From Ferrovibrio terrae (GTDB lineage Bacteria; Pseudomonadota; Alphaproteobacteria; Ferrovibrionales; Ferrovibrionaceae): a DNA stretch of 64,000 nucleotides. A program made the position numbers and the translations under genes. Position 1 is the stretch's first letter. Each line of letters starts with the position of its first letter. Of the stretch, positions 1-64,000 are shown piece after piece. Under the pieces are notes generated by a model. The model did no database searches. It saw nothing but the letters and a program-made list of their open reading frames with translations, and had not been told where the DNA came from. The stretch spans positions 3,880,001 to 3,944,000 of the forward strand of contig NZ_CP041636.1 in NCBI RefSeq assembly GCF_007197755.1. The letters are read 5' to 3'.

Positions 1-170
1 CGAACGCCGTGCCTGAGTCGCTGCCGCTGGTGTCGAAGGATGCTATGGCCGACAAGGACGTGTTCCCGCTGGCCGAGGCGCTGAAGTACCTTTACACCGT
101 GGTGCCGTCCAGCCAGACGGAGCAGCGCACGATCAGCCGCACATGGACTCGCATCAAGGGCGGCAACTAG
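1..170 (+). CDS. Periplasmic substrate-binding protein of a PotABCD-type ABC importer (C-terminal fragment)
   Basis: Only the last 55 residues are present, read from base 3 and ending at TAG 168-170; the rest lies left of the window. The tail (ending PSSQTEQRTISRTWTRIK) fits the C-terminal helix of PotD/PotF-like binding proteins, but the call rests mainly on context: an ATPase and two permeases of the spermidine/putrescine-import type follow directly. In that family the protein captures the ligand in the periplasm and hands it to the permeases. The ligand cannot be judged from this fragment. Confidence 0.7.
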   Translation, partial: NAVPESLPLVSKDAMADKDVFPLAEALKYLYTVVPSSQTEQRTISRTWTRIKGGN

Positions 171-172
171 GC

Positions 173-1255
173 GTGCCTCTGCTTCAGCTTGCCGGCGTCT
201 GTAAATCCTATGGCGCCGAACCGGCCGTCAGCAGTCTGAATCTGAGCGTCGACGAGGGCGAATCCCTCGTCCTGCTCGGCCCATCCGGTTGCGGCAAGTC
301 CACCTTGCTGCGGATGATCGCCGGGCTGGAGACGCCGGACAGCGGCCATATCCTGCTGGATGGCCGCGACATCACCGCCCTGCCGCCCAACCACCGGCCC
401 GTCAACATGATGTTCCAGTCCTATGCGCTGTTTCCGCATTTGAGCGTGCGCGACAACATCGCCTTCGGCCTGCGCCGCGAGAGACTGCCGGCGTCCGAGA
501 TTGCCGTACGCACGGCGGAAGCCATGGCGATGCTGGAGATCGAAAGTTTCGCCACCCGCAAGCCGCATCAGCTGTCCGGCGGCCAGCAGCAGCGCGTCGC
601 TTTGGCGCGCGCGCTGGTGAAACGGCCCCGCATGCTGCTGCTCGACGAACCGCTTGGTGCATTGGATAAACGCCTGCGCCAGCAGACCCAGGCTGAGCTG
701 CGCAAGCTGAACCGGCAGACCGGCATCACCTTCGTCTTCGTCACCCATGACAACGACGAGGCCATGGCGCTGGCCGACCGCATCGCCGTGATGGACCATG
801 GCCGCTTCCGCCAGCTGGATGCGCCGCGCCGGATATACGACCGGCCAATCGACCGCTTCGTCGCCAGCCTGATGGCCGAGACCAACCTGTTCAATGCAGC
901 CGTCGAAAGCGGCAGCGGCGGCCTGGTGACGGCGCGCAGCGGCATCCTGCGGCTGCATTACAGCGCCGATGCCGAACGGCCTACCCGCAATGGCCGGCAG
1001 GAACTGTCGCTGCGGCCGGAGCAGATCGAGATTTCGCGCGAGCCGTTGGAAACCGTGGCCAATGCCGCCACCGGCATCGTCGCAGATATCGACTATATCG
1101 GCGACATGACCGGAATCTCCGTACGGCTGGATGACGGCCAGGTATTGAAGGCCTCACAGCTCAATGCCCTGCACGAACCGCTGCTCGAACTCGACCAGCA
1201 GGTCTGGCTCAACTGGGAGGCCGATGCGCTGGTGCCGTTGCGGAGTCAGGAGTGA
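173..1255 (+). CDS. ABC transporter ATP-binding protein, PotA-like
   Basis: Cytoplasmic ATPase that drives import through the two permeases encoded next. Walker A GPSGCGKST is at about residues 36-44, the signature LSGGQQQR at 134-141 and Walker B LLLDEPLGALD from 155. The last third is a TOBE-type domain, as in PotA, and 360 residues is normal for the family. I prefer GTG at 173 because AAGGGCGG lies about nine bases upstream; the in-frame ATG at 143 has no such site and would overlap the upstream gene. The stop overlaps the next start (GTGA), suggesting translational coupling. Polyamine is the family default substrate, but the sequence does not show it. Confidence 0.9.
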   Translation: MPLLQLAGVCKSYGAEPAVSSLNLSVDEGESLVLLGPSGCGKSTLLRMIAGLETPDSGHILLDGRDITALPPNHRPVNMMFQSYALFPHLSVRDNIAFGLRRERLPASEIAVRTAEAMAMLEIESFATRKPHQLSGGQQQRVALARALVKRPRMLLLDEPLGALDKRLRQQTQAELRKLNRQTGITFVFVTHDNDEAMALADRIAVMDHGRFRQLDAPRRIYDRPIDRFVASLMAETNLFNAAVESGSGGLVTARSGILRLHYSADAERPTRNGRQELSLRPEQIEISREPLETVANAATGIVADIDYIGDMTGISVRLDDGQVLKASQLNALHEPLLELDQQVWLNWEADALVPLRSQE

Positions 1256-2115
1256 CAGCGAGACGCCTCGGCCTGCTGGCGCTGCCGCTGCTGTGGACAG
1301 CGGCATTCGTCGTCGTGCCGCTGCTGCTGATCCTCAAGATCAGCTTCGCCGAGGCACAACTGGCGCAGCCACCCTATACGCCGCTGTTCCAGGACGGCGC
1401 ACTGGCCGCAAGCCTGACCAATTACAGCCTGCTGCTGGAAGACACGCTTTACTTACGCGCACTCGGCAACAGCCTGCTCTATGCCGGCCTCGCCACGATC
1501 TGCTGCCTCGTGATCGGCCTGGCGATTGCCCGCGCCGTGACGCAGGCGCCGAAAGGCTGGCAACCGTTTCTGCTCACCCTGATCATCCTGCCCTTCTGGA
1601 CCTCGTTCCTGATCCGCGTCTATGCCTGGATCGCGCTGCTCAAGCCTGAGGGCCTGATCAATGCCGCGCTGCTCAGCAGTGGCGTGATCGACCAGCCGCT
1701 GGTGCTGGTCAATACTGGCTTCGGCGTCGTGCTCGGCATGACCTACAGCTACCTGCCATTCGCCATCCTGCCCATCTATGCCAGCCTCGCCGGCCAGTCG
1801 CCGCGCCTGACCGAAGCCGCCATCGACCTCGGCTCGACGCCGATCCGTGCTTTCTGGCTCGTCACCGTGCCGCTGGCGCGGCCCGGCATTCTCGCGGCTG
1901 GGCTTATGGTGTTCATCCCGATGGCGGGCGAGTTCGTTATTCCCGACCTGCTGGGCGGCTCGGCCACCATCATGATGGGCCAGACACTGTGGACCGAGTT
2001 CTTCTCCAACCGCGACTGGCCACTGGCCAGCGCGCTGGCAGTACTGCTCACGCTGCTGCTCCTGGTGCCGGCGATGACGCTGCAGCGGCTCGAACTCGGC
2101 AAGGCCAGCCGATGA
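1252..2115 (+). CDS. ABC transporter permease, PotB-like
   Basis: First inner-membrane channel subunit of the importer, 287 residues, starting at a GTG that overlaps the ATPase stop. About six hydrophobic segments are visible, the first at residues 5-27 (LLALPLLWTAAFVVVPLLL). The cytoplasmic EAA-type loop that docks on the ATPase is the stretch LTEAAIDLGSTPIRAFWLV. This N-terminal segment plus EAA arrangement is that of PotB/HisM-type binding-protein-dependent permeases. It overlaps the following permease start by four bases (ATGA), so all subunits belong to one transcript. Confidence 0.9.
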   Translation: MTARRLGLLALPLLWTAAFVVVPLLLILKISFAEAQLAQPPYTPLFQDGALAASLTNYSLLLEDTLYLRALGNSLLYAGLATICCLVIGLAIARAVTQAPKGWQPFLLTLIILPFWTSFLIRVYAWIALLKPEGLINAALLSSGVIDQPLVLVNTGFGVVLGMTYSYLPFAILPIYASLAGQSPRLTEAAIDLGSTPIRAFWLVTVPLARPGILAAGLMVFIPMAGEFVIPDLLGGSATIMMGQTLWTEFFSNRDWPLASALAVLLTLLLLVPAMTLQRLELGKASR

Positions 2116-2906
2116 ATCGCAACCGCCTCAGCTCCATCAACGTCGCCGCGCTGGCGCTCGGCCTCGGCTTCCTCTACCTGCCGATCCTGCTGGTGGTGGT
2201 GTTCTCCTTCAACGCTTCCAAGCTGGTCACCGTCTGGGGCGGTTTTTCGCTGCACTGGTATGGCGTGCTGTTTTCCAGCCCAGCCTATCTGGAAGCCGCG
2301 CTGCATTCGCTGCAGATCGGCGCAGCGGCGGCAACGCTGGCTACACTGGTCGGCACGCTGGGCGCACTGGCCTTCACCCGGCTCGGCCGCTTCCCCGGCC
2401 GGCAGGTATTTGCCGGCCTGATGCTGGCGCCGATGGTGCTGCCGGAAGTGATTCTCGGCGTTGCCACGCTTCTGTTATTTGTCTCACTCGATGTCGAACG
2501 CGGGCTGCTGACGGTGATGCTGACGCATGCCACCTTTGGCGCCGCCTTCGTGCTGGTGATCGTACAAGCCAAGCTGGTCGGCATGGACCCCGATCTCGAA
2601 GCCGCCGCGCGCGACCTCGGCGCCGGACCGGTGAAGGCCTTCCTGCTGGTGACGGTGCCGGCCCTGCTGCCCGCGCTGGTCGCCGGCTGGCTGCTGGCAT
2701 TTACGCTGTCGCTCGACGACGTGGTGCTGGCGTCCTTCGTCAACGGGCCTGGCGCGACCACATTGCCGGTGCGGGTCTACTCAGCCGTGCGGCTCGGCGT
2801 CTCGCCCGAGATCAACGCCATCTCCACCTTGCTGATCGCGCTGGTCAGCATCTTCGTGATCGCCGCCAGCCTGCTCTACAAGCGGACCATCGTCGACCGC
2901 CATTGA
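2112..2906 (+). CDS. ABC transporter permease, PotC-like
   Basis: Second channel subunit of the importer, 264 residues. ATG at 2112 overlaps the previous stop; a longer in-frame reading from 1989 would overlap the PotB-like gene heavily and is not needed. Six membrane segments are visible, starting with LALGLGFLYLPILLVVVFSF. The EAA-loop equivalent is DLEAAARDLGAGPVKAFLLV. The segment SLDDVVLASFVNGPG near residue 200 is a typical PotC/PotI feature. It ends the operon: the next gene is on the other strand and convergent. Confidence 0.9.
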   Translation: MNRNRLSSINVAALALGLGFLYLPILLVVVFSFNASKLVTVWGGFSLHWYGVLFSSPAYLEAALHSLQIGAAAATLATLVGTLGALAFTRLGRFPGRQVFAGLMLAPMVLPEVILGVATLLLFVSLDVERGLLTVMLTHATFGAAFVLVIVQAKLVGMDPDLEAAARDLGAGPVKAFLLVTVPALLPALVAGWLLAFTLSLDDVVLASFVNGPGATTLPVRVYSAVRLGVSPEINAISTLLIALVSIFVIAASLLYKRTIVDRH

Positions 2907-2967
2907 ACAGGGCGGGGTTCGGAACAGGTGCCGGCAGAGTCGCCTCCGCCGGCACATGGTATGGCTA

Positions 2968-3723
2968 TCAGATGGCCTGGCCACCTGAGACTTCGATCCG
3001 CTGCGCATTGATCCAGCGGTTGTCGTCGGACAGCAGGTTGGCGATCATCGGGCCGATATCGTCAGGCAGACCCACGCGGCCGAGCGCGGTCATCCCGGCC
3101 AGAACCTTGTTGATCTCCGGATTGTCGCGCACCGCGCCGCCGCCGAAATCGGTCTCGATGGCGCCCGGCGCGACGGTGTTGACGGCAATGCCGCGCGCAC
3201 CGAGTTCCTTGGCCATATAGGCGGTCAGCACCTCGACCGCGCCCTTCATCGCCGCATAGGCGGCATAGCCGGGATAAGCGAAGCGCGTCAGGCCCGAAGA
3301 CAGGTTGACGATGCGTCCGCCATCGGCGATCAGCGGCAGCAGCGTCTGCGTCAGGAAGTAGACGCCCTTGAGGTGAACGTTCATCAAACCATCGAACTGC
3401 GCCTCGGTGGTGTCGGCGAACAGGGCGTAATCGCCGTGGCCGGCATTGTTCACCAAGTGGTCGAACGTGTCGCGCGACCAGGTTTCGCGCAGCGTCTTGC
3501 GCAGTTGCGCGGCGAAGGGCGCAAAGGCCGCGACCTTGCCGCTGTCGAGCTGGAAGGCGACCGCCTTGCGACCCATCGCCTGGATTTCGGCGACCACAGC
3601 CTCGGCGTCGGCGCTGCGGCTCTGGTAGGTGAGGATCACGTCGCCGCCGCGGCGGGCGATGCTGAGGGCGGTGTTGCGGCCCAGACCGCGGCTGCCGCCG
3701 GTAACCAGGGTGATCTTGCTCAT
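2968..3723 (-). CDS. SDR-family NAD(P)-dependent oxidoreductase
   Basis: Classical short-chain dehydrogenase/reductase of 251 residues. The Rossmann motif TGGSRGLG is near residue 7, NNAGHGDY lies mid-protein and the active-site YAAYAAMK (YxxxK) near residue 157. The substrate is not predictable. The start MSKITLVTGG at 3723 is preceded by AGGAGACGACC; the reading frame stays open upstream without a better start. The gene is divergent from an AraC-type regulator, an arrangement often seen when the regulator controls the oxidoreductase. That regulatory link is inference. Confidence 0.88.
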   Translation of the reverse strand: MSKITLVTGGSRGLGRNTALSIARRGGDVILTYQSRSADAEAVVAEIQAMGRKAVAFQLDSGKVAAFAPFAAQLRKTLRETWSRDTFDHLVNNAGHGDYALFADTTEAQFDGLMNVHLKGVYFLTQTLLPLIADGGRIVNLSSGLTRFAYPGYAAYAAMKGAVEVLTAYMAKELGARGIAVNTVAPGAIETDFGGGAVRDNPEINKVLAGMTALGRVGLPDDIGPMIANLLSDDNRWINAQRIEVSGGQAI

Positions 3724-3867
3724 GGTCGTCTCCTGTCCTGAGGGGGGCTTGGAACAGGGCTGAATATCGCGCCGGAAAATCGCGCTTTGTTGCCGGATAC
3801 TCGGGGTTCTTTGCCTAATCCTCCAAAACCCCGTGCATGGCTGCTGGCACCGCGCTAGGCTTGCCGT

Positions 3868-4758
3868 ATGACCGACCTGCTCAACGCCGTCCGACGCTAT
3901 GCCGATGCCCATGCCAACCCGCTCGGCATGGCGCAGACCCCGATCCCGGGCCTGTTCCTGGTCCGCGCGACCGCACGCAGCGAACTGATGCATGCCGTTT
4001 CCCGGCCGATGGTCTGCCTCGTGGTTCAGGGCAGCAAACAGGTGACGATGGGCCTGCAGGAGTTTGCATTCGCAGCTGGCGACTCCCTGCTGATCACCGC
4101 CGATGTGCCGATCGTGAGCCAGATCACCCGCGCCAGCACCGCCGCGCCGTATTACTCGCTGGTGCTCGAACTCGATCTTGCCATCATCGCGGCGCTGGCG
4201 GTGGAGATGAAAGCCGTGCTGGTCGGCGACGATGCGCCCGTGCGCGTCGACCCGACCGATGCGGAAGTCGCCGAAGCGGCGCTGCGCCTGTTGCGGCTGC
4301 TGGAACGGCCGTCATCCCTGCCGGTCCTGAAAGACCAGCTGCTGCGCGAGATGCACTACTGGCTGCTGGCGGGCCGGCATGGTTCGGCGATCCGGCGGCT
4401 GGGCTGGCCCGACGGTCATGTGCAGCGCGTGGCGCGGGCGGTCGCCGTGCTGCGGGCGGATTATGCGCAGCGGATCCCGGTGGAGCGCCTCGCCTCGGCG
4501 GCCGGCATGAGTCCGTCTTCCTTCCACCAGCATTTCCGCGCCGTGACCTCGCTGTCGCCGCTGCAGTTCCAGAAGCAGCTGCGACTGATCGAGGCGCGAC
4601 GGCTGATGCTGATGGAAGACATGACCGCGAGTCATGCGGCTTTCCAGGTCGGCTATGAAAGCGTATCGCAGTTCACCCGCGAATACGGCCGCCTCTATGG
4701 CGCACCACCGGTGCGCGATATCGAGCAGGCCCGCAGCAAGGCCCGTTCGGCCGCCTAG
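3868..4758 (+). CDS. AraC-family transcriptional regulator
   Basis: 296 residues. The N-terminal part (about 20-190) matches the AraC_N-type effector domain (MVCLVVQGSKQVTMG, then FAAGDSLLITADVP). The C-terminal 100 residues hold the two helix-turn-helix units, IPVERLASAAGMSPSSFHQH and AAFQVGYESVSQFTREYGR. Divergent from the SDR gene across 144 bases, so control of that gene is the simplest guess. Its stop codon overlaps the stop of cobC by four bases on the opposite strand. The effector is unknown. Confidence 0.9.
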   Translation: MTDLLNAVRRYADAHANPLGMAQTPIPGLFLVRATARSELMHAVSRPMVCLVVQGSKQVTMGLQEFAFAAGDSLLITADVPIVSQITRASTAAPYYSLVLELDLAIIAALAVEMKAVLVGDDAPVRVDPTDAEVAEAALRLLRLLERPSSLPVLKDQLLREMHYWLLAGRHGSAIRRLGWPDGHVQRVARAVAVLRADYAQRIPVERLASAAGMSPSSFHQHFRAVTSLSPLQFQKQLRLIEARRLMLMEDMTASHAAFQVGYESVSQFTREYGRLYGAPPVRDIEQARSKARSAA

Positions 4759-5798
4759 CCCCGCAACTCCGACAGCGCCAGAACGAAGCGCCGCCAGAAC
4801 TCGGCTTCATCCGCCGGCAGGCCGAAGCGCATCCACTGCGGCTCGTAGTCGAACACGCGGACATGAATCCCCCGCCCGCGCAACGCGGCCGCAAAACTGG
4901 CAGCATCGGCGATCTTCGCGAGCCGGAACAGCGACGTGCCGCCCAGCACATGGATGCCACGCTCGCGCATGCTCTGGTCGAAGCGGCGCGCACGGGCACG
5001 CAACTCGTCGCGCATCCCGACTTGCCATTGCGTATCACTGAGCGCCGCACATCCAATCTGCAGCGCCGGGCCGCTGACCGCCCAGGGACCCGCCGTGACA
5101 CGAATGGCCCCGGTGACGATCTCGGGCCCCAGCACGAAACCGAGCCGCAGCCCGGCCAGGCCGAAGAACTTGCCGAAGCTGCGCAGGATCACCAGCCCGG
5201 GCTTGCCGGCCTCGGCGCAGAACGACACCTCCGGCACCACATCGGCAAAGGCCTCGTCGAGGATCAGCCAGCCGCCGCGCGCAGCGAGGTCTTCATGCCA
5301 GCGCCGCAGCAGCGGCAGGCCCAGCCCGCGACCGTCGGGATTGTTGGGATTGACGGCGAGCAGAACATCGAACCCCTGCAGGCTGCCCGGCACGCCATCG
5401 ATCTCGACCACGTCATGCCCCATCGAGCGCCAGACATGCGCATGTTCGCCATAGGTCGGGCCGAGAATGCCGATGCGCACCACGCCCTGTGGTCGCGCGA
5501 ACAGTCGCGGCAGCAGCTGGATCGCCGCCTGCGTGCCCGGCACGGCGACGATGCCGGCCTCGGCCGGTGCGCCATAGGCCTGTCGCGCCGCCTGCAGCAA
5601 CGCGGTCATGTCGTCGCTACTCGGCAGCCGCGTCCATGCCTCGGTCGGCAATTCAGGTACGGGCCATGCAAACGGATTGATGCCGGTGCTGAGGTCGATC
5701 CAGTCGCCGGCATGAGCCTGACGCAGGCCGCTGAGATCGCCGCCGTGCACAGGTTGACGGAGCACAGCCGGAGCGCCCATGGTGGAATCATCTGTCAT
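4755..5798 (-). CDS. cobC: CobC, threonine-phosphate decarboxylase-like PLP enzyme (cobalamin biosynthesis)
   Basis: PLP enzyme of aminotransferase fold I, about 347 residues. In the family it supplies (R)-1-amino-2-propanol phosphate or assists its attachment to adenosylcobyric acid. Seen: GGDLSGLRQAHAGDWIDLST at the N-terminus, the cofactor-binding region NPNNPDG, the aspartate segment LILDEAFADV, and the probable Schiff-base lysine in SFGKFFGLAGLRLGF. The frame stays open to 6065, but the family match begins only around here. Starts at 5798 or 5780 are both possible; each is a CAT inside a CATG shared with a candidate cobD start. Neighbours cobD, cobQ and cobP support the role. Confidence 0.9.
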   Translation of the reverse strand: MTDDSTMGAPAVLRQPVHGGDLSGLRQAHAGDWIDLSTGINPFAWPVPELPTEAWTRLPSSDDMTALLQAARQAYGAPAEAGIVAVPGTQAAIQLLPRLFARPQGVVRIGILGPTYGEHAHVWRSMGHDVVEIDGVPGSLQGFDVLLAVNPNNPDGRGLGLPLLRRWHEDLAARGGWLILDEAFADVVPEVSFCAEAGKPGLVILRSFGKFFGLAGLRLGFVLGPEIVTGAIRVTAGPWAVSGPALQIGCAALSDTQWQVGMRDELRARARRFDQSMRERGIHVLGGTSLFRLAKIADAASFAAALRGRGIHVRVFDYEPQWMRFGLPADEAEFWRRFVLALSELRG

Positions 5799-6798
5799 GA
5801 ACGGCGATCTTACGGTGTACCCGGCTGCAATCAACCTCTGGCTCCTGGTCGTGGCCCTCGGTCTCGAAGCCCTGCTCGGCTGGCCCGATGCGCTGCATCG
5901 CACGATCCGCCATCCGGTGGTATGGATCGGCGCGCTGATCGCGTTGCTGGAGCGCCATCTCAACACTCCCGCCCGCTCCGATCTGCTGCGCCGGCTCGGT
6001 GGCATCCTGGCGCTGATCGTGCTGCTGGTCGCGGTCTGGTATGTCACCAGCGTTGCGCGCCACATGATCCACTATCTGCTGCCGGCAGACGGCTGGATTT
6101 TGGAAGCGGTACTGGCTGCCAGTCTCCTCGCGTCGCGCAACCTGTGGAATCATGTGATCGCCGTGGCGCGCGGCCTGGAACAGGATGGTCTCGACGGCGG
6201 TCGCGCCGCTGTGGCGATGATCGTCGGCCGCGATCCGGACAGCCTGGATGAAGCGGGCGTCAGCCGCGCCGCCATCGAAAGTCTCGCCGAGAATTTTTCC
6301 GATGGCGTGGTGGCGCCGGCTTTCTGGCTCACGATCGGCGGCCTGCCCGGCATCGCGCTCTACAAGGCGATCAACACCGCCGACAGCATGATCGGTCATA
6401 AATCCGACCGCTATCGCGCCTTCGGCTGGGCCACCGCCCGGCTGGATGATCTGGTCAACCTGCCGGCATCGCGGCTCAGCGCGTTATTGCTTGTGGTGGC
6501 CGCAGCCCTCCTGCCCGGTACTTCGGCCGGCAATGCCTTCAAGGCTGTCGAACGCGATGCCGGCAGGCACCGTTCCCCCAATGCCGGCTGGCCCGAAGCG
6601 GCGATGGCCGGCGCGCTGGGGCTGCGGCTGGCCGGACCGCGCCGCTATGCCGAGGGTCTGGTCGAGGATCACTGGATGGGCGACGGCCGCAGCGACGCCA
6701 ATGCGGCGGATATCCGCCGCGCGCTGAAGCTCTATGCGATGGCCGGACTGCTGCTGTTCGGCGCGGCGCTGGCCGGCGGAATTATCGTGCTGCTCTGA
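5779..6798 (+). CDS. cobD: CobD/CbiB, adenosylcobinamide-phosphate synthase
   Basis: Integral membrane protein that joins the aminopropanol arm to adenosylcobyric acid. 339 residues if started at ATG 5779, which has GGAG five bases upstream; ATG 5797 would give 333. Recognisable family blocks are [15 protein letters not shown] near the N-terminus, [32 protein letters not shown] and the late segment [18 protein letters not shown]. Four or so hydrophobic segments are visible. It is divergent from cobC with overlapping starts and convergent with cobQ, overlapping its 3' end by 17 bases. Confidence 0.93.
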
Positions 6799-8257
6799 TC
6801 AGGGCATCGACATCGAGATGCGTCTCGATGCCGTCCGCCAGCGCGTCCAGCGCATCTTCCACACCGGCCTCGTAATTGCGCACCGCCATGCTGCGACCGC
6901 TGAGCTGCGACAGATAAGCAGCACGGAAGGCATCGCTGCCGAACAGTCCGTGCAGATAACAGCCGGCGATACGGCCATCGTCTGTCACCGCGCCATCATG
7001 CCGGCCGGACAGGCGCAGCAACGGCCGCGCGGTATCCGCCCCCTGCGTCTCACCGACATGCATCTCATAGCCGCGCACCGGCTCGCCGGTGAATCGCTCG
7101 AAACCATCGGTTTCGGTCAGCGTTTTGCTGCCAGTCAGCACGGTATCCACCGCCAGCAGACCAAGTCCTTCGACGGCTTCAGCCGGGCCCTCGAGGCCGC
7201 CCGGATCGGCAATGCTGTGGCCGAGCATCTGGTAACCGCCGCAGATGCCGAGCACACGACCGCCACGGCGCAGATGCGCCACGAGGTCGATATCCCAGCC
7301 CTGTGCCCGCAGGAATTTCAGATCGGAAATCGTGGCCTTGGAACCCGGCAGGATCACCAGCGCGGCATCCGGCGGCAATGGCTCGCCCGGCGTCACGAAG
7401 ACAAGACGCACGCCTGGCTCCTGCTTCAGCGGATCGAAGTCGTCGAAATTGGCGATCTGCTTCAGCTGCGGCACGGCGATCACGATATCGCCCCCGTTGC
7501 CATTCGGGCTCTCCTGCACCGTGCCCAGTGCCACGGCGTCTTCCGCGGGCAGGCGCGCGACCTCGGGCAGGAAGGGCAGCACGCCGAAACTCGGCCAGCC
7601 GGTGCGCTGGGTGATGATCTTCAGCCCGTCGTCGAACAGGCTGGCATCGCCACGAAACTTGTTGATCACATAGCCGGCAATCATCGCCAGTTCTTCAGGT
7701 TCCAGCAGCGCTGCCGTACCGACCAGCGAGGCGATCACGCCGCCGCGGTTGATGTCTCCCACCAGCACCACCGGCACATCGGCGCGGGTGGCGAACCCCA
7801 TATTGGCGATATCGTTGGCGCGCAGGTTCACCTCGGCCGGCGAACCCGCGCCCTCGACGATGACAAAATCGGCGTCGGCTTTCAGCTTGGCATAGCTCTC
7901 GGCTACGAAAGGCCAGAGTTCGGCCTTGCGGGTGAGATAGCCGCGTGCATCCGACTGCGCATAGACCTTACCCTGCACCACGATCTGGCTGGTGCGGTCG
8001 CCCTGCGGCTTCAGCAGCACCGGGTTCATATGCACGCTGGTCGGCACGCCGGCCGCACGCGCCTGCAGCGCCTGGGCACGGCCGATCTCGCCGCCACCAT
8101 CCGCTGTGACGGCGGCATTGTTCGACATATTCTGCGGCTTGAACGGCAGCACACGATGGCCGCGTTTCACCAGTGCGCGGATCACGCCGGCGCAAAGCAC
8201 GGACTTGCCGACATCGGAGCCGGTGCCCTGGAACATCAGGCTGCGGGCAGGTTTCAT
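6782..8257 (-). CDS. cobQ: Cobyric acid synthase CobQ
   Basis: 491 residues. It catalyses stepwise ATP- and glutamine-dependent amidation of the corrin side chains to give adenosylcobyric acid. The N-terminal dethiobiotin-synthetase-like P-loop domain starts [19 protein letters not shown]. The C-terminal class I glutamine amidotransferase domain shows the nucleophile Cys in [10 protein letters not shown] and the His in [10 protein letters not shown]. Length is typical. It starts five bases after cobP, at the distal end of a leftward run beginning at glmU. Confidence 0.95.
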
Positions 8258-8262
8258 CCCAC

Positions 8263-8787
8263 CTATTTCAGCACGAGCGGCAGCCCCGCAGCCATGAAAA
8301 TCGCATGATCGGCTGCGGCGGCCACGGCCTGGTTGAGCCGGCCCTGTGCATCGCGGAAGTCACGCGCCAGCTTGTTCTCCGGCACGATGCTGAGACCGAC
8401 TTCGTTGGAGACCAGCAGCACCGGGAATGCGACATTGTTCAGCGCCGTCAGCAGCCCGGCGGTCTCGGCAGCGATGTCGCGGCCGGCATGCATAAGGTTG
8501 GAGAGCCAGAGTGTGAGGCAGTCGATCAGTACGGCGCCGGTGTCAGACGGAAGCGCGCGCAGGACTTCGGCGACGGCAATCGGCGCCTCGATACTGTGCC
8601 AGCGGTCGTCGCGTCGGGCCTTATGCTCGGCAATCCGCGCCTTCATCTCGTCGTCCCAGGCTTCGGCCGTGGCGATATAGACCAGTCTGCCGGAGCGTTT
8701 CTCGGCCAGCTGTTCGGCCAGCCGCGACTTGCCCGACCGCGCGCCGCCCAGCAGCAGGGTGATGCGGGCGTCGTCGCGTACGGCCAT
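8263..8787 (-). CDS. cobP: CobP/CobU, adenosylcobinamide kinase / adenosylcobinamide-phosphate guanylyltransferase
   Basis: Bifunctional enzyme of 174 residues that phosphorylates adenosylcobinamide and transfers GMP to it in the nucleotide-loop pathway. The P-loop [12 protein letters not shown] is near residues 14-25. [29 protein letters not shown] with the guanylylated His, and [12 protein letters not shown] are all characteristic. It starts one base after the gor stop and is followed by cobQ after five bases, so it is clearly co-transcribed with both. Confidence 0.94.
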
Positions 8788-8788
8788 G

Positions 8789-10147
8789 TCAGGCCTTCAC
8801 CTTCTCGCGCATGGTGACGAATTCTTCCGCCGCCGTGGGATGAATGCCGATGGTGGCATCGAAATCGGCCTTCTTGGCGCCAGCTTTGATCGCCACCGCG
8901 ATACCCTGCATGATCTCGCCGGCATCTTCGCCGACCATATGCGCGCCGATCACACGGTCGGTCTTGGCATCGACCACCAGCTTCATCATCACGCGCTCGT
9001 CGCGACCCGAAATGGTGGCCTTGAGCGGGCGGAAGCTGGTGCGATAGACATCCACCTCGCCGTATTTGGCGCGCGCATCGGTCTCGCTGAGACCGATGGT
9101 GCCAACCGGCGGCTGGCTGAACACGGCAGCCGGCACATCGGCATGGTCGGGCGAGCGCGGCTTGTTACCGAACACCGTATCGGCGAAGCAATGGCCCTCG
9201 CGGATCGCGACTGGCGTGAGATTGATGCGGTTGGTCACGTCGCCCACCGCGTAGATATTCTCCACGCTGCTGCGCGAATATTCGTTCACCACCACGGCGC
9301 CGTCGGCATCGGTGTTGACGCCGAGCACTTCCAGGCCGAGGCCCGCGGTATTCGGCTTGCGACCGGTGGCGGCCAGCACGGCATCGACTTCCAGAGTGCT
9401 GCCATCGGTCAGATGCACCAGCAGCGCGCCGTCTTTCGCTTTCTCGATCTTGGTCAGGTCGGTCTTGCATTTGAGATCGATGCCGGATTTCCTGATCTCG
9501 CCGGCCAGATGGTTGCGGATATCCTCATCGAAGCCGCGCAGCACCTGCTCGCCGCGATACAGCATCGTCACCTTCGATCCGAAACCGTTGAAGATGCCGG
9601 CGAATTCCAGCGCGATATAGCCGCCGCCGACAATGACGATCCGCTTCGGCTGTTCCTTCAGATGGAACGCCTCGTTCGAGGTGATCATCAGCTCGGCGCC
9701 AGGCACGGCGGGCTTGACCGGATGACCGCCGGTGGCGATCAGTATCTTGTCCGCCGTCACGGTCTTGTCGCCGATCAGGACGGTATGGGCGTCCTTCAGC
9801 GTGGCGCGGCCATCGAAGGTCTTGGCACCGGCATTCTCAAACAGCTTGCGATAGATGCCTTCGAGCCGGGCGATTTCCTTGTCCTTGTTGGCGATCATCG
9901 TGGGCCAATCAAAAACCGGAGATCCAACCGTCCAGCCGAAGCCGGCGGCATCCTCGAAGTCATGCGCGAACTGCGATCCGTAGACCAGCAGCTTCTTCGG
10001 CACGCAGCCGCGGATCACGCAGGTGCCGCCGTAGCGGTATTCCTCGGCCACCGCGACCTTCGCGCCATAACCGCCCGAGATACGCCCGGCGCGTACGCCG
10101 CCCGAACCGCCGCCGATTACAAACAGGTCGAAATCATACTGACTCAT
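8789..10147 (-). CDS. gor: Glutathione-disulfide reductase (FAD-dependent)
   Basis: 452 residues, starting at MSQYDFDLFVIGGGSGG. The FAD-binding GGGSGG is followed by the redox-active disulfide motif GGTCVIRGCVPKK. The NAD(P) domain shows IVIVGGGYIALEFAG, then AVGDVTNRI for FAD and the C-terminal IGIHPTAAEEFVTM, whose His is the catalytic acid-base. The CVIRGCVPKK form and total length match plant/bacterial-type glutathione reductase better than lipoamide dehydrogenase. It overlaps the phosphatase gene upstream by 14 bases. It reduces GSSG to GSH with NADPH in the cytoplasm. Confidence 0.92.
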   Translation of the reverse strand: MSQYDFDLFVIGGGSGGVRAGRISGGYGAKVAVAEEYRYGGTCVIRGCVPKKLLVYGSQFAHDFEDAAGFGWTVGSPVFDWPTMIANKDKEIARLEGIYRKLFENAGAKTFDGRATLKDAHTVLIGDKTVTADKILIATGGHPVKPAVPGAELMITSNEAFHLKEQPKRIVIVGGGYIALEFAGIFNGFGSKVTMLYRGEQVLRGFDEDIRNHLAGEIRKSGIDLKCKTDLTKIEKAKDGALLVHLTDGSTLEVDAVLAATGRKPNTAGLGLEVLGVNTDADGAVVVNEYSRSSVENIYAVGDVTNRINLTPVAIREGHCFADTVFGNKPRSPDHADVPAAVFSQPPVGTIGLSETDARAKYGEVDVYRTSFRPLKATISGRDERVMMKLVVDAKTDRVIGAHMVGEDAGEIMQGIAVAIKAGAKKADFDATIGIHPTAAEEFVTMREKVKA

Positions 10148-10739
10148 CGGGGGCCAATCCTTCCGCGTGATATTCCGCCGGCAATTCATGCCGGCGGCCC
10201 ACGCTGGAGATCAGGGTCCGAACCTCGGGATAGCGATGGGCCACGGCAATGTGGTGCAGCCGGAGGGCTTCGACAAGCGTCCCGCCCAGGCCCAGCATGC
10301 GGTCGGCATGGGCGATCATCACACTGTTGGGCCAGGCCCTGGGCCGGATATCGCCCAATGCGGCAAAGATATCCGCGGCGCGGCCCGGATTGCGCTGGGC
10401 CATCAGCGTGACCGCCGAGGCGGTCGAACGCGACACACCGGCATAGCAATGCACCAGCAGATGCTTCACCGGCTGCGCCGCCAGCTTCTCGCCAACCTTC
10501 AGGATAGCGGCGACATCGGTCTCGCTCGGCAGCGAGCGGCTGCCTTCTTCGGTGACGATATCGTAGAAGCGGAATTCGTCGCGTAGCGCCCTGGGGTGAT
10601 GCACATAGCCATCGGGCTGCGGCGTGCCGGGATCAAGGATGCCGAGGATATGGCTGACGTCACCGGCGAATTCGTGCAGTTCGGCCACGCCGCAGATGCT
10701 GATACGGAACGGCATCAACCCACGTTCGACGGTACTCAT
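10134..10739 (-). CDS. Dual-specificity/tyrosine phosphatase-like protein
   Basis: 201 residues. The catalytic P-loop HCYAGVSRSTASA (HCxxGxxRS) is near residue 97, with an upstream aspartate region compatible with the cysteine-dependent phosphatase fold. Similar proteins are annotated as tyrosine phosphatase-like or dual-specificity phosphatases; the substrate is unknown. The start at 10739 has AAGGAGA about nine bases upstream. It lies 27 bases after glmS and overlaps gor by 14 bases, so it sits mid-operon. Confidence 0.8.
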   Translation of the reverse strand: MSTVERGLMPFRISICGVAELHEFAGDVSHILGILDPGTPQPDGYVHHPRALRDEFRFYDIVTEEGSRSLPSETDVAAILKVGEKLAAQPVKHLLVHCYAGVSRSTASAVTLMAQRNPGRAADIFAALGDIRPRAWPNSVMIAHADRMLGLGGTLVEALRLHHIAVAHRYPEVRTLISSVGRRHELPAEYHAEGLAPDESV

Positions 10740-10766
10740 CAGTCAGGTCTCCTTATTCGCCAAGAA

Positions 10767-12593
10767 TCATTCAACAGTTACGGATTTGGCCAGGTTGCGC
10801 GGCTGGTCCACATCAGTGCCCTTCAGCACCGCGACATGATAGGCCAGCAGCTGCACCGGAATGGCGTAGAGGATCGGCGCGACGAAAGGCTCGACCTGCG
10901 GCAGCACCACGGTGGCGAAGGTGCGCTCGTCCACATGCGCCAGGCCGGCCTTGTCCGACATGAAGATCACCTTGCCGCCGCGTGCCATCACTTCCTGCAT
11001 GTTGGAAATGGTCTTTTCGAACAGGCTGTCGCTCGGTGCGATCACGATCACCGGCACCTGTTCGTCGATCAGCGCGATCGGACCGTGCTTCAGCTCGCCG
11101 GCGGCATAGCCTTCGGCATGGATATAGGAAATCTCCTTCAGCTTCAGCGCGCCTTCCAGCGCCAGCGGGTAGCACGGGCCGCGGCCGATATACAGCACGT
11201 CGCGCGCATCCATGATCTTCTCGGCCAGCGCCTGCAGGTCCTCGTCGTGGTTCAGCACCTCGGCCGCATGCGCCGGCACTTCCATCAGCGCGGCCATCAG
11301 CTTGGCGCTTTCGGCCTCGCTCAGCGCCTTGCGGGCGCGCGCCACCGCCAGGCTGAAGGCGGCCAGCGTGACCAGCTGGCAGGTAAAGGCCTTGGTCGAG
11401 GCGACGCCGATTTCGGGTCCGGCTTTCGTGGGCAGCACACCATCGGCTTCGCGCGCCATGCTGCTTTCCGGCACATTGACGATCACCAGGGTGCGGCCGC
11501 CATTCTGCTTCACATAGCGCATGGCGGCCAGCGTATCGGCCGTCTCGCCCGACTGCGAGATGAAGATCGACAGGCTGTTGGGATCGACCGGCGCTTCGCG
11601 GTAGCGGAATTCAGACGCGACATCGACCTCGACGCCGATGCGGGCATAGCGTTCGAGCCAGTATTTCGCCACCAGGCCGGAATAATACGACGTGCCGCAG
11701 GCCACGATGGTGATGCGGCTGATCTTCGCCAAGTCGATGCCCAGGTCGGGCAGATGCACCCAGCGGTCGGTCGGGCTGACCATGGTGTTGATGGTGTCGC
11801 CCATCACCGCCGGCTGCTCGTAGATTTCCTTGAGCATGTAATGGCGGTAGTTGCCCTTGCCGATCATGGCGCCGCTGATCGCAGTCGGCCGCACGGCGCG
11901 CTGCACCGGCTTGTCGTCAGCATCGAAGAAGCGCGCACCGTCGCGGCTCAGCACCACCCAGTCGCCTTCATCCAGATAGGCGATCTTGTCGGTCAGCGGC
12001 GCCAGTGCCAGCGCATCCGAGCCGAGATACATTTCGCCATTGCCGAAGCCGACGGCCAGCGGCGCGCCGCGACGCGCACCGATCAGCAGATCGGTCTCGC
12101 CGTGGAACAGGATGGCCAGCGCAAAGGCGCCACGCAGGCGGCCGAGCGCGGTTTTGACGGCGTCTTCCGGCTTCAGTCCCTCGATCAGATACTGGTCGAT
12201 CAGGCGCACGGCCACTTCCGTGTCGGTCTGGCTCTGAAACTTGTGACCCTTGGCCAGCAGTTCCTCGCCCAGCTCGCGGTAATTCTCGATAATGCCGTTA
12301 TGCACCAGCGCGACGCGCTCGGTGGCATGCGGGTGTGCATTCGACTCATTCGGCGCGCCATGCGTGGCCCAGCGCGTATGCGCGATGCCGATCAGGCCCT
12401 GCAGCGGTTCTTCCTGCAGGCGGGCCTGCAGGTTGACGATCTTGCCTTCGGCGCGGCGGCGCTCCAGCGCGCCGCTCTTCACCAGCGTGGCGACTCCGGC
12501 CGAGTCATAGCCGCGATATTCCAGCCGTTTCAGGCCATCAACCAGCAGCGGCACCACATCCCGCGTGCCGACGACACCGACAATTCCACACAT
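10767..12593 (-). CDS. glmS: Glutamine--fructose-6-phosphate aminotransferase (isomerizing) GlmS
   Basis: 608 residues. It makes glucosamine-6-phosphate from fructose-6-P and glutamine, the first step to UDP-GlcNAc. The mature enzyme begins with the catalytic Cys of MCGIVGVVG. The glutaminase domain covers about 1-220 (TRWATHGAPNESNAHPH); two SIS sugar-isomerase domains follow (SQSGETADTLAAMRY, RGPCYPLALEGALKLKEIS). The C-terminus PRNLAKSVTVE is the conserved tail that closes the active site. Its AGGAG site overlaps the glmU stop 11 bases upstream, so the two are coupled. No glmS ribozyme is expected or seen. Confidence 0.97.
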   Translation of the reverse strand: MCGIVGVVGTRDVVPLLVDGLKRLEYRGYDSAGVATLVKSGALERRRAEGKIVNLQARLQEEPLQGLIGIAHTRWATHGAPNESNAHPHATERVALVHNGIIENYRELGEELLAKGHKFQSQTDTEVAVRLIDQYLIEGLKPEDAVKTALGRLRGAFALAILFHGETDLLIGARRGAPLAVGFGNGEMYLGSDALALAPLTDKIAYLDEGDWVVLSRDGARFFDADDKPVQRAVRPTAISGAMIGKGNYRHYMLKEIYEQPAVMGDTINTMVSPTDRWVHLPDLGIDLAKISRITIVACGTSYYSGLVAKYWLERYARIGVEVDVASEFRYREAPVDPNSLSIFISQSGETADTLAAMRYVKQNGGRTLVIVNVPESSMAREADGVLPTKAGPEIGVASTKAFTCQLVTLAAFSLAVARARKALSEAESAKLMAALMEVPAHAAEVLNHDEDLQALAEKIMDARDVLYIGRGPCYPLALEGALKLKEISYIHAEGYAAGELKHGPIALIDEQVPVIVIAPSDSLFEKTISNMQEVMARGGKVIFMSDKAGLAHVDERTFATVVLPQVEPFVAPILYAIPVQLLAYHVAVLKGTDVDQPRNLAKSVTVE

Positions 12594-12604
12594 GCTGGAA
12601 ACTC

Positions 12605-13954
12605 CTACTTCTTCTTGCGGGTGGCGACTTTCGCCTTGCGGAAGGCAGCGGCCTTGCCCGGTTTATCTTCCTGACGGCCGCGCCCGAGGCTGAGCGCATC
12701 GGCGGGTACGTTGCGGGTGATCACGCTGCCGGCCGCGACGATGGCGCCGTCACCGATCTTCACGGGTGCCACCAGCGCCGAATTCGAGCCGATGAAGGCA
12801 CCGGCGCCGATATCGGTATGATGCTTGTCGTAGCCGTCGTAATTGCAGGTGATGGTGCCGGCGCCGATATTGGCCTTCGCGCCGACGCGGGCATCGCCGA
12901 TATAGGTCAGGTGATTGACCTTGGCGCCCGCCTCGATACTGGCATTCTTGATCTCGACGAAATTGCCGACATGGGCATTGGCCGCGAGCTTCGCACCCGG
13001 CCGCAGACGCGCGAACGGGCCGACTGTGGCGCCTTCGGCAATGCTGGCGCCTTCGATATGGCTGTGGCTGCGGATCACGACATTGTCGCCCACGCTGACC
13101 TTCGGGCCAAACACCACGAAGGGCTCGATCACGACATCGCGGCCGAACTGGGTGTCCTTGCGCAAATACACCGTCTCCGGCGCGGTCATGGTAACGCCGC
13201 CGGCCATGGCGGCCAGGCGCAGGCGCTGCTGCATCGCCGCTTCGGCCACGCTCAGTTCGGCGCGGGTGTTGATGCCCATCACCTCGACCGGATCGGCCTC
13301 CACCACGCGGCAGGTCCAGCCCTTCGCATTGGCATGCTCCACCGTGTCGGTGAGCAGGAATTCGCCCTGCGCATTCTTGTCGCTCAGCTTCTTCAGCAGC
13401 GCCGGCAGGCGTTCGCTGTCAAACGCGACCAGCCCGGCATTGCACAGCCGCACGGCGCGTTCTTCCTCAGAGGCGTTCTTGAACTCAACGATCTTCTGCA
13501 GCTTACCTTTGCCATCCACGATCAGCCGGCCATAGGCGGCAGGATCGACCGGACGGAAGCCGACGATCACGGCGGCCGGATCGTCCTTGCCGCGACGCGC
13601 TGCCAGCAGGTTCTGGATCAGCGCCGTGGTCAGCAGCGGCGTATCGCCGAACAGCACGACGACATCGCCCCTGAAACCCTTCAGCGCCGGCAGCGCCGCC
13701 ATCACGGCATGGCCGGTGCCGCGCGCCGGATGCTGGATCGCGATCTTCGCCGGCTGAGCCGCAGCGGCCACCGCATCCTGGCCCTTGCCAGTGACGATGA
13801 TGACGCGTGCCGGCTTCAGCACGGCAGCAGCGTCCAGCACATGGCCGAGCATCGCCCGGCCGGCCACCGGATGCAGCACCTTGGGCTGTGCAGACTTCAT
13901 GCGCGTGCCCTGGCCTGCTGCCAGAATGACTACTGCTACCGGCCGTTTCGCCAT
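12605..13954 (-). CDS. glmU: Bifunctional UDP-N-acetylglucosamine pyrophosphorylase / glucosamine-1-phosphate N-acetyltransferase GlmU
   Basis: 449 residues. The N-terminal nucleotidyltransferase domain starts VVILAAGQGTRMKS (residues 8-21), with VVVLFGDTPLLT downstream. The C-terminal half is a left-handed beta-helix of hexapeptide repeats (VIEPFVVFGPKVSVGDNVVI) with the catalytic region NHLTYIGDARVGAKANIGAG. The C-terminal tail is Lys/Arg rich. It completes UDP-GlcNAc synthesis for peptidoglycan and LPS. It is the promoter-proximal gene of the leftward run, divergent from gph across 129 bases. Confidence 0.97.
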   Translation of the reverse strand: MAKRPVAVVILAAGQGTRMKSAQPKVLHPVAGRAMLGHVLDAAAVLKPARVIIVTGKGQDAVAAAAQPAKIAIQHPARGTGHAVMAALPALKGFRGDVVVLFGDTPLLTTALIQNLLAARRGKDDPAAVIVGFRPVDPAAYGRLIVDGKGKLQKIVEFKNASEEERAVRLCNAGLVAFDSERLPALLKKLSDKNAQGEFLLTDTVEHANAKGWTCRVVEADPVEVMGINTRAELSVAEAAMQQRLRLAAMAGGVTMTAPETVYLRKDTQFGRDVVIEPFVVFGPKVSVGDNVVIRSHSHIEGASIAEGATVGPFARLRPGAKLAANAHVGNFVEIKNASIEAGAKVNHLTYIGDARVGAKANIGAGTITCNYDGYDKHHTDIGAGAFIGSNSALVAPVKIGDGAIVAAGSVITRNVPADALSLGRGRQEDKPGKAAAFRKAKVATRKKK

Positions 13955-14030
13955 GCTTCACTTCCGTGTACAAAAAAACGCGATTCGCCGCATTTCAGCG
14001 CGCGGACAGTGTCATAGCCGCGTCGGCCAA

Positions 14031-14052
14031 CGGAAATCAAATCCCATTTCCG
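14031..14052. promoter_or_regulatory. Inverted repeat between glmU and gph
   Basis: A perfect 7-base inverted repeat, CGGAAAT / ATTTCCG with an 8-base spacer, lies in the 129-base divergent gap, about 30 bases before the gph start. It could be an operator for gph or for the glmU-glmS transcript. No known consensus is matched. Confidence 0.3.
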
Positions 14053-14083
14053 TCTGTTTCAGGGTCTTTCTAATTGTAACACC

Positions 14084-14752
14084 ATGACTCAAAAGGCAAT
14101 TCTGTTCGATCTCGATGGTACGCTGGTCGACACGGCGCCTGACCTCGCCGCTGCCACCGATCACGCCCTGGTCCGCGCCGGGCGACCGGCCATCGGCCTT
14201 GAGTCGGTGCGCAGCATGGTCGGTGACGGCGCCCGCGCCCTGATCGAGAAGGGCTTCAGAGCCTCGGGCGGCATGCCGGAGCCGGCGGCCTTCGAGGCCG
14301 CCTTCAGCGACTTCATGATCTACTACGGGCGCCATATCGCCGCGACCAGCCGGCCGTTTCCCGGCGTCGCCACCTGCCTGGCTGCGCTGGCCGAACAGGG
14401 CTACGCGCTGGCCGTCTGCACCAACAAGCCGGAAGCCTTGAGTCGCAGCCTGCTCGACCAGCTTGGCCTCTCCGGCTTCTTCGGTGCGGTGGTGGGCGGC
14501 GACAGTCTGCTGGTGCGCAAGCCCGATCCCGGCCATATCCGCGGCACGCTGGACAAGCTGGGCCCGGCTTTCGACTGGGCCGCGATGGTGGGCGATTCCG
14601 CCAACGACGTGAATGCGGCCAGGGCCGCCGGCCTGCCCTGCGTGGTGGTCAGCTTCGGCTATACGCAGATCGCGCCCAAAGACCTGGGCGGTGACCGGCT
14701 GATCGATCATTTCTCGGAATTGCCCGATGCGCTGGTCGCGCTGGGTGGATGA
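14084..14752 (+). CDS. gph: Phosphoglycolate phosphatase (HAD family)
   Basis: 222-residue HAD hydrolase. Motif I is FDLDGTLVDT (nucleophile Asp near residue 9), motif II is the VCTNKPE region, motif III the lysine in LLVRKPDP and motif IV MVGDSANDV. The cap-1 domain and length match Gph, which dephosphorylates 2-phosphoglycolate. Other HAD substrates cannot be excluded. It is divergent from glmU and convergent with the histidine kinase gene, leaving five bases between stops. Confidence 0.85.
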   Translation: MTQKAILFDLDGTLVDTAPDLAAATDHALVRAGRPAIGLESVRSMVGDGARALIEKGFRASGGMPEPAAFEAAFSDFMIYYGRHIAATSRPFPGVATCLAALAEQGYALAVCTNKPEALSRSLLDQLGLSGFFGAVVGGDSLLVRKPDPGHIRGTLDKLGPAFDWAAMVGDSANDVNAARAAGLPCVVVSFGYTQIAPKDLGGDRLIDHFSELPDALVALGG

Positions 14753-14757
14753 GACGC

Positions 14758-16155
<1,398 letters not shown>

Positions 16156-16166
16156 GATGACGCGGC

Positions 16167-17222
16167 TCAGTTCGACAGGCTGCCGCGGGCGCGATAGAAG
16201 CGCTCCGCGCCGGCATGCAGCGGCAGACTGCGGCCGATCAGGGCATCGGTGAAGCGGACATCTGCGCCGCGCGGATGGCCTTTGCCGAGCAATGACTGAC
16301 CGCGCTGGCTCCACAGTGCCTCCAGCACGGCCTGCACGCGCTCGTCAGGCACGTCGGCGCGCACCACGAGCTGCGCACCCACCATCAGGCTGCCCACAGC
16401 GGTTGTCTGCCCCGGATAGGCGCCGGCCGGAATCTGGCCGTAGCTGAGGAAGGGATTCTGCCGTACCAGACGGGTGGCCGCATCGGCATCGACGCCGACC
16501 AGGCTGGCCGGTCCGCTGGCCAGCGCTTCGCTGACCGCTTTGGTGGGCCAGCCGGCAACGATGAAAAAGGCATCGAGTTGCCCGGTCAGCAGCCGCGGCA
16601 AGGCCAGATCGGGTTTGATATAGACGGGGCGCAGATCGGCTTCCGACAGGCGATAGGCGCTCAGCAGGTTGCGCACATGCACCAGCGTGCCCGAACCCGG
16701 CTCGTCCATCGCGACGGTGCGGCCACGCAGATCGCCGAGGGCAGTGATGCGGGCCTCGCGCCGCACCACCACATGCATCGCCTCCGAGTAGAGGTGCGCG
16801 ACGAAGCGCAGGCGGTCGTGCCTGCCCTTGCCCGTGAAGATTTCCCTGGCGTTGAAGGCCCAGTCGGCGACATCCGCCTGCACCAGCGCCATCTCGATTT
16901 CACCATTCTGCAGACCGGCGACATTGGCGACCGAGCCGTTCGAGGTCTGCGCCACCGCCACCAGGCCCGGCACGCCGCAGCGGCCGTCTCGTGCATCGGA
17001 AGAATTGCAGCCCGGGCCGACCGGCATGTCGCTGACCGCCTGGGCGATCAGGCTGCCAATGGGAAAATACGTGCCGCTCTGACCGCCAGTGCCGATGCGC
17101 AGGATGCTGGTCTGGGCTTCGGCAGTCACGGCTCCCAGAAGCACCGCAGCGAACAACAGCAGCGCGCCCCGGATAGCACCCTGGGGGGCGCGGAAACGTC
17201 GGATGGCGGCGCGGAAAGCCAT
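16167..17222 (-). CDS. TAXI-family TRAP-type solute receptor
   Basis: About 351 residues. An N-terminal signal peptide (hydrophobic GALLLFAAVLLGAVTAEAQ) is followed by the TAXI hallmark ILRIGTGGQSGTYFPIG and the ligand-binding core (EIEMALVQADVADWAF; MDEPGSGTLVHVRNLL). The family normally delivers substrates to a TRAP permease, but no DctM/DctQ-type permease is present here. Instead it sits four bases after maiA and 11 bases before a histidine kinase gene. ATG 17222 is used; ATG 17237, overlapping the maiA end, is also possible. The ligand is unknown. Confidence 0.9.
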   Translation of the reverse strand: MAFRAAIRRFRAPQGAIRGALLLFAAVLLGAVTAEAQTSILRIGTGGQSGTYFPIGSLIAQAVSDMPVGPGCNSSDARDGRCGVPGLVAVAQTSNGSVANVAGLQNGEIEMALVQADVADWAFNAREIFTGKGRHDRLRFVAHLYSEAMHVVVRREARITALGDLRGRTVAMDEPGSGTLVHVRNLLSAYRLSEADLRPVYIKPDLALPRLLTGQLDAFFIVAGWPTKAVSEALASGPASLVGVDADAATRLVRQNPFLSYGQIPAGAYPGQTTAVGSLMVGAQLVVRADVPDERVQAVLEALWSQRGQSLLGKGHPRGADVRFTDALIGRSLPLHAGAERFYRARGSLSN

Positions 17223-17226
17223 GCGG

Positions 17227-17868
17227 TTATTCGGCATCCGGCTGGTTGGCCGGGGCAGCATCGGCGAAGGCCTTCACCTTCTGGCATTCGGCGTCGATCC
17301 GCACCACGGTGGGGCAGCCCGACAGGTCTGCCTTGAAGCGGCGGCCATTGGCGACCTGCGGCACCAGGCAGAGATCGGCCAGCGTCGGCGTGTCGCCATG
17401 GCAGAAGCGGCCGGTCTGCGGGCTGGCGACCAGCATCTGCTCCACGGCCTGCAGCCCCTCTTCCACCCAGTGGCGATACCAGTCGTCCCTCTGCGCCTCG
17501 CTGACGCCCAGCTTGCCGGTCAGGTAGCGCAGCACGCGGGGGTTGTTGATCGGGTGGATTTCGCAGGCCACGGCCAGCGCCAGCGCCCGCACGCGGGCGC
17601 GCTCCAGCGGGTCCCTCGGCAGCAATGCCGGCTGCGGATGGGTTTCTTCCAGATATTCGATGATCGCCAGCGACTGGGTCAGCAACTGGCCGCTGTCGGT
17701 CTTCAGCACCGGCAGCAGTTTCTGCGGATTGATCGCGGCAAAGCTCTCGGCAAGCTGCTCCAGCTTGGCAAGGTGGACAAAGGTCTGATCGTAGGCGAGG
17801 CCCTTGAGGTTGAGCGCGATCCGGACCCGATAGGCGGCCGAGGACCTGAAATAACCGTACAGCAGCAT
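17227..17868 (-). CDS. maiA: Maleylacetoacetate isomerase (zeta-class GST)
   Basis: 213 residues with the zeta-GST N-terminal signature LYGYFRSSAAYRVRIALNLK (the SSxxxRVRIAL glutathione site). NPQKLLPVL and a GST C-terminal helical domain including NPRVLRYL follow. It isomerises maleylacetoacetate to fumarylacetoacetate in tyrosine/homogentisate degradation, using GSH made available by Gor. The other three steps are encoded at 20325-23692. It is the first gene of a leftward group with the TAXI receptor and kinase, and has AGGAGG upstream of the start. Confidence 0.93.
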   Translation of the reverse strand: MLLYGYFRSSAAYRVRIALNLKGLAYDQTFVHLAKLEQLAESFAAINPQKLLPVLKTDSGQLLTQSLAIIEYLEETHPQPALLPRDPLERARVRALALAVACEIHPINNPRVLRYLTGKLGVSEAQRDDWYRHWVEEGLQAVEQMLVASPQTGRFCHGDTPTLADLCLVPQVANGRRFKADLSGCPTVVRIDAECQKVKAFADAAPANQPDAE

Positions 17869-17980
17869 GCTTGCCTCCTCCTGACCCGGATTCTAGCCCA
17901 GTCGCCGTTGTGTTACAAAGCCTTGGTGGGTCTCTGCGGTCACCCGAAAGGGTTGCCGCGACGGCGTGCCGCGCTCTATT

Positions 17981-18040
17981 GTCTGCGCTCCGCAGCGCCC
18001 CCATCTGAAGGGGATCGCCAGAAGCAGACTGGGCGGAGCG
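17981..18040. other. Nested inverted repeats in the maiA/thiSG intergenic region
   Basis: Within the 242-base gap, CGCTCCGC (17986-17993) pairs perfectly with GCGGAGCG (18033-18040). GTCTGC (17981-17986) pairs with GCAGAC (18024-18029), and CCCC (17999-18002) with GGGG (18010-18013). The first two stems exclude each other, so alternative folds are possible in a leader of thiSG. I looked for the THI-box (TPP riboswitch) core and did not find it. It may simply be GC-rich sequence. Confidence 0.25.
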
Positions 18041-18110
18041 GGTCGGGAGTGGGCTGAACGGCAGAAGACCGGTAGGCCGGGTATTTGGGGGCCAGCAGGG
18101 TAGAGTTGAG

Positions 18111-19094
18111 ATGCGCCTGACGATTAACGGCGAGATGCGGGATATGACCAGCGCGGGCACCGTGACCGAGCTGCTGTCCGCGCTCGAACTCGATGCGCGC
18201 AAGATCGCCATCGAACTGAACCGCGAAATCGTGCCGCGCTCCGCCTATGACGCCACCGGCCTGAACGACGGCGACAAGATCGAGATCGTGCATTTCATCG
18301 GCGGCGGCAACGCGCCCCACAAGGATGACGACTATTTCGAGGTGGCGGGCCAGCGCTTCCGCTCGCGGCTGCTGGTCGGCACCGGCAAGTACAAGGATTT
18401 CGAAGAGACCAAACTGGCCATCGAGGCGTCCGGCGCCGAGATCGTCACCGTGGCAGTGCGGCGCGTCAACGTCACCGACCGCAACAAGCCGATGCTGGTC
18501 GATTACGTCGACCCGAAGAAATACACCTACCTGCCCAACACCGCCGGCTGCTACACCGCCGATGATGCCGTGCGCACGCTGCGCCTGGCACGCGAGGCCG
18601 GCGGCTGGAAGCTGGTCAAGCTCGAGGTGCTGGGCGACCAGAAGACGCTGTATCCCGACATGGAAGCCACGCTGGAAGCCACCAAAGCGCTGGTGAAGGA
18701 CGGCTTCGACGTCATGGTCTACTGCGCCGACGATCCGATCGCGGCCAGGAAGCTGGAGGACCTCGGCGCCTGCGCGATCATGCCGCTGGCCGCGCCGATC
18801 GGTTCCGGCCTTGGCCTGCAGAATCCGGTCACCATCCGCATCATCATCGAGAATGCGAAAGTTCCGGTGCTGGTCGATGCCGGCGTGGGCACTGCGTCTG
18901 ACGCCGCCGTGGCGATGGAACTGGGCTGCGACGGCGTGCTGATGAACACGGCGATTGCCGAAGCGAAAGACCCGATCCGTATGGCACGCGCCATGAAGCT
19001 GGCGATCGAGGCCGGCCGCCTGGCCTACCAGGCCGGCCGCATGCCGAAGAAACTCTATGCCGATCCCTCCTCGCCGCTCGCCGGCCTGATCTGA
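18111..19094 (+). CDS. thiG: ThiS-ThiG fusion: sulfur carrier protein / thiazole synthase
   Basis: 327 residues. Residues 1-66 are a ThiS ubiquitin-like sulfur carrier ending in VHFIGGG; ThiG begins near residue 76 ([20 protein letters not shown]). ThiG features include the Schiff-base lysine region [16 protein letters not shown] and phosphate-binding loops ([19 protein letters not shown]). It condenses dehydroglycine, the ThiS sulfur and deoxyxylulose-5-P to make the thiazole of thiamine. The fusion is known in some alphaproteobacteria, but it buries the ThiS Gly-Gly that normally must be a free C-terminus. No other thi gene is adjacent. Confidence 0.93.
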
Positions 19095-19114
19095 CCGTGC
19101 GAGGCTGAACGACC

Positions 19115-19747
19115 GTGGACATCGACATTTACGCCCTCATCGAACAGTACCGCGAGTGGTTCTACGTCATCACCTTCATCTGGACCTTCCTGGAAGGCGA
19201 GACGTTCGTGATTTTCGCGGGTGCCGCAGCCAGCCAGGGCTTGCTGCACATGTACTGGTTGATCGGCGCCGCCTGGCTCGGCAGCTTCTGTGGCGACCAG
19301 CTGTATTTCTGGATCGGCCGCAAATACGGACACAAGCTGCTGAAGCGTTTCCCGCGCATGCAGGGCGGCGTCAACGTCGCGCTCGACATGCTGCACAAAT
19401 ACCATGTCGGCTTCATTCTCAGCTTCCGCTTCATCTATGGCGTGCGTAACTTCTCCTCGCTCGCCATGGGCATGAGCCTGATCAGCTGGCCGCGTTTCGC
19501 CGCGCTGAACTTCGTCGCCGCCGGCCTGTGGGCCAACGCGTTTTCCTGGGCCGGCTATCTGCTCGGCGTTGCCTTCGAGGCCATGCTGGGCAACATCGCC
19601 AAGGATTTCGGCCTGATCATGCTGGGCATCTTTGCGGTGGTGGGTGGCATCCTGTTCTTCGTGCACCGCCGCGGCAAAAAGAACTTCGAGGCCAAGGTTG
19701 CCGCCCAGCAGCAGAAGCAGGTCACCCCGCCGGTTTCGACGGAGTAA
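19115..19747 (+). CDS. DedA-family membrane protein
   Basis: 210 residues starting at GTG 19115, 20 bases after thiSG. DedA/SNARE-associated family blocks are present: TFLEGETFVIFAGAAASQG, GSFCGDQLYFWIGRKYG and RFIYGVRNFSSLAMGMSL. Four to five hydrophobic segments are visible, with a Lys/Gln-rich cytoplasmic tail. Family members are inner-membrane proteins implicated in lipid-carrier flipping and envelope homeostasis; the specific role here is unknown. Convergent with the MarR gene. Confidence 0.9.
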   Translation: MDIDIYALIEQYREWFYVITFIWTFLEGETFVIFAGAAASQGLLHMYWLIGAAWLGSFCGDQLYFWIGRKYGHKLLKRFPRMQGGVNVALDMLHKYHVGFILSFRFIYGVRNFSSLAMGMSLISWPRFAALNFVAAGLWANAFSWAGYLLGVAFEAMLGNIAKDFGLIMLGIFAVVGGILFFVHRRGKKNFEAKVAAQQQKQVTPPVSTE

Positions 19748-19770
19748 AAGGCTCGACGGCGCAGAGACGC

Positions 19771-20214
19771 CTACAGGCTGTCCATCTTGCCGGTCAGCTT
19801 GTCGATGATGCGGTCGAGCTGCGCCACTTCATCCACGCTCAGCGCCGTCAGCAGGTCGCGCTCGAAACCGAGTGCCAGCGGGGCGATCTCGGCATAGACC
19901 CCCTGCCCCTTCACCGACAGCGTCAGCCGCGACTTGCGCTTGTCGTCGCTGTCCTTCTCGCGCGCCAGCAGGCCCTTCTGCTCCAGCGCTGCCACGGCGC
20001 GGCTGACCGTCACCTTGTCCATCGCCGAGCGCTCCACCACCTCGTTGGCGGTCAGGCCGGGCGTGCGGCCGAGATTGGCGATCACGCGCCATTCCGGAAT
20101 GCCGATCCCGAAACGGTCGGCATAGTGGCGCGACAGCGCGCCGGAGATGCGGTTCGTGATCACCGAAAGCCGGTAGGGCAGGAATTTCTCCAGATGTAAC
20201 GCTGCCTTAGCCAT
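19771..20214 (-). CDS. MarR-family transcriptional regulator of the homogentisate cluster
   Basis: 147 residues. The winged helix-turn-helix runs through [20 protein letters not shown] and the wing [19 protein letters not shown], with dimerisation helices at both ends. ATG 20214 gives the normal MarR length; the open frame to 20265 would overlap the operator-like palindrome. It is divergent from hpd-hmgA-fahA, with an 18-base near-perfect palindrome between them, so it very likely represses that operon and itself. A homogentisate-pathway intermediate is the probable inducer (inference). Confidence 0.88.
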
Positions 20215-20256
20215 GTCCCGCTTTCCGCGGCCGCGCTCCGTTGCCGGCCTTGAATA

Positions 20257-20274
20257 TAGTTTCAATTGTAACTA
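20257..20274. promoter_or_regulatory. Probable MarR operator
   Basis: TAGTTTCAATTGTAACTA is an 18-base palindrome with a single mismatched pair. It lies between the marR and hpd starts, 43 bases from marR and 50 from hpd. AT-rich palindromes of the TAGTTNCAANTTG class are typical MarR-family sites. Its position would let one bound dimer block both divergent promoters. Confidence 0.65.
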
Positions 20275-20324
20275 ATGTGCGACTCAACCGCAATACGATT
20301 CCGTGCCCAGGGAGGATACGTGCC

Positions 20325-21392
20325 ATGGCCGACCTTTTCGACAATCCCATGAACACCGACGGCTTCGAGTTCATCGAATATGCCGCGCCCGATCCGGCCA
20401 AGCTCGCCGCCCTGTTCGAGCGTATGGGCTTCCAGGCCGTCGCCAGACACCGCTCGAAGAATGTGACGCTCTATCGCCAGGGCGACGTCAACTTCATCCT
20501 CAACGCCGAACCGGCCAGCTTCGCCCAGAGCTTTGCCCGCATCCACGGCCCCTCGATCTGCGCCATGGCCTTCCGCGTGAAGGATGCCGCCAAGGCCTAC
20601 AAGCGCGCCGTCGAGCTCGGCGCCTGGGGCGTCGAGAACCATGCCGGCCCGATGGAACTCAACATCCCGGCGATCAAGGGGATCGGCGACAGCCTGATCT
20701 ACCTGGTCGACCGCTACGGCGAACGCGGCACCATCTATGACGTCGACTTCGTGCCCATTGAGGGCACCGAACGCAACCCGAAGGGCGTCGGCCTCACCTA
20801 TGTGGATCATCTGACCCATAACGTGCATCGCGGCCGCATGGGCGAATGGGCCAGCTTCTACGAGCGCCTGTTCAATTTCCGCGAGATCAAGTATTTCGAC
20901 ATCGAAGGCAAGCTGACCGGCCTGAAGTCGAAGGCGATGACCAGCCCCTGCGGCAAGATCCGCATTCCGATCAACGAAAGCTCGGACGACAAGTCGCAGA
21001 TCGCCGAATATCTGAATGCCTATCACGGCGAAGGCATCCAGCATGTGGCGATGGGCACCGACGACATTTACACGACGGTGAGCCAGCTGCGCGGCCGAGA
21101 CCTGCCCTTCCAGTCGACCAACGACACCTATTTCGACCAGATCGACGAACGCCTGCCCGGCCATGGCGAGGATGTCGCCCGCCTGAAGGAACTGCAGATC
21201 CTGATCGACGGCGCCCCGACCAAGGGCCAGGGCCTGCTGCTGCAGATATTCACCGAGAATGCCATCGGCCCGATCTTCTACGAGATCATCCAGCGCAAGG
21301 GCAATGACGGCTTCGGCGAAGGCAACTTCAAGGCGCTGTTCGAATCCATCGAACTCGACCAGATCCGCCGCGGCGTGCTGAAGGCCAACTAA
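20325..21392 (+). CDS. hpd: 4-hydroxyphenylpyruvate dioxygenase
   Basis: 355 residues. It converts 4-hydroxyphenylpyruvate to homogentisate with O2 and Fe(II). The iron ligands sit in conserved blocks: His in YVDHLTHNV, His in [14 protein letters not shown] and Glu in [20 protein letters not shown]. Two vicinal-oxygen-chelate domains are visible, starting [23 protein letters not shown] 20325 is preceded by GGGAGGAT; upstream in-frame ATGs lie in the operator region. First gene of the operon with hmgA 29 bases downstream. Confidence 0.95.
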
Positions 21393-21421
21393 AGAAAAGT
21401 CCAGTTCCAGGAGGACGCATC

Positions 21422-22573
21422 ATGGGCAAGACATGGATTCCGATGACCCACAGCGAGGGCCTCGCCGCGCGGCAGGCCCATGTGGCGCTGCCCGAGGGCA
21501 CCTACGAGCGCGAGATGGGCAAGGAGGGTTTCTTCGGCCCGGCGGCGCATCTCTATCACGCCAATCCTCCGACCGGCTGGATCGACTGGGAAGGCCCGCT
21601 GAAGCCTCGCGCGTTTGATACCTCGAAATTCGCCGACGGTGTCGACTGCCCCTGGAAGGCGAAGCCGCTGCTCACCAACGCGCATTGCAAATACCGCCAT
21701 CTGCTGATGTCGCAGCCGATGGACCATCTGGTGCGTAACGGCGACGGCGACGAACTGATCTTCGTGCATGACGGCGAAGGGTCGCTGTTCTGCGACTTCG
21801 GCCATATCACCTATTCCGAAGGCGACTACATCCTGCTGCCGCGTGGCACGATGTGGCGGCTGGAGCCGGCGACGCCGAGCAAGCTGCTGCTGATCGAGGC
21901 GACCAACGACAGCTATCGCCTGCCGGAAAAGGGCCTGGTCGGCCCGCATGCGATCTTCGATCCCGGCGTGCTGCAGATTCCGAAACTGGATGACGCCTAC
22001 AAGGCGCAGCAGAAGAAGCCGGGTCAGTGGAAGGTCGTCATCAAGCGGCGCGAGCAGCTCTCGACTGTGACCTATCCGCACAATCCGCTCGATGTGGTGG
22101 GCTGGAAGGGCGACCTCACGGTGGTGAAGCTGAACTGGCGCGACATCCGCCCGCTGATGAGCCACCGCTATCACCTGCCGCCCAGCGCGCATACCACCTT
22201 CCTGGCCTCGCGCTTTGTCGTCTGCACCTTCGTGCCGCGTCCGATTGAATCTGACCCTGAAGCGCTGAAGGTGCCGTTCTTCCACAACAACGACGACTAC
22301 GACGAGGTCATCTTCTACCACAAGGGCAGCTTCTTCAGTCGCGACAACATCCATCCCGGCATGATCAGCCTGCACCCTTGCGGCTTCCCGCATGGTCCGC
22401 ATCCCAAGGCCTTCGCCGCCGGCGCCAAGGCGGCCAAGAAGGAGACCGACGAGGTGGCGGTGATGATCGACACCCGCGATGCGCTGGATGTGGCATCCGC
22501 TGCCGAGAGCGTCGAGTTCAAGGGCTATGTCGCGACCTGGAATCCGGAAGGCTTCAGGCAGGCGGCTGAGTAA
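21422..22573 (+). CDS. hmgA: Homogentisate 1,2-dioxygenase
   Basis: 383 residues with an AGGAGG site before ATG. It opens the homogentisate ring to maleylacetoacetate with Fe(II). Both cupin lobes are visible (ELIFVHDGEGSLFCDFGHIT; FHNNDDYDEVIFYHKG). The C-terminal metal region HPGMISLHPCGFPHGPHP supplies conserved histidines. It is shorter than the roughly 430-residue Pseudomonas/eukaryotic form but matches the shorter bacterial variant. Between hpd and fahA, as expected for the pathway. Confidence 0.93.
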   Translation: MGKTWIPMTHSEGLAARQAHVALPEGTYEREMGKEGFFGPAAHLYHANPPTGWIDWEGPLKPRAFDTSKFADGVDCPWKAKPLLTNAHCKYRHLLMSQPMDHLVRNGDGDELIFVHDGEGSLFCDFGHITYSEGDYILLPRGTMWRLEPATPSKLLLIEATNDSYRLPEKGLVGPHAIFDPGVLQIPKLDDAYKAQQKKPGQWKVVIKRREQLSTVTYPHNPLDVVGWKGDLTVVKLNWRDIRPLMSHRYHLPPSAHTTFLASRFVVCTFVPRPIESDPEALKVPFFHNNDDYDEVIFYHKGSFFSRDNIHPGMISLHPCGFPHGPHPKAFAAGAKAAKKETDEVAVMIDTRDALDVASAAESVEFKGYVATWNPEGFRQAAE

Positions 22574-22585
22574 GACACACGCACA

Positions 22586-22679
22586 CCCGTCATCCCCGTC
22601 CAGGGATATCTTCTTTGGCGGGGATCCCATTTGTTGTTTTTAAATGGGATGCCGGGTCAAGCCCGGCATGACGATTAAA
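22586..22679. repeat. REP-like intergenic palindromic element, copy 1
   Basis: The hmgA-fahA gap holds two hairpins. ATCCCATTT / AAATGGGAT has a perfect 9-base stem (22624-22632 / 22642-22650). GCCGGG TCAAG CCCGGC (22651-22667) is followed by ATGAC. The second unit recurs near 23742 and 37775. Such GGGTCAAGCCCGGCATGAC palindromes are common dispersed repeats in alphaproteobacteria. Lying inside the operon, it could act on mRNA stability. Confidence 0.7.
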
Positions 22680-22702
22680 GGACACCCAGGGAGACTCCAT
22701 TC

Positions 22703-23692
22703 ATGAAACTCGCCTCGCTGCGGCATGGCCGCGACGGCCGCCTTGTCATTGTCAGCCGCGACCTGAAGACCATGCTGCCGGTCGACCAGCTCTGCCCCAC
22801 TTTGCAGATGGCGCTCGATTCATGGACCATCATGGCGCCGAAGCTGCAGGCGGTGTCGGAGGCGCTGAACAAGGGCGAGGCTTCGGGCGCCATTGCCTAT
22901 GATGCGACCAGGCTGCACTCTCCCCTGCCGCGCGCCTATCAGTGGTGCGACGGCTCGGCCTATCTCAATCATGTCGAACTGGTGCGCAAGGCGCGCAACG
23001 CGGTGATGCCGCCGGAATTCCTGCACGACCCGCTGATGTACCAGGGCGGCTCGGACGACTTCCTGCCCCCCACGGCAGATATCGAGGTGGCCGACGAGGC
23101 CTATGGTATCGATTTCGAGGGCGAAGTGGCCGCCATCACCGGCGATGTGCCGATGGGTGCGTCTTCCGCTGAAGCCGCGAAGCATATTCGCCTGCTGATG
23201 CTGGTGAACGATGTCTCGCTCCGCAACCTGATCCCCGGCGAACTCGCCAAGGGCTTCGGTTTCTTCCACGGCAAGCCCTCGACGGCCTTCGCGCCGGTCG
23301 CCGTCACGCCCGACGAACTCGGCGACGCCTGGAAGGACAACAAGGTGATGCGCCCGCTGGTCAGCATCCTGAACGGCAAGCAGTTCGGCGCGCCGGACGC
23401 CGGCACCGACATGCAGTTTAGCCTCGCCGACCTGGTGGCGCATGCGGCGAAAACGCGACGGCTCCGCGCCGGCTGCATCGTCGGCAGCGGCACGGTGTCG
23501 AACAGGGATGCAAGCAAGGGTTTCTCCTGCCTGGCCGAAATCCGCATGATCGAGACGATTGCGGATGGCAAGCCGAAGACGCCCTTCATGAAATTCGGCG
23601 ACCGCATTGAAATGGAAATGACGGGCCTCGACGGCCAGTCGATCTTCGGCAGGATCGACCAAACGGTGGTGAAGTATACGCCGCCCTCTTAA
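22703..23692 (+). CDS. fahA: Fumarylacetoacetate hydrolase family protein
   Basis: 329 residues of the FAH fold. It hydrolyses fumarylacetoacetate to fumarate and acetoacetate, the last step of tyrosine degradation. Metal-site blocks are GIDFEGEVAAITGDVP, LLMLVNDVSLRNLI and AGCIVGSGTVSNRD. It is shorter than the 410-residue eukaryotic enzyme but of the size common in alphaproteobacterial hpd-hmgA operons. The context makes the pathway assignment secure; other FAH-superfamily substrates would fit the fold alone. Confidence 0.9.
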   Translation: MKLASLRHGRDGRLVIVSRDLKTMLPVDQLCPTLQMALDSWTIMAPKLQAVSEALNKGEASGAIAYDATRLHSPLPRAYQWCDGSAYLNHVELVRKARNAVMPPEFLHDPLMYQGGSDDFLPPTADIEVADEAYGIDFEGEVAAITGDVPMGASSAEAAKHIRLLMLVNDVSLRNLIPGELAKGFGFFHGKPSTAFAPVAVTPDELGDAWKDNKVMRPLVSILNGKQFGAPDAGTDMQFSLADLVAHAAKTRRLRAGCIVGSGTVSNRDASKGFSCLAEIRMIETIADGKPKTPFMKFGDRIEMEMTGLDGQSIFGRIDQTVVKYTPPS

Positions 23693-23849
23693 GCGTCATC
23701 CTCGGGCTTGACCCGAGGATCTCTCTCAGTCCTGCCTGAGATGGTCGGGTCAAGCCCGGGCATGACAGCTGTTTTTTGTCGTCATGCCCGCGAAGGCGGG
23801 CATCCAGTCCACCCTTGAAACTGGACTCCCGCCTTCGCGGGAACGACGA
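23693..23849. repeat. REP-like intergenic palindromic elements, copies 2-4
   Basis: This convergent gap is almost wholly repeat. It holds CCTCGGG CTTGA CCCGAGG (from about 23699), a GGTCGGGTCAAGCCCGGGCATGAC-type unit (about 23742-23766), and a larger fold in which CCCGCGAAGGCGGGCATCCAG pairs with the CTGGACTCCCGCCTTCGCGGG side (about 23785-23845; sequences shortened). Such GC-rich palindromes are widespread proteobacterial dispersed repeats and may serve as bidirectional terminators for fahA and the metallo-hydrolase gene. Confidence 0.7.
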
Positions 23850-24536
23850 TTAGGAGCCCCGCCCCACCGCGCGATCCGACACGAACGGGTTGTTCGCGCG
23901 CTCCTGCCCGAACGTCGACAGCGGTCCGTGCCCCGGCACGAAGGTGATGTCGTCACCGAGCGGGAACAGCTTTTCGCGGATCGAGTGGATCAGGTCTGCG
24001 TGGTTGCCCTTGGGAAAATCCGTGCGCCCGATCGAGCCCTGAAAGAGCACATCGCCCACCAACGCGGCCTGCGAGGGCGCGTGATAAAACACCACATGCC
24101 CCGGCGTATGCCCCGGGCAGTGGATCACATCCAGCACCAGATTGCCGACCGTCACCGTATCGCCATCCTTGAGCCAGCGATCCGGCGTGAAGCTGCGGCT
24201 GGGCGGAAAGCCATACTGCTTTGCCGCCGCAGGCATGCCGTCGATCCAGAATTTGTCATCCTCATGCGGCCCCTCGATGGGCAGGCCGAGGTGTTCGGCG
24301 ATCTCCATCACCGCGCCGGCATGATCCAGATGGCCATGCGTCACCAGCAGCTTTTCCAGTGTCACGCCACGGCGCTTTGCAGCGGCCAGCAGTTTCTCGG
24401 GCTCGCCGCCGGCATCGACCAGCGCGCCGCGCAGGGTTTCGGAACACCAGATCAGCGAGCAGTTCTGCTGGAACGGCGTGACGGGGTTGATCTCGGCATG
24501 CAGGCGCGGTGTCGTGCTGGAGAAATTCTCGGTCAT
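23850..24536 (-). CDS. MBL-fold metallo-hydrolase (glyoxalase II-like, YcbL/GloC type)
   Basis: 228 residues with the metallo-beta-lactamase signature THGHLDHAGA near residue 66. Further metal histidines lie in VIHCPGHTPGHVVFY, the Asp in LVGDVLFQGSIGRTDFP and the last His in FVPGHGPLSTFGQE. This set matches the compact glyoxalase II-like YcbL/GloC group, which hydrolyses S-lactoylglutathione-type thioesters. Substrate is not proven. Its start overlaps the stop of the upstream FkbM fusion gene by four bases, so the two are translationally coupled. Confidence 0.88.
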   Translation of the reverse strand: MTENFSSTTPRLHAEINPVTPFQQNCSLIWCSETLRGALVDAGGEPEKLLAAAKRRGVTLEKLLVTHGHLDHAGAVMEIAEHLGLPIEGPHEDDKFWIDGMPAAAKQYGFPPSRSFTPDRWLKDGDTVTVGNLVLDVIHCPGHTPGHVVFYHAPSQAALVGDVLFQGSIGRTDFPKGNHADLIHSIREKLFPLGDDITFVPGHGPLSTFGQERANNPFVSDRAVGRGS

Positions 24537-26881
24537 ATCCTGCCGGCGATACGGTTCATCAGTTTTTCCGCGGACTCGCCCTGCGAGCCGTAATAGGCGA
24601 AGAAAACGAACTTGCGCGCGAGGTCCATCGCCTTTTCGCCCATGTTGGTCTTGTTCAGCATGACGTTGTTGATTTCAGTGTCATGGAAAAAGCCAATGCG
24701 GTCCAGAGCCCGACGCCTGCAGTGATAATGCGCAAACACCAGCGCGATCTGGTCGACGAACTGTTCGATATGGTCGCGCTTCAGCCTGACCTCAAGAAAA
24801 TGCCGGAGCATCGCGGCGAACTGCTGTCCGGTCGGGCCGGGTTTGATCAGCACGAGATTGGCGGTGAAATACGACCCGAAGGACACGACCGACTCGTTCC
24901 GGTTGAGCACGACCTCTGCCTCCGCATGCCGCTCCAGCAGTCCGGCGACGCTGCCCTGCAGCAGGATGTCGATATCGCTGACCATCAGCGGCATCTCCAG
25001 GTCGCGCAGCAGGGATTCCAGCACCAGGAAGCGCGCCGACTGGTAATAGGCCCGGGCGCAATCGGTCAGACAGCCTTCCGGGGTGTAATAGGAAACCGCG
25101 TGCACCGGATCGAAGGTGTCGACCATGTAGAACAGGCGCGGATCCCGGATGCCGATCTCCGCGATCACGCTTTTCAGCTTTTTCGGGTCGCCCACCATGC
25201 ACAGGATGATCGCGCAATCGACGTCGCAGCGCTGCAACAAGGCATCCAGATAGCTGCGGCCATAGCGGCGCAGATATACCTCGTCGGCGGCCGCCAGGAA
25301 GGTCAGTTTCGCTGCGCCGGCACGGATTTTCTGCCGCATCTTGTCGAAGCTCAGCTTGGCGCCGGCGGAATCGGCAAATGTCAGCGGCGGCGGCGGACGA
25401 TCCGGCAGGGTTTCCGTCAGGATCGCGGTCGCGGCACTGTCCAGGCAAAGCCTGAGGAAGCGGTCGTTGCTGCGATCGTCTTCCTTGCTGAAACTCTGCG
25501 GCTGGGCGGCAACGGCAGCGCGCACCTCGTCCACCAGCGGCAGCAGATGCGGAACCTCCGGATGAACCAGAATGTCGGACGCGACGTGGAAAGCCTCACC
25601 GGAGAACATCCACTCATCGCCATCGGCAGTGCGCTGACGCAGCAGCACGACCCGGGCGTTGTGTTCCAGCCAGCCGGCGACATCGCCCCGCGCCGTCGCC
25701 ACATCGGACAGGGCGGCATGCGCCGACCATGATTCCGGATTCCGCTGCAGCAACTGCGTTGCATGATGCAGAATCCGCCCGGCATTGCCGCGATAGCGCG
25801 CCAGTACCAGCGCCGTGGACTGGTACTCATCGGGCCGCAGCAAAGCCAGTGCCTCGATGATCGGCTCCGCGGCAGCGAGGTCGTTCGCCATCAGCCTCTC
25901 GTTGAAAGCCACCGAGGCTTCGACGCAGATGGTGCTGACAAACGGCGTGAGCTGGAAACCGGCTGGCGCCAGACGGGTCGCGCGGCCGATCAGGCGCAGG
26001 GCGTCCGCATGCTGCGCCTGCCGGCTCGCCACCAGTGCCGCATTCACATTGGCAATGAAGTGATCGGGTTCGACCTGCAGGACATAGTTATAGATCTCGC
26101 CGGCCTGTGCGGTGCGGCCTTCATTCAGCAGCTCGGTCGCGATACCGACCAGGATCTCGGCGTTCGGCGTATCACGATTCTCGATCAGTATGCCGCGGAG
26201 CGCCAACGTGTCGTAGCCGTTGCTGTTCAGCACATAGCCGTGCCCACGCAGCAGCTCCTCGGCCGCCTGTGCATCCGTCGGCTGCAGGTGCTGGCACTCG
26301 TAATGCACGATGGCGGGGCGATGCCTGGCGAAGTCGAAAGCCTTGAGCAGTTCGTAATCGTAGCCCTCGGTGTCGATCTGCAGCAGGTCGATCCGCTTCA
26401 GGCCATGCCGGGCGATCACCGTGTCGTAGGTGTGGCAGGGCACGGTGATCGATTCCACCAGCGAATTCAGGATCGCGCGGTTCGCGTCGCTGTACAGCCC
26501 GCCCAGCGTGCCGCCCTTTTCCAGCAGGTTGGGCAGCAGGAAAGAGGTGATCCCGCCGAAGACCTGGCCGATCGTGCCCCTGGCGATGGCATCGCGCGAG
26601 AAGAACCACATGGTCCGCTCGCCCTCGTCGCGGTCGACCGCGCAATTCTCCACCTTGATCAGGTCGCTGCCGGCATAGAGCGCCTGCAGCTTCTCGAAAT
26701 GCATCGGCACCGGCTCGACGATCACGCCGGTCAGATGGCCCTTCAGGATATGCTGGCGCAGCGGGTCGTAACTGACCCCGTCATAGCCGCCGATCTGCAG
26801 GAAGCTGAGTTGCCCATGGGCGCGGAGATAGCCCTCAACCGCCTGGTCGAATGTGAGGGCATGCTGGGTAGCGGCGGGCAT
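24533..26881 (-). CDS. FkbM methyltransferase - TPR - glycosyltransferase-like fusion protein
   Basis: 782 residues from ATG 26881. Residues 1-235 are an FkbM-type SAM methyltransferase (FLQIGGYDGVSYD near 27; LLQIDTEGYDYELLKAF). About 240-440 is helical and alanine-rich with TPR-like repeats (AGEIYNYVLQVEPDHFIANV). The C-terminal third resembles a nucleotide-sugar transferase, with VSDIDILLQG near residue 636 as a DxD-type metal motif and YTPEGCLTDCARAYYQSARF before it. No signal peptide. Family logic suggests modification of a glycan or glycolipid. The frame is open to 27025, but no match begins before 26881. Coupled to the MBL hydrolase downstream. Confidence 0.75.
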   Translation of the reverse strand: MPAATQHALTFDQAVEGYLRAHGQLSFLQIGGYDGVSYDPLRQHILKGHLTGVIVEPVPMHFEKLQALYAGSDLIKVENCAVDRDEGERTMWFFSRDAIARGTIGQVFGGITSFLLPNLLEKGGTLGGLYSDANRAILNSLVESITVPCHTYDTVIARHGLKRIDLLQIDTEGYDYELLKAFDFARHRPAIVHYECQHLQPTDAQAAEELLRGHGYVLNSNGYDTLALRGILIENRDTPNAEILVGIATELLNEGRTAQAGEIYNYVLQVEPDHFIANVNAALVASRQAQHADALRLIGRATRLAPAGFQLTPFVSTICVEASVAFNERLMANDLAAAEPIIEALALLRPDEYQSTALVLARYRGNAGRILHHATQLLQRNPESWSAHAALSDVATARGDVAGWLEHNARVVLLRQRTADGDEWMFSGEAFHVASDILVHPEVPHLLPLVDEVRAAVAAQPQSFSKEDDRSNDRFLRLCLDSAATAILTETLPDRPPPPLTFADSAGAKLSFDKMRQKIRAGAAKLTFLAAADEVYLRRYGRSYLDALLQRCDVDCAIILCMVGDPKKLKSVIAEIGIRDPRLFYMVDTFDPVHAVSYYTPEGCLTDCARAYYQSARFLVLESLLRDLEMPLMVSDIDILLQGSVAGLLERHAEAEVVLNRNESVVSFGSYFTANLVLIKPGPTGQQFAAMLRHFLEVRLKRDHIEQFVDQIALVFAHYHCRRRALDRIGFFHDTEINNVMLNKTNMGEKAMDLARKFVFFAYYGSQGESAEKLMNRIAGRI

Positions 26882-27340
26882 AGGCCTTTGACCTGACTGA
26901 AGAGCCTCTTCCGGGCCCGGTTGGACTGGACGGCAATCTGCCTGCAGGGAATGAATGATCCCTAAAGCGGGGCCTGCCCCTTGCGAAACGGGACATGGCT
27001 CCCATCTGTTGATGAAGCCGCCCACGCGGCGATAAGGTACTGATAAAACAGAATAATCAGGAATTAGTGAGACATAAGCACCGAATAAGCCGGACTAAGC
27101 CCGTAGCAGGACCGTAGTGACACCCGCCCCAGACCGGGCAGAGCCGGAAGACGAGGACAGGCTGCCGGGGTTTCCCGGCCGGTATGTTACACGTGAAACA
27201 TACTGCGAACACCGAAGCTGGGCTGTGGATGCCTCCCCCTCTCCGACGCCCAGCGGGATCAAGGGGTTGGCCCCGGGGTTGCCCGGGCTTTGCCGATGGT
27301 GTACGGCAGGCGGTCTGATCGCGAAACCTCTGGGACTCGC
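26882..27340. other. 459-base divergent intergenic region before aroQ and the FkbM fusion gene
   Basis: No convincing gene. It contains the parS-like palindrome at 27185-27200. A weak rightward promoter candidate is present: TTGATG (27009-27014), 16 bases, GATAAG (27031-27036). An AT-rich patch lies at about 27035-27075. The rest is GC-rich leader. No terminator or riboswitch was recognised. Confidence 0.6.
27185..27200. promoter_or_regulatory. parS-like ParB-binding site
   Basis: TGTTACACGTGAAACA matches the chromosomal parS consensus TGTTTCACGTGAAACA at 15 of 16 bases and fits the degenerate form TGTTNCACGTGAAACA exactly. The palindrome extends to 22 bases (27182-27203) with one mismatched pair. 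It is intergenic, as most parS sites are not always but often are. It is the only CACGTG-centred site of this type I noticed in the window. parA and parB are not in the window. Confidence 0.7.
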
Positions 27341-27838
27341 ATGGCGAAAGCACGGAAATCGGCAGCAAACGGCAAGGGCAAAAGCGCGGCCAAGGCGGCA
27401 GGCGGCAAACCGGTGATCTACGTGCTGAACGGCCCGAACCTCAACATGCTCGGCCTGCGCCAGCCTGAGATCTACGGCCGTGCCACGCTGGCCGATGTCG
27501 AGAAGCTCTGCGCCAGGGCCGGCGACCGCCTCGGCCTGACCGTCGACTTCCGCCAGAGCAACCTCGAGGGCGAGCTGGTCACCTGGATCCAGCAGGCGCG
27601 GACAAAAGCCGCCGGCATCGTATTGAATGCAGGTGCCTATACCCATACCTCGGTCGCCCTGCTCGATGCGCTCAACGCGGCCGAAAAGCCCTGCGTCGAG
27701 GTGCATCTGTCGAATATCCACCGGCGTGAAAGCTTCCGCCATCATTCCTATATCTCGCTGGCAGCGGTGGGGATGATCTGCGGCTTCGGGCCGAAGGGTT
27801 ACGTGCTGGCGCTCGAAGCGCTCGCCGATATCGTCTGA
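27341..27838 (+). CDS. aroQ: Type II 3-dehydroquinate dehydratase AroQ
   Basis: 165 residues. It dehydrates 3-dehydroquinate in the shikimate pathway as a dodecamer. The core starts [20 protein letters not shown], where the Tyr in PEIYG and the Arg before it are catalytic; the His in [18 protein letters not shown] completes the site. An unusual 22-residue Lys/Ala-rich extension precedes the core. Start at ATG 27341 is chosen because an earlier in-frame ATG would add sequence unlike the family. First gene of the aroQ-accB-accC group. Confidence 0.94.
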
Positions 27839-27873
27839 ACCGTTTCCGTTTCAAAAGACCACAGGAGTAGCGC

Positions 27874-28350
27874 ATGGCCGCGCCCAAGGACAAAAAGGCA
27901 GACAGCCGCATCGACCAGCAGATGATCCGTGAACTCGCCGACCTGCTGAACGAGACCGGCCTGACCGAGATCGAGTGGAGCGAAGGTCCGCTCAAGGTGC
28001 GCGTCACCAAGGGCGGCACGCCGATCTATGCCGCAGCGCCGATGGCCGCCGCCGCCGCTGCCGCTGCCGTGGCTGCCACCGGTGGCGCACCGGCCGCCAG
28101 CGATGACGCCAGCCATCCGGGCGCGCTCAAGTCGCCGATGGTGGGCACCGTCTACACCGCAGCCGAGCCGGGCGCCGCGCCCTTCGTGAAGGTGGGCGAC
28201 AGCGTGACCGCCGGCCAGACCGTGCTGATCGTCGAGGCGATGAAGACGATGAACCCGATCACGGCGCCGAAGGGCGGTCGCATCGCGCGCATCCTGATCG
28301 AAAACCAGCAGCCGGTCGAATTCGGCCAGCCGCTCCTGATCATCGAGTAA
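27874..28350 (+). CDS. accB: Biotin carboxyl carrier protein of acetyl-CoA carboxylase AccB
   Basis: 158 residues, preceded by AGGAGT. It carries the biotin that shuttles CO2 from AccC to the carboxyltransferase. The N-terminal helix ([20 protein letters not shown]) is followed by an Ala/Pro-rich flexible linker. The biotinyl domain starts at about residue 85 ([20 protein letters not shown]), with the biotinylated Lys in [10 protein letters not shown]. Order aroQ-accB-accC is standard in alphaproteobacteria. Confidence 0.96.
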
Positions 28351-28370
28351 CAGAACCAGCGGGTCCCGCA

Positions 28371-29714
28371 ATGTTCGACAAGGTTCTGATCGCCAATCGC
28401 GGCGAGATCGCGCTCCGCATCCACCGCGCCTGCCGCGAGATGGGTATCCGCACGGTGGCGGTGCATTCCACCGCCGATGCCGATGCCATGCATGTGCGCA
28501 TCGCGGATGAGTCCGTCTGCATCGGCCCGCCGCCGTCGTCGCAGAGCTATCTGAACATCCCGGCCATCATCTCGGCCGCCGAGATCACCGGCGCCAATGC
28601 GATCCATCCGGGTTACGGCTTCCTGTCCGAGAATGCCAAATTCGCCGAGATCGTCGAGGCGCATGGCATCACCTTCATCGGCCCGACGTCCGAGCACATC
28701 AAGCTGATGGGCGACAAGATCACCGCCAAGGATGCCGCGCGCGCACTCGGCATCCCGGTCGTGCCCGGCTCGAAGGGCGCGGTGGAAACCGAGGAACAGG
28801 GGCTGAAACTCGCCTCTGACATGGGCTATCCCGTGCTGATCAAGGCCACCGCCGGTGGCGGCGGTCGCGGCATGAAAGTCGTGCGCTCGCCGGCCGAATT
28901 CGGCCCGGCGCTGATGGCTGCCCGCACCGAGGCGCGCAATGCGTTCGGCAACGACCAGGTCTATGTCGAGAAGTATCTCGCCCGCCCGCGCCATATCGAG
29001 ATCCAGATCTTCGGCGACGGCCAGGGCAATGCCGTGCATCTGGGCGAACGCGACTGCTCACTGCAGCGCCGCCACCAGAAGGTTCTGGAAGAGGCCCGCT
29101 CGCCGGCACTGAACGACGACCAGCGCAAGGTCATCGGCGACATTGCCGCCAAGGCGATCGCCAAGCTGAACTACCGCGGCGCCGGCACCATCGAATTCCT
29201 GTTCGAGAATGGCGAGTTCTATTTCATCGAAATGAACACCCGCCTGCAGGTGGAGCATCCGGTGACCGAAGCTATCACCGGCCTCGATCTGGTGCGCGAG
29301 CAGCTGCGTATCGCCGACGGCGCGCCGCTGGGCTACACCCAGAAGGACATCAAGTTCTCCGGCCATGCCATCGAATGCCGCATCAATGCCGAGAACCCGC
29401 GCACCTTCGCGCCCTCACCCGGCCGCGTCACCGATTACCATGCGCCTGGCGGCCTGGGCGTGCGCGTCGATAGCGCGCTCTACACCGGCTACCAGATTCC
29501 GCCGCATTATGACTCGCTGATCGGCAAGCTGATCGTGCACGGCACCACGCGCAACGAATGCCTGATGCGCCTGCGCCGCTCGCTGGAGGAATATGTGATC
29601 GGCGGTCTGGAGACCACGATCCCGCTGCATCTGGCGCTGATCAACGAGCCCGACTTCGTCAACGGCGCTTACGACATCCACTGGCTCGAAGAATTCATCG
29701 CGCGCCAGAATTGA
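28371..29714 (+). CDS. accC: Biotin carboxylase subunit of acetyl-CoA carboxylase AccC
   Basis: 447 residues, 20 bases after accB. It carboxylates AccB-bound biotin with ATP and bicarbonate. The N-terminal domain is [20 protein letters not shown]. The ATP-grasp glycine loop is [14 protein letters not shown], the catalytic region [20 protein letters not shown], then LQVEHPVTE and the C-terminal domain [12 protein letters not shown]. Length is canonical. Forms the first committed step of fatty-acid synthesis together with AccB and the AccAD pair, which lies elsewhere. Confidence 0.97.
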
Positions 29715-29750
29715 TTGGCGAACTTTGGGCAGCGCGCTAGCTTCTGAAAG

Positions 29751-30422
29751 ATGAGCGCGCGCCCCGAACCGCTGACACCGGAACTGCTGCTGCAGGCCTA
29801 TGCCCGCGGCTATTTCCCGATGGCCGACAGCGCCGACGATCCGGGCTATTTCTGGGTCTATCCGACCAGACGCGGCATCCTGCCGCTCGACGGCTTTCAT
29901 GTGCCGCAGAAACTGGCGCGCAAGGTGCGGTCCGGCGTCTTCACCGTGCGCATCGACAGCGACTTCGCCGGCGTGATGGCCGCCTGCGCCGAACCGACGC
30001 CGCACCCGCACCGCAACAGCACCTGGATCAACGCCACGATCCGCGATGCCTATACCGAACTGCACAAGCTCGGCTTCGCGCATAGCGTGGAATGTTTCGA
30101 TGCCAGCGGCACGATGGTCGGTGGACTCTATGGCGTGAAGCTGGGTGCGGCCTTCTTTGGCGAAAGCATGTTCAGCCGTGCCACCGATGCCTCGAAAGTG
30201 GCGCTGGTGCATCTGGTCGGGCGGCTGGTGGCGGGCGGCTTCACCCTGCTGGATACGCAGTTCGTCACCGATCACCTGAAGCAGTTCGGCGCGGTGGAAG
30301 TGAAACGCGATGCGTATCTGGAACTGCTGTTCGACGCGCTGCCGCGTCAGGCGGATTTCTACGGCCTGGCGCCCGATGCGCCGCCAGCGCTGGTCCTGCA
30401 GTCGATCAGCCAGACGTCGTAG
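29751..30422 (+). CDS. aat: Leucyl/phenylalanyl-tRNA--protein transferase Aat
   Basis: 223 residues. It adds Leu or Phe from aminoacyl-tRNA to the N-terminus of proteins ending in Arg/Lys, marking them for ClpS/ClpAP degradation. Family blocks are [15 protein letters not shown], the [13 protein letters not shown] region, [20 protein letters not shown] and [34 protein letters not shown] lies near the end. Its last 64 bases overlap the antisense 3' end of the DUF2155 gene. Confidence 0.95.
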
Positions 30423-30781
30423 ACCGGATGCTCCAGCGGGTTGAGGCCTGGACTGGAGGCGAACATCCAGCCCTGAAACAGCGCGTTGGGCTGCTGGTCG
30501 GGCCGCTGCTCGACCACGTCGAGGAAGGCAGCGCTCTCCGGCGGATATTCCGGCGGCCGCTTGCGGCAGGATTTCACCGTCACCTTGAGCGTGCCGAAAC
30601 CGATGGTCTGGTCGACCGGCGCCTCGAAGGTGTAGATGCGGGCGGTGATCTTATCCAGGCCCTGCAGCACGGCGATCGGCATCGGCGTGGACGGATACTG
30701 CTGCGAGAGCTGCGGCTCCTGCGCCTGCGCAGCAGAAGCGCCGAGCAACAGCAACACGCACCAGGATGCAAAACGCAGCAC
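30359..30781 (-). CDS. DUF2155 domain-containing secreted protein
   Basis: 140 residues with a clear signal peptide ([18 protein letters not shown]). The DUF2155 core follows: [40 protein letters not shown] and [20 protein letters not shown]. The family is alphaproteobacterial, probably periplasmic, of unknown function. It usually sits beside mlaD-like and NDUFA12-like genes, as here (mlaD ends three bases before its start). Its end overlaps aat by 64 bases on the opposite strand. Confidence 0.88.
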
Positions 30782-30784
30782 TGA

Positions 30785-31300
30785 TCAGTTGGCCTTGGGC
30801 AGCGGGCTCAGCTCGGTCTCGCCGGCCGGCTTATCCTTGCCGTTGCTGCCGGCACCGGTGGCGCTGAAGATCGCCTGACCGATCAGGTCCATCAGGTTGA
30901 CCGACCCTTGCGTGAACTTCACTTCGGCGCCCGGCTTCAGCATGGCTTCGCTGCCGCCCGGCTCGACCGAGATGAAGTTGCCGCCGAGCAGGCCTTCGGA
31001 CGCGATCTTCACGGCAGAGTCGTCCGGCAGCTGGTAGCGGCTGTCGACGCTGAAGGTGACGATGGCGTCATAGGTCTTGGGATCGAGTGCCTGCTTGGTG
31101 ATGGTGCCGATCTTGATGCCGCTCAGGCGCACGTCGCCGCCATTGACCAGACCATCGGCGCGGTTGAAGCGCGCCTGCAGTTCATAACCGCCAACACGGC
31201 TGCTGCCGACGCCGCCGGTCGTGTAGGCAAAGGCGAGGAAAAAGCCGGCGACCAGCAGCACGACCGCGCCGATCAGAGTCTCGACCAGATTGCCGTTCAT
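30785..31300 (-). CDS. mlaD: MlaD-family outer-membrane lipid asymmetry protein
   Basis: 171 residues. One N-terminal membrane anchor (VETLIGAVVLLVAGFFLAFA) is followed by a single MCE domain (YELQARFNRADGLVNGGDVR; LSGIKIGTI; IASEGLLGGNFISVEPGG), as in MlaD. In the Mla system MlaD is the hexameric periplasmic ring that moves phospholipids between membranes. The other Mla subunits are not here. ATG 31300 puts the anchor at the N-terminus; the longer open frame adds a poor-quality leader. Confidence 0.9.
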   Translation of the reverse strand: MNGNLVETLIGAVVLLVAGFFLAFAYTTGGVGSSRVGGYELQARFNRADGLVNGGDVRLSGIKIGTITKQALDPKTYDAIVTFSVDSRYQLPDDSAVKIASEGLLGGNFISVEPGGSEAMLKPGAEVKFTQGSVNLMDLIGQAIFSATGAGSNGKDKPAGETELSPLPKAN

Positions 31301-31337
31301 GCCAAACTGCCGTTCATAATTGTCTCGCGCCCCGCCG

Positions 31338-31682
31338 TTATTCCGGCTGCCAGGCCTGGTAGTCGCCGGTCGCAGCGGCGCGCTGGCCGCCCCTGGCGAC
31401 GCTGCCCTGCGGGCGATACGCGTAAGGCGTGCCACTCAGGTTCGGCAGATGCTCTTTCTCCCACGGCTTGTGCTCGACGCCATGGATCGGAGCTTCATCG
31501 GTGGTGTAATGCAGCCAGGCATGCCATTCCGGCGGCACCTTGGAGGCCTCGGGCTGGCCCTTGTAGATCACCCAGCGCTTGGCATGACCGCTCTTGGTGC
31601 GGAAATACCGGTTGCCGAACCCGTCCTTGCCGACGAGTTCACCACTCCACCAGGTAAAAAGCTTGGTGCCGAACAGGCTCAT
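31338..31682 (-). CDS. NDUFA12-family NADH:ubiquinone oxidoreductase accessory protein
   Basis: 114 residues of the NDUFA12/B17.2 family, a supernumerary complex I subunit shared by mitochondria and alphaproteobacteria. Conserved features are the LVGKDGFGNRYFRTKSG segment, RWVIYKGQPEASKVPPEWHA, WLHYTTDEAP and the C-terminal KPWEKEHLPNLSGTPYAYRP. ATG 31682 fits the family start (LFTWWSGELVGKD); an in-frame GTG at 31694 is possible. It heads the leftward group with mlaD and DUF2155. Confidence 0.93.
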   Translation of the reverse strand: MSLFGTKLFTWWSGELVGKDGFGNRYFRTKSGHAKRWVIYKGQPEASKVPPEWHAWLHYTTDEAPIHGVEHKPWEKEHLPNLSGTPYAYRPQGSVARGGQRAAATGDYQAWQPE

Positions 31683-31809
31683 GGAAACCGCCACCCTCAG
31701 GCCGGGAATCCGGCCGAAAAACCTGCCGGAATATGACATTCCGGCACGCCGGGAGCAAGCCCCGCCCTGCCCGGCCAAGGCCTTGCCGGGGCAGAAGAAA
31801 TCGCGCCGA

Positions 31810-33075
31810 TCAGGCCGGATTGCCGGGCGCCGCTTCCAGGAGTTTGGCCACGTCCAGCCAGCTGCCGTCGGCAAAGGCCAGCCGCGGGGCCGTATCCTGG
31901 AAGTCCCTGAAGGTGATCGAGCCGCCCGCACTGCCGAAGCTGACGCGCACGTCGTTGCCGTCGCGCACGGCGGTCACCTCGTCGCGCGCGATGCCTTCAC
32001 CCAGCACCACCTGGCCCTTGTGCATCATCCGGGACGGTCCGTCCTGCACAAACTTTATAAACTTGCCGTCCTCGATCAGCGGCTTGAACGAGGTGACCTT
32101 CACGCCGCTGAGGTCGCCGGCGATGATGTCGTCGCCATCGCCCTTGTTATACTCGATGCGATAGCCGTAATCGGCCTCCGGCAGCAGGTTGATCGTGTCA
32201 TTGCCGGTGCCGCCGTTGAACTTGCTCCGGAAGCCGCCGCTCACAGTGAGCACATCGTCGCCGGCACCGCCAAACAGCTGGGCCCGGCCATGCGCGATGA
32301 TCGTGTCATTGCCGTCGCCGCCATCGGCAAAGCCGCTGGCCCCGAGGCCGCCGGCAACGATTTCAATATGGTCGTCACCGTCCTCACCATAGACATGGCC
32401 ACGATCCATCACCAGGAAGCGGTCGTCGCCCGTCCCGCCATAAGCCCTGCCCCCGTTCAGCAGGGTGAACTGGTCCTTGCCGTCACCGCCACGGGCGGTT
32501 CCGTTGTAGATCAGCGCGAGATCATCGCCCTCGCCCAGATTCACCTCGCCGCCGCCCATATAAAGCACGGCCTTGTCGTTGCCAGCGCCAGCATCAACGG
32601 TGCCGTGCCTGTAGTTGTAGATCGTGTCGTTGCCGGCACCGCTGCTGCTGGTCTGGTTGTGATAGACATGCTGCTCGTCGTCGCCATCGGTGCCGTCAAC
32701 CGGTGCGCCGCTCACGGCGGCGGGGTCGGGCTGCCCCTCCAGCCAGTCGACCTGAGCGTGCAGCATGCGCTGTACGCCGTAGGCGATATCCGAGAGCCGC
32801 GCCATCGCGGCATTTACATTGCCGGCGACTTCGGCAGGGTCCTGCGGTGTCGTCGGCGCCGGCTGGGGCGCCTGGTTGTAGATGTCGAGCGAGGGCTTCG
32901 CCTCAGTCTGCCCGCTGCTGATCCAGGTGCGGTGCTGCTGCGCCAGGCCGTCCATATTCACGCCGAACTGCTGCAGATGCGCGCGAAAGCGATCGGCAGT
33001 CCCCGCACCCATCTGGTTGGCGGTATAGCGGAAATAGTGATCGGCGGCGCTGCGCGGCGGGACGATGTAGGTCAT
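31810..33075 (-). CDS. RTX-type calcium-binding repeat protein
   Basis: 421 residues. The N-terminal 150 residues are non-repetitive and helical. Then come about eight glycine/aspartate-rich nonapeptide-type blocks (SGAGNDTIYN, GGDGKDQFTL, YGGTGDDRFL, FGGAGDDVLTV, NGGTGNDTIN), which bind calcium in RTX proteins. A C-terminal segment (GGSITFRDFQDTAPRLAFAD) may hold the uncleaved Type I secretion signal. No secretion ABC/MFP genes are adjacent. No catalytic domain is recognised, so adhesin, toxin or surface-layer roles are all open. Start MTYIVPPRS at 33075 is preferred over 33105. Confidence 0.82.
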   Translation of the reverse strand: MTYIVPPRSAADHYFRYTANQMGAGTADRFRAHLQQFGVNMDGLAQQHRTWISSGQTEAKPSLDIYNQAPQPAPTTPQDPAEVAGNVNAAMARLSDIAYGVQRMLHAQVDWLEGQPDPAAVSGAPVDGTDGDDEQHVYHNQTSSSGAGNDTIYNYRHGTVDAGAGNDKAVLYMGGGEVNLGEGDDLALIYNGTARGGDGKDQFTLLNGGRAYGGTGDDRFLVMDRGHVYGEDGDDHIEIVAGGLGASGFADGGDGNDTIIAHGRAQLFGGAGDDVLTVSGGFRSKFNGGTGNDTINLLPEADYGYRIEYNKGDGDDIIAGDLSGVKVTSFKPLIEDGKFIKFVQDGPSRMMHKGQVVLGEGIARDEVTAVRDGNDVRVSFGSAGGSITFRDFQDTAPRLAFADGSWLDVAKLLEAAPGNPA

Positions 33076-33220
33076 CGGATTGAGCCCATCTGCTGACCGC
33101 CCCACGACGAGGCGGAATGGGCAGAGACTTCAGCCGATACCAAAAAACGTCAATGGAAATGTATACTTAAAGGAGCATTAACCAACACGTATCGGCAGAA
33201 ATGCAACTATACCGCGCCAT

Positions 33221-33781
33221 TCAGCGCTGGTTGATCAGGGCGATTTCCTGAGAGAATTCGCGCTGCAGCTCGGCCTGCGCCAGCTTCTCGAAAGCGGGAT
33301 ACTTGGCGGCGGCCGCCTGCAAAGCCGGATTGTCGCGCGGCAGGTCTTCCGGCCGCAGGATGTCACTGCTCTTCACACCGCCCTTGCTGCCGACGCCGAG
33401 CACGGCGCGGGTGACGGCGGTGGTCAGCAGGCGCTGGCCCTCGCCGCTGGCGAAATAGCTATCCAGCGCGTCCAACTCGGGCCTGGTGTAACTGCTGCTG
33501 GCCGCATTCACGACAGCGGTGCGGAAGCGCGGACCGGCGCTGGGCCCGCGCTGGCGCAGCTCGGCGGCGCGCTGCTGCTCGGCCGGCGTGTTGGTGGGCA
33601 GGAAGTTCAGATAGAGCTGCGTGATCGCCTCGACACGTTTTTCCAGCCCGATCGTGGTCATCAGCCGCTCGGCGGCCGCACGCGTCTGGGCATTGCCGGC
33701 CTGGGCCAGACTCGGGCCCGCGGCAAGGCCAAAAGCCAAGGCGGAGACAATCATCACAACGGCAAACAGAAGGCGGCGCAT
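33221..33781 (-). CDS. DUF2059-like secreted protein
   Basis: 186 residues with a signal peptide (LLFAVVMIVSALAFGLAAGP, then SLAQA). The mature part is helical, AAAERLMTTIGLEKRVEAIT and TRPELDALDSYFASGEGQRL, resembling the DUF2059 family of periplasmic proteins of unknown function. The family match is by pattern and moderate. It is a single leftward gene, divergent from nrdJ. Confidence 0.7.
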   Translation of the reverse strand: MRRLLFAVVMIVSALAFGLAAGPSLAQAGNAQTRAAAERLMTTIGLEKRVEAITQLYLNFLPTNTPAEQQRAAELRQRGPSAGPRFRTAVVNAASSSYTRPELDALDSYFASGEGQRLLTTAVTRAVLGVGSKGGVKSSDILRPEDLPRDNPALQAAAAKYPAFEKLAQAELQREFSQEIALINQR

Positions 33782-34037
33782 GGGCGAATCCTGTGCAACT
33801 CAACGAGTCATACTCATACGCCTAATTATGGCAGAATCCAGTCAAGGGAACGAAATAAGACCGACCCCCAAATTTACTCACATAATCAGCTTTGAGCGAC
33901 TCAGGGCACATCCCTAGATTTAGCCCTCGTTGCGGTCTGCCGGTGACCAGATATTGGGTTTTTTGCCCGTTTATCCAAGAGCCAACCAGAGCACAACACA
34001 TTGATTTCATTTGCGGTCCGGTTGGGGGCGAAGAGCC

Positions 34038-37000
34038 ATGCGTATTGAGCGTCATTTCACGGTTGCGGGCCAGGACGCCTATGCCGGACTGGAGTGGAAA
34101 ACCACCACCAGCGAAATCCGTAATCCTGACGGCAGCGTTGTCTTCCGCCTCGACAATCTGGAAGTGCCCACAGCCTGGAGCCAGGTGGCCGCCGACGTGC
34201 TGGCGCAGAAGTATTTCCGTCGCGCCGGCGTGCCCGTCGCGCTGAAGGCCGTGGAAGAATCCGATGTCCCCGATTTCCTGTGGCGCCGCGAAGCCGATAC
34301 CGAAGTGCTCGCCGTGCTGCCCGAGAAGGATCGCTTCACGCAGGAGACCAGCGGCAAGGAAGTCTTCGACCGTCTCGCCGGCACCTGGACCTACTGGGGT
34401 TGGAAGGGCGGCTATTTCGACAGCGCCGAAGATGCCAGCGCCTTCTTCGACGAGATGCGCTACATGCTGGCGGCGCAGATCGCCGCGCCCAACTCGCCGC
34501 AGTGGTTCAACACAGGCCTGCATTGGGCCTATGGCATCGACGGTCCGGCGCAGGGCCATCACTACGTTGACTTCAAGACCGGCCAGCTGACCAAGTCGGC
34601 TTCGGCCTACGAACATCCGCAGCCGCATGCCTGCTTCATCCAGTCGGTGCAGGACGACCTCGTCAACGAGGGCGGCATCATGGACCTGTGGGTGCGCGAG
34701 GCGCGCCTGTTCAAATATGGCTCGGGCACCGGCAGCAACTTCTCGAAGCTGCGCGGCGAAAATGAAAAGCTGTCGGGCGGCGGCAAGTCGTCGGGCCTGA
34801 TGAGCTTCCTGAAAATCGGCGACCGCGCCGCCGGTGCGATCAAGTCGGGCGGAACGACCCGCCGCGCCGCCAAGATGGTGATCTGCGATATCGATCATCC
34901 CGATATCGAGCAGTTCATCGACTGGAAGGTGAAGGAAGAGCAGAAGGTCGCAGCCCTCGTGGCCGGCTCCAAGCTGTCGCAGAAACATCTCGGCGCCATC
35001 ATGGCCGCCTGCCAGCTCGGCAGCGGAGAGGCGCGCTTCGACGCGAAGAAGAACACGCAGCTGCGCAAGGAGATTCTCGCCGCCCGCAAGGCGATGATCC
35101 CGGAGAACTACATCCAGCGCGTGGTGCAGTTCGCCAAGCAGGGCTACACCGAGATCGATTTCGCGGCTTACGACACCGACTGGGATTCGGAAGCCTATCT
35201 CACGGTGGCCGGCCAGAATTCCAACAACTCGGTGCGCGTCACCGACGGCTTTCTCGCCGCGGTCGAAACCAATGGCGACTGGAACCTGACCTGGCGCGGC
35301 AGCGGCAAGGTGTCGAAGACCTTGCCGGCGCGCCAGCTCTGGGAACAGGTCGGCTATGCTGCCTGGGCCTCGGCCGATCCGGGCATCCAGTTCGACACCA
35401 GCATCAACGACTGGCATACCTGCCCGGCCGATGGCCGCATCAATGCGTCGAACCCGTGTTCGGAATACATGTTCCTCGACGACACGGCCTGCAATCTCGC
35501 CTCGATGAACCTGATGTGCTTCCGTCAGGCTGACGGCAGGTTCAACACCACCGCCTTCGAACATGCCACGCGCCTGTGGACCGTGGTGCTGGAGATCAGC
35601 GTTCTGATGGCGCAGTTCCCCAGCAAGGAGATCGCCGAGCTTTCCTACAAGTTCCGCACGCTCGGCCTGGGCTACGCCAATCTCGGCGCGCTGCTGATGT
35701 CCTGCGGTCATTCCTATGACTCGGATGCCGGTCGCGCGATCTGCGGCGCGATCACCGCGCTGATGACCGGCGTGTCTTACGCGACCTCGGCCGAAATGGC
35801 CGGCGAGCTTGGTGCCTTCCCCGGCTATGCGCCGAATGCCGAGAACATGCTGCGCGTGATCCGCAACCATCGCCGCGCCGCACAGGGCGATCATTTCGGC
35901 TATGAGGGCCTGTCGACGGCGCCGGTGCCGCTGGATCATGCCAGCTGCCCGGATCAGGCGCTGCTGAATGCCGCCGAAACCGCCTGGGACCGCGCGCTGG
36001 AGCTGGGCACCGCGCATGGCTTCCGCAATGCGCAGGTCAGCGTGATCGCGCCGACCGGCACCATCGGTCTGGTGATGGATTGCGACACCACCGGCATCGA
36101 GCCGGATTTCGCGCTGGTCAAGTTCAAGAAGCTGGCTGGCGGCGGCTATTTCAAGATCATTAACCGCACCGTGCCGCTGGCGCTGAAAACGCTCGGCTAC
36201 AACGACGGCCAGATCAAACAGATCATCGATTATGCCGTGGGCCATGGCACGCTGAAGGATGCGCCCGGCGTGAACCACGACACGCTGGCGGAAAAGGGCC
36301 TGTCGACGGCGGCGATCGCCAAGGTCGAAACCGGCCTGCGCGGCGCCTTCGATATCAAGTTCGTGCTGAACCGCTGGACGCTCGGCACCGATGTCTGCAA
36401 GGCGCTCGGCTTCACGGACGCGCAGCTCGACGATCCCGCCTTCGACCTGCTGACCGCGCTCGGTTTCTCGGCTGACGAGATCACCGAAGCCAACCTGTTC
36501 TGCTGCGGCGCGATGACGGTGGAAGGCGCACCGCATCTGAAGGACATGCATCTGTCGGTGTTCGACTGCGCCAATCCCTGCGGCAAGGACGGCGTGCGTT
36601 TCCTCTCGGCAGAAAGCCATATCCGCATCATGGCCGCCGCCCAGCCCTTCATCACCGGCGCGATCTCCAAGACCATCAACATGCCGAACCTGGCGACCGT
36701 TGAGGACTGCAAGACCGCCTACATGCTGTCGTGGAAACTGGGCTGCAAGGCCATCGCGCTGTATCGCGACGGCTCGAAACTCTCGCAGCCGCTGCAGACC
36801 CAGGCGCTGGAAGACGACACGATGGAAGAGAGCGTGGCCGAGCAGGTCGCCGAGGCGCCGGCGGCTGCGCGCGCGCAGATCATGGCCGAGCGTATCGTCG
36901 AGAAGCTGATCGCGGCCGGCCGACAGAAGCTGCCGCAGCGCCGCAAGGGCTATACCCAGAAGGCCATCGTCGGCGGGCACAAGGTCTACCTGCGCACCGG

Positions 37001-37685
37001 CGAATATGACGAGGGCAAGCTGGGCGAGATCTTCATCGACATGCACAAGGAAGGCGCCGCCTTCCGCAGCCTGATGAACAATTTCGCCATCGCGATTTCC
37101 ATCGGGCTGCAGTATGGCGTGCCGCTGGAAGAATTCGTCGAGGCCTTCACCTTCACGCGCTTCGAACCGTCGGGCATGGTGGAAGGCAACGACGTCATCA
37201 AGATGTCGACCTCGATCCTCGACTATGTGTTCCGCGAACTGGCAGTGAGCTACCTCGGCCGCACTGATCTGGCACATGTGCAGCCCGACGACCTGCGCCA
37301 TGACGCGCTGGGTGCGAAGGAAGCACCGGCCAAGGTCAAGGTCGAGGAAGAGATCATCAAGGTCGCCTCCAACGGCTATATCCGCTCGAATCTCTATGTG
37401 CTGAAAGGCGGTCAGAACCGCGCGCCGGAATATCAGGCGACAGGTACAGACGGTCCGGTGATGCATGTCAGCACCGACACGCATACCCATGTCGAGATGG
37501 ACATTCCCGTGACGGCGCTCGGCGGCGGCCCCAGCAAGATGGAGCGCGTCGCACAGGAACGCTCCTTGGCTCGGATGAAGGGCTACGAGGGCGACAGCTG
37601 CCCCGAATGCGGCAACTTCACGCTGGTGCGCAACGGCACCTGCCTGAAATGCGACAGCTGCGGCGGCACGACGGGCTGCTCATAA
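34038..37685 (+). CDS. nrdJ: Adenosylcobalamin-dependent (class II) ribonucleoside-diphosphate reductase NrdJ
   Basis: 1215 residues. It reduces ribonucleotides to deoxyribonucleotides using a radical formed from adenosylcobalamin, so it works with or without oxygen. Visible: [20 protein letters not shown], the Cys in [16 protein letters not shown], the radical/catalytic loop [40 protein letters not shown] and a C-terminal cysteine-rich CPECGNFT...[13 protein letters not shown] 34038 begins MRIERHFTV; an in-frame start at 34011 is weaker. The cob genes at 4755-8787 provide part of the cofactor route. A strong terminator follows. Confidence 0.96.
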
Positions 37686-37712
37686 GAATCTGAAGCTCCT
37701 CCTCCAGGGAGC

Positions 37713-37749
37713 GGCCCTGGCCTCCGAAAGGTGGCCGGGGCCTTTTTTT
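37713..37749 (+). terminator. Rho-independent terminator of nrdJ
   Basis: GGCCCTGGCC pairs with GGCCGGGGCC as a 10-base stem with one T-G pair, followed directly by seven T. It lies 28 bases after the nrdJ stop. Confidence 0.9.
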
Positions 37750-37770
37750 GAGCCCGCAAAAAGGAAAGAC

Positions 37771-37803
37771 GGGGATGGCCGGGTCAGGCCCGGCCATGAC
37801 ATT
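37771..37803. repeat. REP-like palindromic element, copy 5
   Basis: GGCCGGG TCAGG CCCGGCC (37777-37795) followed by ATGAC is the same element as at 22651 and 23742, with compensating changes in the stem. It lies between the nrdJ terminator and the EamA gene. Confidence 0.7.
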
Positions 37804-37880
37804 GGGGGAATTGTATCCATTGTCCTCATTCAGCTTCGCACCGATCTGCGCCACTGTGCCTGCCGGAAACGCGAGGGCGC

Positions 37881-38741
37881 ATGGATAGCAAGACCGCAGG
37901 CTGGGGCAATGGCCTGCTCGGCGTGATCATCTTCAGCGGATCGCTGCCGGCGACGCGCATCGCCGTCGCTGACTTTTCGCCGCTGTTTCTCACTTCGGCC
38001 CGCGCCGCGATCGCGGCATTGCTCGGCGCGATCTTTCTGCTGGCCTTGCGTGCGACCAGGCCGCAGCGCAGCGACCTTCTGTCGCTCGTCATCGTGTCGC
38101 TCGGCGTCGTGCTCGGCTTTCCGCTGCTGACCGCACTGGCGCTGCAGCACATCACGGCGGCGCATTCCATCGTCTTCATCGGCCTGCTGCCGCTCGCGAC
38201 CGCGTTCTTCGGCGTGCTGCGCGGCGGCGAACGGCCGAAGCCGGCCTTCTGGCTGTTCTCCGCCGTGGGGGCTGCCACCGTCTCGGCCTTCGCACTCTCC
38301 CGAAGCGACGGAGGATCGGTCACGGGCGACCTGCTGATGATCGCCGCCGTGCTGGCCTGCGGGCTGGGCTATGCCGAAGGCGCCACGCTGTCGCGCCGTC
38401 TCGGCGGCTGGCAGGTGATCTCCTGGGCGCTGCTGCTGTCGCTGCCGCCGATGGCGGCGCTCACGCTGGTGACCTGGCCCGACAGCCTCCATGGCATCGG
38501 CACACCGGCCTGGCTCGGGCTCGGCTATGTCTCGGTCTTCAGCATGCTGGTCGGCTTCATCTTCTGGTATCGCGGCCTGGCGCTGGGCGGCATCGCCGGC
38601 GTCGGGCAACTGCAGCTGCTGCAGCCCTTCATGGGCCTGGTGCTGGCAGCCCTGCTGCTGGGCGAGCCGGTCGCCTGGACCATGATCGCCTCCACCGCCG
38701 TGGTGGTGCTCTGCGTCGCCGGGGCGAAGCGTTTCTCGTGA
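37881..38741 (+). CDS. EamA/DMT-family transporter
   Basis: 286 residues with about ten hydrophobic segments in two EamA repeats (LLGVIIFSGSLPATRIAVAD at the start of the first; GDLLMIAAVLACGLGYAEGA at the start of the second). LGEPVAWTMIASTAVVVLCV near the end is typical of drug/metabolite exporters. Substrate is not predictable. It stands alone: the previous gene ends in a terminator and the next has its own promoter-like site. Confidence 0.88.
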   Translation: MDSKTAGWGNGLLGVIIFSGSLPATRIAVADFSPLFLTSARAAIAALLGAIFLLALRATRPQRSDLLSLVIVSLGVVLGFPLLTALALQHITAAHSIVFIGLLPLATAFFGVLRGGERPKPAFWLFSAVGAATVSAFALSRSDGGSVTGDLLMIAAVLACGLGYAEGATLSRRLGGWQVISWALLLSLPPMAALTLVTWPDSLHGIGTPAWLGLGYVSVFSMLVGFIFWYRGLALGGIAGVGQLQLLQPFMGLVLAALLLGEPVAWTMIASTAVVVLCVAGAKRFS

Positions 38742-38833
38742 GTGTCCCGGCAAATCCTGCCGGGGCGGCAGAAATGACCGTCCGAAACCCATAAATCTTT
38801 CAGTTAATTCAATACCTTAAATCTGGCTCCGGC

Positions 38834-38849
38834 TGGCCTGCCGCTTGCA
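38834..38849 (+). promoter_or_regulatory. Sigma-54-like -24/-12 promoter
   Basis: TGGCCTGCCGCTTGCA matches the sigma-54 consensus TGGCACRNNNNTTGCW except at two positions, with the invariant GG-N10-GC spacing. It ends 30 bases before the ATG at 38880, an appropriate distance for a start site near 38860. No sigma-54 activator gene is adjacent. Confidence 0.55.
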
Positions 38850-38879
38850 GGTCCGTGTCCTGACAAAAGGACATGCGTC

Positions 38880-40142
38880 ATGACCACGATCAACACCGCC
38901 TACAGCAGCACGATCTATCCCGGCACCGTGAAGCCGGCCGAGACCCCACCGCCGGGTAGCACGACCACGCCGAAGCCGGTGATGGTCCCGACTGACCTGC
39001 GCCAGGATGTCGGCGTGGAAGTGACGCTCTCGCCCGCCGCCTTGCAGGCGCTGGCCCAGCAGGCGGCCGCCGTCGCCGATATGCTGGACGAGGAAGCCAA
39101 GATCACCGAGAAGCTGAAGCAGACGCTGTCGGCCATCTTCCTCGACAGCGCCAAGCAGGCCGATGAGGCCGACAAGGCGCTGCCCCCGGGACTGACTGGC
39201 GACGAGGCCACCGATGCCACCCGCAAGCTCGCTGCCAAGCAGGCCAGCGACTTCTTCGACGGCAAGGCCGCCAATCCCTTCCGCGGCAAGACGCCGGCCG
39301 AGCTGTCCGCCGTGATCATCGACAAGGACGGCAAATACACCATCAACGAACGCCGCGCCGCCTACAGTGAATTCGCGCGCCAGGACCATGCCCGCATCAT
39401 GGACGACCTGACGCCGAAATCCGAATTCGACAAGAAGGTGAACGACGCTGAATTGCCGAAATCCGGCACCACCGAGCGCAATGCAGCCGCCAAGAAGGCG
39501 ACCGAATTCCTCAATGGCGGCGGCAAGGTGAAGAACCCGCTGGAGGGCAAGACGCGCGACGAGCTGACCGCCATCATCGGCAACGACACCGGCGACTACA
39601 CGGTCAACGAACGCCGCGCCGCCATGGCGCAGCGCGATGTGCTGGAAAAGGCCGTGCTGGCCAAATCGGTCAAGACGCTGACCTTCGACGAGAAGATGCG
39701 CGCCAACAACGAAAGCGTCGCCGGGGCCAGTGCCGAGGCGCAGGCCCGTGCCCGTCTGGCCACGCGCTACACCAATGGCTGGGACAAGACCAATCCCTTC
39801 GCCGGCCTGAGCCGCGAAGAACTGAATGCCATCGTGTTTGACGAGACCCGCAGCTATACCAGCAACGAGCAGCGCGCCGCCTTTGCCGAGCTGAAGCAGT
39901 ATCTGCCGGCCTCGGCGATCCCGGCCGATCCGGCCGCCAAGCCGGATCCGAAAAAGACCGATACCAAGGCGACGGACGGCGACAAGACCAAGGCGAATGA
40001 CCCCTACAACACGCAGGGCGCCTACAGCAAATACATGCTGCAGCAGCTGCAGCGCGCCAACAACACCTCCTACCTGCTGGGCCTGATGGGTGGTGGCAGC
40101 AGTGGCGGTGGCTACGGCCTGGCGAACTACCTGCGTGCCTGA
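38880..40142 (+). CDS. Unrecognised protein with three internal 33-residue motifs
   Basis: 420 residues, no signal peptide or membrane segment. The same ungapped 33-residue block recurs at residues 132-164, 219-251 and 305-337, about 87 apart, each starting NP(F/L)xG and ending NE(R/Q)RAA. First and third copies contain NPFRGKTPAELSAVI and NPFAGLSREELNAIV. The DKDGKYTINERR part recalls a shortened EF-hand loop, but the spacing does not fit. Coiled-coil-prone helix at 51-100; Pro/Lys/Asp-rich linker near 345-372; Gly/Ser-rich C-terminus. Preceded by AAAAGGA and a sigma-54-like promoter. No function assigned. Confidence 0.75.
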   Translation: MTTINTAYSSTIYPGTVKPAETPPPGSTTTPKPVMVPTDLRQDVGVEVTLSPAALQALAQQAAAVADMLDEEAKITEKLKQTLSAIFLDSAKQADEADKALPPGLTGDEATDATRKLAAKQASDFFDGKAANPFRGKTPAELSAVIIDKDGKYTINERRAAYSEFARQDHARIMDDLTPKSEFDKKVNDAELPKSGTTERNAAAKKATEFLNGGGKVKNPLEGKTRDELTAIIGNDTGDYTVNERRAAMAQRDVLEKAVLAKSVKTLTFDEKMRANNESVAGASAEAQARARLATRYTNGWDKTNPFAGLSREELNAIVFDETRSYTSNEQRAAFAELKQYLPASAIPADPAAKPDPKKTDTKATDGDKTKANDPYNTQGAYSKYMLQQLQRANNTSYLLGLMGGGSSGGGYGLANYLRA

Positions 40143-40162
40143 GTTTCCGGATCGGTGCTGAC

Positions 40163-40300
40163 ATAAAAAAAGCCCCCGCCGTTTCGGGCAGGGGCAAGTC
40201 GGTAATCAGGGAGGAAACGCATACTCGAAACTCTGCAGGGCGGACCGATCAGCGGGGCTGGCCGCGCCCTGTGAGATTCAACATACGCCTTCCCGGATAA
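40163..40300 (-). ncRNA. Candidate leftward small RNA ending at a terminator
   Basis: Inferred, not proven. Read leftward, the gap between two convergent genes contains two phased direct repeats (40310-40349), then about 130 bases including an anti-Shine-Dalgarno-like CCTCCC (complement of 40208-40213), then a rho-independent terminator. No ORF with a start site is present. Alternatively the segment is only the 3' UTR of the leftward DUF533 gene. Confidence 0.3.
40165..40195 (-). terminator. Leftward rho-independent terminator
   Basis: On the minus strand GCCCC-TG-CCC... folds with GGCGGGGGC (stem 5 + 3 base pairs around one mismatch) and runs into seven T (seven A at 40165-40171). There is no T run on the plus-strand side, so it acts leftward, for the DUF533 gene or a separate small RNA. 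Confidence 0.75.
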
Positions 40301-40309
40301 AGCGGGAGG

Positions 40310-40349
40310 TTACGGTCCGGCAACCTCACATTACGTTCCGGTAACCTCA
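40310..40349. repeat. Two 19-base direct repeats spaced 21 bases
   Basis: TTACGGTCCGGCAACCTCA (40310-40328) and TTACGTTCCGGTAACCTCA (40331-40349) differ at two positions. The 21-base period is two helical turns, as for tandem half-sites of a regulator. They lie between convergent genes, where a promoter would serve neither coding gene. Confidence 0.6.
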
Positions 40350-40369
40350 GGCGACTTTCCGTAGCCGGA

Positions 40370-41110
40370 TCATGCCGCCTTCGATGGAGCCAGGGTGGCT
40401 TCCACCTGGCGATCGAGATGCGCCACGAGTTCCACCGGCAACTGTAGCTTCTGCGCCAGGTTTTTCAGATAGGCCTGCTCGTCCGGATGATCCGGATCGA
40501 TGGCAATGCGCGAGGCGAGATACAGCTCGGCGGCCTGCTCCTCGTTGGTGGCGCTGCCGCCCACGGCTTCCAGCGTGATCGGCTTCGACAGCAGATCAAA
40601 CACAGCGCCCTTGGTTTCGGCATCCAGCTGCAGGCGCTCGATTTCGGAAAACAGGCGCTGCTGCTCCTGCGCATCGATATGGCCGTCGGCTTTCGCGGCG
40701 GCCACCATCGCCTGCACCAGCGCCAGCTCAAAGGGCTGGCCGTTGCTGGCCGGTGCCGCCGACGGCAGATACCGCGGCTCGACATTGGCGATGTCGGCCG
40801 GCTGTGCCACCGGCGCGCTGCCCGGTTTCTGGCCTTCCTGGTAATTGCGATAGGCGCGCCAGGCCAGCAGACCCAGCGCCGCCGCGCCGCCATAGACGGC
40901 GACATTGCCGGCCACGTTACGCGCCTTCTTGTTGGCGAGGATCAGCCCGAGCAGACCGCCGACCGCGAGCCCTTTGCCGCCACCGAGCGTGTCCAGCCCG
41001 CGTTTGGCGAGATCGGCATAGTCCGTCGTCTTGCCGCTCCCGCCGAATTTACCGCCCCCCAGCTGTTTTCCGCCGAGGAACTGGTCCAGCAGGGATTTCG
41101 CATCGATCAT
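40370..41110 (-). CDS. DUF533/TerB-like membrane-associated protein
   Basis: 246 residues. The N-terminus MIDAKSLLDQFLGG and glycine-rich stretch (GLDTLGGGKGLAVGGLLGLI) are typical of DUF533. A hydrophobic segment AVYGGAAALGLLAWRAYRNY follows, and a C-terminal TerB-like helical domain covers about 125-246 (MVAAAKADGHIDAQEQQRLF; ASRIAIDPDHPDEQAYLKNL). The acidic DGHID motif suggests metal binding as in TerB. Function unknown. ATG 41110 matches the family start; the longer open frame does not. Confidence 0.85.
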   Translation of the reverse strand: MIDAKSLLDQFLGGKQLGGGKFGGSGKTTDYADLAKRGLDTLGGGKGLAVGGLLGLILANKKARNVAGNVAVYGGAAALGLLAWRAYRNYQEGQKPGSAPVAQPADIANVEPRYLPSAAPASNGQPFELALVQAMVAAAKADGHIDAQEQQRLFSEIERLQLDAETKGAVFDLLSKPITLEAVGGSATNEEQAAELYLASRIAIDPDHPDEQAYLKNLAQKLQLPVELVAHLDRQVEATLAPSKAA

Positions 41111-41131
41111 CGCTCGTCTAGCCTCCGTGAC

Positions 41132-41647
41132 ATGAGTTCGCGCGCCAAAGATCGGGATTGCAGGCACCAGCTTCAAGGCCGGTGGCGACTTCATCTTTTC
41201 GTCATGGCGCTGCTGTCGCCGCTTTTCAGCCACAATCATTCAGCCGCTGCCATGGATACGATCTGGCAGAGCGACATCCTGTTCCATGTGAATGCGGCGC
41301 GCGCGGCGCATCATCTCGCGCCGCTGCAATGGAATGCGCGGCTGGCGGATGCGGCAGCCGCACATGCCGCCGATCTGCAAAGCTGCCGCAAGCTGGCGCA
41401 TGACGGCTGCGATGGCAGCAACCTGCCGCAGCGCGTGAGCCGCGCCGGTTATGCCTTCCGCCGCATTTCGGAAAATCTGGCGCTCTGTCCCTGCGACGCC
41501 GCAGCCGTCGTGCCGCTCTGGATGAACAGCGAGGGCCATCGCCGGAATTTGCTTGATCCGAATGTCACCGAGCTGGGCGCCGATACGCGAGTCGATGCGG
41601 CGGACCTGCGCCGCCAGCAATGGGTGCTGGTGATGGGACGGCAGTGA
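41132..41647 (+). CDS. CAP-domain (SCP/PR-1-like, YkwD-type) secreted protein
   Basis: 171 residues. A signal-peptide-like N-terminus (HLFVMALLSPLFS, then AAA) leads to a CAP domain: ILFHVNAARAAHHLAPLQWN, LADAAAAHAADLQ, RISENLALCP and the C-terminal signature NSEGHRRNLLDPNVTELG. Four cysteines could form two disulfides outside the cytoplasm. Bacterial CAP proteins are of unknown function. ATG 41132 is used; ATG 41203 is a shorter alternative. The divergent DUF533 start is only 21 bases away. Confidence 0.85.
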   Translation: MSSRAKDRDCRHQLQGRWRLHLFVMALLSPLFSHNHSAAAMDTIWQSDILFHVNAARAAHHLAPLQWNARLADAAAAHAADLQSCRKLAHDGCDGSNLPQRVSRAGYAFRRISENLALCPCDAAAVVPLWMNSEGHRRNLLDPNVTELGADTRVDAADLRRQQWVLVMGRQ

Positions 41648-41748
41648 TGTGAAAGACGAATACGCTAGTAAACACTATGGGTTATTTTGCTTGCTGCAAC
41701 TGGAAGAATTATTTCTAAATAAAATTAATTTTAATGGGGAAATAGAAA

Positions 41749-42573
41749 ATGGCCGCTCATAAGAAAGCCTCGAGAAAAGGCAAACCTCCTATAAAAAACA
41801 AAAAAGGGGCAGAGACAAAGGATATATGTTTTACCATCATGCCATTTGGTGGATGGTTTGATGACTACTACGAAACGATATATTGCCCAGCAATTGAAGC
41901 TGCGGGTTTAATTGGAAAGCGTGCTGATGACATATATCGGCCCAGCACAATCGTGCATGACATTTGGCAATATACTCAGAATGCAAAAGTCGTATTGGCA
42001 GATTTGTCTGGAAAAAACCCCAATGTTTTTTATGAGCTTGGCTTAGCCCACGCGGCAACAAAGCCCGCTATATTAGTAACTGACTCCATAGATGATGTCC
42101 CCTTCGATTTGAGAGCATTAAGAGTGCTTGAATATAATAAAAATCAGCCCAACTGGGGTGAGGAGTTAAGGCAGAAAATTACTGCGTCAATAAAAGAAAT
42201 TATAGCATCACCACTACAGTCAGTTTTACCTGCATTCCTTACCGTTAAGAATGAATCAAAAAACTCGACTGTCTCTGAACAAGAAAAAGCATTCTTGGAA
42301 TTGAAGAGTGACTTTGATTTATTGAGGCAGGAGATTGCGCACGTAGGGCGTCAAATCTCGCCCCGAGAAAGTCGCGTCAATATGCGTGAGGATCGCATTA
42401 ATCCTGATGAAGCGAGAGAGAAGGTCAAATTATATTTGAAAAAAGGAATGCCGGAAGAAATGATTGTTAGACGCCTAACCGAAGTCGGAGCACCTAGATC
42501 CTGGGTAATTCGAAAAATTGACGAATACACTACAAAAAAAGAAAGTGAAAACACTCCCAATTCTTCTGAGTAA
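41749..42573 (+). CDS. Nucleoside 2-deoxyribosyltransferase/TIR-like domain protein (probable defence or accessory gene)
   Basis: 274 residues and visibly AT-rich against its GC-rich neighbours. Lys-rich N-terminus, then a Rossmann-like domain (about 25-130): ICFTIMPFGGWFDDYYETIY, RADDIYRPSTIVHDIW, then VVLADLSGKNPNVFYELGLA. Glu96 in FYELG lies where nucleoside deoxyribosyltransferases have their nucleophile. This block recurs in many unlinked bacterial accessory proteins often described as TIR-like. A coiled-coil-like helix (EKAFLELKSDFDLLRQEIAH) and a small helical C-terminal domain follow. NAD or nucleotide cleavage is inference. No partner genes adjoin; GGGGAAA precedes the ATG. Confidence 0.7.
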   Translation: MAAHKKASRKGKPPIKNKKGAETKDICFTIMPFGGWFDDYYETIYCPAIEAAGLIGKRADDIYRPSTIVHDIWQYTQNAKVVLADLSGKNPNVFYELGLAHAATKPAILVTDSIDDVPFDLRALRVLEYNKNQPNWGEELRQKITASIKEIIASPLQSVLPAFLTVKNESKNSTVSEQEKAFLELKSDFDLLRQEIAHVGRQISPRESRVNMREDRINPDEAREKVKLYLKKGMPEEMIVRRLTEVGAPRSWVIRKIDEYTTKKESENTPNSSE

Positions 42574-42586
42574 TAAATCGCCTACT

Positions 42587-43549
42587 TTAACCCTGCCCAA
42601 ACGCCAGCTTGAGCGCGGTGCCCATCTCCGCAATCGCCTGTCCGGCCTGCGGCATCACCTTGCCGAGCACCACGAAGCCGTGGACCTGGCCGGGGAATTC
42701 ACGGAAAGCAACGGGCACGCCGGCCTTCTTCAGCGCATCGGCATAGGCCTCGCCTTCATCACGCAGCGGGTCGTTGCCCGCGACCAGCACATAGGCCGGC
42801 GGCAGGCCGGCCAGGCTTTTGGCGCGCAACGGCGAGGCGCGCCAGTCGTCGCGATCCGCCGCGCCGTTCAGATACTGCTCCTGGAACCAGTCCATCGCGG
42901 CGCGCGTCAGCAGGTGGTCCCTGGCGAAACTCTCATGCGACTTCGTATCCATGTGCATGTCGGTGGCCGGATAGATCAGCAGCTGGTAGCCGATCTTCGG
43001 CGCGGTCTTGTCGCCGTCCTTCAGCTTGCCGCGCGCCATCAGCGCGACCACGGCGGCGAGATTGCCGCCGGCACTGTCGCCGCCGACCGCCAGCTTCGTC
43101 GCATCGATGCGCAAGGCCGCCGCCTCGCCCGCCACCCAGTGCGCCGCCGCGTAGGCGTCTTCCACCGCGGCGGGGAATTTATGCTCGGGCCCCATGCGGT
43201 AATCGACCGAGACCACGGCGCAGCGCGCCTCGTTCGACAGCAGCCGGCAGGCCACGTCATGCGTATCGAGGTCGCCGATCACCCAGCCGCCGCCATGGTA
43301 GAAGACGACAACCGGAATCGGTTCCTTCTTGTCGACGCCGGCCGGACGATAATAGCGCAGCGGGATCGGGCCATGCGGACCGGGCGCGGCGATATTGTCG
43401 ACCTCCGACATCTCCGGCGCCTCGGGCGTCACCGCGCCACGGGTTTCCTTGTAGAGCTGCCGCGCCCCTGCGGCGCCCAGCACGGTATATTCCGGGCGGT
43501 TCGCGGCTTTGACGGCAGCGAGAAAAGCTTCAGCTTCTTTGTCCAGCAT
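42587..43549 (-). CDS. Alpha/beta hydrolase of the hormone-sensitive-lipase (Aes) family
   Basis: 320 residues. Oxyanion-hole motif VVVFYHGGGWVIGDLDTHD, nucleophile in GGDSAGGNLAA, catalytic Asp in VAGNDPLRDEG and His in GQVHGFVVLG are all present, as in bacterial carboxylesterases of the HSL group. It hydrolyses short-chain esters in the family; the natural substrate is unknown. ATG 43549 (MLDKEAEAF) fits the family. Third gene of a leftward group after aspS and marC, 23 bases after marC. Confidence 0.9.
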   Translation of the reverse strand: MLDKEAEAFLAAVKAANRPEYTVLGAAGARQLYKETRGAVTPEAPEMSEVDNIAAPGPHGPIPLRYYRPAGVDKKEPIPVVVFYHGGGWVIGDLDTHDVACRLLSNEARCAVVSVDYRMGPEHKFPAAVEDAYAAAHWVAGEAAALRIDATKLAVGGDSAGGNLAAVVALMARGKLKDGDKTAPKIGYQLLIYPATDMHMDTKSHESFARDHLLTRAAMDWFQEQYLNGAADRDDWRASPLRAKSLAGLPPAYVLVAGNDPLRDEGEAYADALKKAGVPVAFREFPGQVHGFVVLGKVMPQAGQAIAEMGTALKLAFGQG

Positions 43550-43572
43550 GCGAGGCGCTCGTTTCTTGGTTT

Positions 43573-44220
43573 TCACCCCAGGGCTGGAAACAGTCCCCGC
43601 AGGCCATTGGCAAAGATTTGAACCGCAACGGCAGCCAGCAGCAAGCCGAAAATGCGGTTGAGGATGTTGATACCGGTCCGGCCGAGCCGGTCTCCGATCG
43701 GCCGCGCCAGTTGCAGAACGATCCAGATCGCCATGCATATCAACGCCAAAACGGCCACGCTCAGACCTTTATGCTGCCAGCCGGCCCCGCGCTCCATGTA
43801 AATAATCGTCGCCGAGATCGAACCCGGGCCGACCAGCAGCGGCATGGCGATCGGCACCACGCCGACAGCCAGGCGCTCGTCGCCCGATTTGTCGGCGGCT
43901 TCGGCATGCTCTTCCGGCGTGTGCTGCTGCAGGCTCATCTGCGCGTTGATCATGCTGAGCGACATCAGGAACAGCACGATGCCACCGCCGACCTGGAAGG
44001 CCGGCAGGCTGGCGCCGAGCAGGCGCAGGATCAAATCACCGGAAAAGCCGGCGATCACCAGGATGATGAAAACCGCCAGCGCCGCGGTGCGCGCCGTGGC
44101 GCGGCGCTCCAGCCGCGAACGATCGGCCGTGAGCATCAGGAACAGCGGGATCGCCGCGAAGGGATCCAGAATCGAGAACAGCGTGATGGCGAAGCGGACA
44201 TAGTCGAGCGTGTCGAGCAT
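43573..44220 (-). CDS. MarC-family integral membrane protein
   Basis: 215 residues with six hydrophobic segments. The MarC hallmarks are FSILDPFAAIPLFLMLTAD near the N-terminus, FQVGGGIVLFLMSLSMINAQ, VVPIAMPLLVGPGSISATII and the late RIFGLLLAAVAVQIFANGL. Inner-membrane family of unknown function; the name's link to antibiotic resistance is not supported experimentally. It lies 17 bases downstream of aspS. Confidence 0.92.
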   Translation of the reverse strand: MLDTLDYVRFAITLFSILDPFAAIPLFLMLTADRSRLERRATARTAALAVFIILVIAGFSGDLILRLLGASLPAFQVGGGIVLFLMSLSMINAQMSLQQHTPEEHAEAADKSGDERLAVGVVPIAMPLLVGPGSISATIIYMERGAGWQHKGLSVAVLALICMAIWIVLQLARPIGDRLGRTGINILNRIFGLLLAAVAVQIFANGLRGLFPALG

Positions 44221-44237
44221 GGCCGCCTGCCGTCAGA

Positions 44238-46028
44238 TCACGAGGATTTTTTATCAAGCTCCGGCGCGTGGACGCGGATATGCAGCTCGCGCAGCTGCTT
44301 CATCGTCGCCTCGCTCGGGGCCTGCATCATCAGATCCTGCGCCTGCTGGTTCATCGGGAACAGCACGATCTCGCGGATATTCGGCTCATCGGCCAGCAGC
44401 ATCACGATACGGTCGATGCCCGGCGCGATGCCGCCATGCGGCGGCGCGCCGAACTTGAACGCATTCAGCATGCCGCCGAACTTGTCTTCCACGACCTCGG
44501 GGCCGTAACCGGCGATCTCGAAGGCCTTGTACATGATCTCGGGCTTGTGATTGCGGATCGCGCCCGACGACAGTTCCACGCCGTTGCAGACGATGTCGTA
44601 CTGATAGGCGTTGATGGTCAGAGGATCCTGGGTGTTCAGCGCCTCCAGCCCGCCCTGCGGCATCGAGAAGGGGTTGTGGCTGAAATCCACCTTCTTGTCG
44701 TCTTCGTTATACTCGAACATCGGGAAGTCGACGATCCAGCAGAACTTGAAGACATTCTTCTCGCAGATATCCAGCTCGTCGCCGATGCGGATACGGGCCT
44801 GACCGGCGAGTTTCGCGGCCGGAAGCTCCTTGTCGCAGGCGAAGAAGATCGCATCGCCATCCTGCACGTTGCCGAGCTTCTTCAGCAGGGCGACGCGGTC
44901 GGCATCGAGGAACTTGGCGATGGGCCCCTTGGCCTCGCCGTTGTCGAAGATGATGTAGCCCAGGCCCGCCGCGCCTTCCTGGCGCGCCCAGTCGTTGGTC
45001 TTGTCGAAGAAGCTGCGCGGGCGCGTGGCGGCGCCCGGCGCCGGAATGCCGCGCACCACAGCGCCATTCTCGATATTGCGCGCGAACACGCCGAAGCCCG
45101 AGCCGCGGAACACCTCAGTCACGTCGGCCAGGATGATCGGGTTACGCAGGTCCGGCTTGTCCGAACCATACTTCAGCATCGACTCACGATACGGGATGCG
45201 CGGGAATTCGGCCGGGCCGCAATCGCGCCCGTTGGCGAATTCCTGGAACACGCCATGGATCACCGGGCCGACGGCGTTGAACACGTCATCCTGTTCGACA
45301 AAGCTCATCTCGACATCAAGCTGGTAGAATTCGCCGGGCGAGCGGTCCTTGCGGGCGTCTTCGTCGCGGAAGCAGGGCGCGATCTGGAAATAGCGGTCAA
45401 AGCCCGACACCATGATCAGCTGCTTGAACTGCTGCGGCGCCTGCGGCAGGGCGTAGAACTTGCCCGGATGCAGGCGGCTCGGCACCAGGAAGTCGCGCGC
45501 GCCTTCCGGCGAGCTGGCGGTCAGGATCGGCGTCTGGAATTCCATGAAGCCCTGATCCGTCATGCGGCGACGGATCGAGGAGATCACCTTGCTGCGCAGG
45601 ATGATGTTGTTGTGCAGCCGCTCGCGGCGCAGGTCGAGGAAGCGGTACTTGAGGCGGATGTCTTCCGGATATTCCTGCTCGCCGAACACCGGCATCGGCA
45701 GGTCGGCCGCCTCGCCCAGCACTTCGATGGTGGTGACGACCACTTCCACGCTGCCGGTCGGCAGGTTCGGATTGATCGTGTCGCCGGTGCGCGCGACCAC
45801 CTTGCCCACCGCGCTGATCACATATTCGGAGCGCAGGCCTTCCATCTGTTTGAAAGCCTCCGAGCCGCTCTCGGCCACGATCTGCGTGATGCCGTAATGG
45901 TCGCGCAGGTCGATGAACAGCAGGTTGCCGTGGTCGCGCTTGCGATGGACCCAGCCGGCGAGTTTGACCTCGGTGCCGACCTGCTCGGAACGAAGCTGGC
46001 CACAGGTGTGGGTGCGGTAACGGGACAT
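44238..46028 (-). CDS. aspS: Aspartyl-tRNA synthetase AspS
   Basis: 596 residues. Class II synthetase charging tRNA-Asp (in many alphaproteobacteria tRNA-Asn too). The N-terminal OB domain begins [20 protein letters not shown]. Motif 2 lies in [20 protein letters not shown] and motif 3 in [24 protein letters not shown] insertion domain sits between motifs 2 and 3, giving the bacterial length. ATG 46028 is preferred; a TTG two codons upstream is also in frame. Heads the group with marC and the esterase. Confidence 0.97.
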
Positions 46029-46197
46029 CGCCAAATCCGTTGAAAATCTCTAGGGAAATCAAAGGGGGAACAGGCCCGTTTAGGGCCCGAAAGTCAAGAC
46101 AGATAGGGGCGGAAATTCACCGCCACCAGGGCCAAATTCCGCCGCCGCCCTGCCCGGCAGGGTTGGGCCGGCGAAAAGGGCATGCTAAAGCGGAACA

Positions 46198-47364
46198 ATG
46201 CGTGACGATCCCACCCCGATTACCACCACCGAAGAGCTAGCCCGTTTCTGCGCCCCCCTGGCCACGGTCGACTATGTCACCGTGGACACGGAGTTCATGC
46301 GCGAGACCACCTACTGGCCCAAGGTCTGTCTCATCCAGATTGCCGGTCCCGACGAGGCCCGGGTGATCGACCCGCTGGCCGAGGGCCTGTCGCTCGAGCC
46401 TTTGCTGGAGCTGCTGCGCAACAAGGCCGTGCTGAAGGTGTTCCATGCCGCCCGGCAGGACTTGGAAATCTTCTACAAGCTGATGGGCGAGGTCCCTGCC
46501 CCGCTGTTCGACAGCCAGGTGGCCGCCATGGTCTGCGGCTTCGGCGATCAGGTGTCATATGAGCAGCTGGTGTCCAAGCTGGCCGGTGCGCAGGTCGACA
46601 AGTCCTCGCGCTTCACCGACTGGGCCCGCCGGCCGCTGACCGAGAAGCAGGTGCGCTACGCACTCGGCGACGTGACCTACCTGCGCAAGATCTACGAAAA
46701 GCTGAATGCCAAGCTGGTCAAGACCGGCCGCGCCGACTGGCTGCGCGAGGAAATGGCCCTGCTGGCCGATCCCGAGACCTATGAAACGCCGCCCGACAAC
46801 GCCTGGCGCCGCCTGAAGCCGCGCACCGCCAAGGGTGAATACCTGGCCGTGCTGCAGGCCGCCGCCGCCTGGCGTGAAGTGGAAGCGCGCCACCGCGACA
46901 TCCCGCGCCAGCGCATCGTGCGCGACGAGACCCTGATGGAGATCGCCTCGCATCCGCCGAAATCGGCTGACGACCTGGAGCGGATGCGTGGCCTGTCGAA
47001 GGGCTTTGCCGAGGGCAAGATGGGCCAGGGCCTGCTCGCCGCCATCTCGGCCAAGCTGGCCAGTCCGAAAGACACCTGGCCGGTGCTGGAGCGCGAGCCC
47101 GATCTGCCGCGTGGCATCGGCCCGCTGGTGGAACTGCTCAAGGTGCTGCTCAAGCTGAAATGCGACGACCACGATGTCGCGCAGAAGCTGCTGGCCAACA
47201 GCTCAGACCTCGACAGGATCGCCGCCGACGACAACGCCAATGTGCCGGCCATGCAAGGCTGGCGGCGCGAAATGTTCGGCGAGGATGCCTTGCGGCTCAA
47301 GCGCGGCGAGATCGCGCTGGCCGTGCAGGGCATGCGCATCAAGCTGGTCGATCTGAAGAAGTAG
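46198..47364 (+). CDS. rnd: Ribonuclease D
   Basis: 388 residues. 3'-5' exoribonuclease that trims stable RNA ends. DEDDy exonuclease motifs: Exo I VTVDTEFMRE, Exo II FHAARQDLEIFY and Exo III RYALGDVTYLRKIY. Two HRDC-type helical domains follow (about 210-290 and 300-380). Size matches E. coli RNase D. It is divergent from aspS across 169 bases and convergent with ppx, three bases apart. Confidence 0.95.
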   Translation: MRDDPTPITTTEELARFCAPLATVDYVTVDTEFMRETTYWPKVCLIQIAGPDEARVIDPLAEGLSLEPLLELLRNKAVLKVFHAARQDLEIFYKLMGEVPAPLFDSQVAAMVCGFGDQVSYEQLVSKLAGAQVDKSSRFTDWARRPLTEKQVRYALGDVTYLRKIYEKLNAKLVKTGRADWLREEMALLADPETYETPPDNAWRRLKPRTAKGEYLAVLQAAAAWREVEARHRDIPRQRIVRDETLMEIASHPPKSADDLERMRGLSKGFAEGKMGQGLLAAISAKLASPKDTWPVLEREPDLPRGIGPLVELLKVLLKLKCDDHDVAQKLLANSSDLDRIAADDNANVPAMQGWRREMFGEDALRLKRGEIALAVQGMRIKLVDLKK

Positions 47365-47367
47365 ACC

Positions 47368-48885
47368 CTACTTCGCCTTCAGAACCCGCAGCTCTGCAGC
47401 GCGATTGAACGCCTTGCCAAGCGCTTCGACGCGGCGCTGCACCGCTTCGCCATCAAGGGCTGCATGCTGCGTCGGCAGTTCCAGCAGCAGACTGTTGCCG
47501 TTCGGCCGCAGCTTGCAGTCGGCCAGCACGCCGGGCACGCCGGCCGACAGCGTCTGCGCCAGACGCAGCGCCAGCCCGACGCGCTGGGCATAATCGATCT
47601 CTTCGGCCGTCAGCAGCTGCCAGGCTGGTGCTGCAATCGGATCGCTGGCGGTGCCGGTGTAACGGGTGTAGACGGCCAGCGCCAGCAGGGCGCGTTCGCT
47701 CTGGGTGATCGCGCCGAACGGTGCATGCAGGATGGTGCCGAGCGACTGTTCGCCGCGATAGTCGGGATGCACGCGCCAGCCGGTATCGGCCAGGATGGCG
47801 GCGGCGAAGCGGATGCGCTGGCGCTCCTGCGTGTCGCGCTCGAACAGCGGCGCGATGAAGCGGTCGATCTCCATGCCATGGTCGCCGAAGCGGTTTTCGC
47901 GCTCGGCCATGTGGCGGCAGGTCGCCAGCAGCGGATCTTCGCTGCGCTGGCGCTCGTCCAGCAGCGCATAGGCCAGGCCCTCGCGCAGGCCGTTGGCGGA
48001 GAACACCACATCCTTCGGCTCGAGAACCTTCAGCAGCCGGCGCATCACCAGTGCCGCCAGCGGCAGTGAATCCTGGCGCTTGCGCGGCACGCCTTCCACG
48101 CGGGTCAGCGATTCCTTGCTCTGCTTGGCCAGCAGGCGGGTGAAGTCGGCCGCCTCGTTCCGCTGCAAGGTATACTGGTGGATGATGTGCAGCGGGCTGT
48201 GCATCTGCGCCATGTGCACGCGAGCAATGGCGCGCCACGAGCCGCCGACAGCGTAGAGCGACTTGCCCTTCCACTTTTTCAGCCAGGGCACGCCGGCCAG
48301 CTTCTCGTCGATATAGGCCTTCACCACGGGATACGAGTCCATGCCGGCGATGCGCAGCGGCCCGAGCGGCAGCGTGACGCTGTCGCCCAGCTTGTGACCG
48401 TCCAGCGCGACGAGTTCGAGGCTGCCGCCGCCGAGATCGCCCATCACGCCGCAGGCATCGGGAATGCCCGACAGCACACCATAGGCCGAATAGGTCGCCT
48501 CTTCCTGCCCGCTCAGCACGCGCACGGTCTCGCCGGTCTCGCGTTCGATCTGACCGACGAAGTCGGCGCCATTGGCCGCATCGCGCACGGCCGCCGTGGC
48601 GACGATCTGCAGCGCGCGCACGTTCATGCGGCGCGCCAGCGTGACGAAGCGCCGGATCGCGGCCAGCGCCTGTCTGGCGCCGTCGGAATCCAGCGCGCCG
48701 GTCTGGCCCATGCCGCGGCCCAGGCCGCACAGCACCTTTTCATTGAACATGCCGGTGGGCATGCGCAGCGGATCGCTGAACACCACCAGGCGCACGGAAT
48801 TGGAACCGATGTCGATAACTCCGAGCGGCAACGGCGAAGCGCCCGGCGCAGCAGCGGATTTGGCAAGCGATTGCGCGACGGCCAC
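47368..48885 (-). CDS. ppx: Exopolyphosphatase Ppx/GppA family
   Basis: 505 residues. Releases phosphate from polyphosphate chain ends and/or hydrolyses pppGpp. The ASKHA-fold phosphate loop is GVIDIGSNSVRLVVF near residue 22; VLSGQEEATYSAYGVLSG and VMGDLGGGSLELVAL supply the second loop and metal site. The C-terminal half is the HD-like helical domain seen in longer Ppx proteins. It starts seven bases after ppk1, so the synthetic and degradative enzymes are co-transcribed. Confidence 0.94.
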   Translation of the reverse strand: MAVAQSLAKSAAAPGASPLPLGVIDIGSNSVRLVVFSDPLRMPTGMFNEKVLCGLGRGMGQTGALDSDGARQALAAIRRFVTLARRMNVRALQIVATAAVRDAANGADFVGQIERETGETVRVLSGQEEATYSAYGVLSGIPDACGVMGDLGGGSLELVALDGHKLGDSVTLPLGPLRIAGMDSYPVVKAYIDEKLAGVPWLKKWKGKSLYAVGGSWRAIARVHMAQMHSPLHIIHQYTLQRNEAADFTRLLAKQSKESLTRVEGVPRKRQDSLPLAALVMRRLLKVLEPKDVVFSANGLREGLAYALLDERQRSEDPLLATCRHMAERENRFGDHGMEIDRFIAPLFERDTQERQRIRFAAAILADTGWRVHPDYRGEQSLGTILHAPFGAITQSERALLALAVYTRYTGTASDPIAAPAWQLLTAEEIDYAQRVGLALRLAQTLSAGVPGVLADCKLRPNGNSLLLELPTQHAALDGEAVQRRVEALGKAFNRAAELRVLKAK

Positions 48886-48892
48886 GAGACTC

Positions 48893-51100
48893 CTATCCGG
48901 CTTTCCACTGCAGCCGCGGCGCGGCGGCGGCTTTCTTGAGCGCCTTGCCGCGACCCGACAGGCTGGGATTGGTCATGAAATAGGTATGCGCGCTGAACGC
49001 ATCCGGATCGGCCGAGACGCGCGTATACTGGTCGTCGGCGCCAAGATTCCAGCTCTGCGCCTGATCCTTCAGGGTCGCCACCATGATCTGGTCGAGAATC
49101 TGCTCATGCACGGTCTGGTTCTCGATCGGAATCAGAACCTCGACGCGGCGGTCGAAGTTCCGCGGCATCCAGTCGGCCGAGGAGATGAACAGCTTGGCCT
49201 CGGGCGACGGCAGGCCATGGCCGCTGCCGAAGCAGATGACGCGCGAATGTTCGAGGAAGCGGCCGATCAGGCTGCGCACACGGATATTCTCGCTCAGGCC
49301 CTTCACGCCCGGCCGCAGGCAGCAGATGCCGCGCACGATCAGGTCGATCTGCACGCCGGCCTGGCTCGCCTGATACAGCGCATCGATCACCACCGGATCG
49401 ACGACACTGTTCATCTTGGCCCAGATCGCCGCCGGACGCCCCGCCTCGGCATGGCGGATTTCCTCGTTGATCAGTTCGAGCAGGCGCGGCCGCAGCGTAT
49501 AGGGCGAGATCGCCACCTTCTTCAGGTTTTCCGGCGCGGCATAGCCGGTCAGGAAATTGAACAGATAGGTGGCATCGTGGCCGAGATCGTTGTCATCGGT
49601 GAAGAAGCTCAGATCGGTATAAACCCGCGCCGTGTAAGGGTGATAGTTGCCGGTGCCGAAATGCACATAGGTGTTGAGCTGGCCGCTTTCGCGCCGCACC
49701 ACCAGCGAAATCTTGGCATGCGTCTTCAGCTCGATGAAGCCATACACCACCTGCACACCGACACGCTCCATGTCGCGCGCCCATTTGATATTGGCGGCCT
49801 CATCGAAACGCGCCTTCAACTCGACCAGCGCGGTCACCGATTTGCCGGCCTCAGCCGCCTCGATCAGGGCGCGCACGATCGGACTGTCGTCAGACGTGCG
49901 GTACAGCGTCTGCTTGATCGCCACCACATGCGGATCGGCGGCGGCCTGACGCAGGAACTGCACCACCACGTCGAAACTTTCGTAAGGGTGATGAACGACC
50001 AGATCCTTGGCGCGGATGGCGGCGAAGCAGTCGCCGCCATAATCGCGGATGCGCTCGGGGAAGCGCGGGCTGAAGGGCGGGAATTTCAGCTCCGGCAGGT
50101 CGTCCACGATCAGCCGCTTGGTATCGGCCAGACCCAGGATGCCGTCGACCACGATCACCGCCTGCGGGCTGACTTCCATTTCCTCGCAAACGAACTTGCG
50201 CAGGTCTTCCGGCATGTCGGCGTTGATTTTCAGGCGGATCACGTTGCCGCGCCGGCGGCGCTTCAGTGCGGTCTCGAACAGGCGGACCAGATCTTCGGCC
50301 TCTTCCTCGATTTCGATATCGCTGTCGCGCGTGATGCGGAACAGGCCCGAACCGAGAATTTCATAGCCGGGGAACAGCTTGTTGATGAATAGCCCGACCA
50401 GGTTCTCCAGCGACAGGAAACGGATGCCCTCACCCGGCAGCCTGACGAAGCGGTCGACCTGACTCGGCAGCGGCAGCAGCGCATTCAGGCTGCGACCGTC
50501 ACGAATCCGTCGCATTTGCATCACCATTGCGAAACCGAGATTCGGAATAAACGGGAATGGATGCGCCGGATCGATGGCCAACGGTGTCAGAACGGGAAAC
50601 ACATGGGCGAGGAAATAATCCTCCAGCCAACGCTTGTCTTCGGTATTCAGCAGTTCGGGCTCCAGCACATGGATGCCGGCAGCGGCCAATTCGCGGGTCA
50701 GCGAGCGCCAGCAGACCTGCTGCTTGTTCATCAGATTGGAGGCCGCCTCGTTGATCTGCGCCAGCTGCTGCGCCGGGCTCAGCCCGTCCTGGCTGATTTC
50801 CTCGATGCCGGCGCGGATCTGGCCATGCAGACCGGCGACGCGAACCATGAAGAATTCGTCGAGGTTGTTGGCCGAGATCGACAGAAAGCGCAGCCGCTCC
50901 AGCAGCGGGTAGCGCGTGTTGTTGGCCTCTTCCATGACCCGCAGATTGAAGGCGAGCCAGGACAGTTCGCGGTTGATGAAACGCTCGCGCGGGCCCAGCG
51001 CGATCGGCGGACGGCCCGGCAGGACGGCCGCGCCATCGGACAACGGCAGTGTGGCCGGCTCGCCGGATCCGATTCGGGAAGATTCCGCTGTCTTTTGCAT
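48893..51100 (-). CDS. ppk1: Polyphosphate kinase 1
   Basis: 735 residues. Makes polyphosphate from ATP. N-terminal domain [20 protein letters not shown]; the catalytic PLD-like domains contain [20 protein letters not shown] and the autophosphorylated His in [35 protein letters not shown] and [20 protein letters not shown] follow. ATG 51100 (MQKTAESS) is preferred because the frame upstream to 51178 is low-quality and runs into the sixA promoter region. Divergent from sixA. Confidence 0.96.
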
Positions 51101-51234
51101 GGTTTGACGCCTCTGTCGTTGCCGGACGCCCTGGCGGGCTTGGGCCCGGTCGACGCCTTCGGGTATAGGTCTAACCATCGTTTATGTCAAAGCGGCGACA
51201 ACCCGGCCCGATCGCCGAAATGAAGGATAACCCC

Positions 51235-51777
51235 ATGCTCCGCCTCTGGCTTTTGCGCCACGCCAAGTCCGCCTGGGACGACCCGAAACTGGACGATTTC
51301 GCCCGTGCCTTGAGCGCCCGCGGCAAGAAGGCCTGCCGGGCGCTGGCCCGCCATATGGGCGAACGGGCCATCCATCCCGACCTGGTGCTGTGTTCGCCGG
51401 CCACCCGCACCCGCCAGACCTGGGAGCGGCTGGAAAAGCGCCTGAGCGGCGACGCGCCGCCCAGGGTGCCGGGCGAGCCGCGCGCGCGCTTCGAGCCCCG
51501 GCTCTATCTGGCCGAAAGCGCTACCCTGCTGGCGCTGGTGCGCGCCGCACCGGCGGCGGTGCGTGAGCTGCTCGTGATCGGCCACAATCCCGGCCTGGAG
51601 GACTTCGCCAGCGACCTGACCGGATCGAGCGCCGGCGACGCGCTGGACCGCCTGGGCGACAAGTACCCGACCGGCGGCCTGGCCGAACTGACCTTCAACG
51701 CCAAAAACTGGGGCCAGGTGGCGCCGAAAAGCGGCTTCCTTGCCAGCTTCGTGGTGCCGGCACAGCTGGCGGACTGA
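51235..51777 (+). CDS. sixA: SixA-like histidine phosphatase
   Basis: 180 residues. The phosphohistidine RHG motif is LRLWLLRHAKSAWDDP at the N-terminus. A second Arg/His region (LCSPATRTRQTWERL) and the late catalytic His in LLVIGHNPGLEDFASDL follow. SixA dephosphorylates phospho-histidine proteins such as HPt domains or PTS components. ATG 51235 has AAGGA eight bases upstream; earlier in-frame ATGs at 51184 and 51220 would add non-family sequence. Precedes a two-component system by 62 bases. Confidence 0.88.
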   Translation: MLRLWLLRHAKSAWDDPKLDDFARALSARGKKACRALARHMGERAIHPDLVLCSPATRTRQTWERLEKRLSGDAPPRVPGEPRARFEPRLYLAESATLLALVRAAPAAVRELLVIGHNPGLEDFASDLTGSSAGDALDRLGDKYPTGGLAELTFNAKNWGQVAPKSGFLASFVVPAQLAD

Positions 51778-51839
51778 AACAGCCGGGCCCGTCACAGGAC
51801 TGGCCCAGAGACTGGCATCGCACGACAGGTTGGGACACC

Positions 51840-53300
51840 ATGTCCGCCGTCATGCTGCATCTCAACACCACGCTGCTGATTCTGACCGCCACCGTCCTGC
51901 TGCAGGGCCTCGTGTGGCTGCTGGTCTGGTTCACCCAGCGTCACCTGTTCGAGTTGCGCCTGATCGCCGCCGGCTTCATCGCCTTTGGCCTGGGTCTGGT
52001 GCTGCATGTGACGCGCAATGCCCTCGACGTTCCGCTGGCATTGTTCGTCATCAGCCAGAATTACCTCCTTCATATCGGCATGGCGGCGCTGGCGCATGGC
52101 ATCGCGCGCTTCCTCGGCCAGCGCGGCAATCCGGCACTGATCTGGGGCAGCATTGCCGTCGTGGTGGTGTTCTGGCCGGCTGCCCTGCTGATCGATCCCT
52201 ACAATACCGCCGTCCGCATCCTGGCCAGCAATCTCATCGGCATGACGCTGATCCTGTTCATCGTGCAGACGCTGGCCCGCGACCGCACCCAGCCGCCCCT
52301 GCTGCGCTGGGCCACCATCGGCGTCCTGATGAGCGACTTCATCGCGCTGGTCCTGCGCTGCGGTATCGCCATCGAATACTGGAATGACCAGCAGGCGCTG
52401 GTGCAGGACAACGTTCAGGCCTGGTATTTCTTCTTCTTCAACATCTTCGTCACCGGCCTGTTCCTCATGCTGCTGCTGATGGTGGGCGTGAAGCTGTCGT
52501 ATGGCTTGCGGCAGAAGAACGACGACCTGTCGCGCGAGGTGGCGCAGCGCCGCGAACTGCAGGACCAGCTGTCGACCAGCCTGGAAACCGCCAAGGCGCT
52601 GCACGAGGAACAGAAGCAGCTGCTGCGCATGGTGACACATGAATTCCGCACGCCGCTGGCGGTGGTGGACCGCGCTGCCGAGATGATCGACGTGGTGCTG
52701 GACAAACCGTCCGAGACGGTGAGCCGCCGGCTCGACAGCATCCGCGGCGCGGTGCGCCGCCTGGTGCAGCTGATCGACCGATTCCTCGATGTCGAACGTC
52801 GCGACCTCAGCTTCCTGCAGCCCGAACGGATCGACATCGGCAGCCTGATGGAACGGGTGCGCAAACATTTCGCCGGGCTGGAACTGGACCTGCGGCTGCG
52901 CTTCACGGTGCAGCCCAGCCTGTCATTTTACTGGGGCGACCCGGAAATGCTGGGCACGGTGCTGATCAACCTGATCGACAACGCGCTGAAATACACCACC
53001 GATGGCACCCCGGTGGAAATTGTCGCCCGCAGCGAGGACAAGGCCATCGTCATCACGGTGACCGACCACGGCATCGGCATCCCCGAAGCGGAAGCCGCGC
53101 TGATCGGCCGCCGCTTCTTCCGCGCCTCCAACACCACACCGGCCACCGGCACCGGCCTCGGGCTCTACAACACCCGCCGCCTCCTGGAGTATCATAACGG
53201 CATCCTGAGTCTGCGGGGCGGACGCGGCGGCGGCACCATCGCCACCATCCGCCTGCCGCTGCCGGGCGTGGTGCCGGATGTGAGTATGGAGGTCGCGTGA
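51840..53300 (+). CDS. Sensor histidine kinase with a seven-segment membrane domain
   Basis: 486 residues. Seven hydrophobic segments fill residues 5-220 (such as TTLLILTATVLLQGLVWLLV and AWYFFFFNIFVTGLFLMLLL), with no large periplasmic domain, so it may sense within or near the membrane. A short coiled coil (REVAQRRELQDQLSTSLETA) leads to HisKA (MVTHEFRTPLAVV, His near 267) and HATPase (NLIDNALKYTTDG; DHGIGIP; GTGLGLYNTRRLL). Its end overlaps the response regulator start by four bases (GTGA). Confidence 0.93.
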   Translation: MSAVMLHLNTTLLILTATVLLQGLVWLLVWFTQRHLFELRLIAAGFIAFGLGLVLHVTRNALDVPLALFVISQNYLLHIGMAALAHGIARFLGQRGNPALIWGSIAVVVVFWPAALLIDPYNTAVRILASNLIGMTLILFIVQTLARDRTQPPLLRWATIGVLMSDFIALVLRCGIAIEYWNDQQALVQDNVQAWYFFFFNIFVTGLFLMLLLMVGVKLSYGLRQKNDDLSREVAQRRELQDQLSTSLETAKALHEEQKQLLRMVTHEFRTPLAVVDRAAEMIDVVLDKPSETVSRRLDSIRGAVRRLVQLIDRFLDVERRDLSFLQPERIDIGSLMERVRKHFAGLELDLRLRFTVQPSLSFYWGDPEMLGTVLINLIDNALKYTTDGTPVEIVARSEDKAIVITVTDHGIGIPEAEAALIGRRFFRASNTTPATGTGLGLYNTRRLLEYHNGILSLRGGRGGGTIATIRLPLPGVVPDVSMEVA

Positions 53301-53995
53301 ACCGGATTCTGGTGGTCGAAGACGAGCCGTCGCTGCGCAGCGACCTGGTCGAGTATCTGGCCATGCGCGGCTTCGCGGTCGAGGGCGTCGGCACGGCACG
53401 CGAGCTGCGCGCCGCCTTCGACTCCGCGCCGCCGGCCATCGTCATCCTGGATATCGGCCTGCCCGACGGCAGCGGCTTCGACCTGGCGAACGAGATCCGC
53501 GCCAAGTCGGATTGCGGCATCATCATCCTGACCGCACTGGGCGAGGCCGACGACCGCATCCGCGGCTTCGAGAGCGGCGCCGACATCTATCTGGTCAAGC
53601 ATTCGTCCCTGCGCGAGATCGAGGCGACCGTGCAGAGCCTGATGCGCCGGCTGCAGGATCCGCAGAGCCGCGCCGTCGACCGCCAGCCGGACCAGTGGCT
53701 GCTGAACCGCTCGACCTGGAACCTGGTGGCGCCGAACCGCAGCGAAATCAAGCTGACCGCCACCGAACTGGCCTTCATCAACGCGCTGCTGGAAAAGGCC
53801 GGTCAGCCCTGCTCGCGCGAGGAACTGGCGCAGCTGCTGGCGCGGCCGCAGACCAGCTGGGACAACCGCCATCTCGATGCGGTGGTCAATCGCCTGCGCC
53901 GCAAGATCAAGGACTACGCGCAGATCGAAGCGCCGATCAAGATGATCTACGGCCGCGGCTATGCCTTCAGCGCGCCGGCGCGGATTGAAGCTTAA
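53297..53995 (+). CDS. OmpR/PhoB-family response regulator
   Basis: 232 residues from GTG 53297. Receiver domain with phospho-Asp52 (IVILDIGLPDGSG), Thr79 and Lys101 (ADIYLVKHSS). The winged-helix DNA-binding domain spans about 130-228 (EIKLTATELAFINALLEKAG; DAVVNRLRRKIKD; IYGRGYAF). It is coupled to the 7-TM kinase and surely its partner. Targets unknown. Confidence 0.94.
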   Translation: MNRILVVEDEPSLRSDLVEYLAMRGFAVEGVGTARELRAAFDSAPPAIVILDIGLPDGSGFDLANEIRAKSDCGIIILTALGEADDRIRGFESGADIYLVKHSSLREIEATVQSLMRRLQDPQSRAVDRQPDQWLLNRSTWNLVAPNRSEIKLTATELAFINALLEKAGQPCSREELAQLLARPQTSWDNRHLDAVVNRLRRKIKDYAQIEAPIKMIYGRGYAFSAPARIEA

Positions 53996-54175
53996 ATGGC
54001 CGCCGACGTCGTCAGCCTGAACAAGGCACGCAAGGTGCTGCAGCGCAAGGCCGCCAAGGAACAGGCGGCCGAGAACCGCATCCGCTTCGGCCAGAGCAAG
54101 CCCGAGCGCGAGAAGCAGCGGAAAGACGCCGAGCGTATCGCGCGCGAATTCGAAGGCAAAAAAGTCGAGGACTAG
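53996..54175 (+). CDS. DUF4169 small protein
   Basis: 59 residues, starting immediately after the response regulator stop (TAAATG). Sequence begins MAADVVSLNKARKVLQRK and contains ENRIRFGQSKPEREKQRKD, matching the highly charged helical DUF4169 family of alphaproteobacteria. The family is of unknown function. The protein is strongly basic-acidic and probably a single long helix. Its stop codon shares CTAG (54172-54175) with the hdaA stop on the other strand. Co-transcription with the two-component genes is likely. Confidence 0.85.
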   Translation: MAADVVSLNKARKVLQRKAAKEQAAENRIRFGQSKPEREKQRKDAERIAREFEGKKVED

Positions 54176-54834
54176 TCGCTCGCCGGCACTTCTTCCAGCA
54201 GGCGCCGCGCCAGCACGACCGTGACGGCGCGGTTCTCGGCCAGGGCTGCCGCATCCAGCACCGCGACCCAGTCTCTGGCCGCGCGGCAGGAGCGCTCGAT
54301 GCGGGCGGCAAGATATTTCACCACATCCTCGCCGACCTGCAGCTGGCGGTCGGCGAACAGCTTCACCAGCACGGCCGAGAGCAGCGCGTCGTCGGGTTCA
54401 CTGATCCGTTCGGCCGGCATCGCCTTCAGCCGCGACATCAGATCAGGCAAGGTATACGTCCAGTGCGCCGGCGCGGCCGAGCCGGTCAGCAGCAGCGCAT
54501 GGCGGCGTTCGCGCATCAGGTTGACCAGATGGAACAGCGCGACCGGATCGGCATGACGATCCGCGTCATCCAGCGCCAGCGGCTGGCGCGCCAGCTCATC
54601 CACCGCAGCCGGCGTGAGATCGGCCGGGCCGATCAGGCGGGCGCCATGCGTAGCCGCCCAGATATGTGCCAGATGCGTCTTGCCGCTGCCGGGCGGGCCA
54701 TAGAGCGCCAGCGCCGGCTGCGCCGCGCCCTCGACAGCAGCCAGTGCCGCCGCGTTGCCGGGTACTTCGAGGAAATCCTCGCGCGCCCATGAGATCGGCA
54801 GGGCAAGGCCGAGGCTCAGCTGATTGCGGGCCAT
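54172..54834 (-). CDS. hdaA: HdaA, DnaA-related regulatory ATPase
   Basis: 220 residues. The N-terminal sliding-clamp-binding motif QLSLGL (residues 5-10) is followed by a DnaA-like AAA+ domain with P-loop LYGPPGSGKTHLAHIW, a Walker B-like LALDDADR and the late sensor-type helices. This is the layout of Hda/HdaA, which with the DNA clamp stimulates ATP hydrolysis by DnaA and so limits replication initiation. It follows the AI-2E-type permease gene by eight bases in the same transcript. Confidence 0.93.
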   Translation of the reverse strand: MARNQLSLGLALPISWAREDFLEVPGNAAALAAVEGAAQPALALYGPPGSGKTHLAHIWAATHGARLIGPADLTPAAVDELARQPLALDDADRHADPVALFHLVNLMRERRHALLLTGSAAPAHWTYTLPDLMSRLKAMPAERISEPDDALLSAVLVKLFADRQLQVGEDVVKYLAARIERSCRAARDWVAVLDAAALAENRAVTVVLARRLLEEVPASD

Positions 54835-54842
54835 GGAAAAAC

Positions 54843-55922
54843 TTACTCGATCTTCTTGGGCGGAGCGCCGGGGCGGTAGAGATAGCTCTGGCGATAGCGT
54901 TCCAGCGTGAAACGCGCCAGCACGCCGATCACGGCGAACAGCGGCACCGACACGAGAATACCGACAAAGCCGAACAGGCTGCCGCCGGCGAGCAGCGCGA
55001 ACATGATCCAGACCGGATGCAGGCCGACGCGGTCGCCGATCAGCACCGGATGCAGCACGTTGCCCTCGATCATCTGGCCGACGATGAACACGCCCGCAAC
55101 CGCCGCGATCCAGACCGGCTCGTTCCAGAACTGCGCGATCGCCACGCCGATGCCGACCACGAAGCCCAACGTGGTGCCGACATAGGGAATGAAGGAGATC
55201 ATGCCGGCCGTAATACCGATGAACAGGCCGAACTGCAGGCCGAACAGCGTGAGGCCGAGACCGTAGAAGGCGGCGAGGAACAGGCAGACCAGCATCTGGC
55301 CGCGCACGAAGCCGGCCAGCACCTTGTCGATCTCGCGCGCCTGCTCGCGGATCGTCTCGGCATGGTCGAGCGGCAGGTAGTCGTTGATCTGCGCGATCAT
55401 GCGATCCCAGTCACGCAGCAGGTAGAAGCCGACCACCGGCGTGATCACTAGCAGCGACAGCACGTTGAAAATCGCCTGGCCGCCGCCGAGCAGCCCGGTC
55501 AGCACGCCGCCGACCACCTTCATCACCTGCTCGCCCTGGCCGGCCAGCGCCGTCTTGGGATCGTGGGTCAGGTCGATGCCAAAGCTGCCGGCCACGCCCT
55601 GCACATAGGGCAGCAGGCGCTGGTTGAACCAGGCGACGTATTCCGGCAGATGGTCCATGAATTTGGCGAACTGGTCCGACACCAGCGGCACCAGCAGCAC
55701 CACGATCAGGGTGGCGACGACGAAGAACAGCCCGATGATCAGCAGGGTGGCGAGCCAGCGCCTCACTCCGCGGCGTTCCATCCAGTCGGCCGCCGGATCG
55801 AGCAGATAGGCAATCGCCATGGCGGCGATGAACGGCAGCAGCATGTCGCGCAGCACGATCAGGAGCGTGAAGGTGATGACGATGATCGCCATCCAGGCGA
55901 TCATCTGCTGGCGGCGCGTCAT
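54843..55922 (-). CDS. AI-2E family (PerM-like) transporter
   Basis: 359 residues with about eight membrane segments (MIAWMAIIVITFTLLIVLRD at the N-terminus; AVAGVFIVGQMIEGNVLHPV near 290). Conserved family blocks include ITPVVGFYLLRDWDRM and GMISFIPYVGTTLGFVVGIG. Members are called AI-2 exporters or PerM permeases, but the true substrate of this subgroup is unclear. ATG 55922 overlaps the DUF2066 stop (ATGA); the longer open frame only reads through DUF2066 in another phase. Lies between DUF2066 and hdaA as in many alphaproteobacteria. Confidence 0.9.
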   Translation of the reverse strand: MTRRQQMIAWMAIIVITFTLLIVLRDMLLPFIAAMAIAYLLDPAADWMERRGVRRWLATLLIIGLFFVVATLIVVLLVPLVSDQFAKFMDHLPEYVAWFNQRLLPYVQGVAGSFGIDLTHDPKTALAGQGEQVMKVVGGVLTGLLGGGQAIFNVLSLLVITPVVGFYLLRDWDRMIAQINDYLPLDHAETIREQAREIDKVLAGFVRGQMLVCLFLAAFYGLGLTLFGLQFGLFIGITAGMISFIPYVGTTLGFVVGIGVAIAQFWNEPVWIAAVAGVFIVGQMIEGNVLHPVLIGDRVGLHPVWIMFALLAGGSLFGFVGILVSVPLFAVIGVLARFTLERYRQSYLYRPGAPPKKIE

Positions 55923-57034
55923 GGCTGGCGGCTCCGCATTTCCCAGAAGCCGTCGCGCTGCTGCAGCACGATGTTGCGCTGGGCCAGCGCGGTGCTGAGC
56001 TGGGCGGGCTCGCCGTAATAGTCGAGCAGGATCTGCGCGTCGCGATGCGACACCTGCAGCACATCCACCTTGCGCACGATCGGCACGGCGCCGAGTGCTG
56101 AGCGCAGCTTGTTCCAGTCGGCCAGGCCGCTGAAGGCGGCGGCGACATTGAGCTGGCCCTGCTTTTCGAGGTCGATCACCGAGGCATATTTCCAGCGCGT
56201 CTCGATGCGGCGGCCGAGCTCGATGGCGGCCGAGATCAGGGTCTCTTCCAGCGTGCCGCCGGTGGCGGTGAAGGTCTCGGTCGTACCGAGGAAAGCCGCC
56301 TCGCCCTGGTGCTGGATCTGGATCTCGACGCGCATATTGCCGGGGTCGCTGCTCTGCAGGGTCGCCACCACCAGCAGGGCATCGTCGTAATTGCCGCGCC
56401 GCATGATGGCGCGCAGCTCGTCGGGGTTGCCGAACAGGCGTTCCAGCGTCGGGCCGTTGGCCATCGGCGGCGCGACGCTGAACGGCACCAGGCCGCCCTC
56501 GGCCTCGGGCCGGCGCAGCCACGCCTCGCGCCAGGGATTGTCGGTTTCCCAGATGCGCGCGCCGCCTTCCGCGGATTGCCACACCGACACCAGCAGCACC
56601 GGCCGGCTCATGGTTTCGGAATACGGCAGCCGGTTATCCTGCAGCAGGCGGCGGATCGCGTCGGCGCGGAACTGCACGCTGATCTTGCCGATATAGCGCG
56701 TCGCAGACGTGCGCTCCTCGTCGATGCCGAAGCCGGCCACCACCTCGTTGAGCAGCGCCTCGGTCGGGCGCGGCAGGCGGGCATGGTCGTCGGGCAGGGT
56801 CAGACGGCGCAGCAGGGTCGTGAACGCCCGGCGCTGGCCCTCGGCCACCGCGATGGGACGCGCCGAGGCCGCGCTGTCGGCGCTGGCATCGACGCTGACG
56901 CCGGACACGCCGAAGGGGTCGGGCCGCCGGGCCTGCGGAGTCGTCTGCGCATAGGCTTCAGCCCCCGCCCCGAAAGCCAGGAAACCCGAAAAAAGTGCGA
57001 CAAAACAGGCCCTTAGCGGGCTACGGAGGAGCAT
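55919..57034 (-). CDS. DUF2066 domain-containing exported protein
   Basis: 371 residues. Signal peptide [19 protein letters not shown], then the DUF2066 core ([60 protein letters not shown]). Function unknown; the family is linked to purM and hda neighbourhoods in proteobacteria. ATG 57034 is preferred since GGAGGAGC-like purines precede it and it places the signal peptide correctly. Divergent from purM across 63 bases; overlaps the permease start by four bases. Confidence 0.85.
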
Positions 57035-57097
57035 TGCAAAGACAGGGGGAATGAGTATGTTGCCAGAATTACTGCGCTGCATTCAGCATACCCCATC

Positions 57098-58177
57098 GTG
57101 GAGGCTGCCATCAACACGTCGCCGCTTTATAAGGCCGCCGGTGTCGATATCGACGCGGGCGAGGCCCTGGTCGATGCCATCAAGCCGCTCGCCGCCTCCA
57201 CCCGCCGCAAGGGCGCCGATGCGTCGCTCGGCGGTTTCGGCGCGCTGTTCGATCTCAAGGCCGCCGGCTTCACCGATCCGATCCTGGTCTCGTCGACCGA
57301 CGGCGTCGGCACCAAGCTGAAGATCGCCATCGAGACCGGCCGGCATGACGGCGTGGGCGTCGACCTGGTCGCCATGGTGGTGAACGATATCCTGGTGCAG
57401 GGCGCCGAGCCGCTGTTCTTCCTCGACTATTACGCCACCGGCAAGCTGGAAGTCGATGTCGCCCGCCGCGTGGTGGCCGGCATCGCCGAGGGCTGCCGCC
57501 AGGCCGGCTGCGCGCTGACCGGCGGCGAGACCGCCGAGATGCCCGGCATGTATGCCGCCAAGGACTACGACCTCGCCGGCTTCGCCGTTGGCGCGGCCGA
57601 ACGCGGCCGCCTGCTGCCACAGGGTGTAAAGCCGGGCGACATATTGCTTGGTCTCGCGTCGTCGGGCGTACATTCGAACGGCTTTTCGCTGGTCCGCAAG
57701 GTGATTGCCGATAACGGCCTCTCCTTCGAGAGCCCCGCCCCCTTCGAGCCTTCGAAGCCGCTGGCGGAAATCCTCATGGTCCCAACGCGCATCTATGTGA
57801 AAAGTTGCATGCCGCTGGTGCGCGAGGGCCTGATCAAGGCGATGGCGCATATCACCGGCGGCGGCCTGGTCGACAATATCCCGCGCGTGCTGCCCGATGG
57901 CACCGATGCGATCATCGACGCCACCGGCTGGACCCTGCCGCCGGTGTTCAAATGGCTGAAAGCTGCCGGGAAGATCGACGATTCCGAGATGGCGCGCGCG
58001 TTTAACTGCGGCATCGGGCTTGTTGTCGTGGTGGCGAAGGAAAAAGCCGACACCGTGATCGCCAAGCTGAAAAGCGCCGGCGAGACCGTGTCGAAGCTCG
58101 GCGTGATCGAGGCGCAGCAGGATTCAACGGCCGAGCCGATGGTCAGCATGCGCAACTGCGACACGGCCTGGAATTAA
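57098..58177 (+). CDS. purM: Phosphoribosylformylglycinamidine cyclo-ligase PurM
   Basis: 359 residues from GTG 57098. It closes the imidazole ring to make AIR in purine synthesis. Characteristic blocks: [56 protein letters not shown] and [19 protein letters not shown]. The C-terminal domain includes [16 protein letters not shown]. Length is canonical. purN follows after seven bases. Confidence 0.97.
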
Positions 58178-58184
58178 GCTGACC

Positions 58185-58805
58185 ATGCCTGCCCGCAAGT
58201 CTGTGGCCGTGCTGATCTCCGGGCGCGGCACCAACCTGCGCGCGCTGATCGACTCCACGCTGGCCGCCGATCATCCCGCCCGCATCGCGCTGGTGCTGAG
58301 CAACCGCGCGGATGCCGAGGGGCTGGAGATCGCGAAAGCCGCCGGCATCGAGACGGCGGTGATCCCGAGCAAGGGCAAGGAGCGCGCGGAATTCGACGCC
58401 ATCCTCTACACCGTGCTGCGCGCCAAGGGCATCGACTATATCTGCCTCGCCGGTTTCATGCGGCTGCTGACGACGGACTTCGTGCAGGCCTGGTATGGCC
58501 GCATGATCAACATCCATCCCTCGCTGCTGCCGGCCTTCAGGGGCACCGATGTGCATGCGCGCGTGATCGAAAGCGGCACGCGCTTCACCGGCTGCAGCGT
58601 GCATTTCGTCAGCCCCGAAGTGGACGCCGGGCCAATCATCCTGCAGGCCGCGATCCCCGTGCCGCAGGATGCGACGGCCGACAGCATCGCAGCCGCCGTG
58701 CTGGAGCAGGAACACGCGCTCTATCCGCAGGCGCTCAGGCTGCTGGCCGCGGGGCGGCTGAGCATTGAGGGGCAGCGGGTGCGGATCGGGCAGCAGACCG
58801 CCTAG
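58185..58805 (+). CDS. purN: Phosphoribosylglycinamide formyltransferase PurN
   Basis: 206 residues. Transfers a formyl group from 10-formyl-THF to GAR. The N-terminal VAVLISGRGTNLRALIDSTL binds GAR phosphate; the catalytic region is MINIHPSLLPAFRGTDVHAR with the conserved Asn and His, followed by Asp in VSPEVDAGPIILQ. Last core gene before the AT-rich insert; a 9-base direct repeat overlaps its stop codon. Confidence 0.96.
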   Translation: MPARKSVAVLISGRGTNLRALIDSTLAADHPARIALVLSNRADAEGLEIAKAAGIETAVIPSKGKERAEFDAILYTVLRAKGIDYICLAGFMRLLTTDFVQAWYGRMINIHPSLLPAFRGTDVHARVIESGTRFTGCSVHFVSPEVDAGPIILQAAIPVPQDATADSIAAAVLEQEHALYPQALRLLAAGRLSIEGQRVRIGQQTA

Positions 58806-58840
58806 CAACCGGCTCAGATAGCAGCCTAGCAAGCGCTTGG

Positions 58841-58862
58841 GGGCGTAACATTTGCTACGCCC
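58841..58862. terminator. Possible purN terminator hairpin
   Basis: GGGCGTA ACATTTGC TACGCCC forms a perfect 7-base stem, 36 bases after the purN stop. There is no T run after it, so it is a weak or factor-dependent terminator, or an operator for the restriction gene starting 58 bases later. Confidence 0.35.
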
Positions 58863-58920
58863 TCTGAGAGAGGACCGATCTGTGCTACCAATTTAAATAC
58901 TGGCGAATCGGGGGATTGCT

Positions 58921-59595
58921 GTGACGAAAATTCCATTGAGCATTGATCTTCTTTGCGTAGAAGCCGCGAATTTTTCAGTTATCGAAGCTAAGCATCCAGA
59001 ACCGAGTCTTTTTGGAGTTACAGACGGTAAGGCCGTAGGAACTTATCTTGAACATAAGTTTCGCGTTTTTCTTCAAGAGAGGTACGAGTTCGTCAAAGGG
59101 AACTCTGCGAACGGCGTGGACTTTCCCGACCTCGGCGTCGATATGAAAGTTACCAGTATTCGACAACCGCAGTCCTCATGTCCGTTTAAATCTGCAAGAC
59201 AGAAAATTTATGGTCTTGGTTATGGCCTTATTGTTTTTGTTTACGACAAGTTTGACGACCCTGTAAACAAGACCGCCATATTGCGCATGACCGACACCAT
59301 CTTTGTTGAACAGCAAAGAACTGCCGATTTCCAAATGACTAAGGGCATTCGGGGAATTCTCGAAAATGAAGGCAACACGGAAGACCTTATGGCTTTCATG
59401 TCCGAGAAGAACTTGCCGGTGGATGAAATAGAACTGAAAAATCTCGCAGACGAGATTTTAAAGAACAAGCCGGAGCAGGGTTATCTAACTATATCAAACG
59501 CCCTACAGTGGCGACTGCAGTATGGACGAGTGATTGAGAAGGCTGGCGAGCAAGCGGGAATTAGATCCATATATAAGGGCATTGAGCGCATATGA
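58921..59595 (+). CDS. Type II restriction endonuclease (PD-(D/E)xK-like)
   Basis: 224 residues from GTG 58921, AT-rich compared with purN. A nuclease-like core is visible: GTYLEHKFRVFLQERYEF, then NGVDFPDLGVDMKVTSI, where Asp70 and Asp74-x-Lys76 fit a PD-DxK site. QPQSSCPFKSARQKIYGLGY and LIVFVYDKFDD follow. No HNH or GIY-YIG motif. The assignment as the restriction enzyme rests on this plus a four-base overlap with an adenine methyltransferase gene. Recognition sequence unknown. No controller (C) protein gene is seen. Confidence 0.75.
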   Translation: MTKIPLSIDLLCVEAANFSVIEAKHPEPSLFGVTDGKAVGTYLEHKFRVFLQERYEFVKGNSANGVDFPDLGVDMKVTSIRQPQSSCPFKSARQKIYGLGYGLIVFVYDKFDDPVNKTAILRMTDTIFVEQQRTADFQMTKGIRGILENEGNTEDLMAFMSEKNLPVDEIELKNLADEILKNKPEQGYLTISNALQWRLQYGRVIEKAGEQAGIRSIYKGIERI

Positions 59596-61064
59596 ATCCT
59601 GAGACCAATCGGCGCATAGAGTATGGCGACTTTCAGACGCCAGATGCGCTGGCTATCCAGGTGTGCACCAGACTAGCCGCGGATGGTGTGAGCCCTGATG
59701 TAGTTATCGAACCAACATGCGGATTGGGGGCTTTCGTCATTGCAGCTGCATCTAAATTTCCGGATGCGGCTCATATTTGCGGATACGAAATCAATCCTGA
59801 GTATTTACAGATTTTACGGGAAAGAATTTCCAACATTAAAGAGCCAACTAAATATTCAGTCCGCCAAGCCAATTTTTTTACACACGGTTGGCAATCTGAC
59901 TTAGACCAATTAACAGGCAGCATACTCGTTGTAGGGAATTTTCCTTGGGTAACTAATGCAGCTCAAGGCCTTATAGGCGGCAATAATCTGCCTGAAAAAT
60001 CAAACTTCCTGAACTTCTCTGGTTTCGATGCGATTAGCGGTAAAGCAAATTTTGATATTTCGGAATGGATGCTGATTGACGTTTTGCGTTGGTTAAAAGG
60101 GCGCCACGCGCATATCGCGATGCTAGTCAAGACTGCTGTGGCACGCAAAGTGATGGCCCACGCACAGCGCCGACAGGATTCAGTTAGTGACGCTTACATA
60201 ATTCAAATTGATGCAAAGAAGAACTTTGCCGCGTCGGTCGATGCTTGCCTTTTAGTAATCAACTTGGACCCCGAGAAAGACACCTGTTACGACTATACCG
60301 TATATCAAGACTTTAACGACAAAATTGGGCGCCGCGTTGGCACTCGACTCGGTATGGTTGTTCGCGACTTAGAGGCGTTTAATCGCCATTTGGATTGGCT
60401 CGGGACAAGCGACCAAAAATGGCGCTCCGGCATCAAGCATGATGCGTCATCGGTAATGGAGTTTATCCGCTCAGGAGGCCGATATAAAAACGGTCTCGGA
60501 GAAGAAGTATCATTAGAAGATCGTTTTCTATTTCCACTTCTTAAGGGCTCCGACGTAGGTAGCGATAAAACTTGGCGCGAGAAATATGTCCTCGTGACAC
60601 AGAGACACGTTGGCGAACAAACTAACTCGATCGAAACGCAAGCGCCCTTAACTTGGTCGTACTTAATCAAACATGCAAATTACCTTGATGGCCGGGGAAG
60701 CACGATATACAAAAAAAACCCGCGCTTTTCGATTTTTGGTATAGGCGATTATTCGTTCCGTCCTTGGCGAATAGCGATATGCGCTCTTTATAAATCACTA
60801 CGTTTTAGGTTAGTGGGGCCGATTGATGGCCGGCCGGTAATGTTTGATGACACCGTATATTATGTCTCGTTTGAAACTGAGGCCGAGGCGGTTGCTGCAT
60901 ATTCGAGCCTCAACTCAAAACCAATCAATGCTCTTCTAGAGTCTCTCATTTTCTGGGATGAGAAACGTCCGATAAAAACGAGCATTTTAAATTCTGTTCG
61001 TTGGTCACCAAGCACCAGTGTCGAACCTCTATTAAAGCTCACTCGCAGCTCTGCAGCGGAGTAA
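59592..61064 (+). CDS. N-6 adenine-specific DNA methyltransferase (Type II R-M)
   Basis: 490 residues, overlapping the endonuclease stop by four bases. Gamma-class motif order: YGDFQTP (11-17, motif X-like), SAM-binding VIEPTCGLGAFVIAA (motif I, 38-52) and the catalytic motif IV as GNFPWVTN (115-122), where Phe replaces the usual first Pro of NPPW. The remaining 300 residues are a target-recognition region. AT-rich: one 60-base line (59821-59880) counts only 20 G+C. Protects host DNA from the linked nuclease. Confidence 0.88.
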   Translation: MNPETNRRIEYGDFQTPDALAIQVCTRLAADGVSPDVVIEPTCGLGAFVIAAASKFPDAAHICGYEINPEYLQILRERISNIKEPTKYSVRQANFFTHGWQSDLDQLTGSILVVGNFPWVTNAAQGLIGGNNLPEKSNFLNFSGFDAISGKANFDISEWMLIDVLRWLKGRHAHIAMLVKTAVARKVMAHAQRRQDSVSDAYIIQIDAKKNFAASVDACLLVINLDPEKDTCYDYTVYQDFNDKIGRRVGTRLGMVVRDLEAFNRHLDWLGTSDQKWRSGIKHDASSVMEFIRSGGRYKNGLGEEVSLEDRFLFPLLKGSDVGSDKTWREKYVLVTQRHVGEQTNSIETQAPLTWSYLIKHANYLDGRGSTIYKKNPRFSIFGIGDYSFRPWRIAICALYKSLRFRLVGPIDGRPVMFDDTVYYVSFETEAEAVAAYSSLNSKPINALLESLIFWDEKRPIKTSILNSVRWSPSTSVEPLLKLTRSSAAE

Positions 61065-61170
61065 GACGACGTTACTGAGGCATACTTGCCAACATCGGGA
61101 CCTAGATATTGGCGTTTATGGCTGCGGTGGGTGATTGATCGTGCGAGCCACCAACCATCACTCCCACCAC

Positions 61171-61932
61171 TTATTCCTCTGCCGGCCGATAGCCGTATCC
61201 CAGAACATCCGCTGCGCGCGGCGACAGGCGTGAGCGTTCATAGGCCAGCAGCCGCGTCGGGTTCTCGTGCGCCCAGCGCAGCGCGTCATGGCCGATCCAC
61301 AGACCGGATGAGGACGCGCCCGGCACCTGTGGCAACAGCTCGTAATCGGGATAGCGCACCAGCACTACCCGCGCGTTCGCAGTGAACCGCGCCAGCAGCC
61401 GCCACATCTGCCGCGCGAACCGCGCATGGCCTTGGTGATGCGGCGCCGTGTGGATCAGGATCTGTGCCTCGCGCAGACGCTCCGGCCCGCGCTCATCGGC
61501 CGGCAGCGGCGCCATCGGCCGGCCCAGCGTGATCTGCGGCCAGAACAGGCCTTCGCTGGCGACCTGCCAGCCCAGTTGCCGTTTCAGGATCAGCTCCGTC
61601 TCCGGACCGAAATGCATCTGCGTCGCAGCCTGCGGATCGCTCAGCCGCAGGCTGTGCTCCAGGCGCAGCTTCGGCGGCGCGGCGCGGGTCAATTCCGCGA
61701 GGCTCACGCTGCGGCTGTACAGCGCATCAGGGAACGCCTCCTGCAGCGCGGTGGTGAACCGCGTCCAGTCCAGCGGGCTGAGGCAGACCGACCGGCCCAG
61801 CACGCTGGGCCGCAGGTAGGGCTGCGCCTTCACGATCTCGGGCGACGCGATATCCCCTTTCGGCGTGACGCGGACAGCGGTGCCGGGAAAGCGAAAAGGA
61901 CGGGTCTGCTCAAGGACGGACTGCAGGCTCAT
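61171..61932 (-). CDS. Hypothetical protein of unknown family
   Basis: 253 residues, GC-rich like the chromosome but inside the accessory insert. No signal peptide, membrane segment or recognisable motif. Visible features: many Arg/Leu residues, a His cluster in ILIHTAPHHQGHARFAR near 165-180, and a C-terminal RLSPRAADVLGYGYRPAE. Proteins of this look occur as unannotated genes in alphaproteobacteria. It has its own promoter-like sequence with an overlapping palindrome upstream (61996-62026). No function assigned. Confidence 0.65.
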   Translation of the reverse strand: MSLQSVLEQTRPFRFPGTAVRVTPKGDIASPEIVKAQPYLRPSVLGRSVCLSPLDWTRFTTALQEAFPDALYSRSVSLAELTRAAPPKLRLEHSLRLSDPQAATQMHFGPETELILKRQLGWQVASEGLFWPQITLGRPMAPLPADERGPERLREAQILIHTAPHHQGHARFARQMWRLLARFTANARVVLVRYPDYELLPQVPGASSSGLWIGHDALRWAHENPTRLLAYERSRLSPRAADVLGYGYRPAEE

Positions 61933-61995
61933 GTCGCGCTCCGGGATGGCGGGCCACAGAATGAATGGACAGAATCACATAGACTTTAATCCTAT

Positions 61996-62026
61996 ATTTA
62001 TGTACCATAAATGTTCTGTTTGTCAA
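61996..62026 (-). promoter_or_regulatory. Leftward promoter with overlapping palindromic operator
   Basis: On the minus strand a perfect TTGACA (62021-62026) is followed after 18 bases by CATAAA (61997-62002, 4 of 6 to TATAAT). ATTTATG TAC CATAAAT (61996-62012), a perfect inverted repeat with 7-base arms, covers the -10 element. This would drive the hypothetical gene starting at 61932 under repression. The repressor is unknown. Confidence 0.55.
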
Positions 62027-62095
62027 TCGGCAATCTGGCAAGGTGGACGGAACGGATGCGTCGCATACAGGTGCATTCACTGTGGCCCCACAGCC

Positions 62096-62231
62096 CGAAC
62101 CGCCACGAACGCGTACGAACCGCCACGAACGCGTACGAACCGCCGCGAACACGCACGAACTCCGGCGAACCCAAACGAGCATCAAACGAACCGCCACGAA
62201 CGCCAGCGAACACCACCGAAGCAAAACGAGG
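62096..62231. repeat. Phased array of CGAAC pentamers, 10-base period
   Basis: CGAAC occurs at 62096, 62106, 62116, 62126, 62136, 62146, 62156 and 62166, then a CGAGC at 62176, then CGAAC at 62187, 62197 and 62207, then CGAAG at 62217 and CGAGG at 62227. Early copies also form a 20-base unit CGCCACGAACGCGTACGAAC. Eleven exact and three near copies, with a single one-base slip. On the other strand the motif is GTTCG. Confidence 0.85.
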
Positions 62232-62237
62232 TCGATT

Positions 62238-62254
62238 TGATATCAGTGATATCA
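62238..62254. promoter_or_regulatory. Doubled palindromic octamer
   Basis: TGATATCA-G-TGATATCA: two copies of a self-complementary octamer around one base. CAGTGATATCACTG within it (62244-62257) is a perfect 14-base palindrome. It lies just after the CGAAC array and looks like a binding site; the protein is unknown. Confidence 0.45.
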
Positions 62255-62402
62255 CTGCCGCCGCTGCTCCGTCCGTCACCCTCGGCCCGAGCCAATATGC
62301 ACCGGCCGATGCGCGGAGGGTTGGGATGGATCCTCGGCGCAAGGCGGAGGATGACGATCTCTGGTGTGGCTGGAGCAGCCGCCTCAGCGGCAGGTCACAA
62401 AC

Positions 62403-62431
62403 AAAAAAAGGCCCGGCAGTGCTGCCGGGCC
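62403..62431 (-). terminator. Rho-independent terminator of ndk
   Basis: GGCCCGGCAG (62410-62419) pairs perfectly with CTGCCGGGCC (62422-62431) over a two-base core, followed leftward by seven T (seven A at 62403-62409). It lies 31 bases after the ndk stop. Confidence 0.92.
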
Positions 62432-62462
62432 TTCGCTCAGTCCGGAGACTGAAAAGATGTCT

Positions 62463-62885
62463 TTAGCCGACGATCTCGGTGCCGGCGAAGAAGTAGGCGA
62501 TTTCCACCGCAGCCGTTTCGGCGGCGTCCGAGCCGTGTACCGAGTTGGCTTCGATGCTCTCGGCGAAATCCTTGCGGATGGTGCCGGCGGCGGCATTGGC
62601 CGGGTTGGTCGCGCCCATCACGTCGCGGTACTTGGCAATGGCGCCTTCGCCTTCCAGCACCTGCACGACGACCGGGCCCGAGATCATGAACGACACTAGG
62701 TCGTTGAAGAACGGACGGGCGCTGTGCACGCCGTAGAAGCTCTCGGCCTGGGCCTTGCTCATGTGGATGCGCTTCTGCGCCACGATGCGCAGGCCGGCGG
62801 CCTCGATCTTGGCATTGATCGCGCCAGTCAGGTTGCGGCGGGTCGCGTCCGGCTTGATGATCGAGAAAGTGCGTTCAATCGCCAT
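62463..62885 (-). CDS. ndk: Nucleoside diphosphate kinase
   Basis: 140 residues. Balances nucleoside triphosphates by phosphotransfer through a phospho-His. Family features: [20 protein letters not shown] at the N-terminus, [20 protein letters not shown], and the active-site His in [16 protein letters not shown] 62885 is chosen: AAAGGA lies nine bases upstream; an in-frame ATG two codons earlier is too close to it. Divergent from the ABC-F gene. Confidence 0.97.
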
Positions 62886-63017
62886 GATCATGGGTCCTTT
62901 AGGTCTTGGCTAAAAATCGGTGGCGGGTATATAGAGGCTCCGCCGAGGACCTGCAACCGTCCCGGCCCTCCCAAACCCCGCCAGCCCTCCCCGGCCAGCC
63001 AAGTTAAGTTGTTCTGA

Positions 63018-64000
63018 ATGCTGTCTTTTCGCGACCTGACCTACCGGATTGCCGGCCGTGTGCTGCTGGACCATGTCTCGGCCGTGATCCCGGCCGGGCA
63101 TAAAGTCGGCCTGGTCGGGCGTAATGGCACCGGCAAATCGACGCTGTTCAAGATCATCACCGGCGAATTGCAGACCGAAACCGGCAGCGTCGAACTGCCC
63201 AACGACTGCAAGATCGCCAAGCTGCCGCAGGAACCGCCGGGCGGCGAGCAGACGCCGATCGCCTATGTGCTGGCCGCCGATGCCGAGCGCGAGGCGCTGC
63301 TGATCGAGGCGGAAGAACTCGAAGACGCCACCAGCATGGAAGACGCCGAGCGCATCGCCGCGGTGCATATGCGACTGGCCGAGATCGACGCCCATACCGC
63401 GCCGGCGCGCGCCGCCGTCATCCTGGCGGGACTGGGCTTTGACGAAGCCGCGCAGAACCGTCCGCTGGATTCCTTCTCGGGCGGCTGGCGCATGCGCGTG
63501 GCGCTGGCCGGCTGTCTGTTTGCCCAGCCGGATCTGCTGCTGCTGGATGAGCCGACCAACCATCTCGATCTCGAAGCCTCGCTCTGGCTCGAAAGCTACC
63601 TGAAAACCTATCCGCGCACCTTCCTGCTGATCAGCCATGACCGGCATTTCCTGAACAGCGCGATCGAACACATCCTGCATATCGACAACACCAAGCTCGT
63701 TCTCTATCGCGGCAACTACGACACTTTCGAGACCGAGCGGCGGCTCCGCATGGAGCAGCAGACGGCCTTTGCCACGCGCCAGGCCGAACAGCGCAAGCAT
63801 ATGGAAGCCTTCGTCGCGCGCTTCCGCGCCTCGGCCTCCAAAGCGCGTCAGGCGCAGAGCCGCATCAAGATGCTGGCCAAGATGCAGCCGATCGTGGCCG
63901 CCATTGAAGATCCCACCGTGATCTTCCGCCTGCCCGATCCGGAAGAACTGCCGCCGCCGCTGATCGTGCTGGATCATCTGACCGCCGGGTATGCCGCCGA
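63018..64000 (+). CDS. ABC-F family ATP-binding protein (truncated by the window)
   Basis: The first 327 residues of a cytoplasmic ABC-F ATPase; the reading frame continues past base 64000. The first ABC domain has Walker A LVGRNGTGKSTLFK near residue 32, signature FSGGWRMRVALAG, Walker B LLLLDEPTNHLDLEAS and the switch His in ISHDRHFLNS. A charged linker (about 240-300, QAEQRKHMEAFVARFRASAS) follows before the second domain. ABC-F proteins bind the ribosome E site; the YheS/Uup branch is the likeliest. ATG 63018 begins MLSFRDLTYR. Confidence 0.92.
   Translation, partial: MLSFRDLTYRIAGRVLLDHVSAVIPAGHKVGLVGRNGTGKSTLFKIITGELQTETGSVELPNDCKIAKLPQEPPGGEQTPIAYVLAADAEREALLIEAEELEDATSMEDAERIAAVHMRLAEIDAHTAPARAAVILAGLGFDEAAQNRPLDSFSGGWRMRVALAGCLFAQPDLLLLDEPTNHLDLEASLWLESYLKTYPRTFLLISHDRHFLNSAIEHILHIDNTKLVLYRGNYDTFETERRLRMEQQTAFATRQAEQRKHMEAFVARFRASASKARQAQSRIKMLAKMQPIVAAIEDPTVIFRLPDPEELPPPLIVLDHLTAGYAA

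Follow-up and report, generated by a model that had tools for sequence, protein, structure and literature searches.

Dozens of Ferrovibrio loci pair a LexA-type promoter box with helically phased repeat arrays, suggesting a protein-binding platform

The source genome of Ferrovibrio terrae (labelled G000 here) consists of one contig of 4.26 Mb, of which we analyzed bases 3,880,001-3,944,000, a 64-kb stretch referred to as the window and numbered from its first base. The gene order at the locus studied is purN, a type II restriction endonuclease and methyltransferase pair (58921-61064), a divergent gene for a 253-aa protein (61171-61932, minus strand), a LexA-type box followed by a repeat array, and, beyond the array, ndk, which encodes nucleoside-diphosphate kinase (62463-62891, minus strand). 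The 253-aa protein has no Pfam or NCBIfam match, and its gene could share the LexA-type promoter region; a similar protein is encoded near the array of locus L041. The box, GTACcataaatGTTC (62002-62016, plus strand), differs from GTTC-N7-GTTC by one mismatch and reads towards the array. It has no TTG at the usual -35 place, so that the putative promoter of the window lacks a clear -35 element. The leader between box and array contains an imperfect inverted repeat, GCATAC-AGGT-GCATTC (62063-62078), and directly after the array the sequence reads as another inverted repeat, TGATATCAGTGATATCA (62238-62254); the L041 array and the ndk-locus array of genome G005 (L129) are followed by similar sequences. 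At gathering score, Rfam had no match in window positions 61900-62500.

The initial annotation had placed the array in an accessory insert, and this description fits the window copy, where the restriction-modification pair lies between purN and the array. The genes purN and ndk adjoin each other in genomes G009 and G004 and are apart in the window genome. Arrays also lie beside ndk in G002, G003, G005 and G008. The alternative of replication iterons, also raised in the initial annotation, found no support, as the window array is flanked by ndk and a gene of no known family, with no replication gene at its borders, and similar arrays occupy at least 22 chromosomal places. Neither terminal repeats nor a transposase gene were seen at the window copy. 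As separate observations, at the ndk locus of G003 (L132) the box and ATAAG array are accompanied by two small genes (192-864) that by eye look like a toxin-antitoxin pair, and at L041 a gene for a 475-aa protein with a peptidoglycan-binding domain (approximately 2412-3840, minus strand) adjoins the box and array, similar proteins being encoded close to L032 and, in G008, at the ndk locus (L130).

The array itself (62096-62231, plus strand) comprises 14 CGAAC-type pentamers, a composition that re-reading of the positions confirmed. Eleven units are exact (starting at 62096, 62106, 62116, 62126, 62136, 62146, 62156, 62166, 62187, 62197 and 62207) and three are one-base variants (CGAGC at 62176, CGAAG at 62217 and CGAGG at 62227); all steps are of 10 bp except for a sole 11-bp step from 62176 to 62187. 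Tandem Repeats Finder gave two rows on the array, 62096-62160 and 62096-62170, with periods of 10 and 20. The pattern CGAAC-N5-CGAAC was matched nine times in the 64-kb window, every time inside the array, compared with an expectation of 0.21 and a maximum of 2 in 100 dinucleotide shuffles of the window. The proposal that the motifs face the same side of the helix over 13 turns would hold locally and fail over the full length of relaxed DNA, because steps of 10.0 bp against the 10.5 bp of B-DNA add up to a drift of about half a turn over 13 steps; same-side phasing of the entire array would require wrapped or overtwisted DNA. A coding repeat was rightly dismissed, since each 10-bp step changes the reading frame; moreover, spacers in G008, such as CTGAA, contain TGA by inspection. 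The array is likewise too short in its units for CRISPR, with a 5-base motif and 5-base spacers as opposed to repeats of approximately 20-40 bp with unique spacers, and the spacers of the G000 arrays are drawn from a small vocabulary (55 distinct among 188).

To define the extent of the family, we searched the whole genome with a four-unit CGAAC pattern, which gave 55 matches (26 + 29), compared with 0 for the pattern read backwards. Among the matches listed, a five-unit pattern allowing up to 3 mismatches (173 matches in total), together with a pattern of seven CGAA units (93 matches), resolved at least 22 separate arrays on both strands of the G000 chromosome, again against a control of 0. 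Gene orientation was scored at 20 of 21 G000 loci, leaving out L031, whose array overlaps a weak ORF: the array has divergent genes on its two sides in 10, tandem genes in 8 and convergent genes in 2. The strands of the 22 arrays are mixed (10 plus, 12 minus), which speaks weakly against direction-dependent replication sites.

Four-unit CGAAC arrays were detected in 5 of 10 Ferrovibrio genomes (G000, G001, G002, G005 and G008) and in none of 31 others. In a sample of 385 genomes of the class, two matched, both Ferrovibrio, and two further Ferrovibrio genomes in the sample had no match. Similar arrays are thus present in relatives, so that their absence from every relative, part of the refuting outcome named in the initial annotation, is itself refuted. 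Wider scans yielded at least 119 stretches in genome contigs (four-unit pattern) and 85 in viral contigs. When the 201 strand rows with at least 4 phased units were ranked by the number of different spacers, only L206, L217 and L212 among the best 45 combined six or more units with five or more different spacers and had a box no farther than 250 bp away; all three are Ferrovibrio-type contigs, L217 being named only as an alphaproteobacterium and equal to a G001 contig. Elsewhere there are sporadic CGAAC arrays that have no box (e.g., L271, L318, L332 and L346).

The arrays are paired with a partner that the initial annotation overlooked. With a LexA-type box defined as GTTC-N7-GTTC with at most one mismatch, 30 of the 41 CGAAC arrays of the five genomes have a same-strand box 15-230 bp upstream (17/22 in G000, 4/5 in G001, 2/2 in G002, 1/2 in G005 and 6/10 in G008), and 33 of 41 have one in either orientation in that interval; within 230 bp downstream there is none (0/41). 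The control, 10,096 random positions in the same loci, gave a box in 1.05%, so that the rate at the arrays is approximately 70 times that of the control. A same-strand box is missing from 11 of the 41 arrays and a box of any orientation from eight (L029, L031, L048, L052, L057, L058, L061 and L065), of which L057 has a perfect box at -262, outside the 15-230 bp range. When an A/T-rich box with at most one mismatch was sought up to 400 bp upstream in either orientation, it was present at 19 of the first 21 G000 arrays. The remark that LexA does not fit the array is correct for the array itself, in which the half-sites are spaced by N6 and not N7, and does not extend to its surroundings, where the N7 box with one mismatch lies upstream at 62002-62016. 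The unit is composite: a LexA-type box pointing into a helically phased array, and, as shown below, conserved by place.

Several features of the box suggest a promoter. The box overlaps a -10-like element, and T is the final base of the core in 64 of 66 non-redundant array-linked boxes, which had been selected for A/T-rich cores. TTG occurs at -19 to -14 in 34 of the 66, compared with a mean of 2.9 and a maximum of 11 in control windows. From the last-base T and the placement of TTG, any promoter at the box would be directed towards the array. The inverted-repeat motif found in the window leader at 62063-62078 recurs in 11 of the 66 leaders (shuffled mean 0.07, maximum 1). In a mixed sample of 129 boxes, partly selected by arrays, an array lies downstream on the same strand in 53 cases, upstream on the same strand in 1 and upstream on the opposite strand in 13. 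Judging from these positions, the loci carry what looks like a LexA-controlled, sigma-70-like candidate promoter directed into the array.

The array-linked box can be equated with the LexA-type box of the genus, because the same box precedes lexA: all nine lexA loci (there was no lexA match in G005) have a perfect GAAC-N7-GAAC about 105-150 bp upstream. Of nine recA loci, five have CAAC-N7-GAAC with one mismatch, one (G006) has a perfect box and three have none at that setting. The alphaproteobacterial LexA motif given for Caulobacter in two studies is likewise GTTC-N7-GTTC (PMC12700426, PMC6237742). The known boxes serve genes, whereas the Ferrovibrio boxes face repeat arrays; in Caulobacter, damage-induced small RNAs were reported to have no SOS box nearby (PMC6237742). 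Perfect boxes of the form GTTC-N3-WWW-N-GTTC number 15 in G000, 13 in G001, 17 in G002, 13 in G005 and 10 in G008, against controls of 0, 2, 3, 4 and 5, respectively, and the five Ferrovibrio genomes without CGAAC arrays show no excess (3-6 perfect boxes, control 2-6). Reading by eye all 17 perfect boxes of G002, we found that 11 are followed by an array (L136, L138, L140, L141, L142, L143, L144, L146, L147, L150 and L152) and 6 are not (L137, L139, L145, L148, L149 and L151). Separately, a CRISPR-like array with a repeat of approximately 36 bp and different spacers was seen in G006 (L085) after recA, where G000 has a CGAAC array.

The position downstream of the box is also occupied by arrays of further motifs, namely ATAAG, CGATA, ACWGG, TTGGC and a 21-bp class, GACCTGACTCAG (GACCTGA). 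In G000, CGAAC units follow each other in 10-bp steps (n = 205; overlapping matches split a further 4 steps into 4+6, and the 11-bp step of the window is outside this count, the unit there being CGAGC). The ratio of 10-bp to 11-bp steps between ATAAG units is 30:63 in G002, 14:27 in G001 and 47:1 in G003, TTGGC steps are 10 bp in 8 of 8 cases and ACWGG steps in 8 of 10, and GACCTGA steps are 21 bp in 19 of 21 cases in G001 and in 2 of 2 in G000. That motif classes without resemblance to each other keep steps of 10, 10/11 or 21 bp suggests a relation to the DNA helix. The mean step, 10.0 bp for CGAAC and approximately 10.7 bp for ATAAG in G002 and G001, nevertheless differs between classes, so that not every class holds a single helical face along its long arrays.

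ATAAG triples occur in 8 of 18 genomes of the family, one of which (G010) belongs to another genus, with 230 matches against 9 for the reversed pattern; they are strongest in G002, G001, G003 and G005, and single genomes with few matches are weak cases, as in G000 (9 versus 2 reversed) and G008 (1 versus 0). The GACCTGA pattern has 52 matches against 2 in the control, 42 of them in G001, and several of the ten others are located in what may be coding sequence. When 39 ATAAG arrays were collected by the array and not by the box, 16 had a same-strand box within 400 bp upstream (9/19 in G002, 3/7 in G003, 1/2 in G009, 1/6 in G010 and 2/5 in G001). In G002 (L437) and G001 (L455), an ATAAG array runs in frame through a linker-like part of a gene. 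T-runs follow four of the six G010 arrays, which look different from the rest: at L448, L449, L450 and L452, short ATAAG arrays are followed, approximately 60 bp on, by a ATCAACGGCTTG-like sequence ending in a T-run.

To assess conservation by place, we compared 83 syntenic box pairs, that is, boxes of different genomes at matching places between similar flanks. The 7-base cores of these pairs agree at 5.31 of 7 positions on average, with 23 identical, compared with 3.02 of 7 and 35 identical among 5261 other pairs. An array accompanies both members in 43 of the 83 pairs, one member in 13 and neither in 27, as scored by an automatic recogniser; some arrays visible by eye escape it, the GACCTGA array of L194 among them. 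Of the 43 pairs with arrays on both sides, 32 have the same class and 11 a different one, the classes involved in switching being CGAAC, ATAAG, the 21-bp GACCTGA, ACWGG and TTGGC. At cmk, for example, G000 has CGAAC, G002 ACWGG and G005 TTGGC; at purB, G000 has CGAAC, and G001 and G002 have ATAAG; at lepA, G000 and G001 have ATAAG and G005 has CGAAC. At mnmA, G000 carries CGAAC together with GACCTGA, G002 carries ATAAG, and G001 carries GACCTGA with two CGAAC units left. In the recA-alaS interval, CGAAC in G000 corresponds to TTGGC in G005 and to no array in G008, and ATAAG precedes alaS in G002. By sequence comparison, the box stays with its place, and the array class appears to change in about a quarter of the pairs, as a minority and not the rule. 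A box that is kept next to an array class that sometimes changes (11/43) is the pattern expected if a binder and its sites evolve together.

Within the arrays, motifs are more constant than spacers. Two array pairs compared between G003 and G009 show no difference at 85 motif positions and six differences at 75 spacer positions. Nearly all G000 spacers (187 of 188) end in A or G, and 4 begin with T. Neighbouring spacers are less alike than shuffled ones in G000 (z -4.57) and more alike in G008 at lag 1 (z 3.07) and in G001 at lag 3 (z 3.06). As to local grammar, CGAAG replaces CGAAC in G000 mostly after spacers such as ACCAG (6/8) and ACTGG (4/5), and is then followed by C in 35 of 36 listed cases. 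Stems such as CTGGCG-AAG-CGCCA are visible in some G000 arrays; however, complementarity between adjacent spacers is at chance level (z 0.31 in G000) and folding energies are ordinary relative to spacer-permuted arrays (z -1.05 in G000, 1.91 in G008 and 1.31 in G002), and RNA hairpins were therefore rejected. In 18 other loci, Rfam identified tRNAs only. By-eye comparison with the consensus sequences for Rho utilisation and elemental pausing suggested that such sites may suit some classes, but not the purine-rich ATAAG arrays of G003.

Among known repeat systems, REP, BIME and ERIC are inverted-repeat interspersed elements. They resemble the Ferrovibrio arrays in having many intergenic copies per genome, whereas the arrays are directional, phased and paired with a promoter. 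The iterons of plasmid replication are phased direct repeats as well, but no initiator gene adjoins the window copy. In parC of type II plasmid partition (ParR/ParM), tandem iterons of approximately 10 bp form arrays at a promoter, each ParR dimer sits on one iteron and the DNA wraps the ParR super-helix (PMC5016525). The Ferrovibrio arrays share the tandem iterons of about 10-11 bp; they differ in that no parM or parR adjoins the window copy, that at least 22 copies are present on the chromosome instead of one, and that there are several motif classes. The E. coli gyrase motif, in turn, spans 130 bp, with arms of GC content periodic at 10.75 bp (PMC6379681). The Ferrovibrio arrays show a periodic part; fixed pentamers, CGAAC steps of 10.0 bp and, by eye, the absence of a central unphased part set the arrays apart. 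Under the interpretation given below, the closest functional parallels would be a parC centromere and the gyrase-motif arms. We file the arrays under neither, because the window has no par genes and the arrays, by eye, have no gyrase centre.

We consider it possible, with a probability of about 45%, that the composite unit serves class-specific proteins as a helically phased DNA platform gated by LexA. Each locus would have two parts: a LexA-controlled, sigma-70-like promoter, recognised by its sequence, and, mostly 15-230 bp downstream on the same strand, a short directional motif repeated about 4 to 18 times at intervals of one or two helical turns. A class-specific DNA-binding protein would assemble cooperatively on the array or wrap the DNA. 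As long as LexA is bound, the promoter would be silent and the platform would stay occupied; upon DNA damage, LexA would be cleaved, and RNA polymerase would cross the platform and clear or remodel it, with possible effects on neighbouring genes or the nucleoid. The pairing of box and array, their orientation, the step lengths, the conservation of the box core by place and the constancy of motifs relative to spacers speak for this reading, and the in-frame ATAAG array within a gene of two species makes a non-coding RNA improbable there; the array is most likely a DNA element. Against it stand the CGAAC arrays with no same-strand box in range (11/41) or no box in either orientation (8/41), the small share of ATAAG arrays with a box within 400 bp (16/39), the minority status of class changes, the different mean steps of the classes and the unclear -35 of the window copy. 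The co-operative protein-binding platform suggested in the initial annotation stays the best candidate reading. A bolder version, which we regard as improbable, is damage-gated chromosome organisation, in which dozens of centromere-like arrays, most of them under a LexA promoter, would be protein-bound in undamaged cells and cleared in the SOS response, their code being co-rewritten between sister species.

Other explanations have to be weighed against the DNA platform. The arrays might be part of SOS-induced non-coding RNAs or 5' leaders, with the repeats acting as RNA, for instance by sequestering a small RNA or an RNA-binding protein. Such transcripts would agree with a promoter aimed at the array in most cases and with the strand bias of the partly array-chosen box sample (53 of 129 downstream and 1 upstream on the same strand), but not with the ordinary folding energies, the lack of spacer complementarity beyond chance, an Rfam result of nothing at the window stretch and only tRNAs in 18 loci, the absence of an RNA sequence common to the classes and the array within coding sequence; we judge this explanation unlikely. 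Somewhat less probable still is that the arrays are shape-read wrapping sites, for example strong gyrase sites, at positions where SOS-promoter transcription pushes positive supercoils. A/T-rich steps every 10-11 bp over approximately 100 bp, downstream of promoters, would suit gyrase, whose E. coli motif is periodic and which binds well-phased sequences better (PMC6379681). A reader of shape would, however, not require entire arrays of one pentamer class, the central part without period is not seen in the arrays by eye, and the CGAAC step is 10.0 and not 10.75 bp.

We are more doubtful yet of an origin in a mobile or self-copying repeat family that lands beside LexA-type promoters, with the arrays as its parts or remnants. 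Many dispersed copies, a spacer vocabulary shared within each genome and the ndk place as an insertion spot, with purN and ndk adjoining in G009 and G004 and apart in the window and with other arrays beside ndk in four genomes, are what such a family would leave behind; yet the boxes are conserved by place between species, which disagrees with a unit that carries its own box along when it jumps, and the window copy showed no terminal repeats or transposase gene. Very improbable is that LexA itself binds the array through the GAAC half-site contained in each CGAAC unit, despite the LexA-type box nearby: the spacing is wrong (N6 in the array, N7 in the box), and the ATAAG, TTGGC, ACWGG and GACCTGA motifs contain neither GTTC nor GAAC. 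A decaying simple repeat, or chance, has next to no probability and is already contradicted by the results. Local duplication does occur, as seen from like neighbouring spacers in G008 (lag 1) and G001 (lag 3), but the reversed control pattern is absent from the source genome, neighbouring spacers in G000 are less alike than shuffled ones, motifs change less than spacers and boxes occur at approximately 70 times the control rate.

The open-access PMC literature contained nothing on LexA of Ferrovibrio, nor on a LexA or SOS box combined with intergenic helical tandem repeats in Alphaproteobacteria. By title and abstract, no paper on GTTCN7GTTC is about arrays; among the matches listed, papers on Ferrovibrio repeats concern ecology by title, those on decameric repeats human genes, and those on LexA and the helical turn are unrelated by title. 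On the strength of these searches of open-access papers, we call the composite unit undescribed. The known role of SOS promoters is to drive genes for repair and related functions; 17 of the 22 CGAAC arrays of G000 have a same-strand SOS-type box just upstream with no gene obviously served. The dozens of candidate promoter-array loci in Ferrovibrio, in which the putative promoter is kept and the motif is sometimes rewritten, suggest an undescribed protein-binding platform. The short, regular classes would offer a clean system for cooperative, phase-dependent DNA binding, and if the binder is found, one could test whether parts of the chromosome are reorganised or protected when bacteria start the SOS response.
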